DNA of 64,000 bases from Candidatus Tectomicrobia bacterium (GTDB lineage: Bacteria > UBA8248). A program made the translations under genes and the position numbers. The notes beneath the pieces are model-generated. The model was not told the origin of the DNA. It did not search any database and worked only from the letters and a program-made list of their open reading frames with translations. The DNA is taken from positions 62,001 through 126,000 of the forward strand of contig JACPUR010000017.1 of the NCBI GenBank assembly GCA_016192135.1, given 5' to 3'. Below are positions 1 to 64,000 of the stretch, one piece after another. The first letter of the stretch is position 1. The number at the start of each line of letters is the position of its first letter.

Positions 1-305
1 GCCGCTCGGCGGCCTCCGAGCAGCATCTGTCGATGGTGGCCCTGCGGGCGGTGGAGCTTCGCGTGCCCATCGTGCGCGCGGCCAACACCGGCGTCAGCGC
101 CTTCATCGACGCGCGGGGGCACATCCGGGAGAGGAGCCCCCTGTTCGCCCCCTGGCGCAAGTCCAGCCTCATCGCGCCGCGCAAGGGGCCCCCGCCCCTC
201 TACGCGCGGACGGGCGACGTCTTCGCCTTCGCCTGCGCAGCCGTGGCGCTCGCCGCCGTCCTGGCGGTCACGGCCCGCGGCCGGCGGCGGGTGTGGTATC
301 ATTGA
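1..305 (+). CDS. lnt: Apolipoprotein N-acyltransferase, C-terminal fragment
   Basis: Only the last ~101 codons are present; the gene enters from the left edge. Lnt transfers the third acyl chain to the N-terminal cysteine of lipoproteins in the inner membrane. The visible part matches the end of the nitrilase-type domain: [18 protein letters not shown], then [13 protein letters not shown], followed by one hydrophobic C-terminal segment ([15 protein letters not shown]) and a basic tail. The catalytic Glu, Lys and Cys lie mostly outside the window and cannot be checked. Its product prepares lipoproteins for the LolCD exporter encoded about 2.7 kb downstream. The family call is firm for a fragment of this length. 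Confidence 0.85.
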
Positions 306-373
306 GCGGGTCCGCCCCGCCGGCCCCCCGGCCCCCCGGCCTGGAAAAAGACCGGGAAAAAAGAGAGGAAGGA

Positions 374-1496
374 ATGGAAGAACTCATCCGAAAGAGCCAG
401 AAGCTGTGCGACCGCCTCCAGGCCCTCCGGGGGCGTCTTTGACCTCGACCGCCTCGAGGCCGAGCGCGCCAGACTGGACAATCTCGCCGGGTCGGCCGGC
501 TTCTGGAACGACGCCGAGGCCGCCCAGAACGCCCTGAGGCGCCGCTCCTCCCTGACGCGCACCATCGACGCCTGGAACGCCCTCCACAAGAAGGCGAAGG
601 ATCAGGCCGAGCTCCTCCAGCTCCTCCAGATGGAGGAGCAGCCCGACGGCGGCCTCGAGGCCGAGGTCGCCAAGGCGCTCGACGAGGCGGCCGCGGAGAC
701 CGAACGGCTCGAGTTCCGCCTCGTGATGGACTCCGAGGAGGACGCCAAGAACGCCATCGTCTCGGTGAACGCCGGGGCGGGGGGCGTCGAGAGCCAGGAC
801 TGGGCGGAGATGCTCCAGCGCATGTACATGCGCTGGGCCGAGAAGCGGGAGTTCGGGGCGCGGCTCATCTCCATCCTGGCGGGGGAGGAGGCGGGCATCA
901 AGAACGCCACCTTCATCGTCGAGGGCGAGTACGCCTACGGCTACCTCCGCGCGGAGGTGGGGGTGCACCGCCTGGTCCGCATCTCGCCCTTCGACGCGAG
1001 CGCCCGGCGGCACACCTCGTTCGCCTCGGTGGACGTCACCCCCGAGGTGGACGACGACGTGGAGATCGAGATCAACGAGAGCGATCTCAGGGTGGACGTC
1101 TACCGCAGCTCCGGCGCGGGCGGCCAGCACGTGAACACCACGGACTCCGCCGTGCGCATCACCCACCTGCCGACGAACATCGTGGTCACGTGCCAGAACG
1201 AGCGGAGCCAGCACAAGAACCGCGCCACCGCCATGAAGCTCCTCCGCGCCCAGCTCCACGAGGCGGAGCGGCGCAAGCGCGAGGAAGAGAAGGAGGCGCA
1301 GCACGCGCTCAAGAAGACCATCGCCTTCGGCAGCCAGATACGCTCCTACGTCCTCCACCCCTACCAGATGGTGAAGGACCACCGGACGGACGTGGAAACC
1401 TCCAACGTGACCGCCGTCCTGGACGGCGGGATCGATCCGTTCATCGACGCCTACCTGCTCTCCCTCCTCGAGGCCAGGGCCGAGGCGCGGAAATAG
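374..1496 (+). CDS. prfB: Peptide chain release factor 2, with programmed +1 frameshift
   Basis: RF2 recognises UGA and UAA stop codons. The frame opens at ATG 374 behind AGAGAGGAAGGA and runs 22 codons to CTT TGA (437-442). Shifting +1 at CTT continues in the second frame (CTT, then GAC at 441) as [17 protein letters not shown], which aligns with the known RF2 joint (RGYLDYD in E. coli). An internal Shine-Dalgarno-like GGGGG lies three bases before CTT. Downstream are the RF2 anticodon motif SPF (in [13 protein letters not shown]) and the peptidyl-hydrolysis motif GGQ ([14 protein letters not shown]). Stop TAG at 1494. The shift is the classic autoregulation of RF2 by UGA readthrough. It should not be annotated as a broken gene. 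Confidence 0.96.
437..443 (+). promoter_or_regulatory. Programmed +1 ribosomal frameshift site of prfB
   Basis: The slippery CTT followed by in-frame TGA and C (CTTTGAC) is the canonical RF2 recoding signal. The purine-rich GGGGG at 429-433 acts as the stimulatory anti-SD contact. When RF2 is scarce, UGA is decoded slowly and the ribosome slips to the +1 frame. The protein frames on the two sides join as expected for RF2 homologues. Confidence 0.95.
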
Positions 1497-1510
1497 CCGG
1501 AAAGGAACCG

Positions 1511-3055
1511 ATGGCAGGCCCCTCACCCGACCAGGAGCCCAAGGACTCCTCCGCGGACCCCGCCGAGGAGAACGCCCTCGTCGCCCAGCGCCGGCGCAAG
1601 CTGGAAGCCCTCCGGGCGGCGGGGGAGAACCCCTTCCCCAACCGCTTCCGCACCACCCACCGCATCGGGGACATCGTCGAGGCCTACGGCCCGCTCGGCG
1701 AAGCGGCGCTCGCCCCGGCGAAGGAGGGGCGCTTCGCCGTCGCGGGCCGCCTCATGGGCAAGCGCCTGCAGGGGAAGGTCGTCTTCATGGACCTGCGCGA
1801 CGGTTCGGGCCGCATCCAGCTCTTCCTCCGCCAGAACGACCTGGGCGAGGAGTCCTTCGCCCGCGCCAAGGAGCTGGACGTGGGAGACATCGTGGGAGCC
1901 GAGGGAGGCGTTTTCCGCACCAAGACGGGGGAGCTCTCCATCTGGGTGCGCGCCTTCTCGCTCCTCACGAAGAGCCTCAGGCCCCTGCCCGAGAAGTGGC
2001 ACGGCCTCCAGAACGTCGAGACGCGCTACCGCCAGCGCTATGTGGACCTGATCGCCAACCCCGAGGTGGCGGATATCTTCCGCGCCCGCACCCGGCTCGT
2101 GCAGCTCATCCGCCGCTTCCTGGACGAGCGGGGCTTCCTCGAGGTGGAGACCCCGATGATGCAGCCCCTGGCCGGGGGGGCGGCGGCCCGGCCCTTCGAG
2201 ACCTACCACAACACCCTGGACATGCCGCTCTACCTGCGGGTGGCGCCCGAGCTCTACCTCAAGCGCCTGGTGGTGGGGGGGCTGGACCGGGTGTACGAGA
2301 TCAACCGCAACTTCCGGAACGAGGGCATCTCCACCCAGCACAACCCCGAGTTCACCATGCTCGAGTTCTACATGGCCTACGCCGACTACAACGACCTGAT
2401 GGACCTGACGGAGGAGATGTTCGGCTTCCTGGCGGGGGAGCTCCTCCAGGGCGCGGCGGCCCGGTGGGGGGAGGAGGAGATTCCCCTGGCCCCGCCCTGG
2501 CCCCGGCTCAAGTGGCGCGACGCCATCGTGGAGGTGGGCGGAGCGCCGCGCGAGGCGCTCGCCGGGCGGGAGGCGGCCCTCGCCTTCGCCAAGCGCGCGG
2601 CCGGGCCCGGCCAGGCCGTGGACGAGGGCCTGAGCCACGTCAAGCTGCTGGAGCTCCTCTTCGAGGAGACGGTGGAGCCCAAGCTCCGGCGGCCCACCTT
2701 CATCTACGACTTCCCGCGGGAGCTCTCGCCGCTCGCCAAGAGCCGGGAGGACGACCCGGAGACGGTGGAGCGCTTCGAGCTGATCATCGCGGGGCGCGAG
2801 ATCGCCAACGCCTACACCGAGCTGAACGACCCGGACGACCAGCGCGAGCGCTTCGAGCGGCAGGCCGCGGCCAAGGCGGCCGGGGACCTCGAGGCCCACC
2901 TGGTGGATCACGACTACCTGCGGGCGCTCGAGTACGGGCTCCCGCCAGCGGCGGGCGAGGGGATCGGCATCGACCGGCTCGCCATGCTGTTCACGAACTC
3001 GGCCTCCATCCGCGACGTCATCCTCTTCCCGCTCCTCCGCCGCCTCCAGGAGTAG
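1511..3055 (+). CDS. lysS: Lysine--tRNA ligase (class II LysRS)
   Basis: Charges tRNA-Lys in the cytoplasm. The 514-residue product begins at ATG 1511, fifteen bases after the prfB stop, behind GGAAAGGA; the open frame upstream only overlaps prfB. The N-terminal OB-fold anticodon-binding domain (about residues 60-165, with [17 protein letters not shown]) is followed by the class II core. Visible core motifs are [15 protein letters not shown] (motif 1 side), [19 protein letters not shown] (motif 2, near residue 266) and [11 protein letters not shown] (motif 3, near residue 484). Length is normal for bacterial LysRS. It sits in a prfB-lysS-lolC-lolD string with gaps of a few bases. Confidence 0.97.
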
Positions 3056-3058
3056 CGC

Positions 3059-4342
3059 ATGCCGTTCCGCACCGAGCTCTACATCGGCCTGCGCCACCTG
3101 ATGTCGCGCCGCAGGCGGGGCTTCGTCTCCCTGACCACCTGGATCTCCATCCTGGGGATCGCCCTGGGGGTCGCCACGCTCATCGTGGTGATCGGGGTGA
3201 TGTCCGGCTTCGAGCGCGAGCTGCGGGACCGCATCCTGGGGACGCAGAGCCACATCGTGGTGGTGGAGCCGGGCGGGCAGTCGATGGAGGCCTGGCGCGC
3301 CGTGCTGACCCAGGTGCGGGAGGCGCCCGGCGTGGAGGCGGCCAGCCCCTTCGTGCTCGGGCAGGCGCTCCTCTCCTCGCACGGGCGGGTGGTGGGGAGC
3401 CTGGTGCGCGGCATCGACCCCGCGCGCGAGTTCGAGGTGACGGACATCCGCGGCTACGTGAAGCCCGAGGCCATGCAGAGGCTCGCCAAGGAGAGCGGGG
3501 CCGGGGCGGGGGGCCGCGCGGGGAGCCCTCCCCAGGTGCTGCTGGGGGCCGAGCTGGCCGCGAACCTCCAGGTGGCGGCGGGGGACGAGGTGACCCTCGT
3601 CTCTCCCACGGGGGTGGTGACGCCGATGGGGGTGCTGCCGCGCTCCCGCACCTTCCGGGTGGCCGGGGTCTTCCGCAGCGGCTTCTACCAGTTCGACGCG
3701 GGGCTGGCCTTCGTCTCCTTGCGCGAGGCCCAGAACTTCTTCAGCCAGGGCACGGGCGTGACGGGAATCCACGCCCGCGTGCGCGACATCTTCGCGGCCG
3801 AGCGCATCGCCCGGCAGCTCCAGTCGAAGCTGTCTCCCCGCTACTGGGTGCGCTCCTGGCAGCAGATGAACCGCAACCTCTTCTCCGCCCTCAAGACCGA
3901 GAAGACCACGATGACCATCCTGCTCCTCCTGGTGATCGTGGTGGCGGCCTTCAACATCGTGGGCTCGCTCGTGATGGTGGTGATGGAGAAGGGGAGGGAG
4001 ATCGCCATCCTGAAGTCGATGGGGGCGACGCGCGGGGGCATCCTCCGCATTTTTTTCTTGCAGGGAGCCTTTATCGGCATCGGAGGCGCGGCCCTAGGGA
4101 CATCCGGGGGATTGGTCCTCGGGTGGAACCTGCATTACGTGGAGGATTTTCTGGAAAAAATTTTCGGCCTGGACATCCTCCCCCCCAGCATTTACCATAT
4201 CGACAAGCTGCCCATTCACATGACCGCCCAGGACGTTTCCCTGACCGCCATCGCCGCCGTGCTCATCTGCCTGGCGGCCACGCTCTACCCGGCGTGGCGG
4301 GCCTCGCGCGTCGATCCGGTGGAAGTGCTCCGGTATGGCTGA
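3059..4342 (+). CDS. lolC: Lipoprotein-releasing ABC transporter permease (LolC/LolE family)
   Basis: Inner-membrane subunit of the Lol exporter, which extracts acylated lipoproteins from the inner membrane for delivery to the outer membrane. The 427-residue protein starts at ATG 3059, three bases after lysS. It shows the MacB/FtsX-type layout: an N-terminal TM segment (SLTTWISILGIALGVATLIVV region), a large periplasmic domain (~50-270) and three C-terminal TM segments after the cytoplasmic helix (KTTMTILLLLVIVVAAFNIV, FLQGAFIGIGGAAL, LTAIAAVLICLAATLYP). It ends with [17 protein letters not shown], a typical family terminus. One permease gene is present, so the complex may be a homodimer as in many non-gamma lineages. 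The gene overlaps lolD by 8 bases. Confidence 0.93.
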   Translation: MPFRTELYIGLRHLMSRRRRGFVSLTTWISILGIALGVATLIVVIGVMSGFERELRDRILGTQSHIVVVEPGGQSMEAWRAVLTQVREAPGVEAASPFVLGQALLSSHGRVVGSLVRGIDPAREFEVTDIRGYVKPEAMQRLAKESGAGAGGRAGSPPQVLLGAELAANLQVAAGDEVTLVSPTGVVTPMGVLPRSRTFRVAGVFRSGFYQFDAGLAFVSLREAQNFFSQGTGVTGIHARVRDIFAAERIARQLQSKLSPRYWVRSWQQMNRNLFSALKTEKTTMTILLLLVIVVAAFNIVGSLVMVVMEKGREIAILKSMGATRGGILRIFFLQGAFIGIGGAALGTSGGLVLGWNLHYVEDFLEKIFGLDILPPSIYHIDKLPIHMTAQDVSLTAIAAVLICLAATLYPAWRASRVDPVEVLRYG

Positions 4343-5051
4343 GCGGGCGGGGGGAGAGCGGCCCGGCGCGGGTGAGGTCCTGGTTTCGGCCCGCGGGCTG
4401 GAGAAAATCTACCGTCTGGGCGGCGGCGAGGTGCACGCCCTGCGCGGGGTGGATCTGGATATCCGGACCGGCGAGATGGTGGCCCTGATGGGAGCTTCCG
4501 GGGTGGGGAAGAGTACCCTCCTGCATGTGCTGGGGGCGTTGGACCGCCCCACCTCCGGGGATGTGTTTTTGAATGGGGAGCGGTTATTTCAGAGGTCCGA
4601 CACCGAATTGGCCCGGTTCCGGAATCGCTTCCTGGGATTCGTGTTTCAGTTTCATCACCTTCTGCCCGAGTTTTCTGCCCTGGAAAATGTTATGATACCA
4701 GGGCTGCTGGGGGGAGAGCCCCGGCCGGTGGTGGAGGGCAGAGCCCGGAAGCTGATCGAGCAGGTGGGGCTGGGCAAGCGGTGGAAGCACCGCCCGGCCG
4801 AGCTCTCCGGGGGCGAGCAGCAGAGAGTGGCCCTGGCCCGGGCCTTGTTGAACCGGCCGGCGCTGGTCCTGGCGGACGAGCCGACCGGCAACTTGGACTC
4901 CTCGACGGCGGAAGCGGTTTTCGGGCTTCTCCGGGAGTTTAATCAGATGAGCCGGCAGACGTTCCTGGTAGCCACGCACAACAACTCCCTCGCGGAGCGA
5001 ATGGACCGCGTTGTGATCATGGCGGATGGAAAGATCGCTGCCGTGCGGTAA
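4335..5051 (+). CDS. lolD: Lipoprotein-releasing ABC transporter ATP-binding protein
   Basis: ATPase of the Lol exporter. The 238-residue protein has Walker [10 protein letters not shown] (near residue 54), Q-loop [15 protein letters not shown], signature [15 protein letters not shown] (near 156), Walker [13 protein letters not shown] and an H-loop histidine in VATHN. It begins at ATG 4335 inside the end of lolC, so the two are translationally coupled. The stretch 4030-5050 reads visibly less G+C-rich than its neighbours (TTTTTTC, GTTATTTC and similar runs), although the protein itself is a standard LolD. Confidence 0.95.
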
Positions 5052-5073
5052 TTGCCGCGTAAGGAGGTTCTGA

Positions 5074-7521
5074 ATGTTCAAGCGATTTACCGAGCGCGCG
5101 CGAAAGGTCATCATCCTGGCGAGGGAAGAAGCGGAGCATTACCGCCACGAGTACCTGGGGACGGAGCACATCCTCCTCGGCGTGCTGAAGGACGGCGGCG
5201 GCATTGCGATCGCGGTCCTGCAGAAGCTCGGGGTCGACCCGAAGCAGCTGCGCCTGGAGCTGGAGCGCAACCTTCCGAAGAGCCTGAGCGGGCCCGTCGA
5301 GGGGGACATCCCCTTCACGCCCAAGGCGAAGAAGGTGCTCGAGTACGCGGTCGAAGAGGCCCGCCTCATGGGCCACAACTATATCGGCACCGAGCACCTG
5401 CTGCTGGGCATCGTCCGCGAGAAGGACGGCCTGGCCGCGAAGATCCTCGCGAGCTTCGGCATCAAGCTGCAGCAGACGCGCGAGCAGACCATCAACCTGC
5501 TGCGCGAGCCCGTGGCCACCCGCGCGAGAGAGAAGAGCAAGACTCCCGCCCTCGACGAGTTCGGGCGCGACCTCACCGAGCTGGCCGAGGAGAGCAAGCT
5601 CGATCCCGTCATCGGGCGCGAGAAGGAGATCGAGCGGGTGGTGCAGATCCTCGCCCGGCGGACGAAGAACAACCCCGTCCTCATCGGGGAGCCCGGCGTG
5701 GGCAAGACGGCCATCGTCGAAGGCCTGGCCCAGATGATCATCTCCAAGGAGGTCCCGCAGATCCTCTACAACAAGCGGGTCGTCCAGCTCGACCTCGGCG
5801 CCCTCGTCGCGGGCACCAAGTACCGCGGCCAGTTCGAGGCGCGCCTCAAGGCCATCATGAAGGAGATCACCCAGAGCCAGGACGTGATCATCTTCATCGA
5901 CGAGCTCCACACCCTGGTCGGCGCGGGCGCGGCGGAGGGCTCCATCGACGCCTCCAACATGCTCAAGCCGGCCCTCAGCCGGGGCGAGATCCAGTGCATC
6001 GGCGCCACCACCCTGGACGAGTACCGGCGATACATCGAGAAGAACGGCGCCCTCGAGCGCCGCTTCCAGACGGTGATGGTCGACCCGCCCTCGATCGACG
6101 ACGCCATCAGCATCCTCAAGGGGCTCAAGGACAAGTACGAGCGCCACCACAGGGCCCGCATCGTGGACGAGGCCATCGTGGCCGCGGTGCGCCTGTCCAC
6201 GCAGTACGTGTCCGACCGCTTCCTGCCCGACAAGGCCATCGACGTCATCGACGAGGCGTGCAGCAAGGTGCGGCTGGAGAAGGAAACTTTCCCGCGGAAC
6301 ATCCGGGACCTCCAGCGCCAGATCGAGGAAACCGTGCGCCTCAAGAAGGACATGATCGAGAAGCAGGACTTCGAGCGCGCGGTCGAACTGCGTGACCAGG
6401 AGGAGCAGGACCGCGGCAAGCTCGACGAGATGAAGGCCGAGTGGGAGGCCGGGCAGACCGACGACGAGCCGAACGTGACGGAAGATGACGTGGCCTACGT
6501 CGTCAGCCGCATGACGGGCATCCCCCTCCAGCGCATCGAGGAGATCGAGAACGCCCGGCTCCTGCGGATGGAGGAGGAGCTCAACGCCCGCGTCGTGGGG
6601 CAGGAGGAGGCCACGCGGCTCCTCACCAAGGCCGTCCGGCGCGCGCGGGCCGGCCTCAAGAGCCCCCGCCGGCCCATCGGCAGCTTCCTCTTCCTCGGCC
6701 CAACGGGCGTGGGCAAGACGGAGATGGCGCGGGTGCTCGCCGAGTTCATGTTCGGCGACTCGAGCTCCCTCATCCGGATCGACATGAGCGAATACATGGA
6801 GCGCTTCAACGTCTCGCGGCTCACCGGCGCCCCTCCGGGCTACGTGGGCTACGAGGAGGGCGGCCAGCTCACGGAGCGCGTGCGCCGGAAGCCCTACTCC
6901 GTCGTGCTCCTGGACGAGATCGAGAAGGCGCACCCGGACGTCTACCACATCCTGCTCCAGGTGATGGACGACGGCCTGCTGACCGACAGCTACGGGCGCC
7001 ACGTGGACTTCAAGAACACCATCGTCATCATGACCTCGAACCTGGCCGCCCGCTCGATCGAGAAGGGCTCCCCGCTGGGCTTCCAGATGGCGGACGAGAG
7101 CGGCAAGTTCGAGACCAAGATGAAGGACAGCATTCGCGACGAGTTGAAGCGGACGTTCAACCCGGAGTTCCTCAACCGGATCGACGAGGTGGTGATTTTC
7201 CGTCCGCTGTCGAGCGAGGACATCCAGAAGATCGTGGACATCGAGATCGGCAAGCTCAACAAGACCCTCGCGCAGAAGGGCCTCACCCTCGAGCTCGCGC
7301 CCGAGGCGCGGATTTGGCTGGCGAAGCAGGGCTACGACCCCACCTACGGGGCGCGGCCGCTGCGGCGCACCATCCAGCGCCACATCGAGGATGTCCTGAG
7401 CGAGGAGGTCCTCCACGGCAAGTTCCACGATGGCGGAGTCATCATCGTCAAGCTGGCCGGTGACGAGCTGGTGTTCGAGGCGAAGGAAGATTCCCAGGTT
7501 CTCAGCGTCCAGGACGCCTGA
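5074..7521 (+). CDS. clpC: ATP-dependent Clp protease ATP-binding subunit ClpC
   Basis: AAA+ unfoldase that feeds substrates to ClpP. The 815-residue protein starts at ATG 5074 behind a perfect AAGGAGG. It has the double Clp_N repeat (residues 1-145; [25 protein letters not shown]), AAA1 with GEPGVGKT (~206) and VIIFIDELH (~271), a UVR-like coiled middle region ([13 protein letters not shown]) typical of ClpC rather than ClpA or ClpB, and AAA2 with GPTGVGKT (~543). The ClpP-contact loop is not pinned down here. Its position between lolD and bamA is unusual for a protein-quality-control gene. No clpP or mcsAB is in the window. Confidence 0.95.
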
Positions 7522-7570
7522 GCCATAGCGGAATAGCTGACCGCTCGCAGTCCCTCAGGGGGAGTTTTTG

Positions 7571-9886
7571 ATGCGCCGTGCGGCGAGGGTGGTGGCTTGC
7601 GCCGTCACCGCCTTGGCTTTCACCCTCATCGCATCCGCCGCCTTCGCCCAGGCGCCTCCCCCCGCCATCACGTTGAAGTCCATCGAGGTGCAGGGCAACC
7701 GCCGGGTGGACCGCTCGACGGTGCTCTTCTACCTCAAGCTCGCCGAGGGGAAGGCCTACACGAACGTCGAGCTCGTGGAGCGCATCCGCGAGGACGTGCG
7801 GACGGTCTACGGGCTCGGCTTCTTCCGCGACGTGCGGGTGGACGTCGAGTCCTTCGAGGGCGGCCTGCGGGTCGTCTTCCATGTGGTGGAGAAGCCCACC
7901 GTCTCATCCATCGAGATCCAGGGCAACTTCAACGTCGAGAGCGACAAAATCCGCGAGCGGATCACGGTCAAGCCGCAGACCATCGTCAACGAGGCGACGG
8001 TCAAGGAGTCGGTCCGCAACCTCCACAAGCTCTACCAGGAGCAGGGCTACTACTTCGCCCGGGTCGAGGCGGTCCTGAAGGAGACGCCGCAGAACGCCGT
8101 GGCCCTCACCTTCCTCATCGACGAAGGCGAGAGCGTCCGCATCGAGACCATCGGCTTCCGGGGCAACGAGAGCGTCTCCCGAAGGGATGTCCTCTCCGTC
8201 ATCGAGACGAGCGAGTGGGGCATCTTCTCCTTCCTCACCGGCTCCGGCATCTTCAGGGAGGACGAGCTCCAGAAGGATCTGGTGCGCATACGGGTCCTCT
8301 ACGAGAGCCGCGGGTTCCTGAACGTTCAGGTCGGCCAGCCGCTCATCCGCGAGGACCGCGAGCGCGGCTGGATCAACATCACCATCCCCATCAGCGAAGG
8401 CTTCATCTACCGGGTGGGGCAGATCGAGCTGAGGGGAGGGGAGGATGTCGTCCCCCCCGAGGACCTCCGCGGCAAGATGGCCCTCTTCCCGGGAGAGGTA
8501 TTCAACCGGACGCTCCTCCAGCGCGACATCCAGCGCATCACCGCCACCTTCGCGGAGCGCGGCTACGCCTTCGCCGACGTTCGCCCGGCGACCAAGATCA
8601 ACGAGGAGAAGAAGACCGCCGACGTGGTCCTGGACATCAGCAAGGGCCAGCGGGTCTTCATCGGCCGGATCGATCTCAAGGGGAACACCCGGACCCGGGA
8701 GAACGTCATTCGCCGGGAGGTCCGCATCACCGAGGGCTCGCTCTACGACGCCACCGGCCTCGCCAAGACCCGGACCCGCCTGCAGCGCACGGGATACTTC
8801 GAGGAGATCAAGATCCAGGAGAAGCGCCGGCCGGGCAGCGACGAGATCCTCGATATCGAGATCGAGGTCAAGGAGAAGCCCACCGGCGTCGTGGCCCTCG
8901 GCATGGGCTACAACAGCCAGGAGGCCGGCCTCCTGACCGCCCAGATCCGCGAGGACAACCTCTTCGGGAAGGGCTGGGTGGCGAGCCTCTCCGGCCGGCT
9001 CTCCTCCGTCCGGAGGGACGTGGTCGCATCGTTCGTGGAGCCGGACTTCCGGGACCTGGGCTTCTCCCTCGGCGGAGACCTTTTCCTCGGCACCGAGGAG
9101 TTCGACACCTTCGACAGCCGCCGGGAGGGCGGCCGGGTGCGGGTGGGCAAGGAGCTCCAGGACTTCCTGCGCGTCTTCTTGACCTACGAGCTGGCCTCGT
9201 CGCGCCTCTCCAACGTGTCGGAGACCACGTCGCTCTTCATCCGCGAGCAGGCGGACGACGACATCATCGAGAGCATCCTGACGCCCTCGGTGGTGTACGA
9301 CAGCCGCAACCAGCGCTTCTTCCCCAGCGATGGCACCTTTTTCTCGTTCGGGCCGTCGCTGTTCGGCACCTTCCTGGGCGGGAACGTGGACATGTACTTC
9401 CTGGAGATGGACTTCCGCCAGTACCACAGCATCGGCGACCGCGTCCGCATCCGCCTGCTCAAGGACTTGATCGCTTCCTACCGGCTGAACCTGCGCTACG
9501 AGGACGCGCTCAGCGGCGACGAGGTCCCCGCTTTCCGCCGTCTCTTCGTGACCGGGTCCCACCAGCTGCGGGGTTTCCGGGCCAGGGACATCGGCCCCCG
9601 CGACGAAAACGGCGAGGTCATCGGAGGCCTGGCCGCCGGGCTGCTGTCGCTGGAGCTGGCGCACCCCTTCATCGGCCCCACCCAGCTCGCCGCTTTCATC
9701 GACGTCGGCAACGTCTGGGAGACCAGCGATGCCTTCGACCTGAGCGACCTTCGCTACGGCGCCGGGTTCGGCCTGCGTTTCATCACGCCTATCGGTCCCA
9801 TCCGAATCGATGTCGGCTTCAAGCTGGACAAGAAGTCGGGCGAGCGGCCGAGAGAGCTGCATTTTGGCGTCGGAGCCGCATTCTAG
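7571..9886 (+). CDS. bamA: Outer-membrane protein assembly factor BamA
   Basis: Central Omp85 subunit of the BAM complex, inserting beta-barrel proteins into the outer membrane. The 771-residue product has a signal peptide (MRRAARVVACAVTALAFTL, cleavage after SAAFA), five POTRA domains (about residues 30-385; for example ITLKSIEVQGNRRVDRST, GQRVFIGRIDLKGNTRTRE) and a C-terminal barrel. The barrel carries VTGSHQLRGFRARDIGP, which contains the conserved RGF of strand 6, and the protein ends in Phe (HFGVGAAF). ATG 7571 follows CAGGGGGAG; a TTG one codon earlier is less likely. It is first in the ompH-lpxD-fabZ-lpxA string, as in many Gram-negatives. Confidence 0.96.
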   Translation: MRRAARVVACAVTALAFTLIASAAFAQAPPPAITLKSIEVQGNRRVDRSTVLFYLKLAEGKAYTNVELVERIREDVRTVYGLGFFRDVRVDVESFEGGLRVVFHVVEKPTVSSIEIQGNFNVESDKIRERITVKPQTIVNEATVKESVRNLHKLYQEQGYYFARVEAVLKETPQNAVALTFLIDEGESVRIETIGFRGNESVSRRDVLSVIETSEWGIFSFLTGSGIFREDELQKDLVRIRVLYESRGFLNVQVGQPLIREDRERGWINITIPISEGFIYRVGQIELRGGEDVVPPEDLRGKMALFPGEVFNRTLLQRDIQRITATFAERGYAFADVRPATKINEEKKTADVVLDISKGQRVFIGRIDLKGNTRTRENVIRREVRITEGSLYDATGLAKTRTRLQRTGYFEEIKIQEKRRPGSDEILDIEIEVKEKPTGVVALGMGYNSQEAGLLTAQIREDNLFGKGWVASLSGRLSSVRRDVVASFVEPDFRDLGFSLGGDLFLGTEEFDTFDSRREGGRVRVGKELQDFLRVFLTYELASSRLSNVSETTSLFIREQADDDIIESILTPSVVYDSRNQRFFPSDGTFFSFGPSLFGTFLGGNVDMYFLEMDFRQYHSIGDRVRIRLLKDLIASYRLNLRYEDALSGDEVPAFRRLFVTGSHQLRGFRARDIGPRDENGEVIGGLAAGLLSLELAHPFIGPTQLAAFIDVGNVWETSDAFDLSDLRYGAGFGLRFITPIGPIRIDVGFKLDKKSGERPRELHFGVGAAF

Positions 9887-9922
9887 GCTGCGGTCCGCCG
9901 CCCTCCCTTGGAGGATGTCGCT

Positions 9923-10498
9923 GTGCAACAGGTATGTGTGGCAATCGCCGGGTGGCTGGTCTTCGGGGCGCTCCTGCTGGCGGGCGGCGCCACGGAAGCG
10001 GCGGCCGCCCGCATTGGAGTCGTGAACGTCCAGGGCGTGCTGTCGGGTTCCGTCGCCGGCAAGGAGGCCACCCAGGCCCTGGAGAAGGAGAAGGCCCGCC
10101 TGCAGGACGTCATCCGTGCCAAGAAGAACGAAGTCGACAAGCTCGCCAAGGAGGCGCAGACCCTGCAGATCGAGATCGAGCAGAAGGGCGCCATCTGGCG
10201 CGAGGAGGAGCGCAACCGGAAGACGGCGGACCTCCGCCGCCAGCAGCGGGATATTCTCCGCGAGCAGGACGAGCTGAAGCGCCTGGTGGAGGACAGCCAG
10301 CGCGATCTGGCGGAGCGCCAGCGCCAAGCCATCACCGGCATCATCAAGGAGTTGCGCGACGTCGTCCATCAGATCGGCCGCGACGACAAGTACGACCTGA
10401 TCCTGGACAGCACGGCGAGCGGCGTTCTCTTCGCCACCCCGCCGAGCAACATCACCGACAAGGTCATCCAGGTGTACGACAGCAAAAAGAAGAAGTAG
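9923..10498 (+). CDS. skp: OmpH/Skp-family periplasmic chaperone
   Basis: Skp/OmpH proteins hold unfolded outer-membrane proteins in the periplasm for BamA. GTG 9923 is chosen because GGAGG lies eight bases before it; a TTG at 9908 would overlap that site. The 191-residue product has a signal peptide (AIAGWLVFGALLLAGG... TEAAAA), then RIGVVNVQGVLSGSVAGKEA, a long charged coiled coil (about residues 45-145) and a short C-terminal body-domain strand region (DKYDLILDSTASGVLFATP). Gene position directly after bamA and before lpxD is the classic one. Confidence 0.9.
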   Translation: MQQVCVAIAGWLVFGALLLAGGATEAAAARIGVVNVQGVLSGSVAGKEATQALEKEKARLQDVIRAKKNEVDKLAKEAQTLQIEIEQKGAIWREEERNRKTADLRRQQRDILREQDELKRLVEDSQRDLAERQRQAITGIIKELRDVVHQIGRDDKYDLILDSTASGVLFATPPSNITDKVIQVYDSKKKK

Positions 10499-10500
10499 CC

Positions 10501-11511
10501 ATGCGGCTTTCGGAGATCGCGAGGGCCCTCGGGGGCGAGGTGGTGGGAGACGGCGCCTTCGAGGTGCGCGACGTGGCCGAATACGCCGCCGCCGGCCCCG
10601 GCTCCCTCAGTTGCGCCGACTCCCTCGACAGGCTCAAATCCCCTACCTCCGCGGGCGCCCTGATCGTCCCGCCGGGCGCCGACCCGGGCCGGCCCGGCAT
10701 CCGCTGCGCCCATCCCCGGCTCGCCTTCGCGCGCGCGGTGGAGTTCTTGCGCCCGGCGCCGCCGCGGCTAGACGGGGTGCATCCGGCCGCCGTCGTGGAC
10801 CCCGGGGCCCGCCTCGGGCGGGGCGTGGGCGTCGGGGCCCAGGCCTCCATCGCGGCGGGCGCCGCGATCGGGGACCGCTCCCAGGTGGGGGCGGGCGCCC
10901 GGATCGGGGAAGGGGTGACGCTCGGGGCCGACTGCGACGTGCAGCCGAACTGCGTCCTTTACCCGGGCGTGCGGGTGGGGGACCGCGTCGTCATCCAGGC
11001 GGGAGCCGTCATCGGTGCGGACGGCTTCGGCCACGTGCCCGACGAGGCCGGCCGCCTCCACAAGTTCCCCCAGCGGGGGACCGTCGTGATCGAGGACGAC
11101 GTCGAGATCGGCGCCAACGCCACCATCGCCCGGGCCGCGCTCGGCGAGACCCGCATCGGGCGGGGGACGAAGATCGACAACCTCGTCCAGATCGGCCACA
11201 ACAGCATCGTAGGCGCGGACTGCGCCCTAGCCGGCCAGGTGGGCATCTCCGGCAGCGTCCGGATTGGCAACAGGGTCTTGATGGGCGGGCAGGTCGGCGT
11301 CGCCGACCACGTCACCATCGGGGACGGCGCCCGCCTCGCCGCCCAGACGGGGGTGAACAAGAGCCTCGAGGGCGGGAAGACCTATCTCGACGCGCCGGCC
11401 GCCGAGGCCGGCGAGGCCCGCCGCCGGCTCGCGGCCTACCGGCGCCTGCCCGAACTGCTCCGGCGCGTCCATGAGCTGGAGGAGAAACTGCGGGAGACCG
11501 GGAAGCCATGA
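10501..11511 (+). CDS. lpxD: UDP-3-O-(acyl)glucosamine N-acyltransferase
   Basis: Third committed step of lipid A synthesis: adds the N-linked hydroxyacyl chain from acyl-ACP. The 336-residue protein has an N-terminal uridine-binding domain (MRLSEIARALGGEVVGDGAF) and a left-handed beta-helix of hexapeptide repeats from about residue 100 to 290 (VHPAAVVDPGARLGRGVGVG). GADGFG and the catalytic-type His (~233, in QIGHNSIVG) are present. Its stop overlaps the fabZ start as ATGA. Confidence 0.96.
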   Translation: MRLSEIARALGGEVVGDGAFEVRDVAEYAAAGPGSLSCADSLDRLKSPTSAGALIVPPGADPGRPGIRCAHPRLAFARAVEFLRPAPPRLDGVHPAAVVDPGARLGRGVGVGAQASIAAGAAIGDRSQVGAGARIGEGVTLGADCDVQPNCVLYPGVRVGDRVVIQAGAVIGADGFGHVPDEAGRLHKFPQRGTVVIEDDVEIGANATIARAALGETRIGRGTKIDNLVQIGHNSIVGADCALAGQVGISGSVRIGNRVLMGGQVGVADHVTIGDGARLAAQTGVNKSLEGGKTYLDAPAAEAGEARRRLAAYRRLPELLRRVHELEEKLRETGKP

Positions 11512-11954
11512 TGGGGCCCGAGGACATCCAGCGCCTGATCCCCCACCGCTTCCCCATGCTCATGGTGGACCGCGTCCTGGAGCTGGACCGGGAAAACGTC
11601 GCCATCGTGACCCAGAAGAACGTGTCCCACAACGAACCATTCTTCAATGGGCACTTCCCCGGCCGGCCCATCATGCCCGGCGTCCTCATCATCGAGGCCA
11701 TGGCCCAAACCGGCATCCTCTGCCTCTTCGCGCTGGAGAAGGTGAGGATAGGCTGCGACTTCTTCTTCGGCGGCATCGAGCGTGCCCGCTTCCGCCGCGC
11801 CGTGGTGCCGGGGGACGTCCTCCGCATCGAGGTCCAGCTGCTCCAGAGCCGCGGCAACTACTGGAAGATGGAGGGCACGGCGCTGGTCGAGGGCGAGACG
11901 GCCGCCGACGCCGTCCTGACCGCCGTCACCATGCCCCCCAAAGCCGAGCCGTGA
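11508..11954 (+). CDS. fabZ: 3-hydroxyacyl-[ACP] dehydratase FabZ
   Basis: Dehydrates 3-hydroxyacyl-ACP in fatty acid elongation, drawing on the same hydroxyacyl-ACP pool used by LpxA and LpxD. The 148-residue hot-dog protein carries PHRFPMLMVDRV and the active-site segment NGHFPGRPIMPGV with catalytic His49 and Glu63 (IIEAMAQ). Start ATG overlaps the lpxD stop by 4 bases, and its own stop overlaps the lpxA GTG start. Placement between lpxD and lpxA is standard. Confidence 0.97.
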   Translation: MMGPEDIQRLIPHRFPMLMVDRVLELDRENVAIVTQKNVSHNEPFFNGHFPGRPIMPGVLIIEAMAQTGILCLFALEKVRIGCDFFFGGIERARFRRAVVPGDVLRIEVQLLQSRGNYWKMEGTALVEGETAADAVLTAVTMPPKAEP

Positions 11955-12733
11955 GCCGAATCCATCCCTCCGCGCACGTCGATCCCGGAGCTATCCTCGC
12001 CCCTGGCGTCCGCATCGGCCCGGGCGCGGTCGTGGGCGCCGGCGTCCAGCTCGGCGAGGGCTGCGAGGTGGGCCCCCACGCCGTGCTGGAGGGCCCCGCC
12101 GTCATCGGGGCCGGGTGCCGCTTCTTCGCGGGCTCGGCGGTCGGCGCCGAAGGCCAGGTCGTGCATCTCGAGGGCAAGGGCGGGGGCGTCGAGATCGGCG
12201 CCGGCACCGTGCTCCGGGAGACGGTCACCATCCACCGCTCCATGCACGAGGGCAAGGCGACCCGGGTGGGCGAGGGGTGCTACCTCATGGTCGGGGCCCA
12301 CGTAGCCCACGATTGCCGGGTGGGGGACCGCGTCATCTTCGCCAATGGTGTTGCCATCGGCGGCCACGTGAAGGTCGGTGACGACGGCGTCTTCTCGGGC
12401 TTGGTCGCTGTGCATCAGTTTGTGCAGATTGGGCCGGGGGTCATGATTGGAGGGCCCTGCGGCGTGCGGAAGGACGTGCCCCCTTACACCACGGTCGAGG
12501 GGGATCCCCCCCGGGTGCGCGGCCTCAACGTCGTGGGCCTGCGCCGGCGCGGCGTGCCGGCCGAGGTCCGCGCCCACCTGAAGCGGGCGTACCGCATCCT
12601 CTTCGAGGAGGCCACGACCGTGGCGGAGGCCGCCGATCGAATCGAGAGGGAGCTTCCCCCGGGACGGGAGATTCAAACCATGGTACAATTCATCCGCTCA
12701 TCGGAGCGCGGGATTTATCGCGGGGCGGTCTAG
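11951..12733 (+). CDS. lpxA: Acyl-ACP--UDP-N-acetylglucosamine O-acyltransferase
   Basis: First step of lipid A synthesis. The 260-residue protein starts at GTG 11951 in a GTGA overlap with fabZ (SRIHPSAHVDPGAILAPG). It is a left-handed beta-helix of hexapeptide repeats with catalytic His120 in GAHVAHDCRVG, then a helical C-terminal domain (LNVVGLRRRGVPAEVRAHLK) as in other LpxA proteins. Length is close to the E. coli enzyme (262). Confidence 0.97.
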   Translation: MSRIHPSAHVDPGAILAPGVRIGPGAVVGAGVQLGEGCEVGPHAVLEGPAVIGAGCRFFAGSAVGAEGQVVHLEGKGGGVEIGAGTVLRETVTIHRSMHEGKATRVGEGCYLMVGAHVAHDCRVGDRVIFANGVAIGGHVKVGDDGVFSGLVAVHQFVQIGPGVMIGGPCGVRKDVPPYTTVEGDPPRVRGLNVVGLRRRGVPAEVRAHLKRAYRILFEEATTVAEAADRIERELPPGREIQTMVQFIRSSERGIYRGAV

Positions 12734-12759
12734 GTTTTTTCGCCCGGAGAGGTTTTCGG

Positions 12760-13728
12760 ATGGACGCATTGCGCGTAGGCATCATCGGGGCCGGACACAT
12801 GGGGAGCTATCATGTGGCGGCCCTCGCGGAACTCATGGACGCCCGCCTCACTGCCGTGGCCGACCTCGATCGCCACCGCGCGGAGGAGGTGGCCGGGAGG
12901 TACGGCGCCGCCGCCTTCTCCGACGCCGCCCAGCTCGTGGGGCGGATCGACGCGGCCATCGTGGCTGTGCCCACGGTGCAGCATTACGCGGTTTCCCGCC
13001 TCCTCTTGCAGAACGGCGTTCACGTGCTGGTCGAGAAGCCCATCTGCCCCGGGCTGGAGGAGGCGCGCGATCTCTTCCGCCTCGCGACAAAGAACGGGCT
13101 CGTGCTCCACATCGGCCACGTCGAGCGGTTCAACGGCGCTGTCCAGGAGCTGAGCCAGATCGTCCGCTATCCGATCCTGATCGAATGCAGGCGCCTGGGA
13201 CCCTTCTCCCACCGCGTGCGCGAGGACGGCGTCGTCCTCGACCTAATGATCCACGACCTGGACATCGCCATGCGCCTGGTGAATGAGGAGATCGCCGGCA
13301 TCTCGGCGGCGGGCGCCTCCGTCTTGAGCGACCGGGACGACGTGGCGAACGTCCAGATCCACTTCACCGGCGGGTGCATCGCCAACCTCACCGCCAGCCG
13401 CGTCACGCAGAACAAGATCCGCACTCTCGCCATCACCCAGCCCGACGCCTATATCACCCTCGACTACGCCGACCAGGAACTCCGTATCCACCGCCAGGCG
13501 TCGAGCGAGCACTCCCTCTCCCGCGAGGAGCTCAAGTACCGCGAGCAGTCCCAGGTGGAGCGGCTTTTCGTCCACAAGGAAAATCCCCTGAAGATCGAGC
13601 TGCGGCACTTCCTCGCCGCGGTGCGGGCCGGCGCCGTGGTGGCCGACCCCGAGCGCGAGCTGATGTCGCTGGACGTGGCGCTGCGCATCGTCCGGATGCT
13701 GAATCTGCCCGCGCCCGCCCGTATCTGA
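12760..13728 (+). CDS. Gfo/Idh/MocA-family oxidoreductase of the lpx operon
   Basis: NAD(P)-dependent sugar oxidoreductase type. The 322-residue protein has an N-terminal Rossmann fold (LRVGIIGAGHMGSYHVAALAE), the family EKP motif (VLVEKPICPGLEEA) and the C-terminal alpha/beta domain with DLMIHDLDIAMRLV. It lies between lpxA and lpxI, a position occupied by a Gfo/Idh gene in many deltaproteobacterial lpx operons. In Acidithiobacillus the equivalent GnnA makes the 3-keto sugar used with the aminotransferase GnnB to give amide-linked lipid A. No gnnB-like gene is present in this window, so the substrate is undetermined. It most likely acts on a UDP-sugar linked to lipid A or core assembly (inference). 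Confidence 0.8.
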   Translation: MDALRVGIIGAGHMGSYHVAALAELMDARLTAVADLDRHRAEEVAGRYGAAAFSDAAQLVGRIDAAIVAVPTVQHYAVSRLLLQNGVHVLVEKPICPGLEEARDLFRLATKNGLVLHIGHVERFNGAVQELSQIVRYPILIECRRLGPFSHRVREDGVVLDLMIHDLDIAMRLVNEEIAGISAAGASVLSDRDDVANVQIHFTGGCIANLTASRVTQNKIRTLAITQPDAYITLDYADQELRIHRQASSEHSLSREELKYREQSQVERLFVHKENPLKIELRHFLAAVRAGAVVADPERELMSLDVALRIVRMLNLPAPARI

Positions 13729-13738
13729 TCCCGCCAGA

Positions 13739-14569
13739 ATGGCCGAGTCTCCGGAGCGGATCGGGCTGATCGCCGGCTCGGGAGCCCTGGCCGGGGAGTT
13801 CCTCTCCTCCGCCCGGGGGCGCGGCTGCGAGGTGGCCGTGGCGGCGCTCTCCGAGTCTGTGCGCCGGGAGCTCGAGCCGGGGGCGAGCGCCATCGCGCAC
13901 CTTCCCCCCAGCCAGCCCAAGAAGATCATCCGCTTCTTCCACTCCGCGGGCGTCGAGCGCGTCGCCTTCGCCGGCAAGGTCGAGAAGCGCCTCCTCTTCC
14001 AGACCCTTCGCTTCGACCTCGACGCCCTGCGCTTCATCCAGCGCGCCCGGAACCTGGCCGACGTCACCATCATGGACGAGGTCGTCCGCTACGCCGAGGA
14101 GAACGGCCTGCGGGTGCTTCCCCAGACCGAGTACCTGGGCCACCTCCTCGCTCCCGAGGGCCCGATCGGGCGCCGCAGGCTGAAGGAGGCCCAGCGGAAG
14201 GACGCGGCTTACGCCATCCGCATGGCCCGCGAGATCGCCCGCCTCGACATCGGGCAGACGGTGGTGGTGCGCAAGGGGGCGGTGGTGGCGGTCGAGGCCG
14301 TCGAGGGGACGGATGAGGCCATCCGCCGGGGCTGCCGCCTCGCCGGGAAGGGCGCCCTGGTGTGCAAGGCGGCCCGCCCGAAGCAGGACCTCCGCTACGA
14401 CATCCCCGTGGTGGGGCCGGGGACGCTTGACGCCGTCCGCGAGGGCGGGGCCTCCGCCCTCCTGGTGGAGGCGGGGCGCACCTTCCTGCTCGAGCGGGAG
14501 CGCCTCGCGCGGGAGGCCGACGCCGCGGGGGTGGCCCTCGCCGGCTGGTCCGGCGAAGGCGAGCCATGA
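13739..14569 (+). CDS. lpxI: UDP-2,3-diacylglucosamine pyrophosphatase LpxI
   Basis: Hydrolyses UDP-2,3-diacylglucosamine to lipid X, replacing LpxH (no LpxH-like gene is seen here). The 276-residue protein has the LpxI/DUF1009 layout: IGLIAGSGALAGEFLSSARG at the N-terminus, FAGKVEKRLLF, then the C-terminal catalytic domain with DIGQTVVVRKGAVVAVEAVEGTD region motifs, LVCKAARPKQDLRYDIPVVG and VEAGRTFLLER. It ends in an ATGA overlap with lpxB. Confidence 0.94.
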   Translation: MAESPERIGLIAGSGALAGEFLSSARGRGCEVAVAALSESVRRELEPGASAIAHLPPSQPKKIIRFFHSAGVERVAFAGKVEKRLLFQTLRFDLDALRFIQRARNLADVTIMDEVVRYAEENGLRVLPQTEYLGHLLAPEGPIGRRRLKEAQRKDAAYAIRMAREIARLDIGQTVVVRKGAVVAVEAVEGTDEAIRRGCRLAGKGALVCKAARPKQDLRYDIPVVGPGTLDAVREGGASALLVEAGRTFLLERERLAREADAAGVALAGWSGEGEP

Positions 14570-15726
14570 GCGGCGGGGCCTCCCCGATCTGGCTCGTGGC
14601 GGGGGAGCCCTCGGGGGACGCGCATGCGGGCCGGCTCCTGGCCGCCATGAGGGCGAAGCGGCCGGATCTCCGCGCCGCCGGGGTGGGCGGGGACGCGATG
14701 CGGGGGGCCGGCTGCGAGATCCTCCACGGCATCGGCTCCCTCGCCGTCACGGGCTTCCTGGACGTCCCGCGCATCATCCCGAGGCTGCGGCGCCTGAAGC
14801 GGGACCTGATCGAGCGCGCCCGGAGCGAGCGCCCCCGGGCCGTCGTCCTCGTCGACTATCCTGGCTTCAACCTGAACCTCGCCAAGGCCCTGCGGAGGCT
14901 TCCCGGGCGGCCCCGCCTCGTCTACTTCATCCCGCCCCAGGTGTGGGCGTGGTGGGCCGGGCGCGCGGGCGTCATCGCCCGGACCTTCGACCTCATCCTG
15001 ACCATCTACCCCTTCGAGCCCGCCTGCTTCCGCCGCGAGGGCGGGAGGGCGGAGTTCATCGGCAACCCGGTCGCGCACGCCCTGCGGGGGGCGCCCGATC
15101 GCGGGGCGGCGCGGCGGGCGCTCGAAATCCCGCCGGATGCCCGCGTGGCGGCCTTCCTGCCGGGCAGCCGGGGCAAGGAGGTGGACCGCCACCTCGCCCC
15201 CATGGCGGGGGCGGCGCGGCTCCTCCGGGAGAGATGGCCCGACGCCGTCTTCCTCGTCTCCGAGGCGGAGGCCCTCCGGCCGGGGGCGGTTTCGGAGCGG
15301 GTGCGGGACGAGGGAGTGTCGCTCCGGGTGGTCCGGGGGCGGATGGCCGAGGTGGTGCGGGCGGCGGACGCCGCCGTGGTGGCGAGCGGCACGGCCTCTC
15401 TCGAGACGGGGCTCCTCGGGACGCCCATGGCGGTGGTCTATGCGTCCGATCCCTTCACCTATCTCATGGGCAAGTATTTCCTGATCCGGGTGGACTACCT
15501 GAGCCTGGTGAACCTCCTCGCGGGACGGGAGATCGCGCCCGAGCTCTACCAGCGGGAGGTCCGCCCTGCGCCTATCGCGGAGGTTCTGGGCCGGCTGCTC
15601 GAGGACCCCGCGGCGCGGGAGCACCAGCGCGAGGCGCTGGCGGCCATCCGGCGCGCGCTGGAGGGGCCGGACCCCTACGAGCGGGCGGCGGGGCGCATCC
15701 TGGAGTTGCTGGAGGAGGCGCCGTGA
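14566..15726 (+). CDS. lpxB: Lipid-A-disaccharide synthase
   Basis: Joins UDP-2,3-diacylglucosamine and lipid X into the beta-1,6 disaccharide at the inner membrane. The 386-residue GT19 enzyme shows VAGEPSGDAHAGRLL, the FIPPQVWAWW segment, LPGSRGKEVDRHLAPM and the nucleotide-binding ASGTASLETGLLG. Start ATG overlaps lpxI; the stop overlaps the GTG of the acyltransferase downstream. All conserved blocks are present at normal length. Confidence 0.97.
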   Translation: MSGGASPIWLVAGEPSGDAHAGRLLAAMRAKRPDLRAAGVGGDAMRGAGCEILHGIGSLAVTGFLDVPRIIPRLRRLKRDLIERARSERPRAVVLVDYPGFNLNLAKALRRLPGRPRLVYFIPPQVWAWWAGRAGVIARTFDLILTIYPFEPACFRREGGRAEFIGNPVAHALRGAPDRGAARRALEIPPDARVAAFLPGSRGKEVDRHLAPMAGAARLLRERWPDAVFLVSEAEALRPGAVSERVRDEGVSLRVVRGRMAEVVRAADAAVVASGTASLETGLLGTPMAVVYASDPFTYLMGKYFLIRVDYLSLVNLLAGREIAPELYQREVRPAPIAEVLGRLLEDPAAREHQREALAAIRRALEGPDPYERAAGRILELLEEAP

Positions 15727-16460
15727 CCGCCGCGGGAAAGGCCGGGGACCCCCGGTTCGACGCGCGGGGCTGCAACCCGAACGCCCCTCTTCTCATTCGC
15801 CTGGCCGCCTCCTCCCTGGCGGGCTACCTCCGCTTCGTCTCCGCCACCGCGCGGGTGGAGATCCTCGAGCCCGGCTTCCACGCCGGGGTCCTGGCCTCTC
15901 CCGGGGGCGCCTACATCGGCGTCTTCTGGCACCGCAATCTCTCCCTGCCGTATATGTTCTATCGGGAGAGCGTGCCCCGCGCCTGCCTCGTGAGCCGGAG
16001 CCGGGACGGCGAGCTGCTGGCCCGCATCGTCGTCAGCCTGAACAGCCGCGCCGTCCGGGGTTCCTCCAGCGGCGCCGGCGGGCGGAGCAAGGGGGGCGCC
16101 GCGGCCCTTCTCGGGTTGAAGCGGGCCATCGAGGAGGGCTTTCACCTCGTCATCACTCCGGACGGCCCCAAGGGCCCTCCCGAGCGCCTGAAGCCGGGGG
16201 CAATCCTCCTCGCCGCCATGACGGGGCTCCCCGTCGTCCCCCTCGGCCTGGCGGCCTCCTGGTACTTCCGCCTCCCCACCTGGGACGGGACGATCGTCCC
16301 GCTGCCCTTCAGCCGCTTTGTGCTGAGCTACGGGGAGCCCCTCCGGGTCACGGACCATGGGGACGCGGCCATCGAGGCGGGCCGGGCCGAGCTCGAGCGC
16401 CGCCTTTGGGAGGCGGAGGCGCGCGCCTGGGCCCGCCTGAACCGGACGGGCCCCCGGTGA
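15723..16460 (+). CDS. DUF374-family lysophospholipid acyltransferase-like protein
   Basis: A 245-residue protein starting at GTG 15723 (GTGA overlap with lpxB). DUF374 proteins belong to the LPLAT acyltransferase superfamily. Here the pattern is IGVFWHRNLSLPYMF (the usual H-x4-D is replaced by a family-specific form), RGSSSGAGGRSKGGAAAL and LVITPDGPKGPPERLKPGA. No LpxL/HtrB-type late acyltransferase is in the window, so this gene, lodged between lpxB and waaA, is the best candidate for secondary acylation of the lipid A precursor. That role is inferred from position. Confidence 0.8.
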   Translation: MTAAGKAGDPRFDARGCNPNAPLLIRLAASSLAGYLRFVSATARVEILEPGFHAGVLASPGGAYIGVFWHRNLSLPYMFYRESVPRACLVSRSRDGELLARIVVSLNSRAVRGSSSGAGGRSKGGAAALLGLKRAIEEGFHLVITPDGPKGPPERLKPGAILLAAMTGLPVVPLGLAASWYFRLPTWDGTIVPLPFSRFVLSYGEPLRVTDHGDAAIEAGRAELERRLWEAEARAWARLNRTGPR

Positions 16461-17740
16461 AGCCCGCCGCCCACGCCCTCTACACCGCCGCGCTCTATCT
16501 GTTCTCGCCGGCGCTGGCTGTCTACTACGCCTTCAAGGTGCGCAAGCGCCGCATGGGCTTCGCGGGAATGGCGGAGCGCTTCGGGGGTGCGCCCGCGCTG
16601 CCCCCGGCGGGCGGGGAAAGCCGTCTCTGGCTCCACGCCGTCTCGCTCGGGGAGATGGGCGTCGCGGCCATCCTCGTGCGGGCGCTGAAGGAGAAGCGCC
16701 CCGGCCTGCGGATCGTCCTCTCCACGGTGACGGAGACGGGGCGGGAGGCGGCCTTCCGCATCCCGGGCGTGGAGGCCGCCTTCTATCTCCCGTTCGACTT
16801 CCCCTTCGCCGTGCGGCGGGCGCTGGGGCGGGTCCGGCCCGATGGCCTCGCCCTCATCGAGACCGAGCTCTGGCCGAACCTCATCCGGCTGGCCGGGGAG
16901 GGGGGTATCCCCGTGGCGGTGGTGAACGGGCGGCTCTCGGAGCGGTCCTTCCGCGGGCACCGCCGCTTCGCCGCCCTCGCGGGCTCCCCCGCCGAGGAGT
17001 TGAGCGGGGTGGCGGCCCGGGAGGAGCGGGACGCCCGGCGCTTCGAGGCGCTGGGCGCGCGGCGGGTGCTCGTCACCGGGAACCTCAAGTACGACGCGCC
17101 TCTTCCGGCCGGGAGCGGGGCGGGCGCCCGCTCCCACGGCTTCGAGGCGGGGGACGCGGTCATCGTCGCGGGGAGCACCCACCCGGGCGAGGAGGCAGCC
17201 GTGGCCAAGGCGGTGCGCGTGCTCCGGAGCCGCCACCCGAGCCTGGGCCTGCTGCTCGCCCCGCGCCGCCTCCAGCGGGCGGACGAGGCCGAGGCCGCCC
17301 TGCGGGCCGAGGGGCTGACCCCCGTCCGCTGGAGCGCCTGGTCGAAGGAGGGGAGGCCCGCCCCGGACCGGGTGGTTCTGCTGGATGTGATGGGAAAGCT
17401 GGCCGGGGCCTACGAGGGCGCCGCGCTGGCCTTCATCGGAGGGAGCCTCATCCCGCACGGCGGGCAGAATCCCATCGAGGCGGCGCGGTGGGGGGTGCCG
17501 GCGGTCTTCGGTCCGCACATGCAGAACTTCGCCGAGGTGGCCGAGGCCCTGGTCCGGCAGGGCGGGGCAATCCAGGTGGAAGGCCCTTTCGCACTGGAGA
17601 TGGCCTTCGAGACGTGGCTGTCGGACCCCGCAGCGCGCGCCCGGGCGGGCGGGGCCGCGCGGGACGTGGTGGAGGCGAACCAGGGGGCGGCGGCGCGGAC
17701 GGCGGACTTCCTCCTCGGGTTGCTGGAGAAGCCCCGGTGA
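16457..17740 (+). CDS. waaA: 3-deoxy-D-manno-octulosonic acid (Kdo) transferase
   Basis: Transfers Kdo from CMP-Kdo to lipid IVA. GTG 16457 overlaps the preceding stop. The 427-residue GT30 protein has an N-terminal membrane anchor (LYTAALYLFSPALAVYYAF), LWLHAVSLGEMGVAAIL containing the candidate catalytic Glu, LIETELWPNLIRLA, and the donor-site region FIGGSLIPHGGQNPIEAARWG. Whether it is mono- or bifunctional cannot be read from sequence. Kdo synthesis genes (kdsA, kdsB) are not in this window. Confidence 0.96.
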   Translation: MKPAAHALYTAALYLFSPALAVYYAFKVRKRRMGFAGMAERFGGAPALPPAGGESRLWLHAVSLGEMGVAAILVRALKEKRPGLRIVLSTVTETGREAAFRIPGVEAAFYLPFDFPFAVRRALGRVRPDGLALIETELWPNLIRLAGEGGIPVAVVNGRLSERSFRGHRRFAALAGSPAEELSGVAAREERDARRFEALGARRVLVTGNLKYDAPLPAGSGAGARSHGFEAGDAVIVAGSTHPGEEAAVAKAVRVLRSRHPSLGLLLAPRRLQRADEAEAALRAEGLTPVRWSAWSKEGRPAPDRVVLLDVMGKLAGAYEGAALAFIGGSLIPHGGQNPIEAARWGVPAVFGPHMQNFAEVAEALVRQGGAIQVEGPFALEMAFETWLSDPAARARAGGAARDVVEANQGAAARTADFLLGLLEKPR

Positions 17741-18825
17741 CGCGCGATCCGCTGGTCATGGCCCTGGAAGGGGAGCCGGACGCCCCGGCCTGGGCCCGGG
17801 CCTTCGCCTGGTGGCTCGCGCCCGCGGGAATCCTCTACCGGGGCGGGATGGCCCTGCGCCGCCGCCTCTACGAGCGCGGCGCCCTGGCCTCGCGGAGCGT
17901 TCCCGCGCCCGTCCTCTCGGTCGGCAACCTCACCCTGGGGGGGACGGGGAAGACCCCCGCCGTGGCCTGGCTGATCGGCCGCCTCCTGGAGGCGGGCCTG
18001 CGGCCCGCCGTGATGAGCCGGGGATACCGGGGCGGCGCGGCGGAGGTGAAGGTCGTGGGGGACGGGAGGGGGAATTTCCTTCCTTCTCCTCCGGCCGGGG
18101 ACGAGGCCGCCATGCTGGCGCGGCGCTTCCCCTCGGTCCCCGTCCTGACGGGGGCCGTCCGGGCCGACGCCGCGGAGCGAGCGGTGAGGGAGTTCGGGGC
18201 GGAGGCAATCGTCCTCGACGACGGTTTTCAGCACCTGGCGCTCCGGAGGGTGTGGGACCTCGTGCTGGTGAGGGGGGAGCGGCCCTGGGGGAACGGGCGG
18301 GTTTTTCCGGCCGGCGCCCTGCGCGAGCCGCGCTCGGCCCTGCGCCGGGCGGGGGCCGTCCTCGTCATGGGCCGGCAGGGCCCGGGAACGGGGGCGGAGA
18401 TCGCCTCCCTCGCGCCGGGGGTGCCGGCCTTCACGGGGCGCCTGGCGCCCGAGGCGCTCCTCGACGGGGAGGGCCGGCCCGCGGAGGGGCTGGAGTCGCT
18501 TCGGGGCAGGCGAATCGTGGCGGTCAGCGGCATCGCCCGGTCGGAGGGATTCGCGGCGATGCTGGCGGGGCTAGGGGCCGAGATCACCGAGCACCACGCC
18601 TATCCCGACCATACCGCCTACGGTCCCCTCGACGCGGCGCGCCTGGAGGAGAGCCTCCGGCGGACGGGAGCGGACCTCCTCCTCACGACGGAGAAGGACG
18701 CCGTGAAGCTCGCCCCGCTCCTGGCGGGCGGGCCGCTGCGGGCGTTGCGAATCGGCCTGGAGGTGGAGGAGGGGGAAACCCTCGCGCGCCTCGCGCGGGA
18801 GGCGGCGGGGCGCCTCAGCTCCTGA
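17737..18825 (+). CDS. lpxK: Tetraacyldisaccharide 4'-kinase
   Basis: Phosphorylates the 4' position of the lipid A disaccharide. GTG 17737 overlaps the waaA stop (GTGA). The 362-residue protein has an N-terminal membrane helix (WARAFAWWLAPAGILYRGG), P-loop SVGNLTLGGTGKTPAVAW (~60-75), VMSRGYRGG and IVLDDGFQHLALRR, the LpxK signature. Its last 11 bases overlap the end of convergent lptG. Confidence 0.96.
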   Translation: MTRDPLVMALEGEPDAPAWARAFAWWLAPAGILYRGGMALRRRLYERGALASRSVPAPVLSVGNLTLGGTGKTPAVAWLIGRLLEAGLRPAVMSRGYRGGAAEVKVVGDGRGNFLPSPPAGDEAAMLARRFPSVPVLTGAVRADAAERAVREFGAEAIVLDDGFQHLALRRVWDLVLVRGERPWGNGRVFPAGALREPRSALRRAGAVLVMGRQGPGTGAEIASLAPGVPAFTGRLAPEALLDGEGRPAEGLESLRGRRIVAVSGIARSEGFAAMLAGLGAEITEHHAYPDHTAYGPLDAARLEESLRRTGADLLLTTEKDAVKLAPLLAGGPLRALRIGLEVEEGETLARLAREAAGRLSS

Positions 18826-19903
18826 GATTGCTCAGCAGGAAGGCGCCCCCGGCGAGGAAGAGGGCGTTCGGCCCCCAGGCGGCCGCCAGGGGCGGGAGCC
18901 GCCCGGCGTGGCCCAGCGAGATCCCGACGTAGAAGATCACCAGGTAGCCCGCCCCGATCAGCACCGCAATCGCCACCCCCAGCGCCAGCCCCGAGCTCCG
19001 GCTCGACCGCAGCGAGAAGGGGACCCCCACCAGCGCCAGCACGAAGCTCACGAAGGGCAGCGAGAGCTTCGCCCACATGTCCACGACGTAGCGGGTGACG
19101 TCCACGCCGCTCCGCTGGAGGGTGCGGATGTAGCGGCGGAGCTCGCGCCAGCTCATCTCGGACGGGTTCTTGCCGGTCTTCTTGAAGTCCTCGGGCCTGT
19201 CGTGGAGCGGGAAGTGGGCCACGGCGAAGCGCTCGTGGCCGATCTCGCCGTCGCCGCCGAAGCGGTACACCGCGCCGTTGCGGAACCGCCACCGGTTCTG
19301 CCCGGCGTCCCACTCGACCCGCTCGGCGTCCACCCGCTGGGTGACCCGGTCATCCGGGCCGAGGCGGAAGAGCGTCACCTTCGTCATGGCATCCTTGGCG
19401 GGGTCGAAATAGGCGATGTTCCAGAAGGTGTTGTCCCCGGAGCGGTACCAGAGCTTGTCCTTGTGGGTGAAGTTTTCCACCGGCTGCTTTTTGATGTGGA
19501 CCCGCCAGATGTAATAGCCGTAGCGGTTGGCGGCGGGGACGACGCTCTCGTGGAGGAAGAACGCCAGGAGGCTGATCGCGAAGCTGGCGGCGAGGAGGGG
19601 GGCGGCCACCTGATAGATGCTGGCCCCGCAGGCGCGCATGGCCACCACCTCGTTCCCCCGGGTGAGGAGGATGAGGCTGAGAATGGAAGCGAGGAGCACA
19701 GTGACCGGGATGGAGAGGAACACCATCTGGGGGATCTTCAGGGCGAAGTAGAGGGCGCCGTCCGTGAGGGCGGCGTTCCGCTCGATGAGGTTGTCCACGT
19801 TCTCGATGAAGTCGGCGATGAGGAAGATGATGATAGCCCCCGCCTGGCAAAGCCCGGCCATCCGGAGGAACTGCAGCAGGACGTAGCGTCGGAGGATGTT
19901 CAC
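18815..19903 (-). CDS. lptG: LPS export ABC transporter permease LptG
   Basis: With LptF forms the inner-membrane channel that extracts LPS for the Lpt bridge, powered by LptB (not in this window). The 362-residue protein starts at a GTG overlapping the lptF stop (GTGA). It has the YjgP/YjgQ layout: three N-terminal TM segments (QAGAIIIFLIADFI; MVFLSIPVTVLLASILSL; APLLAASFAISLLAFFLHE), a periplasmic beta-jellyroll (~120-250) and three C-terminal TM segments ending FLAGGAFLLSNLRS. The downstream order lptF then lptG suggests one minus-strand transcript. Confidence 0.93.
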   Translation of the reverse strand: MNILRRYVLLQFLRMAGLCQAGAIIIFLIADFIENVDNLIERNAALTDGALYFALKIPQMVFLSIPVTVLLASILSLILLTRGNEVVAMRACGASIYQVAAPLLAASFAISLLAFFLHESVVPAANRYGYYIWRVHIKKQPVENFTHKDKLWYRSGDNTFWNIAYFDPAKDAMTKVTLFRLGPDDRVTQRVDAERVEWDAGQNRWRFRNGAVYRFGGDGEIGHERFAVAHFPLHDRPEDFKKTGKNPSEMSWRELRRYIRTLQRSGVDVTRYVVDMWAKLSLPFVSFVLALVGVPFSLRSSRSSGLALGVAIAVLIGAGYLVIFYVGISLGHAGRLPPLAAAWGPNALFLAGGAFLLSNLRS

Positions 19904-21198
19904 GCCGCGGCCCCCGGCTGGAGCCAGCGGGGCAGGCGGATCCTCTCCAGGGCGCGGTCGGCGAGGCCGAAGAGGTCCATCGCCCCGCGCCGGACCACGC
20001 GACGGGCGGCCCAGAGCGCCAGGCCCGCCAGGATCGCGTTGGGGCCCCAGACCGCCACGGCGGGGGGCAGGACGCCGCTCTCGCCCATGCCGTCGGAGAA
20101 CGTGGAGAGGAGGTAATACATCAGGAGCACGGCCAGGCTCAGGGCGAAACCGCCGTGGCGGCCGCTCCGCCGGTTCTGCACCCCCAGGGGCGCTCCCAGG
20201 AAGGCCAGGATGAGGCAGACGAGCGGGGTGGCGAACTTCTTGTGCAGCTCGACCAGCACGGCGTTGTGCTTGACCGAGCCCGGCTCCAGCTCGCCGAGCT
20301 GCCTCCGCAGCTCGGCGATCGGCTGGGCGCGCAGGCCGGTCCGGAAGGCGCGCGTCTCCTGGAGGGTCTGCGTCAGGTCCATGTTGATGTCGTAGGAGGA
20401 GAAACGGAGGATCTGATAGGGGTTGTCCAGGTCCGGGACGGCGGAGGCCTGGGCGGGCGGGGCGGGAGGCGCCTTCCGGGCCAGGGCCTGGGAGGCATTC
20501 CCTCCGGCCCCGGCATTTTTCTTGGCCGGGTCCGAATCGAATTTGTGGAGCGTCCCCTGGGTGAGGTGGAGGATGAGCCGCCGGCTCACGGAGTCGTTCA
20601 CCAGGTAGCCTTCCTCCGCGAAGATGACTTGGGTGTTCTCGGGCTCGCGCGAATCCGAGATAAGGATGCCGCGCATCTTCCGGTCCCGGTCGATCCTGCG
20701 GACGTAGAGGACGATGCCGTCGAAGGCGTCGTTGAAGACCTGCTCGCGGATCTCGAGCGCGGCGGCCCGCGTCTGGAAGATCTCGGATGTAATGGTTTCG
20801 GTCGCCTGCTGGCTCCAGGGGAGGCCGAAGGTCATCAAGGCGGCGCTGGAAGCCGCGGCGATGAGGCCCAGGAGGCCCGCCGGGACGAGCTGGGAGTAGA
20901 GGCTCATCCCCGTCGCGGTCATGGCGATGGACTCGTTGTCGCTCGAAAGGCGGCTGAAGGCCAGGATGCAGGCGATGAGGGCCGCCGCCGGCAGGGCGGC
21001 CAGCAGAAGGACGGGCATCAGGGTGAGCAGGAGCCGTATGACCATGCCCAGGGGCACGCCCTTGCCCACCACGAGGTCCGTGAGCTGAAACATCCGGTTC
21101 AGGAGCAGAACGAAGGTAAGGAGAAACAGGCAGAGGAGAAAATAGGTGAGGATCTCGCCGAAGATGTAGCGGTGAAGTCTCTTCAAGCCATACCCCAT
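19900..21198 (-). CDS. lptF: LPS export ABC transporter permease LptF
   Basis: Partner of LptG. The start is placed at ATG 21198 (MGYGLKRLHRYIFGEILTYF), a typical LptF N-terminus; the open frame further upstream is non-homologous. About 432 residues: N-terminal TM segments, periplasmic jellyroll, then C-terminal TM segments (FATPLVCLILAFLGAPLGVQ). An Ala/Pro-rich insertion around residues 218-255 (KNAGAGGNASQALARKAPP) makes it longer than the usual ~366 residues. It is divergent from waaF across a 178-base gap. Confidence 0.92.
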   Translation of the reverse strand: MGYGLKRLHRYIFGEILTYFLLCLFLLTFVLLLNRMFQLTDLVVGKGVPLGMVIRLLLTLMPVLLLAALPAAALIACILAFSRLSSDNESIAMTATGMSLYSQLVPAGLLGLIAAASSAALMTFGLPWSQQATETITSEIFQTRAAALEIREQVFNDAFDGIVLYVRRIDRDRKMRGILISDSREPENTQVIFAEEGYLVNDSVSRRLILHLTQGTLHKFDSDPAKKNAGAGGNASQALARKAPPAPPAQASAVPDLDNPYQILRFSSYDINMDLTQTLQETRAFRTGLRAQPIAELRRQLGELEPGSVKHNAVLVELHKKFATPLVCLILAFLGAPLGVQNRRSGRHGGFALSLAVLLMYYLLSTFSDGMGESGVLPPAVAVWGPNAILAGLALWAARRVVRRGAMDLFGLADRALERIRLPRWLQPGAAA

Positions 21199-21376
21199 TC
21201 TAATGGTCCGCGCCGCGCCGCCCCATACCCTATACGAGCCGCCGCTGGGATGCAAAACGAATCCCCGTAAGCCTCTGATTGACTGCGTCCCGGGCGGTTG
21301 ATAGCGTGGCCCGTCCGCATGATGGGGGCGGCGCGGGTTTCTTTGTGGTTTTGTGCCGCTCCGCCAGGAGAAGCCG

Positions 21377-22453
21377 ATGGCTCCCGCCGCGGGGGAGATG
21401 AAGGGCCGCCACGCCGTCTTGGCCCCCAGCTGGATTGGGGATACGGCCATGGCCGCCCCTTTCTTCGCCTCCCTGCGGGCGGCTTTTCCCGGCGCCCGGG
21501 TCGAGGCGGTGTGCAGCCCCTGGACGGCGGGCCTCCTCGAGGCCTTCCCCTGGGTGGACGGCGTCCACCGCCTGGGCGGCGCCCAGGGCCGCTGGGCGGG
21601 CGCCTGGGCCCTCCGGCGGCGCCTGGAGGGAGCTGGGGCGGTGTGGCTCCTCCCGAACAGCCTCCGCTCGGCCCTCCTGGCGCGCTGGATCGGCGGCGGG
21701 CGGCGGGTGGGCTACGCCACCGAGGGGCGCGGCTGGCTCCTGACCGATCCGCTGGCGCCCCCGCCCGAGTCCCCGCCCCCCCATCTGGTGGATTATTATC
21801 TGGGGATACTGGAGGGGGCGGGAATCCGCCCCTCGGTGCGCCAAGCCCGGCTCGGGGTGCGGGCCGAGGACGCGCGCGCGGCGGAGCGGCTCCTGGCCGA
21901 GGCGGGGGTGGGGGAAGCCCGGCCCCTGGTGGGGCTCCATCCCGGCGCCTTCTTCGGGGAGTCCAAGACCTGGCCCCCCGAGAATTTCGGCGCCCTGGCC
22001 CGGCGGCTGGCGAAGGAGGCGGGCGCGCGGGTGGTGGTCCTGGGGGGAGCGGGCGAGGCGGAGGCGGCCGCCAGGCTGTGCCGGGAGGCGGGAGACGCGG
22101 CCGTGAACCTCGCCGGGCGCGACCGCCTCAGAATCCTCCCCGCCCTGCTGGAGCGGCTCGACGCCTTCGTGTCGGGCGACACGGGGCCGCTGCACGTGGC
22201 GGCCCTCGTGGGGACGCCTTCGGCGGCGCTCTTCGGCCCGACCGATCCCCGGCGCACGGCCCCCCGCGGAGCGAACCATCGCGTGATCCGGCGGGAGATC
22301 GAGTGCAGCCCCTGCTTCGAGCGGACCTGCCCGCTGGGGCACCACCGCTGCATGCGGGAGATCGCGCCCGAGCGGGTGGCGGCGGAGGTCATGGCCCTGC
22401 TGGCGGCGGGGCGGGAGGCGGGGCTCCCGGCGCGGGGAGAGGAGAGCGGGTGA
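21377..22453 (+). CDS. waaF: LPS heptosyltransferase II (GT9)
   Basis: Adds the second heptose to the inner core from ADP-heptose. ATG 21377 follows AGGAG at a six-base distance; an in-frame GTG at 21353 is a poorer start. The 358-residue protein begins with APSWIGDTAMAAPFFASLRA and contains LHPGAFFGESKTWPPENFG and the C-terminal donor motif SGDTGPLHVAALVGTPSAALFG. It heads the heptose block (gmhB, hldA, hldC, waaC) with 4-base overlaps. The WaaF rather than WaaC assignment rests on the N-terminal WIGDTAMA motif and gene order. Confidence 0.88.
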   Translation: MAPAAGEMKGRHAVLAPSWIGDTAMAAPFFASLRAAFPGARVEAVCSPWTAGLLEAFPWVDGVHRLGGAQGRWAGAWALRRRLEGAGAVWLLPNSLRSALLARWIGGGRRVGYATEGRGWLLTDPLAPPPESPPPHLVDYYLGILEGAGIRPSVRQARLGVRAEDARAAERLLAEAGVGEARPLVGLHPGAFFGESKTWPPENFGALARRLAKEAGARVVVLGGAGEAEAAARLCREAGDAAVNLAGRDRLRILPALLERLDAFVSGDTGPLHVAALVGTPSAALFGPTDPRRTAPRGANHRVIRREIECSPCFERTCPLGHHRCMREIAPERVAAEVMALLAAGREAGLPARGEESG

Positions 22454-23055
22454 GCGGCCGGCCGGCGGTCTTCTTCGATCGGGACGGGACATTGAACGTC
22501 GACGTGGGCTACGTGACCCACCTCGACGACTTCAAGCTCCTGCCGCGCGCGGCGGCGGCGGTGCGCATGGTGAACGAGGCGGGGTGGCTGGCCATTCTCG
22601 CCACCAACCAGGCGGGCGCGGCCCGGAAGTATTTCCCCGAATGGATGATCGGGAAGGTGCATGAGAAGCTCGCGCGGGAGCTGGCCAGCCGCGGGGCGCG
22701 GCTGGACGCGCTCCACTACTGCCCGCACCTCCCGGACGCCGAGGAGGCCGCCTTCCGGGCCGAGTGCCGGATGCGGAAGCCCCTCCCGGGGATGCTGCTC
22801 AAGGCGGCCGAGGACCTGGACGTGGACCTGGCGCGATCGTTCATGCTGGGGGACAAGTACTCCGACCTCGAGGCGGGCTGGGCGGCCGGCTGCCGCTCCG
22901 TTCTGCTCCTGACGGGCTACGGCCGGGGGGAGCGCGAGCTCCGGGGGAAGAGCTGGCCCCGCCCGCCCGACCTCGTCGCCGAGGACGCCTACCACGCGGT
23001 GGAGATGATCCTGGAGAACGCCGGGTGCGGGAAGGCGGGGAAGGAGCGCGCATGA
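22450..23055 (+). CDS. gmhB: D-glycero-beta-D-manno-heptose 1,7-bisphosphate 7-phosphatase
   Basis: HAD-superfamily phosphatase in ADP-heptose synthesis. GTG 22450 overlaps the waaF stop. The 201-residue protein has the nucleophile motif FFDRDGTLN (Asp10, Asp12), ATNQAG, the metal-loop segment YCPHLPDAEEAA...ECRMRKP and MLGDKYSDLEAGWAAG. Oddity: the zinc loop of the family ends C-x-C-R-K-P, but here the last Cys is Met (ECRMRKP), so one zinc ligand appears to be lost. Confidence 0.92.
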   Translation: MSGRPAVFFDRDGTLNVDVGYVTHLDDFKLLPRAAAAVRMVNEAGWLAILATNQAGAARKYFPEWMIGKVHEKLARELASRGARLDALHYCPHLPDAEEAAFRAECRMRKPLPGMLLKAAEDLDVDLARSFMLGDKYSDLEAGWAAGCRSVLLLTGYGRGERELRGKSWPRPPDLVAEDAYHAVEMILENAGCGKAGKERA

Positions 23056-24041
23056 GCGGACGTCTGGCGGGCTACCTCAAGCGCTTTCCCTCGCTCCGGG
23101 TGGCGGTGGTGGGGGACTACATCGCGGACGAGTTCATCTACGGGAACACCTCCCGCATCAGCCGCGAGGCTCCGGTGCTCGTCCTGGACTTCCAGCGGCG
23201 CGAGATCATCCCCGGCGGGGGCGGGAACGCGGCCATGAACGCCGCCGCGCTCGGGGGCAAGGTGACGGCGGTCGGGGCCCTGGGGGACGGCGGCGCGGGC
23301 CGCGGCCTCTGCGAGGCGTTCAAGCGCCGCCGGATCGGGACCGATCTTCTCTTCGCCGATCCCCTGCGCGTGACGCCGACCAAAATGCGCATCCTGGCCG
23401 GGGGGCGCAACACCGCGCGCCAGCAGGTCATCCGCGTGGACCACGAGAAGCGCCTCCCGCTCGATCCCGGCACGGAGGCCAAGGTCGCCGCCGCCATCGC
23501 CAGGCTCGCGGAGGGCGGGGCGGACGCCATCATCGTCTCGGACTACGGCCTGGGGGTGGTGACCCCCGCCGTCCGGGAGGCGGCCCAGGAGGCGGCCCGG
23601 CGGATCGTCGTGACGGTGGACAGCCGCTACGCCGGGGACAGCTTCCGGGGGGTCACGGCGATCACCCCCAACGAGGAGGAGGTCGAAACCCTGCTGGGCT
23701 ACTGGCCCGAGGGCGAGAAGCTGGACGCGGCGGGGGCGGCGCTGCTCGAGCGCACGGGGGCGCGCGGGGTGCTCATCACCCGGGGCTCCCAGGGCATGAG
23801 CCTCTTCGAGCGCGGGGCGCCCCGCCGGGACATCCCCATCTACGGGACGGACGAGGTGGCCGACGTGACCGGGGCGGGGGACACCGTCATCGCGGCCTTC
23901 ACCCTTTCCCTCGCGGCGGGGGCCTCGATGGCGGAGGCGGCCGAGATCGCCAACCGCGCCGCCGGCCTGGTGGTGATGAAGATGGGGACGGCCGTGGTGG
24001 AGGCGGAGGAGCTGGCGGGGGCCCTGGAGGACGCGCCGTGA
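23052..24041 (+). CDS. hldA: D-beta-D-heptose 7-phosphate kinase (HldE kinase half, separate gene)
   Basis: PfkB-family kinase that makes heptose 1,7-bisphosphate. The 329-residue protein starts at ATG 23052 (ATGA overlap with gmhB). It shows IPGGGGNAAMNAAALGG (substrate-binding glycine motif), ITPNEEEVETLLGY and DVTGAGDTVIAAF with the catalytic Asp. It corresponds to the N-terminal domain of bifunctional HldE; the adenylyltransferase is the next gene, in a GTGA overlap. Confidence 0.93.
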   Translation: MSGRLAGYLKRFPSLRVAVVGDYIADEFIYGNTSRISREAPVLVLDFQRREIIPGGGGNAAMNAAALGGKVTAVGALGDGGAGRGLCEAFKRRRIGTDLLFADPLRVTPTKMRILAGGRNTARQQVIRVDHEKRLPLDPGTEAKVAAAIARLAEGGADAIIVSDYGLGVVTPAVREAAQEAARRIVVTVDSRYAGDSFRGVTAITPNEEEVETLLGYWPEGEKLDAAGAALLERTGARGVLITRGSQGMSLFERGAPRRDIPIYGTDEVADVTGAGDTVIAAFTLSLAAGASMAEAAEIANRAAGLVVMKMGTAVVEAEELAGALEDAP

Positions 24042-24541
24042 GGGGCGCCCAGGACTCCTGCGCGGGGAAGCTCCGGACGCTTGAGGCGCTCCGGGCGGAG
24101 ACGGAGCGGCTGAAGGCGGAGGGCAAGCGGGTCGTCTTCGCGAACGGCTGCTTCGACATCCTCCACGTGGGGCACGTGCGCTACCTACGGGAGGCCCGGG
24201 CGCTCGGGGACGCGCTGGTGGTGGCCGTGAACAGCGACGCCTCGGCCCGCAGGCTCAAGGGGGAGGGCAGGCCCTTCACGCCGGAGGCCGATCGGCTGGA
24301 GCTGCTCGCCTGCCTGGAGCCGGTGGACTATCTCCTGCTCTTCGACGAGACGGACGTCTCGCGCCTCCTTCTCGCCCTCAAGCCCCACGTCCACGCCAAG
24401 GGAACCGACTACACCGCCGAGACCGTGCCCGAGCGGGAGACGGTGCGGAGCTACGGGGGGGAGGTGGCCATCTGCGGGGACCCCATGGACCGTTCCTCGA
24501 CCGGCATCGCCGCGCGCCTGGGGGGACGCCCCCTCCGATGA
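24038..24541 (+). CDS. hldC: D-beta-D-heptose 1-phosphate adenylyltransferase (HldE second half, separate gene)
   Basis: Cytidylyltransferase-like nucleotidyltransferase giving ADP-D-glycero-beta-D-manno-heptose. The 167-residue product begins at GTG 24038. It contains the HxGH motif (FANGCFDILHVGHVRYL), VAVNSDASARRLKGEGRP and a C-terminal GDPMDRSSTGI in place of the usual family motif near S-T-T. It is split from the kinase as in HldA/HldC systems. GmhA and the epimerase HldD are not in the window. Confidence 0.93.
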   Translation: MRGAQDSCAGKLRTLEALRAETERLKAEGKRVVFANGCFDILHVGHVRYLREARALGDALVVAVNSDASARRLKGEGRPFTPEADRLELLACLEPVDYLLLFDETDVSRLLLALKPHVHAKGTDYTAETVPERETVRSYGGEVAICGDPMDRSSTGIAARLGGRPLR

Positions 24542-25599
24542 GCCGCCGCGTCCTGATCATCCGGCTCGGGGCGGTGGGCGACGTGGTGCACGCCCTGCCC
24601 CTGGCCTCCGCCATCCGTGACGCCTGGCCGGACGCGCGCATCGCCTGGGCGGCCGAGCCCAGCCCGAGCCGCCTCCTCCAGGGCAACCCCGACCTGGACG
24701 AGGTGCTGACCGTGGACACCCGGGCCTGGCGGCGCAAGCTGCCGGCCGGGGGCTTCGCGGTCATGCGCCGGGATCTCGGGGCGATCCGGCGGCTTGAGGC
24801 CGACGTGGCCATCGACGCCCAAGGGCTGCTCAAGAGCGGCTTCCTGGCCTGGGCGTCGGGCGCGGGCACGCGGGTGGGCTTCGAGCACCGCGCCTGCCGC
24901 GAGGGAATGAACGTCCTCTTCACCAACCGCCAGGCGCTCCTTCCGACCCATCCCCATCACGTCGTGGAGAAGAACCTCCGCCTGCTCGAGCCGCTGGGCA
25001 TCCCGATACCGCCGCCCGAGGCGCGCCGCTTCCCGCTTCACGAGCGGCCGGAGGAGAGGGAAACGGCCGAGGCCTTCCTGCGCCGGGAGGGGCTCCTCGG
25101 CCGGCGCCCTCTCCTCGTCATGCACCCGGGCGCCGGCTGGCCGACCAAGCGCTGGGCGCCGGAGCGCTTCGCCGCGCTGGGGGACGCCTGGCGGGAAGAA
25201 AGCGGCGGGGGCGTGCTCCTCACCTGGGGCCCCAGCGAGGAAGCGAGCGTGCGCGAGGTGGCCTCCGCCATGCGGACGGGGGCCGCCGTCGCGCCCGAAA
25301 CCGGCATCCGCGAGATGACCGCCCTCATCCGGCGGGGGGACTGCTTCGCGGGGGGCGACACGGGCCCCACCCACCTGGCCGCCGCCCTGGGGCTTCCGTG
25401 CCTGGCCGTCATGGGGCCGACCGATCCGGTGCGCAACGGCCCCTGGGGGCCCGGCCACAAGGTCCTCCATCGCCGCCTGGCCTGCAGCGACTGCTACGGG
25501 CGCTCCTGCCCGGACATCGAGTGCCTGGACCGGATCGGGGCGGAGGAGGCCGCGCGGGGGCTTCTTGCGCTTTGGAAAACCCATGAAAAATACCGCTAA
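24538..25599 (+). CDS. waaC: LPS heptosyltransferase I (GT9)
   Basis: Adds the first heptose to Kdo. The 353-residue protein starts at ATG 24538 in a 4-base overlap. It has RVLIIRLGAVGDVVHALPLA (typical WaaC N-terminus), AIDAQGLLKSGFLAW, MHPGAGWPTKRWAPERFA and the donor motif GGDTGPTHLAAALGLP. The cysteine-containing tail ACSDCYGRSCPDIECL recalls the GT9 C-terminal Cys cluster. Confidence 0.9.
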   Translation: MSRRVLIIRLGAVGDVVHALPLASAIRDAWPDARIAWAAEPSPSRLLQGNPDLDEVLTVDTRAWRRKLPAGGFAVMRRDLGAIRRLEADVAIDAQGLLKSGFLAWASGAGTRVGFEHRACREGMNVLFTNRQALLPTHPHHVVEKNLRLLEPLGIPIPPPEARRFPLHERPEERETAEAFLRREGLLGRRPLLVMHPGAGWPTKRWAPERFAALGDAWREESGGGVLLTWGPSEEASVREVASAMRTGAAVAPETGIREMTALIRRGDCFAGGDTGPTHLAAALGLPCLAVMGPTDPVRNGPWGPGHKVLHRRLACSDCYGRSCPDIECLDRIGAEEAARGLLALWKTHEKYR

Positions 25600-25724
25600 A
25601 TGTGCCAGAATAAGGATGCGTGGCCGCATAAGTAGTTGAAAGATAAGATGTTGATTGGTTTCCCTTCCGGCCGGGACGCCGGGAGCCGCCATTTTGGACG
25701 CGAATATCCGAGGAGAGAGCAAAG

Positions 25725-25922
25725 ATGGCGATCGACAAGGAGCTTTTGGAGATCCTCGCTTGCCCGGTGAGCAAGAAGCCGCTGGAGTTGAGCGCGGACG
25801 AGAACTTCCTGATCTGCCGGGAGTCGAAGCTCGTCTACCGGATCGAGGACGGCATTCCCGTCATGCTCGTGGACGAGGCCATTCCGCTCGACGAGTGGGA
25901 AAAGTCGCAGTCAAAGGGCTGA
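25725..25922 (+). CDS. Trm112-family (YcaR/UPF0434) small protein
   Basis: A 65-residue protein behind GAGGAGAG, with the Trm112 pattern LLEILACPVSKKPLEL...LICRESKLVYRIEDGIPVML and an acidic end (DEAIPLDEWEKS). In eukaryotes Trm112 activates methyltransferases; in bacteria YcaR is often encoded beside lpxK, kdsB or other LPS genes, and its role is unclear. The first zinc-knuckle C-P-x-C is C-P-V-S here, and only one later Cys is left, so zinc binding is doubtful. Its stop shares a base with the next start (TGATG). Confidence 0.85.
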   Translation: MAIDKELLEILACPVSKKPLELSADENFLICRESKLVYRIEDGIPVMLVDEAIPLDEWEKSQSKG

Positions 25923-26743
25923 TGGCCGTGTCCGGGGTGGCGGAGCGCCCCGTGGGCGCGGAGGCGGGCGCGGGGGCGGCTCCCGGCCGGGCGGCCCTGA
26001 GCGTGGCCATCGTCACGCGAGACGAGGCCGCCCGCGTCATTCCCTGCCTCGAGAGCGCCGCCTGGGCCGACGAGATCGTGGTGGTGGACAGCGGCAGCTC
26101 GGACGGCACCCAGGAGCTCTGCCGTGCGCGCGGCGCCGTGGTCCTCGAGCGCCCCTGGGGAGGCTACGCCGCCCAGAAGAACCTCGCCCTGGGAGAAGCG
26201 CGCCATCCCTGGGTTCTCAGCCTCGACGCTGACGAGCGGGTGACGGAGGAGCTCAAGGCGCAGATCCTCCAAGTCCTCGCCGCGGACGGCCCCTGCGACG
26301 GCTACCGCATGCCCCGTAAAAACATCTTCTTCGGCAAGTGGCTCCGCCGCGGCGACTTCTGGCCCGACCACCAGATCCGCCTCTTCCGGAAGGCCCGGGG
26401 CCGGTTCAGCGATAAGGCCGTCCATGAGTCGGTGGAGGTGGAGGGCCGGGTGGGGGAGCTGACCGCCCCCCTCGAGCACCGGAGCTACGAGCGGCTGGAG
26501 GAGTACTTCGCCCGCCAGGTCCGGTACGCGGCGCTGGCGGCGGAAGAACGGTCCGGGCAGGCCGGGGCCGTCCGCCTTCGCGACCTCCTCCTCCGCCCCG
26601 CGGGGCGGTTCGCGAAGGGCTATGTGCTAAAGGGCGGCTGGCGGGACGGGATCGAGGGTTTCATCGCCGCGGCCGGGGGGGCCTTCTATGTCTTCATGCG
26701 GACCGCCTTCCTGTGGGAGAGGCGCCGGGGGACGCGTGGCTAG
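25922..26743 (+). CDS. Family 2 glycosyltransferase, WaaE/KdtX-like LPS core enzyme
   Basis: The 273-residue protein starts at ATG 25922 in the TGATG junction. GT-A fold markers are LSVAIVTRDEAARVIPCLES, IVVVDSGSSDGTQELC, GGYAAQKNLAL and the DxD SLDADERV; the second half contains IRLFRKARGRFSDKAVHESV. WaaE-type enzymes add a beta-1,4-linked glucose to heptose I. Similarity in length, motifs and context supports an inner-core hexosyltransferase. The sugar specificity is not readable. Confidence 0.82.
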   Translation: MAVSGVAERPVGAEAGAGAAPGRAALSVAIVTRDEAARVIPCLESAAWADEIVVVDSGSSDGTQELCRARGAVVLERPWGGYAAQKNLALGEARHPWVLSLDADERVTEELKAQILQVLAADGPCDGYRMPRKNIFFGKWLRRGDFWPDHQIRLFRKARGRFSDKAVHESVEVEGRVGELTAPLEHRSYERLEEYFARQVRYAALAAEERSGQAGAVRLRDLLLRPAGRFAKGYVLKGGWRDGIEGFIAAAGGAFYVFMRTAFLWERRRGTRG

Positions 26744-26744
26744 G

Positions 26745-27848
26745 ATGCTGCGGGTGATCCATACCGAGGCCTCCCCCGGCTGGGGCGGCCAGGAGAAGCG
26801 GATCCTGCTGGAGGCCGTCTCCCTCCGGGAGCGGGGCCACCGCGTCCTCCTGATCGGCCAGCCCGGGAGCCTTCTCCGGCGGGAGGCGGAGCGGGCCGGG
26901 GTGCCCTTCCGCCCCGTGCGGATGCGCTTCGTCTCCGACCCGGCCGCGCTCTGGGGCTTCCTGCGCGCCTTCCGCGAGGAGCGGCCCGACATCGTCCACA
27001 CCCACAGCAGCAAGGACAGCTGGCTGGCGGGGCTGGCGGGAAGACTCCTGGGCCTCACCGTCGTCCGCACCCGCCACGTCTCCATCCCCGTGAGCGGGCA
27101 CAGGCTCAACCTCGCCTACCGGCTCCCCCACCTCGTGATGACCACGGCGGAGCGCATCCGGGGGATGCTGGTGGAGGGGGGGTTCTGCGACGGGGCGCGC
27201 GTGAAGGTGCTGCCCACGGGCGTGGACCTCGCGCGCTTCCGCGAGGGCATCCCGCCCAAGCTCTTCCGGGAGGAGATGGGCCTGGCGGAGGGCGTCCCGG
27301 CCGTGGGCATCGTGGCCCAGCTCCGCAAGAGCAAGGGGCACGAGCACTTCCTCGAGGCGGCCCGCCTCCTGCGGCAGCAGGGCGCCGCCGCCCGCTTCTT
27401 CGTGGTGGGGGACGGCCACTGGCGCGACATCTTCTGCGAGGAGGCCCGCCGCCTCGGGGTGCTGGACGGGACGGTTTCTTTCCTCGGCTACCGGGAGGAC
27501 ATCCCCGAGGTGATGGCCGGGCTCGACCTGCTCGTCATCGCCTCGACGCGCACCGAGGGCATCCCCCAGGTGGCGCTCCAGGCCATGGCGATGGGGCTCC
27601 CCGTCGTGGGGACGGACGTCGGCGGGGTGCCCGAGGTGCTCCTGCCCTCGGGGGCGGGGGTGGTGGTGCCGGTGGGGAATCCCCCGGCCCTCGCCGCCGC
27701 CGTGCGGGAGTTGCTCGAAGATCCGGCGCGGCGCGCCCGGATGGGTGAAGCCGGCCGGGTCTTCGCGCGGGAGCGGCATTCCCTCGAGCGGATGCTGGAG
27801 GAGACGGTCCACGCCTACGAGGAGGTGCTCGCCGCGTGCGCCCGCTGA
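26745..27848 (+). CDS. Family 4 glycosyltransferase (core/O-antigen)
   Basis: The start is taken at ATG 26745, right after the stop of the preceding gene; a GTG at 26736 is possible. The 367-residue GT-B protein has the N-terminal glycine-rich ASPGWGGQEKRILLEAVSL, HTHSSKDSWLAGLAGRLLG, the mid-protein PTGVDLARF and the C-terminal E-x7-E region STRTEGIPQVALQAMAMGLP. Acceptor and donor are unknown. It is adjacent and similar in plan to the following GT4. Confidence 0.82.
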   Translation: MLRVIHTEASPGWGGQEKRILLEAVSLRERGHRVLLIGQPGSLLRREAERAGVPFRPVRMRFVSDPAALWGFLRAFREERPDIVHTHSSKDSWLAGLAGRLLGLTVVRTRHVSIPVSGHRLNLAYRLPHLVMTTAERIRGMLVEGGFCDGARVKVLPTGVDLARFREGIPPKLFREEMGLAEGVPAVGIVAQLRKSKGHEHFLEAARLLRQQGAAARFFVVGDGHWRDIFCEEARRLGVLDGTVSFLGYREDIPEVMAGLDLLVIASTRTEGIPQVALQAMAMGLPVVGTDVGGVPEVLLPSGAGVVVPVGNPPALAAAVRELLEDPARRARMGEAGRVFARERHSLERMLEETVHAYEEVLAACAR

Positions 27849-28999
27849 GCGTGGTCCATGTGATCAGCAGCCCCTGGTGGACGGGGGCGGCCGAGCCGGC
27901 CCTCTTCCTCGCGGCGGACCTCGCCGCCCGGGGCCACCGCGTGCGCTTCCTCTGCGGCCCGGGCGAGGCGCTGGAGGCCCGGGCGGAGCGCCTGGGGTTC
28001 CCCCAGGCGCCCGACCTCGATCCCACCCGGAGCCTGAACCCCTGGCGCGTCGGCCGGTTCGTCCGGCGGCTGGCGGGGATGCTGGAGGAGGCGGAGACCG
28101 ACATCCTCCACGCCCATCTCTCCGCCGACCATTGGCTCTCGCTCCCGGCTCTCCGGCTGTGCCGGCGCCCGGTGCGCCTCGTCCGCACCGTCCATCATCC
28201 CCGGGCGGTGAAAGGCAATCCCTTCACCCGCTTTCTCCTGAATGGCGCCGCCGCGGTCATCGCCCCGAATAGCCACATCGCGCGCGTCCTGGCGGACCGC
28301 GCCGCCCTCCCGCCGGAGCGCCTCCACGTGGTCCCCGGGGCGGTGGACCTCGGCCGCTTCGCCCCGCCCCCGGCGGAGGCGCGGGAGAAGGGGCGGGCCA
28401 TCCTGGGCCAGGCGCCGGGGACGCCCCTCGTCGGCATCGTGTCGCGTCTGGCCCCGGACCGGGGGCACTTCCTCCTCTTCGACGCCTTCCGGCAAGTGGC
28501 GCGCGAGGTCCCCGGCGCGCGCCTCGCGGTGGTGGGGAAGGGGGAGTTCCTGCCGCGCCTGAGGAGCCGGGTGCGGGACTTGGGGCTGGAGGACTGGGTC
28601 GATTTCCCCGGCTACCACGAGGAGGACCTCCCCGAGGTCCTCGCCGCGCTGGACCTCTTCGCCTTGATGGCGCCGGGCTCGGAGGGGAGCTGCCGGGCGG
28701 TGCTCGAGGCGATGGCGGTGGGCTTGCCCTGCGTGGTGACCGACCGGAACGGCCTGGCCGACACCGTGGAGGACGGCGTCACCGCCCGGGTGGTGCCGGA
28801 CGGGGACGCCTCGCGGCTGGCGGCCGCCCTGCGGGAGCTGCTCGCGGACGAGGGGCTCCGGCGCGCCTACGGGCGAGCCGGGCGGCGGCGGGTGGAGGCG
28901 CACTTCACGCGCGAGCGCCGGGCCGAACGGGTGGAGGAGATATACCTGAAGCTCCTCGATCCCTCTCTCGCGATCTCTTACGCCGGAGAACGCTCGTGA
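27836..28999 (+). CDS. Family 4 glycosyltransferase (core/O-antigen)
   Basis: 387 residues, GTG start overlapping the preceding gene by 13 bases. Features: VVHVISSPWWTGAAEPALFL, ILHAHLSADHWLSLPAL, VVPGAVDLGRFAPPP, GIVSRLAPDRGHFLL and APGSEGSCRAVLEAMAVGLP. The usual E-x7-E is E-x6-E-like. It probably adds a hexose or heptose of the outer core. It ends overlapping the msbA GTG start. Confidence 0.8.
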   Translation: MRPLSVVHVISSPWWTGAAEPALFLAADLAARGHRVRFLCGPGEALEARAERLGFPQAPDLDPTRSLNPWRVGRFVRRLAGMLEEAETDILHAHLSADHWLSLPALRLCRRPVRLVRTVHHPRAVKGNPFTRFLLNGAAAVIAPNSHIARVLADRAALPPERLHVVPGAVDLGRFAPPPAEAREKGRAILGQAPGTPLVGIVSRLAPDRGHFLLFDAFRQVAREVPGARLAVVGKGEFLPRLRSRVRDLGLEDWVDFPGYHEEDLPEVLAALDLFALMAPGSEGSCRAVLEAMAVGLPCVVTDRNGLADTVEDGVTARVVPDGDASRLAAALRELLADEGLRRAYGRAGRRRVEAHFTRERRAERVEEIYLKLLDPSLAISYAGERS

Positions 29000-30810
29000 G
29001 CGGGAGCCGGGTCCAGACCCAAGCCGAGACCTATCTCCGCCTCCTCGGCTACTTGCGGCCCTACTGGGGCCGGTTCGGGCTGGCCGTGCTCTGCACCTTC
29101 GTCGTGGGCAGCCTGGGGGCCGCCCCCGCCCTCCTGGTGAAGTACGCGGTGGACGACGTGCTCATCGCGCGCGACATGGGGATGGCCTTTCTCATCTCGG
29201 CCGCGGTGGTGGCCGTCTTCGGCATCCGCGCGGTGGTGGCCTATGGCCAGTCCTATTTCATGTACTGGGTGGGCCAGCGCGTGGTGATGGACCTGCGCAA
29301 CGAGCTCCACCGGCATCTCGTCCGCCTGCCCATGCGCTTCTTCGAGGGGAAGACCACCGGCGAGCTGATGGCGAAGAGCCTCTACGACATCTCGCTGATG
29401 CAGAAGGCGGCCACGAGCTCCATCCGGGACCTGGGCCGGGACTTCTTCACCTTCATCGCCCTCTTGTGCGTGGCCGTCTACCAGAACCCCAAGATGACCC
29501 TTATTTTTCTCGCGGTGTTCCCGCCGGTGGGCTTCCTCATCGCGCGGATGGGTGAGAAGGTGCGCCGCATCACCCGCCGCTCCCAGGAGCGCATCGGCAT
29601 CCTGAGCGCCCTCATGAAGGAAACCTACGCGGGGATCCGGGTGGTCAAGGCCTTCGGGGCGGAGGGCTACGAGGGAGAGCGCTTCGCCCGGGCCAACCTC
29701 TCCTTCTTCCGGCAGGTCATGGGAGCCATGCGCGTCCGGGCGCTGGCGCCCTCCCTCGTCGAGGGGATCGGGGGCGTCCTGGCGGGCGTCATCCTATGGC
29801 TCGGGGCGCTCATGGTGATGCGCGGGGAGGTCACCGCCGGCGAGCTGTCGAGCTTCCTCGTGGCCATCGGCATGGTGTACAGCCCGCTCAAGTCCCTCAC
29901 CCGGGTCTACCACACCCTCATGGAGGGGCTGGCGGGGAGCCAGGCGGTCTTCGAGCTGATCGACGCCCAGGGGCCGGAGGAGACGAACCCGGACGGGCGC
30001 AAGATGGGCCGCCTCTCCCAGGGCATCCGCTTCGAAGGGGTGAGCTTCGCCTACGAGACGGCGCCCGTCCTGCGGGACATCCGCCTCGACATCCCGGCCG
30101 GGAAGGTCCTGGCCGTGGTGGGTCTGAGCGGGGCGGGCAAGACCACCCTGCTCGACCTCATCCCGCGCTTCTACGTCCCCGCGTCGGGACGGATCCTGTA
30201 CGACGGCGCGGACGGAGCGGAGCTCGACCTCCAGAGCCTGCGCGCCCAGATCGCCGTGGTGGGCCAGCACGTCACCCTCTTCAACGACACGGTCTCGGCG
30301 AACATCGCCTATGCCGTCGAGGGACCGGTGGACCCGAAGGCCGTCGAGGCCGCGGCCCGCGCGGCCAACGCCCACGGGTTCATCTCCGCCCTGCCGCAGG
30401 GCTACGGCACCGTCCTGGGAGAGGAGGGAGTGCGCCTCTCGGGCGGGGAGCGCCAGCGCATCGCCATCGCCCGCGCCATCCTGCGCGACCCCTCCATCCT
30501 GCTGCTGGACGAGGCCACCAGCTCCCTCGACTCCGAGAGCGAGAAGATCATCCAGGAGGCCCTGGAGCGCCTGACGAGGGGACGCACCACCGTGGTCGTC
30601 GCCCACAGGCTCTCGACCGTCCGGGCGGCGGACGCCATCGCCGTCCTGGACGACGGCCAACTCGTGGATTTCGGCACGCACGAAATGCTCATGGCGCGGG
30701 GCGGGCTCTACCGGAAGCTCCATGAGATGCAGTTCGCCCCGGGCGCGCCGGAGGACCTCCGCCCCGAGGAGCCGCTCCCCCTGCTCCGCGGGCCGGGCGG
30801 AGCGGCATGA
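28996..30810 (+). CDS. msbA: Lipid A export ABC transporter (MsbA-like)
   Basis: 604-residue half-transporter: six TM segments (residues ~20-310) joined to an ATPase with Walker A VVGLSGAGKTTLLDL (~375), Q-loop AVVGQHVTLFNDTVSANI, signature RLSGGERQRIAIARAI, Walker B ILLLDEATSSLD and H-loop VVVAHRLST. The intracellular loop RLPMRFFEGKTTGELM is typical of MsbA. MsbA flips lipid A-core across the inner membrane. Its position inside the core glycosyltransferase cluster supports this over a drug exporter, though substrate cannot be proven from sequence. Confidence 0.9.
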   Translation: MSGSRVQTQAETYLRLLGYLRPYWGRFGLAVLCTFVVGSLGAAPALLVKYAVDDVLIARDMGMAFLISAAVVAVFGIRAVVAYGQSYFMYWVGQRVVMDLRNELHRHLVRLPMRFFEGKTTGELMAKSLYDISLMQKAATSSIRDLGRDFFTFIALLCVAVYQNPKMTLIFLAVFPPVGFLIARMGEKVRRITRRSQERIGILSALMKETYAGIRVVKAFGAEGYEGERFARANLSFFRQVMGAMRVRALAPSLVEGIGGVLAGVILWLGALMVMRGEVTAGELSSFLVAIGMVYSPLKSLTRVYHTLMEGLAGSQAVFELIDAQGPEETNPDGRKMGRLSQGIRFEGVSFAYETAPVLRDIRLDIPAGKVLAVVGLSGAGKTTLLDLIPRFYVPASGRILYDGADGAELDLQSLRAQIAVVGQHVTLFNDTVSANIAYAVEGPVDPKAVEAAARAANAHGFISALPQGYGTVLGEEGVRLSGGERQRIAIARAILRDPSILLLDEATSSLDSESEKIIQEALERLTRGRTTVVVAHRLSTVRAADAIAVLDDGQLVDFGTHEMLMARGGLYRKLHEMQFAPGAPEDLRPEEPLPLLRGPGGAA

Positions 30811-32003
30811 GGCAGGAGGCACTCCGGGACGCCCCGCCCGCGCGGGGGGACGAGGCCCGGCCCCTCTCCATCCTGCAGATCATGACCTGCCGGGGATGGA
30901 GCTCGGACGCCTGGGCAGCCACCTCGCTCACCATCGGCCTTCAGGAGATCGGCCACCGCGTCATGCTCCTCTGCCGCGGCGTGGAGCGCGGCCGGGCCCT
31001 GGCCGCGCGCGCCCGGGGAGAGGGGGTGCGGGAGGTGGGCTTCATCGAGGCGAGCAACAACTTCCGCCTGGACAGCTACCTGCGCGACCTGGCCCTGCTC
31101 AGGCGGCTGGCCCGCGAGCACGGGGTGGACGCGGTCCATGTCCACCGGGGGGTGGAGCACTGGCTGGCGGCGGCGGCCTGGCCGGGGCGGAGCGGGCCCG
31201 TCCTCGTCCGCAGCCGCCACATCATGCGGCCGGTGCGGGGGCATCTCTTCAACCGGTGGCTCTACGCGCGGGGAACGGACCGCGTGGTGGCCGTCTCGGA
31301 GCGCATCCGGCGGGGGTACGTGGACGGTGCGGGATTCTCTCCCGCGCGCTTCCGCACCGTGATGGGGGGCGGAGACGCCTCGGCCTTCGATCCGGAGGCC
31401 AGGGGGGAGCGCTTCCGGCAGGCGTGGGGCATTCCGCCTGGGGCCTGGGTGGTGGGCGCGGCGGGGAGCGTGCGGCTCTGGCTGAAGGGCCAGGATGTGC
31501 TCCTGCGTGCGGCGGCCCGCATGGACGGGGATGACCCCCCCTGGGTGGTGGTCGTGGGCCAGGGGGAGGACCTGGGGGCCCTCAAGGGGCTGGCGGAGGA
31601 GCTCGGCATCGCCGGGCGGACGGTCTTCCCCGGCTTCCTCGACTCGATGAGGGAGGCGTTCGCGGCCTGCGACGCGCTGGCCTTCCCGTCGCGCAGATCC
31701 GAGGGGACGAGCCGGGTGCTCTTCGATTATCTTTCCGCGGGGCGGCCGGTCGCGGCCAGCCGCGTGGGGTGCGTGGAGGAGATCGTGAGGGAAGGGAAGG
31801 AGGGCCTGCTCGTCCCCCCCGGGGACGAGGCGGCGCTGGCCGGGGCGCTCGATCGGCTCAGGCGCGACCCCGGGGCCGCGCGCGCGATGGGGGCCTCGGG
31901 GCGCCGGCGGGCCGAGGAGGAGTTCGACCGCCGGGTGGTGGCCCGCCGTATTGTGGATATCTACCGGGAGGCGCTGCGCGAGCGCCGGGGGGCGTCCGCG
32001 TGA
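30807..32003 (+). CDS. Family 4 glycosyltransferase (core/O-antigen)
   Basis: 398 residues, ATGA overlap with msbA. GT-B markers: LSILQIMTCRGWSSDAWAAT, VHVHRGVEHWLAAAA, the central VMGGGDASAFDPEARG and the donor region PSRRSEGTSRVLFDYLSAGRP, in which the E-x7-E has its second Glu replaced by Asp. The end overlaps the carbamoyltransferase GTG (GTGA). The specificity is unknown. Confidence 0.8.
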   Translation: MRQEALRDAPPARGDEARPLSILQIMTCRGWSSDAWAATSLTIGLQEIGHRVMLLCRGVERGRALAARARGEGVREVGFIEASNNFRLDSYLRDLALLRRLAREHGVDAVHVHRGVEHWLAAAAWPGRSGPVLVRSRHIMRPVRGHLFNRWLYARGTDRVVAVSERIRRGYVDGAGFSPARFRTVMGGGDASAFDPEARGERFRQAWGIPPGAWVVGAAGSVRLWLKGQDVLLRAAARMDGDDPPWVVVVGQGEDLGALKGLAEELGIAGRTVFPGFLDSMREAFAACDALAFPSRRSEGTSRVLFDYLSAGRPVAASRVGCVEEIVREGKEGLLVPPGDEAALAGALDRLRRDPGAARAMGASGRRRAEEEFDRRVVARRIVDIYREALRERRGASA

Positions 32004-33769
32004 CGGACTTCATCCTCGGCATCAACGACTCCCACCTGGCCACGGCCTGCCTCCTCCGGGACGGCGAGGTGGCCGCCTGCATGAGCGAGGAGCGCTTCAC
32101 CCGCCGGAAGAACGAGGGGGCGTATCCCCGCCGCGCCGTCGAGGGCGTCCTGGCCCAGGCCGGGCTGAGGGGGGAGGACCTCTCCGCCGTCGCCCTCGCC
32201 GGGCACGAGGCGATGGGTGCGGAATGGTTCGACCTCGTGACGCGCGACGACGGCTACATCGACGAGTACCTGGGCATCAAGAAGATGAGCGCCCTGCGCC
32301 GGAAGGTGCGGCGGGTGGGGAAGAAGCTCAACCTGGCCTCCGACTCCCCGGGGAAGACCCTCATCTCGAACAGCCAGCGCTTCCAGCAGATCGTGGACCA
32401 CCTGGGCGTCTCGAAGTCCAAGATCCACATCGTCGAGCACCACATGGCCCACGCGGCGGCCGCCTTCTACGGCTCGCCCTTCGCCGGCGGGAGGCCCCGC
32501 CGGGCGGCGGTTCTCACCAACGACGCCTCGGGCGACGGGGTCTGCGCCACCTGGAACACCGCCGGGCCCGAGGGCATCCGGCGCCTCTCCGCCTCCCCCA
32601 GCTCGGCCGGATCGCTCGGGAGCTTCTACAGCCTGATCACGCTCTTCCTGGGGATGCGCCAGCTCGAGCACGAGTACAAGGTGATGGGGCTGGCGCCCTA
32701 CGCCCCGGACTACGGCAAGAAGAAGTCCTACGAAGTGATGTCCAAGATGATCGAATTCGACCCCTCCGACCCGCCCCGCTTCCGCTGGAAGGTGCGGCGG
32801 GAGCGCTTCCGCTTCCTGATGGAGAACCTCGCCCGGCACCGCTTCGATTGGGTGGCGGCGGCGGGCCAGGACCTCCTGGAGGAGATGCTCGTCGAGTGGA
32901 CGCGCGCGGGCGTCGCGGCGGCGGGGGAGGGCCGGGTGGCGCTGAGCGGCGGCGTCTTCATGAACGTGAAGGCCAACCAGCGCATCGCGGCGCTCGAGGA
33001 GATACGGGAGCTGTTCGTCCTGCCGAGCTGCGGGGACGAGTCGAACGCCATCGGCGCGGCCTATTGGCTCCACGCCCAGAACCCGAAGGCCTCCCGGCGC
33101 TGCCAGCCGCTGGGCCCGCTCTACCTGGGCCGGGATATCCTCGAGAACGAGGCATGCGAGGCCATCGAGAGCATCGGGGTGGCTAGGAGGCACGTGGTAC
33201 GCCGCTTCGAGGACATCGAGGGCGAGGTGGCCCGGCTCCTCTCCAATGGGGAGGTGGTGGCCCGGGTGAAGGGGCGCGAGGAGTTCGGCGCGCGGGCGCT
33301 CGGCAACCGCTCCATCCTGGCCAACCCGAGCGACATCCGCGTGGTGGCCCGCATCAACAAGATGATCAAGAGCCGGGACTTCTGGATGCCCTTCGCGCCC
33401 ACCATCCTGGCCGAGCGGGCGGGGGATTACATTGTCAACCCCAAGGGCCTGTGCTCGCCCTACATGATGCTGACCTTCGACAGCACCCCGCGCGGGCGGG
33501 AGGACCTCATGGCCGCCTGCCACGCCTACGACGGCACCCTGAGGCCCCAGATCCTGGAGGCCTCTTGCAACCCCGACTACCACCGCCTCATCTCCCAGTT
33601 CGAGCGGCTGACGGGGATTGGGGGCGTCCTCAATACCTCCTACAACCTCCACGGCGAGCCCATCGTATCGAGCCCGGAGGACGCCATCCGCACCTTCGAG
33701 ACCTCGGGCCTCTCCCACCTCGCCCTCGGCCAGCACCTCATCTCCAAGCGGACGGCCGATCACTTCTAG
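32000..33769 (+). CDS. O-carbamoyltransferase (NodU/CmcH/TobZ family)
   Basis: Uses carbamoyl phosphate and ATP to carbamoylate a hydroxyl group. The 589-residue protein starts at GTG 32000. It has the N-terminal Kae1-like ASKHA domain (ILGINDSHLATACLLRDGEV; metal-binding HHMAHAAAAFYGSPF; TNDASGDGV) and the C-terminal YrdC-like domain with KGREEFGARALGNRSILANP, NKMIKSRDFWMPFAPTIL and NTSYNLHGEPIV. Pseudomonas WapO, a relative, carbamoylates core heptose. With the heptose genes a few kb upstream, a core-sugar target is the likeliest reading (inference). Confidence 0.9.
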   Translation: MTDFILGINDSHLATACLLRDGEVAACMSEERFTRRKNEGAYPRRAVEGVLAQAGLRGEDLSAVALAGHEAMGAEWFDLVTRDDGYIDEYLGIKKMSALRRKVRRVGKKLNLASDSPGKTLISNSQRFQQIVDHLGVSKSKIHIVEHHMAHAAAAFYGSPFAGGRPRRAAVLTNDASGDGVCATWNTAGPEGIRRLSASPSSAGSLGSFYSLITLFLGMRQLEHEYKVMGLAPYAPDYGKKKSYEVMSKMIEFDPSDPPRFRWKVRRERFRFLMENLARHRFDWVAAAGQDLLEEMLVEWTRAGVAAAGEGRVALSGGVFMNVKANQRIAALEEIRELFVLPSCGDESNAIGAAYWLHAQNPKASRRCQPLGPLYLGRDILENEACEAIESIGVARRHVVRRFEDIEGEVARLLSNGEVVARVKGREEFGARALGNRSILANPSDIRVVARINKMIKSRDFWMPFAPTILAERAGDYIVNPKGLCSPYMMLTFDSTPRGREDLMAACHAYDGTLRPQILEASCNPDYHRLISQFERLTGIGGVLNTSYNLHGEPIVSSPEDAIRTFETSGLSHLALGQHLISKRTADHF

Positions 33770-33791
33770 CCGCCCGCCCGGAGGAGCCGCC

Positions 33792-34943
33792 GTGAAGATC
33801 GCCCTCGTCCGCTCCGCCGTCCACCGCCACGGCGGAGTGGAGCGCTACGTGTGGCTCCTCGCGCGGGAGCTGGCGGGGCGCGGCCACGAGGTGCACCTCA
33901 TCGCGCGGCGGTGCCCCGAGCTGCCCCATCCCTCGGTGCGCTTTCACCCAGTCCAGGTCCGGGGAATCTTCTCGTTCCAGAAGGTGCTGAGCTTCGCCCG
34001 GGGCGCGCAGGCGGCCCTGGCGCGAGAGGCCTTCGACGTCGTCCACTCCTGCGACCGCATCTTCTCCTGCGACATCTACCGGGCGGGGGAGGGGGTCCAC
34101 CGCGAGTGGCTGGAGGTCTCGGCCCGCCACCTGCCCCCCTGGAAGCGCCTGCCCAGGCGCCTCGACCCCCTGCACGCCGTCCTCTGCCGGATCGAGCGGC
34201 GCCTCATGGCGGAGGGCGGGGCCCGGCGCGTGACGGCCATCAGCAAGCGGGGGGCGGAAGAGATCCGGCGCCACTTCGGCCTGAAGGACGTGCCCGTCAT
34301 CTACAACGGGGTGGATCCCGAAGAGTTCGCGCCGCCCCGCGCAGGGGAGCGCGAGGCCATCCGCCGCCGCATCGGGGTTCCCGGGGGCGCCTGGGCCGTG
34401 CTCTACGTGGGGAGCGGCTTCTTCCGCAAGGGGCTGCGCCATCTCATCGCCGGCTTCGCGCGCGTGGAGGAGAAGGACTCCCTCCTCCTCGTCTCCGGGC
34501 GCGGCACGATCGGCCCTTACCGCCGCCTGGCGGAGCGGCTCGGCGCGGCGGAGCGCGTGCGCTTCCTGGGGATGGAGGTGCCGGCGCCCCAGCTCTACCG
34601 GGCGGCGGACGCCTTCGTCTTTCCCACTCTCTACGAGCCCTTCGGGAACGTCTGCCTCGAGGCCCTGGCCTGCGGGCTTCCCTGCGTCCTCTCCTCGATG
34701 AGCGGGGGGGCCGAGATCGTGACGGACGGGGTGGACGGGCTGGCGCTGAGGGAGCCTACGGACCCGGAGGAGATCGCCCGCCTCATCCGCCGCACCCGCG
34801 AGCCCGGCTTGGCGGGGGCCATGGGCCGGGCGGCGCGCGCGCTGGCGCTGCGCTTCTCCGTCGGGGCGAACGCGGACGCGACCGAGGCGCTCTACCGGGA
34901 GGTCGCCGCCGGGAAGGCCGCCCCCCGCGCGGAGGCCCGGTGA
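33792..34943 (+). CDS. Family 4 glycosyltransferase, WaaG-like
   Basis: The start is GTG 33792 behind GGAGGAG. The 383-residue protein shows KIALVRSAVHRHGGVERYVW, FDVVHSCDRIFSCDIYRAGE (WaaG-type segment), ERRLMAEGGARRVTAISKRG, YNGVDPEEF, YVGSGFFRKGLRHLI and PTLYEPFGNVCLEALACGLP (E-x7-E). These match WaaG, which transfers the first outer-core glucose to heptose II. This is the most specific of the GT4 assignments here, but it still rests on motifs. Confidence 0.82.
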   Translation: MKIALVRSAVHRHGGVERYVWLLARELAGRGHEVHLIARRCPELPHPSVRFHPVQVRGIFSFQKVLSFARGAQAALAREAFDVVHSCDRIFSCDIYRAGEGVHREWLEVSARHLPPWKRLPRRLDPLHAVLCRIERRLMAEGGARRVTAISKRGAEEIRRHFGLKDVPVIYNGVDPEEFAPPRAGEREAIRRRIGVPGGAWAVLYVGSGFFRKGLRHLIAGFARVEEKDSLLLVSGRGTIGPYRRLAERLGAAERVRFLGMEVPAPQLYRAADAFVFPTLYEPFGNVCLEALACGLPCVLSSMSGGAEIVTDGVDGLALREPTDPEEIARLIRRTREPGLAGAMGRAARALALRFSVGANADATEALYREVAAGKAAPRAEAR

Positions 34944-36088
34944 GGCTCTTGGTCGGCGCTCCGGCCTATCCGCCCGGGGTGGGAGGGGTCCAGACGCTCT
35001 CGGCGCGGCTGGCGGGCGCCCTGGCCGGGAGGGGGCACGAGGTGAGCGTCCTCGCCCGGGGGAGAGAGCCCGATCCCCACATCGATGCCGAGACCGCCCC
35101 CGCCCGTGTCCGCCGCGTCGGCTGGAAGCCGCTGCTCTGGCCCGCCTTCGTGGGCCGGGCGCTGGCGGAGCGGCCCGACGCGATGCTCCTCACCCACCGG
35201 GCGGACTTCCTCCGGCCCGCCCTCCTGCTCCGCCGGCTGGCGGGCCTGCCCCTGGCCGTGGTGGTCCACGGCAACGAGGTGTACGGTTCCCCCCGCCGCG
35301 AAGCCCTCGTGGCCGCTCTCGGGGAGGCCGATGCGATCATCGCGGTGAGCCGCTACGCGCGTGAGCGGCTGGTCGCGATGGGCCTGCCCGAAGGGAAGAC
35401 CCACGCCATCCCGAACGGGGTGCACGTGGAGGGCTTCGACCCGCCCGGGGCGGGGGAGACCGTCCGCGAGCGGCTGGGCCTGGAGGGGAGGCGGGTGATC
35501 CTCTCGGTGGGCCGTCTGGCGCGGGTCAAGGGCTTCGACGGCGTGATCCGGGCGCTCCCCCGGGTGGCGGATCGCTTTCCGGATGTCGTTTATCTCGTGG
35601 CGGGGAGGGGCCCGGAGGAGGGAGCCCTGCGCCGCCTGGCGCGGGATCTAGGCGTGGCGGAGCGGGTGAGGTTCCTGGGGGAGATCTCCTCCGGCGAGTT
35701 GGGGCGGGGAGAGCACGCTTACTATCAGGCCTGCGACCTCTTCGCGATGCCGGGGCGAGAGGACCGGGCGGAGGGCGCGGTCGAGGCGTTCGGAATCGCC
35801 TACCTCGAGGCCGGGGCTTGCGCGAAGCCCGTCATCGGGGGCCTGGCCGGTGGGGCGCGGGAGGCCGTGGCCGAGGGCGAATCGGGCCTCCTGGCCGACC
35901 CGGACCGGCCCGAGGCGGTGGCGGAGGCGGTCCTTCGCTTGCTGGCCTCGCCGGAGCTCGCGCGGCGTCTGGGGGAGAACGGCCGGCGGCGGGCCGAGGC
36001 GAGGACGTGGAGCCGGGTGGCCGGGGAGTACGAGGCTGTCCTGCAGGGGATCGCGCTCCGGCGGGAGCCTGTCGCCCGTCCGCGCTAG
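34940..36088 (+). CDS. Family 4 glycosyltransferase, PimB-like
   Basis: 382 residues; GTGA overlap with the WaaG-like gene. VGAPAYPPGVGGVQTLSARL, VVVHGNEVYG, IIAVSRYARERLVAMG, AIPNGVHVEGFDP, SVGRLARVKGFDGVI and AVEAFGIAYLEAGACAKPVI (E-x7-E) are standard GT4 elements. The nearest described type is the PimB/mannosyltransferase subgroup. Donor and acceptor are unknown. It is the last glycosyltransferase before waaL. Confidence 0.82.
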   Translation: MRLLVGAPAYPPGVGGVQTLSARLAGALAGRGHEVSVLARGREPDPHIDAETAPARVRRVGWKPLLWPAFVGRALAERPDAMLLTHRADFLRPALLLRRLAGLPLAVVVHGNEVYGSPRREALVAALGEADAIIAVSRYARERLVAMGLPEGKTHAIPNGVHVEGFDPPGAGETVRERLGLEGRRVILSVGRLARVKGFDGVIRALPRVADRFPDVVYLVAGRGPEEGALRRLARDLGVAERVRFLGEISSGELGRGEHAYYQACDLFAMPGREDRAEGAVEAFGIAYLEAGACAKPVIGGLAGGAREAVAEGESGLLADPDRPEAVAEAVLRLLASPELARRLGENGRRRAEARTWSRVAGEYEAVLQGIALRREPVARPR

Positions 36089-36107
36089 CTGGTATAAGGG
36101 CCGCGTG

Positions 36108-37352
36108 ATGACACGGACCGCGCACGGGACTTCAGCTTTGATGGCTGGGCGGAGGTTTTGGGAGGAGCTGCGCGGGCGGCTGGAGGCGCGCACCCCCCTC
36201 TCCCGGGCGGCTTTCATCTGCATGATCGGCTTCGTCCTCTTCTCCCCCTTCTCCATCTCGGTGGCGCAGCTTTTCGGATACGCCGGCGCCGTTGCCTGGC
36301 TGGCCTCGGTCAACTTCGAGCCCAACATCTTCCGCAACCGGTTCCCCCTGTTCTGGCCGTGGCTGGTCTTCGCGTTCCTCACCCTGGCGAGCGCGGCCAC
36401 GGCGGAAGGCCACTGGAAGAGCCTCTGGGACGCCCGCAAGCTGTTCCAGATCTTCCTCTTCTACTTCGCCGTCAACGTCGTGCGGGACGAGTGGGAGGCG
36501 GACCGCCTGGCGAGGGCGCTGTTCCTCTCGGCCGCCGCCGCCTCGGCCTGGACCCTCGCGGCTTCCCTGGCCGGGCCCCTGAGCCTCGCCCGCCGGATGT
36601 CGGGCTTCTTCAGCATCTACATGACGCTGGGAGGCTACCTGATGGTGGCCGGGACGGCGGCGCTGGCCTATCTCTTCGTGTTCGGCCGGGACCGGCGGGC
36701 GTGGTGGGTTTATCCGGCCGCCGCGCTCATGGGGGCGGCGCTGCTGGGCACCCTCAGCCGCAACGCGTGGATCGGGCTCGCTGTGGCGGTCGCGGCGCTC
36801 GCGCTGGCGGGCCGGAGCTGGAAGGTGCTCGCCGCCGCCGCCGCCGTCGCCGCCCTCGCCTGGGTCGTGGCCCCCGATTCGCTCCGGAGCCGCGTCCTCA
36901 GTCTCGCCGACGCCAAGGACCCCACCCGGGTGGAGCGGCTCCTGATGTGGGAGAGCGGCCTTCGCATCGCGCTGGACCATCCGCTGCTGGGAGCGGGGCC
37001 GGGCCGGATCAAGCGCGAATATCCCGCCTATGCGAACCCCAAGGCGCAGAAGCAGCGCACGGGGCATCTGCACAACAACCTGCTCCACCTGGCGGCGGAG
37101 AGGGGTTTCCCCGCCCTGGCGGCATGGCTGTGGGCTTTCGGGGGCTATTTCTGGCTGGTGGGGCGGTGCCTGCGGGGGCTGGAGGAGGCCCCGCCCGGGC
37201 GGCGCTTCCGTACGCTGGCGGGGCTCGCCGCCGCTGCCGGGTTCTTCGCGGCGGGGCTGTTCGAGTACAACTTCGGGGACTCCGAGGTCCTCATGATCGC
37301 CTTCTTCGCCATGGCCCTCCCCTTCATGGCGGAGGAGAAGAAGGGGGGCTAG
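36108..37352 (+). CDS. waaL: O-antigen ligase (WaaL/RfaL family) membrane protein
   Basis: Attaches undecaprenyl-linked O-polysaccharide to lipid A-core on the periplasmic face. The 414-residue protein has about ten to twelve hydrophobic segments (for example ISVAQLFGYAGAVAWLA, LFPLAYLFVF region) and the Wzy_C signature GTLSRNAWIGLAVAVAAL. The periplasmic loop contains RVERLLMWESGLRIALDHPL...LGAGPGRIKREYP and GHLHNNLLHLAAERG, with the conserved H-N-x-L. ATG 36108 is chosen; ATG 36141 is possible. It closes the core cluster. Confidence 0.85.
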   Translation: MTRTAHGTSALMAGRRFWEELRGRLEARTPLSRAAFICMIGFVLFSPFSISVAQLFGYAGAVAWLASVNFEPNIFRNRFPLFWPWLVFAFLTLASAATAEGHWKSLWDARKLFQIFLFYFAVNVVRDEWEADRLARALFLSAAAASAWTLAASLAGPLSLARRMSGFFSIYMTLGGYLMVAGTAALAYLFVFGRDRRAWWVYPAAALMGAALLGTLSRNAWIGLAVAVAALALAGRSWKVLAAAAAVAALAWVVAPDSLRSRVLSLADAKDPTRVERLLMWESGLRIALDHPLLGAGPGRIKREYPAYANPKAQKQRTGHLHNNLLHLAAERGFPALAAWLWAFGGYFWLVGRCLRGLEEAPPGRRFRTLAGLAAAAGFFAAGLFEYNFGDSEVLMIAFFAMALPFMAEEKKGG

Positions 37353-37390
37353 GCGGGGGACCTCGCAACGTCGTTCCTTTGGGGGTCCGA

Positions 37391-37459
37391 AGGGGCGATG
37401 CTTGTCATCGCCCTTTCCGGGCTAAAATCCTGGGCGAACACAAGGTTCGCCCCTACGGG
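37391..37459. repeat. REPIN-like inverted hairpin doublet, copy 1
   Basis: Two small hairpins face each other. The left stem is GGGCGATG/CATCGCCC with loop CTTGT (37393-37413); the right stem is GGGCGAAC/GTTCGCCC with loop ACAAG (37432-37452), continuing CCTACGG. The loops are reverse complements, so the unit is a REP-invREP doublet. It lies between the stops of waaL (+) and dacA (-). The same design recurs at 49690-49763. Confidence 0.75.
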
Positions 37460-37499
37460 AGAGAGACAGAGAACCCGGGGAGCCCTTCCGGCGCCGCTC

Positions 37500-38594
37500 T
37501 TACCGCAGCTGCAGCACTCCCGTCTCCTTGGCCATGAAGGCCTCGGCGAACGGATCCATCCGGCCGTCCGCCCCCGCCTTCTTGGCGTCCCCTCCCTCGA
37601 ACGTCAGCTGGAAGGCCTCCGGCGCGAGCTCGAGCGCGGCGCCCTCCAGGCCCGGCCTCAGGATGGTCCGGACGTTGTTCTTCGACGCGATGTGGGAGTA
37701 GTTCGAGAACCCCCAGGCGAGAATCCTCTTCGCGTCGTTGAAGCGGCTCTGGGACTGCGGGGAGCCGAACCCGACGCTGATGAGCCGCACCTTCCCCCGC
37801 TTGGCCGTGGCCACGAGGCTGAAGCCCGATTCCGGCGTGAAGCCCGTCTTCAGCCCGTCGAGGCCCTCGAACTGGCCCACCAGGCGGTTGGTGTTGCGGA
37901 GGTTGAACTTGCCTGGGCGGAAGGGCACCGTCCGGGTCGAGGTCCACTCGAGGACGAAGGGGTATTCCCGGATGAGGCGCCGGGCGAGGAGGGCGGCGTC
38001 GCGCGCGCTCATGAGGTTGGAGGGCCTGCCGTTCCGTTCGGGCAGGCCGTTGACGTTCACGAAGCGCGAGTCCGCCATGCCGAGCTGCCTGGCGCGCAGG
38101 TTCATCAGCCGGACGAAGGCCGGCTCGCTCGAGGCCACGTGCTCCGCCACCGCGAAGGCGGCGTCGTTCGCCGAGCTGATCATGACGGCCTTGAGCAGAT
38201 CCCGGAAGGCAAACACCTCTCCCGGCCGCAGGTACACCTGATGGCCCCCCACGCGCGACGCCGCGCGCGAGATTTTCACCCGGTCGCTCATGGCTGCCTT
38301 CTTCGCCCGGATGTGCTCGAAGGCGATGTAGGCGGTCATCATCTTGACGATGGAGGCCGGGATGACGGGCAGCCGGGGATTATGGGAGGCGAGAATCTGG
38401 CCGGAGTCGGCCTCGATCAGGATGGCCGAGCGGTAGGTGGGCCTGGGCTCCCGCGCGGGCGCCTTGGAGCGGGATGACGCTCCTTCCGCCCGGGAAAGCG
38501 GGGTGAGAGGAAGGAGGAAGAGAACGCCGGCCAGCGCCAAGGCCATGGCGCCAGCCGGCCGCCGCCCCGGGCAGAAACTTCCCTTGCAAGACAT
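37500..38594 (-). CDS. dacA: D-alanyl-D-alanine carboxypeptidase (S11, PBP5/DacA-like)
   Basis: Periplasmic penicillin-binding enzyme that trims the terminal D-Ala of peptidoglycan stem peptides. The 364-residue protein starts at ATG 38594 after AAGGGGG. It has a signal peptide (AMALALAGVLFLLPLTPLSRA), the active-site tetrad PASIVKMM (Ser81, Lys84), SAN (141-143) and KTG (249-251). A short beta domain follows; there is no clear amphipathic C-terminal anchor, so it may be soluble. It is a monocistronic unit with its own consensus promoter. Confidence 0.93.
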   Translation of the reverse strand: MSCKGSFCPGRRPAGAMALALAGVLFLLPLTPLSRAEGASSRSKAPAREPRPTYRSAILIEADSGQILASHNPRLPVIPASIVKMMTAYIAFEHIRAKKAAMSDRVKISRAASRVGGHQVYLRPGEVFAFRDLLKAVMISSANDAAFAVAEHVASSEPAFVRLMNLRARQLGMADSRFVNVNGLPERNGRPSNLMSARDAALLARRLIREYPFVLEWTSTRTVPFRPGKFNLRNTNRLVGQFEGLDGLKTGFTPESGFSLVATAKRGKVRLISVGFGSPQSQSRFNDAKRILAWGFSNYSHIASKNNVRTILRPGLEGAALELAPEAFQLTFEGGDAKKAGADGRMDPFAEAFMAKETGVLQLR

Positions 38595-38955
38595 GCAAGC
38601 CCCCTTGGCTCGTGCCCCGGGCGGAGGGCATGACTTGAAGCGGTTTCTTGGCCTGCTTATCCAACTATCTGATTTGCCTGAAGGATTATATGGCGGCCAT
38701 TAAAATTGTCAAAGAAAATCCGCCCATTTCGCATAATTTTGCTCAGCCGGGCAGATGCAGGGGGCGTGCCGCCGGGATTGGTTGAGGGCCGGCCGGACGC
38801 CAAGGGGACCGGTTTCTTGCTCCCTGGGGCGCCCTTTGTTAGGATGGCTCAATCCCGGGAGGATGACGGCCCGCCGCCCTGCTGTGAAAGGGTGCCCGTC
38901 TGCGGGGGGGGCGTAACCCATGCCGCTCAGGAAATGGCGGAAAAAGGAGAAGGAA
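38595..38955. other. Divergent intergenic region dacA/dapA
   Basis: A 361-base gap. It holds the dacA promoter (38685-38712, minus strand) on the dacA side. On the dapA side there is AAAAAGGAGAAGG just before the start, but no convincing consensus promoter for dapA was found. No small ORF with a credible ribosome site and no RNA motif (such as a lysine riboswitch) was recognised. Confidence 0.6.
38685..38712 (-). promoter_or_regulatory. Sigma70-type promoter of dacA
   Basis: Read on the minus strand: -35 TTGACA (38707-38712), 16-base spacer, -10 TATAAT (38685-38690). Both hexamers match the consensus exactly. This predicts a start near 38678 and an untranslated leader of about 84 bases to ATG 38594. 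Confidence 0.85.
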
Positions 38956-39849
38956 ATGCGGTTCAGAGGCTCGTACGTGGCGATGGTCACCCCCTTTCGC
39001 AACGGACAGCTCGACGAGGCGGGCATCCGCTCCCTGGTGGACTTCCATCTGGAGAACGGCACCCACGGGATTGTCGCGTGCGGCACCACGGGCGAGTCGG
39101 CGACCCTGAGCCACGAGGAGCACGACCGGGTCATCGAGATCGTCATCGAGCAGGTGGCCGGGCGGATCCCGGTCATCGCGGGCTCGGGCTCCAACAGCAC
39201 GGCCGAGGCCGTCCGCCGGACCCGGTTCGCCGAGAAGGCGGGCGCCGACGGCGCCCTGCTGGTCGCCCCCTACTACAACAAGCCGACCCAGGAAGGCCTC
39301 TACCAGCACTTCAAGGCCATCGCCGAGTCGGCCGACATCCCCATCGTCCTCTACAACGTGCCGGGGCGGACGGTGATCTCCATTCAGGCGGACACCATCG
39401 CCCGCCTCGCCGAAATCCCGAATATCGTCGGCGTCAAGGAGGCCACCGGAAACATCTCGAACACCTGCGAGATCATCTCCAAGGTCCCCAAGGACTTCAT
39501 CGTGCTGTCGGGGGACGACTTCGTGACCCTCCCCATGATGGCGATGGGGGCGGTGGGCACCATCTCCGTCACGGCCAACGTGGCCCCCGCCGACGTGGCC
39601 GAGATGTGCCAGGCCCAGCTCGACGGCGACCGCGCGCGCGCGCTCAGGCTCCACTACAAGATGTGGGAGCTCAACCAAATGATGTTCGTGGAGACGAACC
39701 CCATCCCGGCCAAGGCCACGCTCGCCATGATGGGCAGGCTCAAGCTGGAGTACCGGCTGCCGCTCTGCCCGCCCTCGGCGGCCAACATGAAGAAGCTCGA
39801 GGCCTTCGCGAAGTCCTACGGGCTCATCCCGGAGACGGTGACGGTCTAG
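38956..39849 (+). CDS. dapA: 4-hydroxy-tetrahydrodipicolinate synthase
   Basis: Condenses pyruvate with aspartate semialdehyde in lysine/diaminopimelate synthesis. The 297-residue TIM-barrel starts at ATG 38956 behind AAGGAGAAGG; an upstream in-frame ATG (38920) adds a non-homologous tail. Catalytic features are present: Schiff-base Lys161 (GVKEAT), Tyr133 (VLYNVPGRT), the GTTGE phosphate motif (43-47) and YYNKPTQEGLY. As some family members use other keto acids, and it lies next to an ABC importer, DapA is the likeliest but not the only reading. Confidence 0.88.
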   Translation: MRFRGSYVAMVTPFRNGQLDEAGIRSLVDFHLENGTHGIVACGTTGESATLSHEEHDRVIEIVIEQVAGRIPVIAGSGSNSTAEAVRRTRFAEKAGADGALLVAPYYNKPTQEGLYQHFKAIAESADIPIVLYNVPGRTVISIQADTIARLAEIPNIVGVKEATGNISNTCEIISKVPKDFIVLSGDDFVTLPMMAMGAVGTISVTANVAPADVAEMCQAQLDGDRARALRLHYKMWELNQMMFVETNPIPAKATLAMMGRLKLEYRLPLCPPSAANMKKLEAFAKSYGLIPETVTV

Positions 39850-39870
39850 CTTTCCAGGCGCGCAACCGGA

Positions 39871-39904
39871 GGGGGCGGGGAGCATCCCCGCCCCCTTTTC
39901 CTTT
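39871..39904 (+). terminator. Rho-independent terminator after dapA
   Basis: GGGGGCGGGG (39871-39880), loop AGCAT, CCCCGCCCCC (39886-39895), then TTTTCCTTT. It is a ten-pair stem, 21 bases after the dapA stop, which separates dapA from the importer genes. Confidence 0.9.
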
Positions 39905-39990
39905 GGCCGCGCGCCGCAGGCCATTCGGGGCGCAAAGCCCTTATCCCCTTCTTCCTCAATGGGATAGACGCCGGCCGCCCGGCTTTTCCC

Positions 39991-40019
39991 TTGACCCGCC
40001 GGATGGGTGCCAGTATAAT
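39991..40019 (+). promoter_or_regulatory. Sigma70-type promoter of the substrate-binding-protein gene
   Basis: -35 TTGACC (39991-39996), 17-base spacer, -10 TATAAT (40014-40019). Predicted start near 40026. The same TTGACC -35 recurs before the permease gene and before the Fe-S gene at 59592. Confidence 0.82.
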
Positions 40020-40159
40020 TTCTTATCCTCATAAACCATCTACTTCGCTTTAAATCCGGGTGCGGCCGAAGCAACAGGCGTCATGGGGCCTTCTCTTTTC
40101 TTTCCGGCCGGCGGCTCCCGGGCCGCCACAGCGCATCTCTTTATGAGGAGAAGAAAAAC

Positions 40160-41176
40160 ATGACCAGATCGCGAATGCCCGGGCTCATTGCGGCGGCCGT
40201 CCTGCTTGCGGCCGGCCCCGCTCTCGCGGCGGAGGACGCCGTCCCGCGGGCCGCCAAGAAGGAGGGCAAGGTCACCTGGTACACCGCGGTCTCCCTGCCC
40301 GTGGCGCAGGAGGTCTGCCAGAAGTTCATGAAGAAGCACCCGGGCATCGAGTGCATCGTGCACCGCGACGGCTCGGGCAAGCTCTATCAGCGCTACCTCC
40401 AGGAGGCCAAGGGGAACATCTACGTGGCCGACGTGTACCACACCTCGAACTACGGCCACTTCCTCGCCATGAAGGACAAGCATTTCCTCGCCTACAAGCC
40501 CAAGGGAACGGAGAAGTTCAACCGCTCCTTCGTGATCGATCACGGTCAATGGACCATCCTCCGGGCGGCCGTGCTCGTGCCCTTCTACAACTCCGCCAAG
40601 GTCTCGGCGGCCGAGGCCCCCAAGAGCTGGAAGGATCTCACCGATCCCAAGTGGAAGAACCGGATGGTGCACTCCCATCCGGCCTACAGCGGGTTCGTGA
40701 CCAACGGCATGCTCCTCAACATCAAGCACCACGGCGAGGACTACTACAAGAAGCTCGCCGCCAACAAGCCGAAGGTCGTCCAGTCGGCCCTCGCCTCCAT
40801 CCCCCTGGTGGCCCGGGGCGAGGCGGACGTGGGGGCGGGCACGGTCTCCTACGGGCTCTTCGAGGCGATCAAGAAGGGCGAGCCGCTCAAGGTGGTGATC
40901 CCGGCGGAGGGTGTGCCCCTGGTCTCCTCGCCCAATTCCATCCTGAAGAAGGCGCCCCATCCTAATGCCTCCAAGGTATTCACCGACTACATGTTCAGCC
41001 TCGAGGGCCAGCAGATATTCGCCAACCGTTTCCTCTACGTCGGCCATCCGGGCGTGAAGTATCCGAAGGGGCTTCCGAGCCTCGACGAGTTGAAACTCGA
41101 GGTCATCTCTCCCGAGGTATTGAAGAAGGAGAACAAGAACATGCAGCAGCTGTTCCGCAAGCTGTTCGGGGTCTAG
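40160..41176 (+). CDS. ABC transporter substrate-binding protein (ferric-type fold, substrate unknown)
   Basis: Periplasmic binding protein of 338 residues behind GAGGAG, with a signal peptide (LIAAAVLLAAGPALAA; cleavage about residue 23). Class II/type 2 fold: GKVTWYTAVSLPVAQEVCQKF, RYLQEAKGNIYVADVYHTSN, KSWKDLTDPKWKNRM, GEADVGAGTVSYGLFEAIKKG. Fe(III)-binding relatives carry an adjacent Tyr-Tyr pair in the last region; here it reads TVSYGLF, so iron is doubtful. Relatives also bind phosphonates or organic anions. A terminator follows, so it can be made in excess over the membrane subunits. Confidence 0.85.
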   Translation: MTRSRMPGLIAAAVLLAAGPALAAEDAVPRAAKKEGKVTWYTAVSLPVAQEVCQKFMKKHPGIECIVHRDGSGKLYQRYLQEAKGNIYVADVYHTSNYGHFLAMKDKHFLAYKPKGTEKFNRSFVIDHGQWTILRAAVLVPFYNSAKVSAAEAPKSWKDLTDPKWKNRMVHSHPAYSGFVTNGMLLNIKHHGEDYYKKLAANKPKVVQSALASIPLVARGEADVGAGTVSYGLFEAIKKGEPLKVVIPAEGVPLVSSPNSILKKAPHPNASKVFTDYMFSLEGQQIFANRFLYVGHPGVKYPKGLPSLDELKLEVISPEVLKKENKNMQQLFRKLFGV

Positions 41177-41197
41177 GCGCCGCGGAGTGAAGGATTG

Positions 41198-41230
41198 GGG
41201 GGCGGGGGGCATCCCCCGCCCCCTTTTTTT
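41198..41230 (+). terminator. Rho-independent terminator after the binding-protein gene
   Basis: GGGGGCGGGGG (41198-41208), loop GCAT, CCCCCGCCCCC (41213-41223), followed by seven T. It is an 11-pair stem, and one of the strongest in the window. It lies 21 bases after the stop. Confidence 0.92.
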
Positions 41231-41296
41231 CGCCTCCCCGCACCTCCCGGCCGGATTTTCATCCAACGCATTGAAACCCTTCGCTGTAGGGGCTCC

Positions 41297-41325
41297 TTGA
41301 CCGCCCCCCGCTAGGCCGCTAGAAT
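41297..41325 (+). promoter_or_regulatory. Sigma70-type promoter of the permease-ATPase-dehydrogenase genes
   Basis: -35 TTGACC (41297-41302), 17-base spacer, -10 TAGAAT (41320-41325; one mismatch to consensus). Placed after the strong terminator, it gives the membrane subunits their own transcript. Confidence 0.75.
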
Positions 41326-41503
41326 TCGGGGCACCGTAAGGATGTTTCGGGGAATGGGACGGGAGGCGTGGAAGGCCGCTCCTTCCGTTCGGGGATTTTC
41401 CGGGCTCGCGGGCGCGGGCCCTCCCGACGCAAACTTTCTCTTGGCCTGCCTCTCTTGCCGCGGGAGAGGGACGCATCCCCAGCCCGGATGGATGAGGTTC
41501 AGG

Positions 41504-43228
41504 ATGGCAACGGTTCTTTCGCCGGCGACGGTAGTGCAGAAGCCCTTCCGGCGCGGGTTCGATTACACCACGCTCTTCTGGATAGGCACGGCCGTCATCC
41601 TGGCCATCCTCATCCTCAATCCGATCTTCTACCTCTTCAAGGAGAGCTTCACGGCGAAGGGCGACGAGGGCGGCTGGACGCTGATGAACTACGTGGAGGC
41701 GTTCAGCAATCCCCTTTACTACAGCCCGATCGTGGCCACGCTCTGGATCTCCCTCTCCGTCGGCGTCCTCTCTCTCGTCATCGGCGCCTCCATCGCCTGG
41801 TGCGTGAGCCGCACCGACATTCCCATGGCCAACATGATCCGGAACCTCATCCTCGCCTCCTTCGTCACGCCTCCCTTCCTCGGGGCCATCGCGTGGATCT
41901 TCCTCGCCGGCCCGCGTGAGGGCTGGCTGAACGATATCTTCCGCGCGGTGACCTTCGCCGGGGACGATTCCTACCTGTTCAACATCTTCTCCCTGGGGGG
42001 CGTGATCTTCGCCATCACCCTCTATACCTTCCCGCTGGTCTTCATCGTGGTGATGGCCGCGCTCAACAACATCTCCTCCGACATCGAGGACGCCGCGAAC
42101 ATCGCCGGGGGCGGCACCTTCTCGACCATGGTGAACATCACGCTACCCCTGGTGCTCCCGGCCCTGTTCGCGGGCTTCATCATGGCGGTGCTCGAGGCCA
42201 TGATCCTCTTCGGCACCCCGGCCATCCTGGCCATCCCGGCCCGGATGCACGTCATGACGACCCAGCTGCGGGCCTTCATGGCCTCCGAGGAGAACCTAGT
42301 GGGGCTGGCCGCGGCGTACTCCATGCCCATGCTGGTCGTCGCCGTGTGGCTGATATACTCGCGCGGCCGGATTCTCGGGAAGCGGGGCTTCGCCACCGTG
42401 GGGGGCAAGGGAGGCCAGCGGCGCCCCCAGAAGCTCGGGGCGTGGCGCTACCCCGTCCTCGCCCTGTGCCTCATCCCGCTGGCCTGCGCCGTCGTGCTGC
42501 CCTACGTCGCGCTGCTCCTCACCTCGTTCATGCGCACCCTGGGGGGCGGGCTGACCTGGGACAACATGACCTTCGCCAACTACGTCTTCATCTGGAACAA
42601 CGACGCCGTGTGGGGCTCCATCGGGAACACCATCGGCCTGGCCGTCGCCGCGGCCACCGCGGCCGCCGGCCTGGCCGGCGTCATCGCCTACGTCTCCCAG
42701 CGCCGCATCGTCTGGGGCCACCAGTACATGAGCTTCCTCGCCACCCTGCCCATCGCCATTCCGGGCATCGTGCTGGCCGTGGGCCTCTTCGCCGCCTACA
42801 CGAAGCAGCCCTTCGTCCTCTACGGCACGCTGTGGATCATGTTCTTCGCCTACCTGACCAAGTACCTCCCGTTGGCGTTCCAGACGAGCAACGCCGCGCT
42901 GATGAGCGTGCATCCCGAGCTCGAGGAGTGCAGCCGCATCCTGGGCGCGAACCGCATCCAGGTCTTCTGGGACGTGACCATCCCCCTGTTCAAGGTGGGC
43001 CTTGTCGCCTCCTGGATCCTGGTCTTCATGCCCTCGCTGCGGGAGCTCAGTGCCTCGGTGCTGCTCTGGACCACCAACACGAAGGTCATCTCGGTCGTCA
43101 TCATCGACCTGTACGAGGAGAACCTCCTGGGCGCCATCTCGGCCCTGGGGGTGGTGCTCCTGCTCATCACGCTCGTCGCCGTCCTGGCCGGGTTCCGCCT
43201 GGCGGGCCGCGATTTCATGAAGGCATAG
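41504..43228 (+). CDS. ABC transporter permease, two fused permease domains (FbpB type)
   Basis: 574-residue inner-membrane protein with about 12 TM segments and two BPD_transp_1 domains. The EAA loops are near EDAANIAGGGTFSTMVNITLP and EECSRILGANRIQVFWDVTIP. ATG 41504 is preferred (purine-rich GATGAGGTTCAGG before it); ATG 41492 is an alternative. The fusion of two permease halves is typical of Fe(III)/2-aminoethylphosphonate-type importers. The stop is ten bases from the ATPase gene. Confidence 0.88.
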   Translation: MATVLSPATVVQKPFRRGFDYTTLFWIGTAVILAILILNPIFYLFKESFTAKGDEGGWTLMNYVEAFSNPLYYSPIVATLWISLSVGVLSLVIGASIAWCVSRTDIPMANMIRNLILASFVTPPFLGAIAWIFLAGPREGWLNDIFRAVTFAGDDSYLFNIFSLGGVIFAITLYTFPLVFIVVMAALNNISSDIEDAANIAGGGTFSTMVNITLPLVLPALFAGFIMAVLEAMILFGTPAILAIPARMHVMTTQLRAFMASEENLVGLAAAYSMPMLVVAVWLIYSRGRILGKRGFATVGGKGGQRRPQKLGAWRYPVLALCLIPLACAVVLPYVALLLTSFMRTLGGGLTWDNMTFANYVFIWNNDAVWGSIGNTIGLAVAAATAAAGLAGVIAYVSQRRIVWGHQYMSFLATLPIAIPGIVLAVGLFAAYTKQPFVLYGTLWIMFFAYLTKYLPLAFQTSNAALMSVHPELEECSRILGANRIQVFWDVTIPLFKVGLVASWILVFMPSLRELSASVLLWTTNTKVISVVIIDLYEENLLGAISALGVVLLLITLVAVLAGFRLAGRDFMKA

Positions 43229-43237
43229 GGGACCCGC

Positions 43238-44314
43238 GTGGCGACGCTCTCTCTCGGGAAGCTCCTCAAGATCTTCGGCACCGGCGTCCGGGCCGTGGAC
43301 GAGATCGACCTCCAGATCGAGCACGGCGAGATGGTCTCCCTCCTCGGCCCTTCGGGCTGCGGGAAGACTACCACCCTGCGCCTCGTCGCGGGCTTCCTCG
43401 ATCCCGACGGAGGGGAGATCCGGGTGGACGGGAACGTCGTCTCCCGCACGGGCTGGGTGCTCCCGCCCGAGCGCCGCTCCATGAGCATGATTTTCCAGAG
43501 CTACGCCATCTGGCCCCACAAGACCGTCTTCCAGAACGTTGGCTACGGCCTCAAGTTCCGGAACGTCACGGCCCAGGAGGCGGAGAAGAAGGTGCGCTAC
43601 ATCCTCTCGGTGGTCCGGATGGAGCACCTGGCCGGGCGCTACCCGGCCGAGCTGTCAGGCGGCCAGCAGCAGCGGGTGGCCCTCGCGCGGGCCCTGGTGG
43701 TGGAACCCTCCATCCTCCTCCTGGACGAACCCCTCTCGAACCTCGACGCCGGCCTCCGCGAGGAGATGCGCTTCGAGATCCGCCGCCTCCACGACGAGTT
43801 CCACATCACGAGCATCTACGTCACCCACGACCAGTCCGAGGCAATGGTCACGAGTGACCGCATCTGCGTCATGAACCACGGCCGCATCGAGCAGGTGGGG
43901 GACGCCCAGGAGATCTACAATCACCCCCGCACCCGCTTCGTCGCCGAGTTCATCGGGGTGACGAACTGCGTCGAGGGCTCGGCCCAGGAGCCGGGCCTCT
44001 TCGTGGCGGGGGAGGGCCTGAAGCTCCGGACCAACGGCTCCGCGGTCACCGGCGGCCGGCAGGTCGCCTCCATCCGGCCCCACCGCATCCATATCGCCGA
44101 GCCCTCGGCCACGCCCACCGACGGCCTGAACGTGCTAGAGGGGGAGGTGACGCAGGAGTACTTCTTCGGGAACTCGGTGGACTACCGGGTGAGGGTGAAG
44201 GGGCTGCCCGACCTCCTCCGCGTGGAGAGCGACCCGGACCGCATCTTCGCCCCCGGCAGCCGGGTGCGTCTCCTCATCGAGCCCCGCGCCGTCATCCTCG
44301 TCCAAGACAACTAG
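43238..44314 (+). CDS. ABC transporter ATP-binding protein (FbpC/PotA type)
   Basis: 358-residue ATPase, GTG start. Walker A LLGPSGCGKTTTLRLVAG, Q-loop MIFQSYAIWPHKTVFQNV (family-typical), signature [15 protein letters not shown], Walker B ILLLDEPLSNLD, H-loop YVTHDQSEAM, then a C-terminal TOBE/MOP-like domain (~240-358). It powers the permease encoded immediately upstream. Confidence 0.92.
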   Translation: MATLSLGKLLKIFGTGVRAVDEIDLQIEHGEMVSLLGPSGCGKTTTLRLVAGFLDPDGGEIRVDGNVVSRTGWVLPPERRSMSMIFQSYAIWPHKTVFQNVGYGLKFRNVTAQEAEKKVRYILSVVRMEHLAGRYPAELSGGQQQRVALARALVVEPSILLLDEPLSNLDAGLREEMRFEIRRLHDEFHITSIYVTHDQSEAMVTSDRICVMNHGRIEQVGDAQEIYNHPRTRFVAEFIGVTNCVEGSAQEPGLFVAGEGLKLRTNGSAVTGGRQVASIRPHRIHIAEPSATPTDGLNVLEGEVTQEYFFGNSVDYRVRVKGLPDLLRVESDPDRIFAPGSRVRLLIEPRAVILVQDN

Positions 44315-44321
44315 CCTCCCC

Positions 44322-45284
44322 GTGCGCATCGTCATCCCGGACGACGGGGATCGCCTCTTCCCGGGCTCCGAGGCGCTGGAGCGGCTCCGGCGACTGGGCG
44401 CCGTCTCCTACCACGGCGACACGGCCCAAAGTCCCGAGGCCCTGCTGGACCGCCTCGGGGGCGCCGAGATCATCCTCACCACCCGCTACAAGACCGACTT
44501 CAAGAGCACGGACATCCTCGATCGCCTTCCGGCCCTGCGGATGATCTCGGTGATGGGCACCCGCCCCCGCATGATCGACATGGGGCGCGCCCGGGCCCGC
44601 GGGATCACCGTCACCGTCACCCCGGCCGCGAGCGCCCCCTCCGTGGCTGAGCATACGATCATGCTCCTCCTCGCCCTCGCCAAGCAGATGCCCTTCATGG
44701 TGCCCGCCATGAAGGAGGGCGGCTGGCCCCGGCGCCCGGGCGTCGAGGTGGAGGGGAAGACCATGGGCCTCCTGGGGTTCGGGAACATCGGCCGGCGGGT
44801 CTGCCGGATGGCGGCCGCCCTGGGGATGCGGGTGCTGGCCTGGTCGAAGAACATGACGCCCGCCCGCGCCGCCGCGGAGGGCGCCCGGGCGGCCTCCCTG
44901 GAGGAGTGCCTCGGGGCGGATTTCGTGGTGCTCCTCCTCCACGCCACTCCCGAGACGCGCGGGCTCCTCTCCCGGGAGCGCCTCGCGCGCATGAAGCCCG
45001 CCGCCTACCTCGTGAACACCGCCCGCGCCGCCCTGGTGGACATGGAGGCCCTCTGCGAGGCGCTGCGCCAGAAGAAGATCGCGGGGGCGGGCCTCGACGT
45101 CTTCGAGCCGGACGAGCCCCTGCCGGCCGGCTCCCCCCTCCGCGCGCTCGATAACGTCCTGCTCACCCCCCACTCCGCCTGGGACACCGAGGGCACCCAG
45201 GGCCGCTTCGTCTCCCTGACGGTGGACAACATCGAGGCTTGGCTCCAGGGCCGCCCCCGGAACGTCGTCACCGGGGACGCCTGA
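44322..45284 (+). CDS. D-isomer specific 2-hydroxyacid dehydrogenase
   Basis: NAD-dependent enzyme of 320 residues, GTG start seven bases after the ATPase stop. Rossmann motif GLLGFGNIGRRVCRMAAALGM (residues ~147-167), the Arg-region NTARAALVDMEAL, the acidic LDVFEPDEPLPAGSPL and catalytic His in LTPHSAWDTEG. Its place in the importer operon suggests that the imported compound, or a product of it, is a 2-hydroxy- or 2-oxo-acid (inference). Confidence 0.9.
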   Translation: MRIVIPDDGDRLFPGSEALERLRRLGAVSYHGDTAQSPEALLDRLGGAEIILTTRYKTDFKSTDILDRLPALRMISVMGTRPRMIDMGRARARGITVTVTPAASAPSVAEHTIMLLLALAKQMPFMVPAMKEGGWPRRPGVEVEGKTMGLLGFGNIGRRVCRMAAALGMRVLAWSKNMTPARAAAEGARAASLEECLGADFVVLLLHATPETRGLLSRERLARMKPAAYLVNTARAALVDMEALCEALRQKKIAGAGLDVFEPDEPLPAGSPLRALDNVLLTPHSAWDTEGTQGRFVSLTVDNIEAWLQGRPRNVVTGDA

Positions 45285-45582
45285 GGGGCCGGGGCCGCAC
45301 TTCGGGAGCGGCGAAATTTTTTTTGCCTCGAAGAATATCGGGGAAAATCCCGAAATGACGGCCTCTTTCCCGCCGCGCGTCTTCATTTTCCTGGCGGGAA
45401 TATCGTGGAATATCGTAGACACCCCCTTTCTCCCGCGCCTTTTTCCAGACAGAACCTCGAGCTTCCCCTCCGGCCCGCGCAGGGAGGGCGGGGGTGCCCC
45501 GGCGGGCGAGGCCCCCAGGGGAAGGTACGCCCCCGCCGCTCCGGGCCCGTTACCGCAATTTCGCGCAGGTTCATGGATCGGT

Positions 45583-45610
45583 AAAAAATCCTGCCGCGGC
45601 AGGTTTTTTT
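45583..45610. terminator. Bidirectional rho-independent terminator
   Basis: A perfect palindrome CCTGCCGCGGCAGG (45590-45603) flanked by six A on the left and seven T on the right. It can act on transcripts of either strand, and lies 298 bases after the plus-strand dehydrogenase. Confidence 0.88.
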
Positions 45611-45611
45611 C

Positions 45612-45639
45612 GTAGGGGCGAGGCATGCCTCGCCCCCAC
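45612..45639. repeat. GTAGGGGCG palindrome (REP-like, single)
   Basis: The arms GTAGGGGCGAGGCA and TGCCTCGCCCCCAC form a near-perfect palindrome of 28 bases centred on CATG. The outer GTAGGGGCG arm is shared with the doublets at 37391 and 49690 and with the palindromes at 48781 and 52662. Confidence 0.7.
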
Positions 45640-45706
45640 CCGCGGCCCACAAAAAGGGGTGGCGGCGGCGTCCTTCTTCAGGCGGGAAGGGCATCGAAGG
45701 GACAAC

Positions 45707-45739
45707 AAAAATCCCGCCCCTGGCCGGGGGCGGGATTTT
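45707..45739 (-). terminator. Rho-independent terminator of ino1
   Basis: AAAATCCCGCCCC (45708-45720), loop TGGCCG, GGGGCGGGATTTT (45727-45739). The 13-pair stem has A/T-rich feet on both sides, about 38 bases past the ino1 stop on the minus strand. Confidence 0.88.
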
Positions 45740-45777
45740 GAAATTCGGAGCGGAGTGAGGGCCGGCCGGGCGCGGCG

Positions 45778-46956
45778 CTAGAGGGAGAGGGGCGGGTGGT
45801 TCTCCTCGGCCGCCGAGGGGTGGCCGTTGCCGTTCCCGTTGAGGGAGGCGCCCTCCAGCGGCTGGGAGGCCTGGATCTCGCCCGCGATGAACGCCTCGAT
45901 CATCTGGCGGGCGCGCTCGTCCGCCATCTGGACCGGCGGGTGCTTCATCAGGTAGGCGCTCACCGGGTAGAGGGGCCCCGCCTCGCCGCGGTCCCGGGCG
46001 AGCTGGACGAGCCGGATGGCGTCGATCAGGACCCCGGCCGAGTTGGGCGAGTCCTCGACCGAGAGCCTCGCCTCGAGCTCCAGCGGCACCCCGCCGAAGC
46101 CCTCGCCCTCGATGCGGAGGAAGCAGATCTTGTTGTCCTTCTGCCAGGGCACGAAGTCGCTCGGGCCGATGTGGATGTTCTCGGCGGGCAGCGGCTCGGG
46201 GAGCTGGCTCTGGACGGAGGAGGTCTTGGAGATCTTCTTGGACTTCAGGCGGGAGCGCTCCAGCATGTTGAGGAAGTCGGTGTTCCCGCCGGTGTTGAGC
46301 TGGTAAGTGCGCTTCACCTTCACCCCCCGGTCGGAGAAGAGCTTGACCAGGGTGCGGTGGAGGATGGTGGCGCCGAGCTGGGCCTTGAGGTCGTCGCCCG
46401 CGACGGGGATGCCCGCCTTGGCGAAGCGGGCGGCGAAGGCGGGGTCCGAGACGATGAAGACCGGCATGCAGTTGATGAAGGAGATGCCCGCTCCGAGGGC
46501 GGCCTCGGCGTAGAAGCGGGCGGCCTCCTCGGAGCCCACCGGCATGTAGTTCAGCAGTACCTCGGCGCCGCTCTTGCGCAGGATGCCGGCCACGTCGGCC
46601 GGGTCCGCCTCGGCGGGGACGAAGGTCTGGTCGGGGTGGAACTCCGCCATGTGGGGGGCCACGCCGTCCAGGATGGGGCCCATCTCCACCCGCACCCCGT
46701 AGTCCGGCAGTTTCTTCCAGAAGATTTTCGTGCAGTTGGGGGGCGCGAAAATGGCCTCGTGGAGAGGCCGCCCCACCTTGCGCACGTCGATGTCGAAGGC
46801 CGCCACCGGGCGGATGTCCTCGGGGCCGTAGCCGCCCAGGTCCCGGTGCATGAGGCCCGTCCCGGCCTCCGGGTTGTGGCGGTAGAACTCCAGGCCCTGG
46901 AGGAGGGAGCTGGCGCAGTTTCCTACCCCTGCGATGGCGATGCGGATGGGTGGCAT
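45778..46956 (-). CDS. ino1: myo-Inositol-1-phosphate synthase
   Basis: Converts glucose 6-phosphate to inositol phosphate with bound NAD. The start is ATG 46956 behind GGAGGAA; sequence upstream in the same frame is not homologous. The 392-residue protein has the Rossmann motif IRIAIAGVGNCASSLLQGLEF, MPVGSEEAARFYAEAAL, AGDDLKAQLGATILHRTL and the signature LNTGGNTDFLNM, followed by KTSSVQSQL and IGPSDFVPW. The C-terminal Asn/Gly/His tail is extra. Inositol synthesis is uncommon in Gram-negatives; products could be inositol lipids, a compatible solute or a surface sugar. No downstream inositol gene is nearby. Confidence 0.92.
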   Translation of the reverse strand: MPPIRIAIAGVGNCASSLLQGLEFYRHNPEAGTGLMHRDLGGYGPEDIRPVAAFDIDVRKVGRPLHEAIFAPPNCTKIFWKKLPDYGVRVEMGPILDGVAPHMAEFHPDQTFVPAEADPADVAGILRKSGAEVLLNYMPVGSEEAARFYAEAALGAGISFINCMPVFIVSDPAFAARFAKAGIPVAGDDLKAQLGATILHRTLVKLFSDRGVKVKRTYQLNTGGNTDFLNMLERSRLKSKKISKTSSVQSQLPEPLPAENIHIGPSDFVPWQKDNKICFLRIEGEGFGGVPLELEARLSVEDSPNSAGVLIDAIRLVQLARDRGEAGPLYPVSAYLMKHPPVQMADERARQMIEAFIAGEIQASQPLEGASLNGNGNGHPSAAEENHPPLSL

Positions 46957-47065
46957 GGAAAGCGTTCCTCCGATCCAAACGGCTGCCGTATGCGAATGTT
47001 GGAAAGGGGTTGCGGAACGGCCCTTTTTCGAGAGCGGCCCGGTATCCCGACCGGAAAGCTCAACA

Positions 47066-47094
47066 AATATAGCCTTGGCCGCCCCAAAAGGCAA
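47066..47094 (-). promoter_or_regulatory. Probable promoter of ino1
   Basis: On the minus strand: -35 TTGCCT (47089-47094), 17-base spacer, -10 TATATT (47066-47071). This predicts a leader of about 103 bases. Match quality is moderate at -35 and good at -10. Confidence 0.6.
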
Positions 47095-47190
47095 GCGCAT
47101 CAAGGGATATCCGAAAGGATTCCGTTACCGGGGCGAAAGCTGACCGGCCAGGCACCGGCTTCCGGCGGCCGGAGCCGGCGGGAGAAAGGG

Positions 47191-48255
47191 CTAAGCGGGG
47201 GAGGCCGCTCCCCCGAAGTACCGCCGCTGGAAATACAGGGAGACGTTCACCAGCCCGATGAGGACAGGGACCTCGACCAGGGGACCGATCACGGCAGCGA
47301 ACGCCGCGCCCGAGTTGATCCCGAAGACGGCCACGGCCACGGCGATGGCCAGCTCGAAGTTGTTGCTCGCGGCGGTGAAGGAGAGGGTGGCCGTCCGGGA
47401 GTAGTCCGCGCCGATCCGGCGCCCCATCCAGAAGCTGACCAGGAACATGACGACGAAGTAAACGAGGAGGGGAAGGGCGATCCGCGCCACGTCCAGAGGT
47501 ATCCGCACGATCATCTCGCCCTTCAGGCTGAACATGACCAGGATCGTGAACAGGAGCGCGCCCAGGGTCAGGGGGCTGACGCGGGGGATGAACTCCCGCT
47601 CGTACCAGGTCCGGCCCTTCGCCTTGACGAGCGCGAGGCGCGTGAGCATTCCCGCCAGGAAGGGGATGCCGAGGTAGATGAAGACGCTCTCCGCGATCTG
47701 CCCCATACTCACGGCCACGGCGCTTCCCGAGAGCCCGAACCAGGGCGGCAGGACGGTGATGAAGACGTAGGCGTACACGCTGAAGAAGAGCACCTGGAAC
47801 ACGCTGTTGAAGGCCACGAGCCCCGCCGCGTACTCCGTGTCGCCCTTCGCCAGCTCGTTCCAGACGATCACCATGGCGATGCAGCGGGCGAGGCCGATCA
47901 TGATCAGCCCCACCATGTACTCCGGATGGCCGGAGAGGAAGGTGATCGCCAGCAGGAACATGAGGATGGGCCCGACGATCCAGTTCTGGACGAGGGAGAG
48001 GGCCAGGACCTTCCAGTTGCGGAAGACTTGCCCCAGCTCCTCGTAGCGCACCTTCGCCAGGGGCGGGTACATCATCAGGATGAGCCCCGCGGCGATGGGG
48101 ACGTTGGTCGTCCCCGCCTGGAAGCGGTTGATGAAGCCCTCCACCCCCGGCACCGCGTGTCCGAGCCAGATGCCGGCGGCCATGGCCAGGAAGATCCAGA
48201 GCGTCAGGTAGCGGTCCAGGAACGAGAGGCGCCGGGCGACGGCGGCTTCCATCAT
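47191..48255 (-). CDS. acr3: Arsenite efflux transporter ACR3
   Basis: Inner-membrane arsenite/H+ antiporter of the BART superfamily. The 354-residue protein starts at ATG 48255, overlapping the arsR stop (ATGA). It has about ten TM segments, the conserved Cys in [19 protein letters not shown] (TM4 region), [17 protein letters not shown] and [16 protein letters not shown] (TM9 region). Co-transcription with arsR gives a minimal arsenic-resistance operon. No arsC or arsenate reductase is next to it. Confidence 0.95.
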
Positions 48256-48674
48256 GGCAGGGCTCTCCGCGGGCCGGGCTCGGGAGCGGCGGCGGCGCGC
48301 CCCCGCTGGATGCTGCACAGAAGGGTGAGGTCGGCCCTTCGGATGCGCTTCAGGCGCTCGCGATCCCCGTCCGGCTCCGGGGCGCACTCCCGGAGCCAGC
48401 GCAGGGCCCCCCGTGCCTCCGGCGGGCTCTCCTCCTCATCGATCCGGTAGTGCACCCACCGGCCCTCCTTCCGGTGCCGCACCAGGCCGGCATCGGCCAG
48501 GATGGACATGTGCTTCGACACCGTGGAGGGGGAGAGGCCCAGCAGCTCGATGAGCTGGCAGACGCAGAGCTCGCCCCTGCGCAGGGCGAGCAGCGCCCGT
48601 AGGCGCTGGGGGTCGCTCAGGGCCTTGGCGATCTCGACGGCGGAATCCGTTGCATTGATTCGATAATTCGCCAT
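48252..48674 (-). CDS. arsR: ArsR-family arsenic-responsive repressor
   Basis: 140-residue winged-helix repressor. The start is taken at ATG 48674 ([17 protein letters not shown]). The metal-sensing motif ELCVCQL has Cys37 and Cys39, as in plasmid Ars[20 protein letters not shown] is the recognition helix and GRWVHYRI the wing. It should leave the ars promoter when As(III) or Sb(III) binds. The promoter sits directly on the start, so repression and a leaderless or near-leaderless message are predicted. Confidence 0.93.
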
Positions 48675-48681
48675 ATGACGA

Positions 48682-48710
48682 AATATATAAGGAAACTTCC
48701 CTGCTGTCAA
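48682..48710 (-). promoter_or_regulatory. ars operon promoter/operator
   Basis: Minus strand: -35 TTGACA (48705-48710), 17-base spacer, -10 TATATT (48682-48687). The predicted start is at about 48675, one base from ATG 48674. The overlapping AT-rich ATATATTTCGTCATAT segment (48673-48688) has an imperfect dyad (ATAT...ATAT) and is a plausible ArsR site. Confidence 0.8.
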
Positions 48711-48722
48711 TGACCGTCAGGG

Positions 48723-48755
48723 GAAAAGGCGGCGGGGCGCCTGGGGCGCCCCGCC
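48723..48755 (-). terminator. Terminator-like hairpin after the aquaporin gene
   Basis: GGCGGGGCGCC (48731-48741), loop TGG, GGCGCCCCGCC (48745-48755) is a perfect 11-pair stem. On the minus strand it is followed by GCCTTTTCCCC. It separates the aquaporin transcript from the ars promoter. Confidence 0.7.
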
Positions 48756-48780
48756 GATGATCTCGATGGACAGCCTTCCC

Positions 48781-48808
48781 GTGGGGGCGTATTGCAATAC
48801 GCCCCCAC
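48781..48808. repeat. GTGGGGGCG perfect palindrome (REP-like, single)
   Basis: The two 14-base arms GTGGGGGCGTATTG and CAATACGCCCCCAC form a perfect 28-base palindrome. It lies 23 bases after the aquaporin stop. The outer arm belongs to the same GGGGCG family as the other palindromes. Confidence 0.72.
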
Positions 48809-48830
48809 GCCAGCGCGTTCCGCGCCCGCC

Positions 48831-49511
48831 TCAGTCCTTCTTGATGAACACCCCGTTGTAGAGCAAGGCCGCGAGGGCGCCCCCGGCCAGGGGGCCGATC
48901 CAGTAGACGAGGTGGTTCAGCCCGTCGAAGCCCCCGCCCGCCAGGGCGGGGCCGAAGGTCCGGGCCGGGTTCATGGAGGCGCCGGTCAGGGGGCCGCCCA
49001 CCAGGATGTCGGCCGCGATGGTGAGGCCGATCCCGAAGCCCCCGATGGGGGGATGGCGGTCGTCCACCGCCGTCCCCCAGACCGCCGTCACCAGGAAGAA
49101 GGTCAGGATGAGTTCCAGCAGGACCGCCGCGCCGAAGCCCATCCCGCCCGCCACGGTGGGGGTGCCCAGGTTCACCTTTATCCAGGCCTCAGGCGAGAAG
49201 ATGAGGCGCAGCAGCAGCCCCGCCACCGTGCCCCCCACGAGCTGGCTCAGGATGTAGGCGAGGCCCGTCCCGGTGTCCAGCTTGCCCGTCACCATGAAGC
49301 CGAAGGTCACGGCCGGGTTCACGTGCCCTCCCGAGACATGGCCGAAGCACGAAACCATGATCGAGAGGATGAGGCCGTGGGCCACGGCGATCCCGATCAG
49401 CCCGACGGCTCCGTTGGTGTGGGCGTTCAGGATGATGGATCCTGCGCCGATGAAGCACAGGCCGAAGGTGGCGACCGCTTCCGCGGCGCAGGCTCTTCCG
49501 GTTTGGCTCAT
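48831..49511 (-). CDS. Aquaporin/glycerol facilitator (MIP family)
   Basis: 226-residue channel with six TM segments and both NPA boxes (SGGHVNPAVTFGFMV and GASMNPARTFGPAL). ATG 49511 follows GAGGAG. The pattern resembles TIP/AqpM-like aquaporins more than GlpF. It is encoded next to arsR-acr3 on the same strand; in some bacteria an aquaporin (AqpS) in ars operons carries arsenite. Here it has its own extended -10 promoter and a terminator before arsR, so a shared role is only suggestive. Confidence 0.9.
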   Translation of the reverse strand: MSQTGRACAAEAVATFGLCFIGAGSIILNAHTNGAVGLIGIAVAHGLILSIMVSCFGHVSGGHVNPAVTFGFMVTGKLDTGTGLAYILSQLVGGTVAGLLLRLIFSPEAWIKVNLGTPTVAGGMGFGAAVLLELILTFFLVTAVWGTAVDDRHPPIGGFGIGLTIAADILVGGPLTGASMNPARTFGPALAGGGFDGLNHLVYWIGPLAGGALAALLYNGVFIKKD

Positions 49512-49627
49512 CTTTGTGCTCCTCGGCGCCCTCCGGACGGAGAGGGAGCGCCGCGCGCATGGGGAACGGAGACTTCCGGGCGGGTGCCCGCGCGCCGCGG
49601 TCCGGCGCCGGGGATTTGGATGGGGAG

Positions 49628-49636
49628 ATTATAGCA
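49628..49636 (-). promoter_or_regulatory. Extended -10 promoter of the aquaporin gene
   Basis: TGCTATAAT on the minus strand is a perfect TGnTATAAT extended -10. No -35 hexamer is at the right distance, as expected for this class. The leader is about 110 bases. The identical TGCTATAAT precedes the small gene at 62211. Confidence 0.65.
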
Positions 49637-49689
49637 AATCCGCGCGGGTCCCAGCCGCAATTTCCGGCGCGGGAGACAAATCAAATCTT

Positions 49690-49763
49690 CCGTAGGGGCG
49701 AACCTCGTGTTCGCCCCAATTCACCGGAGGCAGGAGGGGCGAATACAAGATTCGCCCCTACGG
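49690..49763. repeat. REPIN-like inverted hairpin doublet, copy 2
   Basis: Left stem GGGGCGAAC/GTTCGCCCC with loop CTCGT (49695-49717); right stem GGGGCGAAT/ATTCGCCCC with loop ACAAG (49736-49758). The outer CCGTAGGGGCGAA (49690-49702) is the exact reverse complement of TTCGCCCCTACGG (49751-49763), so the whole unit can also close on itself. Same architecture as copy 1. Confidence 0.8.
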
Positions 49764-49793
49764 ACGAAACATGCTTGGTTAGGGCCTAGGTTT

Positions 49794-49908
49794 GTCATTC
49801 CGAGCGCAGCGAGGAATCTGTTTCTAAAAAGCAAAAGCAGATTCCTCGGTCACCCTCTTTTGGGTCCCCAGGCGGCAAGCCGCCTGGGCGGGCTCCCTCG
49901 GAATGACA
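49794..49908. repeat. GTCATTC-type long hairpin repeat, copy 1
   Basis: Arms GTCATTCCGAG (49794-49804) and CTCGGAATGAC (49898-49908) are exact reverse complements. The interior has GAGGAATCTG...CAGATTCCTC and GGCGGCAAGCCGCC inner hairpins. It is one of four copies in the window. Confidence 0.78.
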
Positions 49909-49928
49909 TCGTTGGCCGTTTTCCCCCC

Positions 49929-50882
49929 TCAATTCACCACGTTCCGAGGCCTTCCCGCGAAAAAGGCCGCCACGTTCTCGGCAGCGAGGAGGAGCCCCGC
50001 CTCGGCCGCCTCCGGCGTGATTCCCGCGTTGTGGGGAGAGAGCACCACCTGGGGGAACTCCGCGAGGGGATGGCCGGCGGGCAGGGGTTCCGCCTCGAAC
50101 ACGTCGAGCCCCGCCCCCGCGAGGCGTCCCGAGGCGAGGGCCGCGAGGAGCGCCTTCTCCTCCACCACGGGCCCCCGCGCCGTGTTCACCAGGATGGCGC
50201 CCGGCTTCATCCGCGCGAAGGCGGCCTCCCCGATCATCCCGCGCGTCTCGGGCGAGAGCCGCACATGGAGGGAGATGACGTCGGAGCGGGCGTAGAGCGC
50301 GTCCCGCTCCGCCCACTCGAGGCCCGCCTCCGCCGCGAAGGCGGGGTCCGGGTGGAAGGTCCAGGCGAGGAGCTTCATCCCTAGGCCCCGGGCGAGGCGC
50401 GCCGTCTCCCGGCCGATGGCCCCGAGGCCCACCAGGCCCAGGGTCTTCCCCCGGAGCTGGGTCATGCCCCCGCGCGGCCACTCCCCCCGGCGCACGGCGG
50501 CGTCGTGGAGGGGGATGCGCCGGGCCACGGCCAGCATGAGGGCGATGGCGTGCTCGGCCACCGAGGCGGCGGCCACGCCCGGGGTGTTCGTCACCGTCAC
50601 CCCGGCCGCCCGGGCGGCGGCTAAATCCACGTTGTCGGTGCCCGTCCCCCAGATGGAGAGGTGGCGCAGGCCCCGGGCGCGGGAGAAGAAGCCCGCGTCG
50701 AAGCGGCTGAAGGCCCGGATGTTGACGACGGCCTCGGCGCCCCGGACCCGGCGGAGGAGCTCCCCGGGGCTTCCGGCCTTCGTGGTGAAAATCTCCACCT
50801 CGCCCAGCTCGCGCAGGCGGGCCTCGGCCCGGCTCCCGGCGAGGACGGAGGGGAAGTCGTCCGGCACGGCGATGCGCGGCAT
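49929..50882 (-). CDS. D-isomer specific 2-hydroxyacid dehydrogenase (second copy)
   Basis: 317 residues from ATG 50882; in-frame sequence upstream is not homologous. Rossmann GLVGLGAIGRETARLARGLGM, NTARGPVVEEKALLAAL, LDVFEAEPLPAGHPL and catalytic His in LSPHNAGITPEA. It is similar in design to the importer-linked enzyme at 44322 but clearly distinct. The specific substrate (such as phosphoglycerate, glyoxylate or hydroxypyruvate) is not resolved. It stands alone between repeats. Confidence 0.9.
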   Translation of the reverse strand: MPRIAVPDDFPSVLAGSRAEARLRELGEVEIFTTKAGSPGELLRRVRGAEAVVNIRAFSRFDAGFFSRARGLRHLSIWGTGTDNVDLAAARAAGVTVTNTPGVAAASVAEHAIALMLAVARRIPLHDAAVRRGEWPRGGMTQLRGKTLGLVGLGAIGRETARLARGLGMKLLAWTFHPDPAFAAEAGLEWAERDALYARSDVISLHVRLSPETRGMIGEAAFARMKPGAILVNTARGPVVEEKALLAALASGRLAGAGLDVFEAEPLPAGHPLAEFPQVVLSPHNAGITPEAAEAGLLLAAENVAAFFAGRPRNVVN

Positions 50883-50935
50883 GGGGGTCTCCCGATGGAA
50901 TGACGAAGCTTGATTTTGGGGCCAAATCACGGATG

Positions 50936-50969
50936 ATGCCAACATGCGGATGCGCCCAGAAGTTGGCAT
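50936..50969. promoter_or_regulatory. Inverted repeat upstream of the second dehydrogenase gene
   Basis: ATGCCAAC (50936-50943) and GTTGGCAT (50962-50969) are perfect 8-base inverted repeats separated by 18 bases. They lie 54-87 bases before the start codon. It could be an operator for a dimeric regulator; no adjacent regulator gene is present. Confidence 0.4.
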
Positions 50970-51007
50970 GGAAATAGGGGTTCCAAGGAACGCCCAGGCT
51001 TATGCTT

Positions 51008-51110
51008 GTCATTCTGAGCGGAGGGCCGAAGGCCCGCAGCGAAGAATCTCGGTTTAAACCGATATCCTTCGCGGAGCCTGGCCTGAGCGAAGCGAAGGGC
51101 TCAGGATAAC
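51008..51110. repeat. GTCATTC-type long hairpin repeat, copy 2
   Basis: Arms GTCATTCTGAGC (51008-51019) and GCTCAGGATAAC (51099-51110) pair, with the inner AGCGAAG..CTTCGC and a central TCGGTTTAAACCGA palindrome. It is located upstream of the selenoprotein candidate. Confidence 0.75.
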
Positions 51111-51199
51111 ATCTTCGCAGAACCCGTTCTGATCGAGGCGGCGGGCTTCCCCGGAATGACGGCTCTTTCGCGTGGCTGACCTCCCTGGAGGAACGACGT

Positions 51200-51757
51200 A
51201 TGCCCGGAAAGCCGCTGGACCACATGGCCGAAGCCACATCGCCGGGCCAACGGCCCATCGACAAGCCCGATCTCCCGAGCCAAGGCTACGTCCTCACCAT
51301 CGCGGCCGACGCCGAGACCATCGAGGGCAAGCTCCACCTGCGCCGGGGCCGCTACGGGAAGTTCGAGGTGCTCTGCGACGAGCCCGAGATGATGGGAGGG
51401 GAGGATTCCCACCCGACTCCCCTCGGCTATATCTCGCTCGGGGTGGGGTTCTGACTCCTCACCCAGCTTGCGCGGTACGCGCGGATGAAGAAGGTGCCCT
51501 TCAAGCGGGCCTCCTGCCGGGTGGAGATGGATTACTTCCTGAGGGGTTCCTTCCTCCGGGGCACGGTCGAGTCGGGCTGCACCGAGGTCCGCACCCGCTT
51601 CGAGGTGGAGTCGAAGGCCCCGCCGGAGGCCATCCGGCACGTGATCCGCATGGCCAAGAAGGGCTGCTTCGCCGAGAATATGATCCAGGCGGCCGTGCCG
51701 CTCAAGAGCTCGATCCGGCTGAACGGGGAGCCCTTGGCGATCGAGGGAATCGGTTGA
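51200..51757 (+). CDS. OsmC-family protein with in-frame UGA, probable selenoprotein
   Basis: OsmC/YhfA-type proteins reduce hydroperoxides through two redox residues. ATG 51200 is six bases after GGAGGAA. The first 84 codons (YGKFEVLCDEPEMMGGEDSH, PTPLGYISLGVGF) end at TGA 51452-51454. The same frame then continues without a break as LLTQLARYARMKKVPFKRAS and on to LNGEPLAIEGIG, stop TGA 51755. In family members the residue between GF and LLTQ is the first catalytic Cys; UGA stands exactly there (position 85). The second Cys is kept (Cys156 in KKGCFAEN). A SECIS-like hairpin follows. Total 185 residues. The alternative is a recent nonsense mutation, which is less likely given the exact site and hairpin. 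Confidence 0.85.
51452..51454 (+). promoter_or_regulatory. UGA codon proposed to encode selenocysteine
   Basis: TGA in frame with both halves of the OsmC protein, replacing the conserved redox Cys. Ordinary termination here would remove more than half of the fold, including the second redox cysteine. Confidence 0.8.
51468..51484 (+). promoter_or_regulatory. Candidate bacterial SECIS stem-loop
   Basis: GCGCG (51470-51474) pairs with CGCGC (51478-51482), with loop GUA; two U-G wobbles extend the stem (51468-51469 with 51483-51484). The loop starts with G and begins 20 nt after the UGA, which fits the described bacterial SECIS rules (stem of 4-16 pairs, loop 16-37 nt from UGA, G in the first loop positions). 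The pairing is read by eye; no folding was run. Confidence 0.65.
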
Positions 51758-51779
51758 GGCGAGCGGGATGGAGGGCCGC

Positions 51780-52487
51780 ATGAGCGGGCGGGCGTCGGTG
51801 CTGCGCTTCCTCCCGGCGCTGCGCCACGCCTTCCGCAACCCCATCTTCCTCCAGCACCTCCTCCGGCTGCTCTGGATCGCCCCGCTCGTCGAGGGCCTGG
51901 AGGGCCGGGTGCTCGACATCGGCAGCGGCCCCCGCACCTTCGCCAAGTTTTATTCGCGCGCCCGGCGGGTGGTGAACGCGGACTACCTCTCCACCTCGGA
52001 GGCCTTCAAGGGCGTCCCGCCCGACGTCTGGGCGGACGGCCGGGCGCTCCCCTTCCGGGACGGCGCCTTCGACCACGCCACCTGCTGGGAGGTGATCGAG
52101 CACCTGCCCGACCCGGCCCGGCTTTTCGGGGAGGCCGCGCGGGTGCTGCGCCCGGGCGGGCGCCTCGTCCTGAGCACGCCCATGGCCTGGGGGCTGCACG
52201 GCGAGCCTCACGACTACTACCGCTACACCCCGCACGGCCTCCGCCATCTGGCCGAGGAGGCGGGCTTCCGCGTCCGCGCCATTCACCCCACCTCGGGCAC
52301 CCTGGGGCTCGTGGGGCAGAACCTGAGCGTCTTCATCGGGGAGGAGATCGCGCGGGGGAACCGGACGGCGCTCTTCCTCCTGCGGCCGGCGTTCGGACTG
52401 GTCCAGCTCTCCTTTCTTTTCCTCGATCTCCTGGCGGGCCGGCGCGGCCACAGCCTGCACCACGTGGCGGTGCTGGAGAAGGGATGA
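51780..52487 (+). CDS. Class I SAM-dependent methyltransferase
   Basis: About 235 residues, ATG 51780 behind GGAGGG; ATG 51768 is an alternative. Methyltransf_11 features: RVLDIGSGPRTFAKFY (motif I), VVNADYLSTSEAF, FDHATCWEVIEHLPDPARL (motif II/post) and RVLRPGGRLVLSTPMAWG. The C-terminal hydrophobic stretch may associate with the membrane. It follows the OsmC gene by 22 bases and may share its transcript. Target unknown; it resembles methyltransferases in polysaccharide clusters. Confidence 0.82.
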   Translation: MSGRASVLRFLPALRHAFRNPIFLQHLLRLLWIAPLVEGLEGRVLDIGSGPRTFAKFYSRARRVVNADYLSTSEAFKGVPPDVWADGRALPFRDGAFDHATCWEVIEHLPDPARLFGEAARVLRPGGRLVLSTPMAWGLHGEPHDYYRYTPHGLRHLAEEAGFRVRAIHPTSGTLGLVGQNLSVFIGEEIARGNRTALFLLRPAFGLVQLSFLFLDLLAGRRGHSLHHVAVLEKG

Positions 52488-52515
52488 ATGTGCCGGCCGG
52501 CAGAGCGGAAAGGTT

Positions 52516-52601
52516 GTCATCCTGAGGGAGCGTCAGCGACCGAAGGATATCGGGGTTGAATTTCCATTCGAACCGATATCCTTCGCTTCGCTCAGGATGA
52601 C
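52516..52601. repeat. GTCATTC-type long hairpin repeat, copy 3
   Basis: Arms GTCATCCTGAG (52516-52526) and CTCAGGATGAC (52591-52601) are exact reverse complements. CGAAGGATATCGG and CCGATATCCTTCG form the inner stem (52550-52590 region). Variant CATCC spelling instead of CATTC. It lies between the convergent methyltransferase and Gfo/Idh genes, so it may also serve as a terminator structure. Confidence 0.78.
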
Positions 52602-52661
52602 ACCCTTAATCGGAACTGTCCCATCGCCCCCCCCCTTGTGACAGATTCGCCCTTTCCCGGC

Positions 52662-52688
52662 AGGGGCGTATGGCCATCCGCCCCTACG
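52662..52688. repeat. AGGGGCG palindrome (REP-like, single)
   Basis: AGGGGCG (52662-52668) and CGCCCCT (52679-52685), with the inner ATGGCCAT palindrome and a following ACG. Its right arm overlaps the stop codon of the minus-strand Gfo/Idh gene at 52684. Confidence 0.68.
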
Positions 52689-53661
52689 CCTCGCGAATCC
52701 TCCCCTCGGGCGGCAATTGCCGCTCGGCTTCGTTCAGCAGGCGCACGATCTCGACGCCGAGCTCCACCCCGAGGCCCTCCAGCGACTCCCCCCGGATGCC
52801 CCGGGCGAAGGCCTTGAGGGCGGCGGCCAGGGGAGGCTCGTAGTCGAAGGGCAGGGGCTCGCCCGGGCCCTCGAGGGCGGGGGGCTCGCCCTCCCAGCCT
52901 TGGGGCAGGGGATGGCGCACGAGGCGCTGCGGCGCGAGATCGTCGAAGACGAGGGCGCACCCGCCGAGCCAGGCGGCGAAGCGCCGGCGCTTCTCCGGGA
53001 ATATCTTCCCCACCCGGATCCCGGCGCGGGCGCCTCCCGGGAAATCCAGCTCCAGCGCGAAGTTCTCTCCCCGGCCCTCCGGGGTCTCGCGCGTCTCCTC
53101 GAGCCGGGCGGCGAGGCGGCGGGGGGAGGCGCCCAAGAGGTCCAGGCACATGGCCAGGTCGTGGGGGCCGTAGTCCCAGAGCGAGGTGGTGTCCTCCCGG
53201 AAGGGCCCGAGGCTCCCGCCCTCCGCGCGGATGCGCCGCACGGGGCCCAGCCGCGCCGCCTCGCGCTTGAGCGCTTGGTAGGCCGGGTGGAAAAGGTGGA
53301 TGTGATCCACCAGCACGGGGACGCCCGCGCGCTCCACCGTCTCCTGCAGCCGGAGCGCTTCTTCAAGATCCAGGGTGAGGGGCTTCTCGACCATCGCCGG
53401 GAGGCCCGCCCGCACCGCCGCCCCGGTCATCATGGCGTGGAGCGCGGGCGGGGTGCAGACGATGACGCCGTCCAGGTCCGAGGCCTCCGCCACCTCGCGC
53501 CAGTCGCGGGTGATTTGGCAGGATGAATCCACGAGCGCCCGGCTCTCGGGATTCGCGCTGCAGAGGCGGGCGAGGGCCAAATCGGGCAGGCTTTGGATGG
53601 TGCGGAGGTAGGCACGGCCCCAGCGCCCCGCGCCGATGAGTCCCAGCCGGAGGGGGGGCAT
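52684..53661 (-). CDS. Gfo/Idh/MocA-family oxidoreductase (polysaccharide cluster)
   Basis: 325 residues from ATG 53661. LRLGLIGAGRWGRAYLRTIQ (Rossmann), MVEKPLTLDLEEALRL (EKP motif), VDHIHLFHPAYQAL and WDYGPHDLAMCLDLLG (catalytic-type D-x-x-H-D). It is likely to act on a nucleotide-activated or glycan sugar, given the adjacent glycosyltransferase, which ends five bases upstream. Its exact substrate is unknown. It is only distantly similar in motifs to the lpx-operon member. Confidence 0.85.
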   Translation of the reverse strand: MPPLRLGLIGAGRWGRAYLRTIQSLPDLALARLCSANPESRALVDSSCQITRDWREVAEASDLDGVIVCTPPALHAMMTGAAVRAGLPAMVEKPLTLDLEEALRLQETVERAGVPVLVDHIHLFHPAYQALKREAARLGPVRRIRAEGGSLGPFREDTTSLWDYGPHDLAMCLDLLGASPRRLAARLEETRETPEGRGENFALELDFPGGARAGIRVGKIFPEKRRRFAAWLGGCALVFDDLAPQRLVRHPLPQGWEGEPPALEGPGEPLPFDYEPPLAAALKAFARGIRGESLEGLGVELGVEIVRLLNEAERQLPPEGRIREA

Positions 53662-53665
53662 GGCG

Positions 53666-54862
53666 CTAGGGGCGCGCGCGCGCGGCGGCCCCGGCGAGCA
53701 CTTCTTCCAGGCGGCCCAGGTGACGCTCCGGCAGGAAGCGGCGGCGCACCTCCTCGCGCCCCGCCGCGCCGTGGCGCAGCGCCAGCTCCCCGTCCGAGAG
53801 GTAGGCGTCGAGCGCCCGCGCCAGGGCGGGCACGTCCTTGCGGGGGACGAGGGCCCCCGTCGCCCCGTCGCGCATCCACTCGGCCACCCCGCCCACCTCG
53901 AAGGCCGCGACGGGCAGCCCGTGGGCCATGGCCTCGATTCCGACCAGGCCGAAGGTTTCGGGCCAGGTGGAGGGGAAGGCCACGGTCCGCGCCCGGGCAT
54001 AGACTTCGCTTAATTTCTCCCGCGCCACCCAGGGCGTGAAGATCACCCGGTGGCGCTCCGGGGCTTGGCGCGCCAGCCTCTCCAGCTCGCCCCGGAAGGG
54101 GCCTTCCCCCACGATCTCCAGGACCGCCGGCGCCTCGATGAGCGGGAGGGCCTCGATCAGATGCTGGAAGCCTTTCTCGGGCTCCAGGCGCCCCAGCGCC
54201 AGGACGCGCCGCTCCGGGGCGGGCCGGGCGCGCTCCGCCGCCGGAGGGATCTCGGTGTAGTAGGGGAGCACCTCCACGAGCTCCTGGGGAGTCCCCCCGC
54301 GCACGAGGAGATCCGCCACGTAGCGGCTCGGCGCCAGGACGCGCCGGGCGAGGCGGGCCGCCTTCACGTTGCGCCGCACGTCGGTCCATACCCTAAGCGC
54401 CGTGTCGGGCCGCCGGGGCATGCAGAGCTGGGTGTGGGCCTTCCACAGGCAGTGGGCATCGAAGGGCTTCTCGCAGATGCCCTCCCACGTCCTCGGGAGG
54501 CGCCGCCCGGTCGGGCAGGTGAGGCGCAGGCCGTGGACGTACTGCACGAAGGGGGCCGCCCCCGCGAGCGCCAGGTTCACGGCGGGGTTCATCGCCTGGT
54601 GGAGGTAGAGGACATCGGGGGCGAATTCTTCCACCGCCCGCCGGACGGTCTCTACGACCGGGGCGGAGCTGTCGTGGACGAAGCCCATCGAGCCGGGGAC
54701 GCGGAAGGCGGGGCGCTTCTTCTCCACCTCCGGCGCGGCGGGGGCGTCGTGGAGGATCCCTACCTCGTGGCACCTGGCCTCGAGGCGCGCCATCACGTCG
54801 AGGAGATACACCTCGGCCCCGCCGGCCGGGGCGTACTGCTCGTTGCAGACGAGGATGCGCAT
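53666..54862 (-). CDS. Family 4 glycosyltransferase
   Basis: 398 residues, ATG 54862. RILVCNEQYAPAGGAEVYLLD, LYLHQAMNPAVNLALAG, the Cys-bearing HGLRLTCPTGRRL and LCMPRRPDTAL, ALGRLEPEKGFQHLIEALPL and PSTWPETFGLVGIEAMAHGLP (E-x7-E). It is part of the second surface-glycan cluster. Start and stop are within a few bases of the neighbours, so it is co-transcribed with the methyltransferase upstream. Confidence 0.85.
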   Translation of the reverse strand: MRILVCNEQYAPAGGAEVYLLDVMARLEARCHEVGILHDAPAAPEVEKKRPAFRVPGSMGFVHDSSAPVVETVRRAVEEFAPDVLYLHQAMNPAVNLALAGAAPFVQYVHGLRLTCPTGRRLPRTWEGICEKPFDAHCLWKAHTQLCMPRRPDTALRVWTDVRRNVKAARLARRVLAPSRYVADLLVRGGTPQELVEVLPYYTEIPPAAERARPAPERRVLALGRLEPEKGFQHLIEALPLIEAPAVLEIVGEGPFRGELERLARQAPERHRVIFTPWVAREKLSEVYARARTVAFPSTWPETFGLVGIEAMAHGLPVAAFEVGGVAEWMRDGATGALVPRKDVPALARALDAYLSDGELALRHGAAGREEVRRRFLPERHLGRLEEVLAGAAARARP

Positions 54863-54864
54863 CG

Positions 54865-55674
54865 TCAGCTCGGCTTCCGGAAGGGCACGATCACGTTCTT
54901 GCAGAAGCGGTGGCCGAGACGCGCCTCCAGCCCTTCCCACAGCCTGTCCCAGCCCCGGTCCAGGGCGGGGAAGGGGGCATTCTCCCGCCAGGGGTTGCGC
55001 CGGTGGAGCTTTCCCCAGAGGTCCCGCAGCACCCAGGCGGGTTCCCCCCAGGAGCGCCAGTAGCCCTCCCCGACGGCGGGGCCGGGGACGAGGCCCGATG
55101 CCCGCCCCAGGGCCTCCAGGGCGCCCGCGGTGTAGCTCCGCTCCCAGCCCCAGGGCCAGGCGCCCCGGGCGATCCGGATGCGCTTCATGAGGGTGTAGCC
55201 GGTGAAGGCCTGGGGGACGCTGACGACCGCCCAGCCGCCCGGGGCGAGGAGGCGCGCCTGCTCGCGCATCATGCCCTCCGGTTCCGGGAAGTGCTCGACG
55301 AGGCCCTGGTGGAAGACGAGGGAGAAGGCCCCGTCCCGGAAGGGGAGGCGAAAGACGTCGCCCCGCGCGAGATGCACGCGCTGGCCGGTCTGCCCGCAGG
55401 CCCGCCGCGCCAAAGCGAGGCTCCCCCGGGCGATGTCCACCCCGAAGAAGAGGAGCCCGGGATGGCGCCGGGCCAGGAGGCAGGAGTCGATGGCCGTCCC
55501 GCAGCCCAGCTCCAGGCAGCGCGCCCCCGGGGGCAGGGCGGCCAGGACGCCGTCCAGCAGGGCGTGGTAACGGACGCGCTCCTCGAGGTGCCGCCGGATG
55601 TGGGGACCCAGGTCGGTCCGCGCCTCCCATTCGCGGTAGATGGCCTCGTATTTTTCGACCGGAAGCGCCGCCAT
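54865..55674 (-). CDS. Class I SAM-dependent methyltransferase
   Basis: 269 residues from ATG 55674 after GGGGAAGGGG. ARCLELGCGTAIDSCLLARR (SAM motif I), FGVDIARGSLALARR, FSLVFHQGLVEHFPEPEGM and LLAPGGWAVVSVPQAFTG. It heads the minus-strand trio (methyltransferase, GT4, Gfo/Idh). It may methylate a sugar of the surface glycan, inferred from the neighbours only. Confidence 0.83.
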   Translation of the reverse strand: MAALPVEKYEAIYREWEARTDLGPHIRRHLEERVRYHALLDGVLAALPPGARCLELGCGTAIDSCLLARRHPGLLFFGVDIARGSLALARRACGQTGQRVHLARGDVFRLPFRDGAFSLVFHQGLVEHFPEPEGMMREQARLLAPGGWAVVSVPQAFTGYTLMKRIRIARGAWPWGWERSYTAGALEALGRASGLVPGPAVGEGYWRSWGEPAWVLRDLWGKLHRRNPWRENAPFPALDRGWDRLWEGLEARLGHRFCKNVIVPFRKPS

Positions 55675-55853
55675 GTGTCCCCTTCCCCGAAAGGCCCGGG
55701 TCGTCGCCCACCGGCAGTATAATCCAGAGCGGGGCCGCCGCGGGCGGAGGTGCCGCCGCGGGCCTTTTTTGCTATTTTGCCCCCGATTCCACCCCATTTC
55801 GCGGTTTGGGCCGCCCCCCGGCGGCCGGAGGTCCCGGGAGGCCCGGCGCGCCC

Positions 55854-56636
55854 ATGCGGAATCTGCTCAAGGCGGCGATCAAGCGGGCGGTCGGCGCCGC
55901 GGGCTTCGAGCTCGTCCGCCGCGGCTCGGTGCCGGACGACCTCCGGCGGCTGCGCAGCGACTTTTCGCCGGAGGACTTCCGCCTGATCGAGGAAGTGGCC
56001 CTCTACACCCAGACGGGCCCCGAGCGGATCGTGGCGCTCGCGCGCTCGGTCGAGTACGTGGTGGGGAACGGCATCCCCGGGGCCGTCGTCGAGTGCGGGG
56101 TGTGGAGGGGCGGGAGCATGATGGCCGCGGCCAAGACCCTCCTCCGCCTGGGGGTTCAGGATCGGGAGCTCTACCTCTTCGACACCTTCGAGGGCATGCC
56201 TCCGCCCATGGCGCGGGACGTCTCCCACTGGGGGGAGCCCGCCTCGGAGGCCTACGCCCGCTTCCGGGGCGGGGGCGCCGGCGGGATATTCGAGGCGAAC
56301 GCCGTCCCCCTGGAGGAAGTCAAGGCGGCGGTGCTGGGGGTGGGATACGATCCGTCGCGCATCCATTTCATCCGTGGGAAAGTGGAAGACACCCTCCCCG
56401 CCGCCTCCCCCGGCCCCATCGCGCTGCTGCGGCTCGACACCGACTGGTACGAGTCCACCAAGCACGAGATGGAGCACCTTTTCCCCCTGCTCTCCCGCGG
56501 AGGGGTGCTGATACTGGACGATTACGGGGAATGGCAGGGGGCGCGGACGGCGGTGGACGAGTACATCGCGCGGAACGCGGTGAAGATTCTCCTGAACCGG
56601 ATCGATCACACCGGCCGGATCGCGGTGAAGCTCTAA
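55854..56636 (+). CDS. TylF/MycF-family O-methyltransferase
   Basis: 260 residues, ATG 55854 with a GGGAGG twelve bases before it. The TylF pattern is complete: GAVVECGVWRGGSMMAAAK, LYLFDTFEGMPPPM, IALLRLDTDWYESTKHEME and GGVLILDDYGEWQGARTAV with the metal-binding aspartates. TylF and MycF methylate hydroxyls of 6-deoxysugars in macrolides. Relatives in polysaccharide clusters modify terminal O-antigen sugars, sometimes as a chain cap. Confidence 0.9.
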   Translation: MRNLLKAAIKRAVGAAGFELVRRGSVPDDLRRLRSDFSPEDFRLIEEVALYTQTGPERIVALARSVEYVVGNGIPGAVVECGVWRGGSMMAAAKTLLRLGVQDRELYLFDTFEGMPPPMARDVSHWGEPASEAYARFRGGGAGGIFEANAVPLEEVKAAVLGVGYDPSRIHFIRGKVEDTLPAASPGPIALLRLDTDWYESTKHEMEHLFPLLSRGGVLILDDYGEWQGARTAVDEYIARNAVKILLNRIDHTGRIAVKL

Positions 56637-56660
56637 GCGCGGGGCGGGCGCTCCCGCCGC

Positions 56661-58196
56661 TCAGGGGATCGCGATGGGGGGCTCTCCGGCGGGGGAGAGG
56701 CTTTTCCCGCGGAGCTGCAGGAGGAGTTCCCCGATCTGGCGCCGGTGCGCGGCCAGGAAGGCCGCCAGCGCCGCCGCGAGGACGGCGCATCCCGCCAGCC
56801 GGGCCGGCCAGCTGGCCTCCACCCTCCCGCCGCCGGCCGCCAGGTACGCTTTCCAGGAGAGCCAGACGGCCGCCGCGCCGAATAGCGGCGTCCAGGGCCT
56901 CGGCCAGATGCCGGTCCTGCGGTGAACGAACGCGGGCGAGAGGAGGAGGACGCCGATCTCGCTCGCCACCGTGGCCCACGCCGCCCCGTAGGCCCCCCAG
57001 CGGGGAATCCACAACAGGTTGAGGGCCACGTTGAGGACGGTGCCCAGGACGCGCGTGGTCATGAACCCCGGCCCCTGGACCCCCACCATGACCATGGTGT
57101 GGCCGAACGCGTTGTTCATGAACAGCGTGATGAGGGCGAAGGAGAGGATTCGCAGGACCGAAATGGCATCGGTGAAAGAGGGGGCGTAGATGGTCCGGAT
57201 GAGATCGGGGGCCAGCACCGCCATCGCCCCCGCCCCGAGCGCGCCGATCATGGCCATGTAGTCGATCGTCTCGCGGTAGATCCACCGGAAGCCGGCGGGG
57301 TTGGCGGGCCAGCGCTCCGCGAGGAGGGGGGCGAGGGACGCCATCACGAGCCCCGAGCCGAGCAAGCCCAGCTCGATGAACTTGTAGGCCGCGGCGTACT
57401 GGCCCACGGCTTCGGGCCCCTTCATCCATTCCAGCATCAGGGCGTCCACCCGGAAGTAGAACACCCAGATGAGGCCGGACAGGCCGATGACGGCGGACTC
57501 GCGCAGGACGAACCGCGCGTGGGCCGGGTCCCAGCGCCACCGCAGGGAGATCTCCCTCCGGAGTCGCAGGTAGACGAAGGCGGCGCGGGGGAGGCGGACG
57601 AAGACATAGGAGGCGATGAGCCACTCGAGCGGCCATCCCCGCGCTCTCCCCAAAAGAACGGCCCCGAGGAGGAGAAGCTGCGAGAGCACCGAGGCGGCGG
57701 CCACGTTCTGCGCCCGCAGGCGGGCCTTGAGCACGATCTCGTACGTGTCGAATGCGCCCACGAAGTGGGAGAGGAGGAGGAAGATCACGGCCACGGTGTA
57801 GGCCGGGGGGAAATCCCGCCCGGCGAGGTAGAGCGCCCCCGCCGCCACGGCGGGGACCGCGAAGGCGGACTTGAGGACGATGCCGGAGGAGACGATGGAA
57901 TCCGTCCCCTCCTTGTCCCGCGCGGCCTCGCGGAGAAGGATGGAGTCGAAGCCGAAGTTGGCGATCACCGCCGTGAAGTTGAGGTAGACGAAGGCGAGGG
58001 CGTAGAGGCCGTAGTCGGCGACGCCGAGGTAGCGCGCCAGCGCGCGGGTGATGTAGAGGCCGATGAGGGCGTTGACGAGGGTCCCCGCGGCCAGCCAGGC
58101 CGTGTTCGAGAAGATGCGGGCCTTCGTCCGGTCGGCGGCCAAGGGGGAAGGTCCTCGGGGGGCGGGTCTAAGAGGCCCGGCAGAAAAGGATGTCAT
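56661..58196 (-). CDS. wzx: Polysaccharide flippase (Wzx/MOP family)
   Basis: Up to 511 residues with about 12-14 TM segments (NTAWLAAGTLVNALIGLYI, VNFTAVIANFGFDSILLRE, SGLIWVFYFRVDALMLEWM). It is typical of Wzx proteins, which flip undecaprenyl-linked repeat units. The start is uncertain: ATG 58194-58196 lies inside a dispersed repeat and has no ribosome site; TTG 58142 with GAGG before it would give ARIFSNTAW a normal short leader. It works upstream of the O-antigen ligase in the classical pathway. Confidence 0.83.
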   Translation of the reverse strand: MTSFSAGPLRPAPRGPSPLAADRTKARIFSNTAWLAAGTLVNALIGLYITRALARYLGVADYGLYALAFVYLNFTAVIANFGFDSILLREAARDKEGTDSIVSSGIVLKSAFAVPAVAAGALYLAGRDFPPAYTVAVIFLLLSHFVGAFDTYEIVLKARLRAQNVAAASVLSQLLLLGAVLLGRARGWPLEWLIASYVFVRLPRAAFVYLRLRREISLRWRWDPAHARFVLRESAVIGLSGLIWVFYFRVDALMLEWMKGPEAVGQYAAAYKFIELGLLGSGLVMASLAPLLAERWPANPAGFRWIYRETIDYMAMIGALGAGAMAVLAPDLIRTIYAPSFTDAISVLRILSFALITLFMNNAFGHTMVMVGVQGPGFMTTRVLGTVLNVALNLLWIPRWGAYGAAWATVASEIGVLLLSPAFVHRRTGIWPRPWTPLFGAAAVWLSWKAYLAAGGGRVEASWPARLAGCAVLAAALAAFLAAHRRQIGELLLQLRGKSLSPAGEPPIAIP

Positions 58197-58273
58197 TCTG
58201 AACGGAGCGAAGCGGAGTGAAGAATCTTCGGGTGTGGCCTCTCACGAAGATTCCTCGCTGCGCTCGGAATGAC
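58192..58273. repeat. GTCATTC-type long hairpin repeat, copy 4
   Basis: Arms GTCATTCTG (58192-58200) and the CGGAATGAC end (58265-58273) are imperfectly paired, with inner GAAGAATCTTCG and CGAAGATTCCTCG. It lies between the flippase and the GT9 gene, overlapping the most upstream possible start codon of the flippase. Confidence 0.76.
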
Positions 58274-58305
58274 ATCAAATTCTCACAATATGATCTGCGC
58301 ACCCA

Positions 58306-59451
58306 TTATCGCCCGGCCGGCGCCCCGCCCGCACCCGGCGATTTTTCCCCCTCCCCGAACCGCGCCCGGCAGGCCCGCAGCACCTCCTCCGGATCGATCC
58401 CGAGCGCCGCGCCTTCCGGCCCGGTGAGGCAAGTGATGCGGTCCGTCGCGGGGCGGTAGCGCCCCAGGTTCTCCTCCCGGAAGAGGGCCACCGCGGGCGT
58501 CCCCGCCGCCCAGGCGAGGTGCAGGGCGGCGGTGTCGGTGGTGAGGAAGATGTCCATCCGCTTGAGCAGGGGATAGGTGCCGTGGAAGCTGACCTGGCCC
58601 ACCGTGCTGAGGGCAGCCTCCCCGAGCGCCGCCGCCAGCCGAGCCGCGAGGGCGGCCTCGGCTGGCCCTCCGGTCAGGAGGAAGCGCGCCCCCCGCTCCC
58701 CCCGCAGCGCCTCCAGCACCCGCCGGAAGGATTCCTCCGGCCAGGCCTTCTCGGGGCGCTCGCTGCCCGGGTTCACCCCGACGATCGGGCCCTGGCCCTT
58801 CAGGCGGCGGACCATCTCCTCCGCGCGGCGCTCGTCCTCGAGGGAGGGCCAGGCCTCGAGGCGGCCGCCTTGGGGATCCTCCGCGCCCAGGAGGCGGGCG
58901 AGGGCCAGGTTCGCGTCGCGCTCGTTCTGGGGGGCCTCCAGGCTTTCTTCGAGCGCGAGGTGAAAGAAGGTCCCGGCGCCGAGGGTGTCCCGGCCCGCGA
59001 GGAGGGGGGCGCCCAGCGCGCGCAGCAGCAGGCCCATGCGCACCGCGCCCTGCGGCGAGTAGAGGCCGATCAGGTTGAGGGCGGCGCCGTAGCCCTCGCG
59101 GCGGAGGCGGCGGACGAGGGGGAGCGCCTCCCGCCACCGGAGCGGGCTGTGGTTCCCTTGGAAGCCCTTGGCCTCCAGGGTGTGGATCGAATCGAGGTAG
59201 GGGCAGCCCCGGGCGGCGCGGGCGGCCCGGGCGCTGGTCAGGAGGTCCACCCGGCACCCCGGGAAGGAGGCCTTGAGCGCCCGCAGGGCGGGCACGGCGA
59301 GGAGGAAATCCCCCATCCCCGCCACCTGGACGGCGAGGAGGCGCGCGCCCCTCAGATCGGGCGGCCGGGCGAGGCGCGGCGCCGCGAGGAGCCTGAGGAG
59401 CCCCCGCTGGAGCGGCGTCATGCCGGCCCGCGGATCGGGTGCGTATCTCAC
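58306..59451 (-). CDS. Family 9 glycosyltransferase (heptosyltransferase-like)
   Basis: 381 residues from GTG 59451 (ATG 59421 is an alternative). LLAVQVAGMGDFLLAVPALRAL, LNLIGLYSPQGAVRMG, IVGVNPGSERPEKAWPEES and the GT9 motif TTDTAALHLAWAAGTPAVALF. The usual G-D-T-G-P is T-D-T-A-A, a GT9 variant. It may add heptose or another sugar to the glycan of this cluster. Confidence 0.83.
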   Translation of the reverse strand: MRYAPDPRAGMTPLQRGLLRLLAAPRLARPPDLRGARLLAVQVAGMGDFLLAVPALRALKASFPGCRVDLLTSARAARAARGCPYLDSIHTLEAKGFQGNHSPLRWREALPLVRRLRREGYGAALNLIGLYSPQGAVRMGLLLRALGAPLLAGRDTLGAGTFFHLALEESLEAPQNERDANLALARLLGAEDPQGGRLEAWPSLEDERRAEEMVRRLKGQGPIVGVNPGSERPEKAWPEESFRRVLEALRGERGARFLLTGGPAEAALAARLAAALGEAALSTVGQVSFHGTYPLLKRMDIFLTTDTAALHLAWAAGTPAVALFREENLGRYRPATDRITCLTGPEGAALGIDPEEVLRACRARFGEGEKSPGAGGAPAGR

Positions 59452-59527
59452 GGCAGGGGAGTATATCGCGCCCGCACCCCCCGCGGGACGGAAAAGGCCG
59501 GGGCGGGAAGGGGCGGGACCCGTCCGA

Positions 59528-59556
59528 TTGACCCTCCCTTTCCCTGCCCCTAGACT
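59528..59556 (+). promoter_or_regulatory. Probable promoter of the Fe-S protein gene
   Basis: -35 TTGACC (59528-59533), 17-base spacer, -10 TAGACT (59551-59556). Predicted leader is about 29 bases to GTG 59592. The -35 is identical to those at 39991 and 41297. Confidence 0.6.
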
Positions 59557-59591
59557 GCCTCCGGACGATTTTCAGGGGAGAGGGAAACCGC

Positions 59592-60932
59592 GTGGCCGTG
59601 ACCGAGCTGACCTTCGAGGAGCTGACCGGGGAGCGGATCGCCCGCATCACGGAGGCGTGCACCCTGTGCGGCAAGTGCTTCGAGGTCTGCCCGATGGCGC
59701 CCTACTCCTCCCTCAAGGGAGCCGAGCCCGAGAGGGTGGTGCGCTCGGTGATCGATCTCCTGAACGATCGGCCCCATGCGCCCGAGGGCGCGGTCTGGGC
59801 CGAGACCTGCCAGAAGAGCGGCGCCTGCATCGAGGCCTGCCCCGAGGACGTGAACCCGCGCGAGATGCTCTCCTACGCCAAGCTCAAGCTCCAGCGGGCG
59901 AGACAGGGCCCCGAGGAGCGGGCCGGGGCGAGCCGGGACTACTTCCAGCTCCTGGGCCGCACCATCCGGCTCATGTCGGCCATCCAGGTGGAGCCCGGCC
60001 TCTGGCGCCGCCTGACCGCCGTCCGGGGGGGCAAGAGGGATAAGGCGGAGGCCGTCTTCTACTTCGGGTGCAACATCCTCCAGACGCCCCACATCCTCCT
60101 CTCCTGCATGGACGTCTTCGACCGGATGGGGCTCGACTACGAAGTCGCCGGCGGGATGGCCCACTGCTGCGGGGTGAACCATATCCGCCGCGGCGACCTC
60201 GAGGCGGGGGCGCTCATGGGGGCGAAGTCGCTGGGCCACTTCCGGGCCTACGGCCCCCGCGAGGTCATCACCTTCTGCCCCACCTGCCAGATTCAATACA
60301 CCGAGTACATGCCGCTCTACGCGAAGGCCGAGCTGCGCCTCGCGGGGGCCGCCTCCTCCAACGGCGCGGGAGAGGCCCTTCCCTTCGTCCACATCACGTC
60401 CTATCTCGCGGCCAACCTCGATCGGCTCAAAGCTCTCTTCGTGCGCCCGGTGAACAAGCGGGCGGCGGTGCACCTGCACGGGGGGGTCGAGGGGATCGAG
60501 AAGAACCTGATGACCGTCCTGCGCGCCGTGCCGGGCCTGGAGATCGCGGAGATCGACCAGCTCTCGGACCACGGCTACCAGTGCCCCACCCTGGCCCTGC
60601 CCGAGGCCAAGGCGGCCATGCGGGAGCGGCTCTTCGCCTCGGCCCGGGAGGCCAAGGTGGACTCCCTCCTCACCGTCTACCACAGCTGCCACCGCGAGCT
60701 CTGCGCCGAGGAGAAGGGCCAGCCCTTCCGGGTGGAGAACTTCATGTCCGTCCTGGGCGAGGCCATGGGCTTCGACTACCCCGACCGCACCAAGACCTTC
60801 AAGCTCTACGAGGACATGGACCGCGTCCTCGCCGAGGCGGGCGACTTCCTCCGGGCCCACGGGATCGACCCCGGCAAGGCCCGGGAGGAGCTCCAGGCCG
60901 CCCTCTACGGCCCCCCGCGCCCGCGCCCCTGA
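59592..60932 (+). CDS. HdrD/GlpC-type (Fe-S)-binding oxidoreductase subunit
   Basis: 446 residues, GTG start. Two N-terminal 4Fe-4S motifs (CTLCGKCFEVCP; CQKSGACIEACP, spaced oddly) are followed by a complete CCG domain (FYFGCNILQTP..., AHCCGVNH, TFCPTC). The second CCG is degenerate: its first Cys is missing (LHGGVEGIE) and only YQCPT and HSCHREL remain. Relatives pass electrons between quinone or flavin and disulfide-type partners. No partner oxidase or reductase gene is adjacent. Confidence 0.82.
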   Translation: MAVTELTFEELTGERIARITEACTLCGKCFEVCPMAPYSSLKGAEPERVVRSVIDLLNDRPHAPEGAVWAETCQKSGACIEACPEDVNPREMLSYAKLKLQRARQGPEERAGASRDYFQLLGRTIRLMSAIQVEPGLWRRLTAVRGGKRDKAEAVFYFGCNILQTPHILLSCMDVFDRMGLDYEVAGGMAHCCGVNHIRRGDLEAGALMGAKSLGHFRAYGPREVITFCPTCQIQYTEYMPLYAKAELRLAGAASSNGAGEALPFVHITSYLAANLDRLKALFVRPVNKRAAVHLHGGVEGIEKNLMTVLRAVPGLEIAEIDQLSDHGYQCPTLALPEAKAAMRERLFASAREAKVDSLLTVYHSCHRELCAEEKGQPFRVENFMSVLGEAMGFDYPDRTKTFKLYEDMDRVLAEAGDFLRAHGIDPGKAREELQAALYGPPRPRP

Positions 60933-60938
60933 GGAGCG

Positions 60939-62087
60939 ATGGCTCGCATCGGCATCGATGTGGCCCCCGTCTCCCAGCACCGGGGCAGGGGGGTGGGCGC
61001 CCTGGGGGGGCAGCTGCTGGCGGCGCTCCTCGCGGCGCGGGGCGGCCGCTCCTTCGTCCTCTTCGCCCCCGAGGGCAGTCCCGAGGCGGAGCTCGCGCGG
61101 CGGGAGGGCGCCGAGGCGCGCCTGCGGCCTCCGGTGCGGCCGGGTTTTTCCCCCCAATGGCTGGCGGACGCCCTGCGGCTGGACCGCCAGGTTCGGAGCG
61201 CGCGCCCCGCCGTCTTCCACGCCTTCTTCCAGTGGAACCTTCCCCTCCGGCGCCTCCCGGTCCCGGCCGTGGGCCACGTCTATGACCTGATGCCGCTCGC
61301 GGCGGAGGATGTCTACCTGCGGCGCTACAAGCTGCCGGTCGGCCGGAAGATGCGGCTCTACCGCGCCTACTTGCGCCACGCGCTGGGGCGGCTGGACCGC
61401 GTCATCACCATCTCGGAGCACACGAAGCGCGACCTCGCGCGGCTGATGGGATTCCCGGAGGAGCGGGTGCGGGCCGTCCTCCCCGCCCCCGCGCTGGGGA
61501 TGAGGCCGCCGGGCGATCCGGCCCGCCCGGAGGCCCTCCGCGCGCGGCTGGGCCTGCCGGAGGGCTACCTGCTCTACACGGGCGGGTTCGACTACCGGAA
61601 GAACGTGGAGATCCTGCTGCACGCCCACGCGGGGGCGCGGCGGAAGGGGCTCGAGCTTCCGCTCGTCCTCGCCGGGGGAATGGGCGGCCCCTATGGCCGG
61701 CTGATCCAGGAACTGGCGGCGGGGGCTCCCGGGGTACTGCGGACGGGTTTCGTGCCGGACGAGGACCTCCCGGCGCTCTACGCCGGGGCCAAGCTCGTCC
61801 TCTATCCCTCGCTCTACGAGGGCTTCGGGCTTCCGGTGGTGGACGCGATGGCCTGCGGCGCCCCGGTGGCCTGCTCGGACCATCCCTCCCTCGACGAGGC
61901 CGCCGGAGAGGCCGCCCTGAGGCTGCCCGCCGGGGACGGGGGCGCGTGGGCGGAGGCCATGCTCCGGGCGGCGGAGGCGGGAGGCCTGGCCGGGGCCCGC
62001 GAGCGGGGGCTGCGCCACGCGGGGAAGTTTTCCTGGGCTCAGGCGGCCGAGGAAACCTTCCGCGTCTATCAGGATGCCCAGGGATGA
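60939..62087 (+). CDS. Family 4 glycosyltransferase (mannosyltransferase-like)
   Basis: 382 residues, seven bases after the Fe-S gene. IGIDVAPVSQHRGRGVGALG, VYDLMPLAAEDVYLRRY, RLDRVITISEHTKRDLAR, YTGGFDYRKNVEILLHAH and PSLYEGFGLPVVDAMACG (E-x7-D). This resembles GT4 enzymes of O-antigen synthesis such as WbdB-type mannosyltransferases. The link to the preceding Fe-S gene is likely only positional. Confidence 0.83.
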   Translation: MARIGIDVAPVSQHRGRGVGALGGQLLAALLAARGGRSFVLFAPEGSPEAELARREGAEARLRPPVRPGFSPQWLADALRLDRQVRSARPAVFHAFFQWNLPLRRLPVPAVGHVYDLMPLAAEDVYLRRYKLPVGRKMRLYRAYLRHALGRLDRVITISEHTKRDLARLMGFPEERVRAVLPAPALGMRPPGDPARPEALRARLGLPEGYLLYTGGFDYRKNVEILLHAHAGARRKGLELPLVLAGGMGGPYGRLIQELAAGAPGVLRTGFVPDEDLPALYAGAKLVLYPSLYEGFGLPVVDAMACGAPVACSDHPSLDEAAGEAALRLPAGDGGAWAEAMLRAAEAGGLAGARERGLRHAGKFSWAQAAEETFRVYQDAQG

Positions 62088-62152
62088 CCGGAAAAAGAGG
62101 TTATTCCATCGGCTAGTATGGGTGGGGTTGCATGAAATCTCATCTTGAGACA

Positions 62153-62161
62153 TGCTATAAT
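62153..62161 (+). promoter_or_regulatory. Extended -10 promoter before the small membrane protein gene
   Basis: TGCTATAAT is a perfect extended -10. No good -35 is at 16-18 bases. Predicted start about 62168, leader about 43 bases to ATG 62211. Same element as at 49628 (minus). Confidence 0.6.
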
Positions 62162-62210
62162 ATACGGAGGGCGATTTTCAGGTTTCGCCCGATTGTAACT
62201 TGCGGTTGAG

Positions 62211-62504
62211 ATGAGGCAACGTATCGATATGGACAGCATGCCGATGTCAGGCTTGGAATTCCTCCTCGTGCTCGCCCTCTTCGCGGTCGTCCTGTGGCCG
62301 TCCAAGAAGGGGAAGGGGGTCTTCTCGCGCGCGGGCGGATGGCTCGCCCGAAGGCGTACCCTCGCGACCCGGATCAAGGCCGCCGAGGCTTCCCGCGCGG
62401 CCGCGGCGGCACCGCCCCAGGAACCGGTGAAACCGGCCCCCGTCCCCGCCGTCCGCGTGGGCCGGGCGCGCCGGGCCTACGTGAGCACCGCCGGCCGGGC
62501 CTGA
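62211..62504 (+). CDS. Small single-pass membrane protein, weakly TatA/B-like
   Basis: 97 residues (start could also be ATG 62229). An N-terminal hydrophobic segment with an internal Glu (GLEFLLVLALFAVVLWPSKK) is followed by a basic helix (RAGGWLARRRTLATRIKAAE) and an Ala/Pro-rich tail. TatA/TatB have a Glu near the TM start, a F-G-P hinge and an amphipathic helix; here the hinge is L-W-P-S, so it is at best a distant relative. It could equally be an unrelated anchor protein. No tatC is nearby. Confidence 0.55.
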   Translation: MRQRIDMDSMPMSGLEFLLVLALFAVVLWPSKKGKGVFSRAGGWLARRRTLATRIKAAEASRAAAAAPPQEPVKPAPVPAVRVGRARRAYVSTAGRA

Positions 62505-62528
62505 TCGCTCTTCCCGCCGTCCCCTGGC

Positions 62529-64000
62529 TCAACCCTGCCAAGGCGCCTCCCGGGCCTTGCGGACCTCCTCGCGGATCCGCTCCTCGCTCGCGCCCACCTC
62601 TTCGAGCAGAAGCCGCGCCATGGCCGCCGCGACCTCGGCCTCCTCGCTGCAGACGGTGGTGGCGCCCACCCGCTCCAGCCATGCCCTCTCCTGAATGTAG
62701 TGGCTCCGCGCCAGTATCTTCAGGTCCGGGTTCAGATCGCGCGCCGTCATGATGATGGCGGCCCTCGATGAGCGGTCCGGCGTGGTCACGAGAAGGTATT
62801 TCGACTTCTCGGTCCCCGCCCGCCTCAGGATCTCCCGCTGCGTGGCGTCCCCGTACACGGCGGGCTTCCCCTCCGCCCCGAGGGCCCGGACGGTGTCCAG
62901 GTTCAGGTCCACGATGACGGGCTGGATGCCGAACTCCTCGAGGATGTGCGAGGCGGCCTGCCCCGTCGGGCCGTAGCCCACCACGATGGCGCGCGGCCGG
63001 GCCCCGTCGCCCGTGTCCAGATGGAGAAGGAGCTCCTTCATCTCGCGGTTCAGCGCCCGCCCCCGCGCCCGCGCCTTGCGGTTGAGCAGGCGCCACAGGC
63101 GCGGCCGCCGCTGGAGCCACCGCTCGACCGGGTCCACGGCGCGGAAGACGATGGGGTTGAGGGAGATGGAAACGAGGGCGCAGGCGACGAGGAGGCCCTG
63201 CCCCTCGGCGGGGAGAATCCGGAGGTCGCGGGCCAGGCCGGCCAGGATGAAGGAGAATTCCCCGATCTGGGCCAAGCCCAGCGCCACGACGAGCCCCGTC
63301 CGGACGGAGTAGCCCAGGGCCCAGACGATGATCAGGGCCGAGAGCGGCTTCACGATCAGGATGATGGCGAGAAGGCTGAACAGGTAGAGCGGCTGCTCCC
63401 ACACCACCTTCGGGTCGAACAGCATCCCCACCGAGACGAAAAACAGCACGGCGAAGGCGTCCCGCATGGGGAGGGCGTCGGCCGCCGCCTGATGGCTCAC
63501 CTCCGACTGGCCCGCCACCAGGCCCGCGATGAAGGCGCCCAGCGCCATGGACACCCCGAAGACGGCCGCCGAGCCCGTCGCGATGGCGATGGCGAGGGCC
63601 AGGACGGTCAGGGTGAAGAGCTCGCGGGAGCGCGCGTAGGCGACCTGCCTGAGGACCCACGGCACGACGCGCGCCCCCACCACGAGCACCAGGAGGCCCA
63701 GCGCCCCCACCTTCAGCGCCGTCAGGCCCAGCGAAGAGAACACGCTCTCGCCGCGCGCCGCCGCCCCGCCGAGGAAGCCCGCGGCGCTCGGAAGGATCAC
63801 GAGTACCAGCACGGTGAAGATGTCCTCCACGATCAGCCAGCCCACGGCGATGTGGCCATGGCTCGTCTGGAGGAGGTTGTTGTCGGCGAGGACGCGGGTG
63901 AGCACGACCGTGCTGGCCACCGCGAGCGCGAGGCCCATCGTCAGGCCGAAGCCGAACCCGTGGCCGAACGCCGCCGACGCCGCGAGCCCGAAGGCGGTCG
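62529..64000 (-). CDS. CPA2-type cation/proton antiporter (KefB/RosB-like), N-terminus beyond the window
   Basis: Partial: the frame continues past 64000, so the first TM segments are missing. The visible part has TM segments with STVVLTRVLADNNLL and IFTVLVLVILPSAAGF, then the soluble TrkA-N domain (ARAIVVGYGPTGQAASHILE, VYGDATQREILRRAG), which binds NAD(H) or nucleotide, and a short charged C-terminus. Such proteins exchange K+ or Na+ for H+ under nucleotide or glutathione control. Assignment to KefB, KefC or RosB cannot be made. Confidence 0.85.
   Translation of the reverse strand, partial: TAFGLAASAAFGHGFGFGLTMGLALAVASTVVLTRVLADNNLLQTSHGHIAVGWLIVEDIFTVLVLVILPSAAGFLGGAAARGESVFSSLGLTALKVGALGLLVLVVGARVVPWVLRQVAYARSRELFTLTVLALAIAIATGSAAVFGVSMALGAFIAGLVAGQSEVSHQAAADALPMRDAFAVLFFVSVGMLFDPKVVWEQPLYLFSLLAIILIVKPLSALIIVWALGYSVRTGLVVALGLAQIGEFSFILAGLARDLRILPAEGQGLLVACALVSISLNPIVFRAVDPVERWLQRRPRLWRLLNRKARARGRALNREMKELLLHLDTGDGARPRAIVVGYGPTGQAASHILEEFGIQPVIVDLNLDTVRALGAEGKPAVYGDATQREILRRAGTEKSKYLLVTTPDRSSRAAIIMTARDLNPDLKILARSHYIQERAWLERVGATTVCSEEAEVAAAMARLLLEEVGASEERIREEVRKAREAPWQG

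Follow-up and report, generated by a model that had tools for sequence, protein, structure and literature searches.

A gene at positions 51200..51757 (+ strand) of the window, the whole 64,000-nucleotide stretch of a Candidatus Tectomicrobia genome that was analysed, carries an in-frame UGA that is almost certainly decoded as selenocysteine (Sec) at residue 85 of an OsmC-fold redox protein of the OsmC_like_Se family. This reading of the interrupted gene, first offered by the first-pass annotation from the DNA letters, is backed by the Sec machinery of the genome, the conservation of the TGA, and the covariation of a hairpin downstream. The gene is one that standard annotation may split or truncate. 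The family to which it belongs is already catalogued; what appears to be new, judging from sequence comparison, is that three further OsmC subfamilies of the lineage bear a TGA at the same alignment column.

The interrupted OsmC frame and its relatives

The translated frame opens with the ATG at 51200, 8 nt downstream from a Shine-Dalgarno-like GGAGG read in the sequence at 51187..51191 (+), and closes with a terminal TGA at 51755-51757. The TGA at 51452..51454 (+) is the only internal stop, and the readthrough product is a protein of 185 aa with U85 (MPGKPLDH...GVGF-U-LLTQLARYARM...KKGCFAEN...EGIG). As had been proposed, two halves of one OsmC protein share a single frame and are parted by this codon alone; both profile matches run across it. 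The Pfam OsmC model (PF02566) spans the TGA as one match (residues 67-169, 50.1 bits), and the NCBIfam model NF041052 (OsmC_like_Se) matches without a break at residues 34-176 (profile positions 2-144), scoring 179.6 bits against a curated cut-off of 95 bits. An AlphaFold model, for which the target protein and 23 relatives served as input, had a mean pLDDT of 92.8, and its best PDB matches were OsmC/Ohr structures. The OsmC fold with its two redox positions is thus found in the target by PF02566, by the model and its PDB matches, and by alignment with PDB 3cje. In that alignment, U85 coincides with the first redox Cys (gCvmTq) and Cys156 (KKGCFAE, 51665..51667, +) with the second (KKGCF), which bears out two further proposals, namely that the TGA occupies the first redox-Cys position and that the second redox Cys is kept. 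The codons TGA-CTC-CTC-ACC read U-L-L-T, that is, a UxxT motif at the redox position. Cys156 is unchanged throughout both family alignments and is likely the resolving Cys.

To survey the TGA among relatives, the 18 genomes of the phylum were searched with NF041052. All 18 contained copies over the cut-off, 72 in total, and each of the 72 has exactly one TGA; direct inspection of 31 distinct copies showed GF-U-LLTQ at this site every time. Two of these copies are further members of the target type in the window's own genome, on contigs C4 and C35. Other genomes were covered by a scan of GTDB contigs with two conserved peptides located away from the Sec site, from which the best 80 loci were kept. 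The TGA was found at the target residue in 80/80 of these loci (79 read by script and one, L142, by eye), and no Cys form at the redox site was present among them, a Sec-to-Cys ratio outside the phylum that refers to the best 80 loci of one scan. According to the record names, the loci come from Candidatus Tectomicrobia, Nitrospinota, Betaproteobacteria/Burkholderiales, Chloroflexi/Dehalococcoidia/SAR202, and Acidimicrobiales, and among named genomes Candidatus Tectomicrobia bacterium RIFCSPLOWO2_12_FULL_69_37 comes closest (87% identical). The suggested comparison of homologues at position 85 therefore returned TGA at the identical residue throughout, not stops at unrelated positions.

The gene is flanked on its 5′ side by a D-isomer 2-hydroxyacid dehydrogenase gene on the minus strand and on its 3′ side by a class I methyltransferase gene. 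In two genomes of the same genus, two Sec-OsmC genes stand in tandem between these neighbors, and the window keeps only the second copy. At 50942-51188, where the first tandem copy is missing, the gap contains repeat-like sequence (tcattctgagcg...gaagaatct) with an inverted piece at 51039-51072. Copy number also varies upward, with eleven target-type Sec-OsmC copies over the cut-off in one genome of the survey (G015).

A SECIS-like hairpin downstream of the TGA

A bacterial SECIS-like hairpin was located at 51469..51483 (+), with the core GCGC-GGUAC-GCGC (51470-51482), on the evidence of covariation and an invariant CGG codon. The first-pass annotation had described a stem-loop with a G-first loop 20 nt downstream; the stem-loop is present and its loop opens with G, but it begins nearer to the UGA, about 15-16 nt past it. 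Folding the region past the TGA, as had been advised, recovers the stem-loop at an ordinary energy: the folding energy of the single target sequence is no better than that of shuffles (z = +0.56) and is insufficient by itself as evidence for a SECIS. The significance of the hairpin comes from comparison across relatives and not from single-sequence energy. Among 42 distinct sequences, 94.4% of the cells of the hairpin alignment are paired (77.8% in shuffles), and 31 cells are changed on both sides of a pair (9.4 in shuffles). The covariation score of 0.368 (0.099 in shuffles) was reached by 0/500 shuffles, counts that are not probabilities because the sequences are related to one another. The signal was lost once the partner strand was slid by one to three bases. 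The compensatory stem variants seen among relatives include GCGC/GCGC, GAGC/GCUC, GGGC/GCCC, and UCGC/GCGA.

The same pattern is visible at the level of codons. The silent third base of Ala94 tracks the middle base of codon 91, with a standard pair in 83 of 84 distinct sequences: GCG occurs with GCG, TCG, or ACG, GCC with GGG, and GCT with GAG or AAG. Arg92 is encoded by CGG in 84/84, which yields the invariant GGU loop, whereas only 26% (172/656) of the other Arg codons in these genes are CGG. As read from these sequences, the pattern reflects selection on the RNA and not on the protein alone. A hairpin soon after the UGA with a G early in the apical loop, the arrangement of a SECIS, is thus recognized here by position and covariation together, not by energy alone, and the OsmC_like_Se family is thereby supplied with a covariation-supported SECIS.

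Selenocysteine machinery and alternative readings

The window's genome (3.92 Mb, 41 contigs, 96.8% complete) was searched for the genes of Sec synthesis and insertion, as the first-pass annotation had recommended for selA, selB, selC, and selD. The first three were all found: selA (540 bits) lies on C15 shortly before selB (389 bits), and a tRNA-Sec with a UCA anticodon lies at C28:5467-5559 (74.8 bits). The fourth, selD, was not found over the cut-off in the 96.8% complete assembly, although it is present in 14/18 genomes of the phylum (290-348 bits), including both other genomes of the same genus. Each of the 14 phylum SelD genes itself bears one in-frame TGA. Weaker selD-like matches at C13 and C38 were identified by their NCBIfam scores as thiL and purM. 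In several genomes of a sister genus, a Sec-OsmC gene adjoins a SelD-like gene of the AIR-synthase superfamily that has no TGA (L202 around 3739-5409, L203), and this neighbor is possibly a functional partner.

The absence of selD from the assembly permits a reading in which the species has lost the gene, makes no Sec, and obtains from the target gene only a truncated protein of 84 aa. We consider this very improbable, given that selA, selB, the tRNA-Sec, three copies of the family, and a second OsmC type with TGA are all retained, and that 14 relatives, among them both of the same genus, possess selD; the three other selD-less genomes of the phylum are only 70%, 79%, and 91% complete. A gap in the assembly explains the absence most simply and is likely, though not proven, because the genome is 96.8% complete and because the 12-kb selD contig of a same-genus relative (G001) found no long syntenic match in it, only short repeat or paralogue matches.

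It is less probable still that a genuine nonsense mutation or a sequencing error accounts for the TGA, splitting an OsmC gene of the Cys form and leaving a pseudogene. Beyond the stop itself, such a reading has in its favor only an ATG 30 nt past the TGA that opens a frame of 90 aa, and it is refuted by the conservation of the TGA across several phyla, where the phylum copies and 80/80 other loci carry it at the identical residue. The halves on either side of the TGA are both conserved, moreover, and the hairpin covaries at silent positions. General reassignment of UGA to a standard amino acid (e.g., Trp or Gly), or its suppression, would fit the occurrence of in-frame TGA in several genes of the genome but is extremely improbable when the target gene's own terminator is TGA, the TGA sites align with Cys and not with Trp or Gly, and the genome has selA, selB, and a dedicated tRNA-Sec with a UCA anticodon.

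Decoding of UGA-85 as Sec is thus the reading retained. The fold, the position of the UGA and its conservation, the hairpin covariation, and the selA, selB, and tRNA-Sec genes are read in the sequence itself, and from them we infer Sec insertion as well as a tentative catalytic cycle (substrate, resolving residue, and reductant). SelB and Sec-tRNA would read UGA-85 as Sec, with insertion directed by the hairpin in the coding sequence just 3′ of the UGA (stem GCGC/GCGC, loop starting GGU), and Sec would take the place of the catalytic (peroxidatic) Cys of OsmC. Ohr/OsmC proteins pair a peroxidatic nucleophile with a resolving Cys and are recycled by a dithiol reductant. By analogy, a hydroperoxide or another oxidised compound is most likely the substrate that the selenolate of the target reduces; Cys156 would then resolve the oxidised Sec as a selenenyl-sulfide, which a dithiol would re-reduce. 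The same analogy slightly favors the more specific assignment of the protein as a hydroperoxide reductase.

Further OsmC subfamilies and relation to known selenoproteins

Three other OsmC types with an in-frame TGA, about 17-24% identical to the target, were found in the lineage, and none of them has a match over the cut-off to any NCBIfam model. The second type, AG-U-LTGN (AG-U-LTGNMGGAL), is present in the window's genome at C14:10521-10988 (L006:1348-1815) and in 16/18 genomes of the phylum, each time with one TGA; a tblastn search of plasmids returned no matches to it. The third, AG-U-GLxTLLG, occurs in other genera of the family (L191-L193, L197-L199) and scores 59 bits to NF041052, below the cut-off. 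The fourth, LG[AS]-U-M[MT], occurs in relatives (L194, L195, L196) and scores 37 bits to the same model. In all four types, the TGA falls in the alignment column that holds Cys in the Cys-form paralogues of the genome, and a hairpin with a G early in its loop lies 3′ of the TGA, covariation having been computed for the target type only. A Cys relative of the fourth type, 50-54% identical to it, is encoded in the window's genome (L002, C17:159098-159469), and the hairpin is absent from its DNA. Because this hairpin-less Cys relative resides in the window's genome, an exchange of Cys and Sec is indicated within the fourth subfamily. Taken together, the alignments suggest that the lineage probably has Sec in place of the catalytic Cys in four or more OsmC subfamilies, three of which have no NCBIfam model over the cut-off and fall outside the list of the 2026 review. 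If so, the phylum is unusually rich in OsmC selenoproteins, a single genome having as many as 11 copies of the target type, and would offer a setting to study repeated Cys-to-Sec replacement at a single site. The occurrence of same-site Sec in several OsmC subfamilies of one uncultured phylum would bear on the reasons for the exchange of Cys and Sec at a peroxidatic position and on how readily it takes place.

The first-pass annotation had hinted that an instance in this genomic setting was undescribed, a suggestion of novelty that does not survive the existence of a curated NCBIfam model and the listing of the family since 2005; for the same reasons, the target is of a known kind. Our literature search found no paper that joins "selenoprotein" with "Tectomicrobia." Sec-containing OsmC-like proteins have been reported from marine metagenomes, as the annotation had stated: three sequences with a UxxT motif from the Sargasso Sea in 2005 (PMC1088965) and five in the GOS survey (PMC2398784). 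The OsmC-like selenoprotein also appears in reviews of 2022 (PMC9312934) and 2026 (PMC13188914), the latter of which lists one OsmC entry only (PMC13188914).

The target matches NF041052, "OsmC-related (seleno)protein," over its full length and far above the cut-off, with Sec at the first redox Cys; it simply adds one more member, from a Tectomicrobia-related MAG, and nothing breaks its membership. With the Sargasso Sea and GOS proteins it shares the OsmC/COG1765 fold and U-x-x-T (U-LL-T in the target), a likeness of fold and motif, although those proteins, unlike the target, come from marine metagenomes. The two-Cys Ohr/OsmC peroxidases (E. coli OsmC, 1nye/1qwi; TM0919, 1vla; Ohr, 1n2f) have the fold (Foldseek E values of 1e-6 to 1e-10) and the two redox positions in common with the target but are only about 12-20% identical to it, and the target has Sec for their first Cys. 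The closest solved sequence relative, PDB 3cje, is a Cys form without Sec; it has CxxT where the target has UxxT, and GCF surrounds the second Cys in both.
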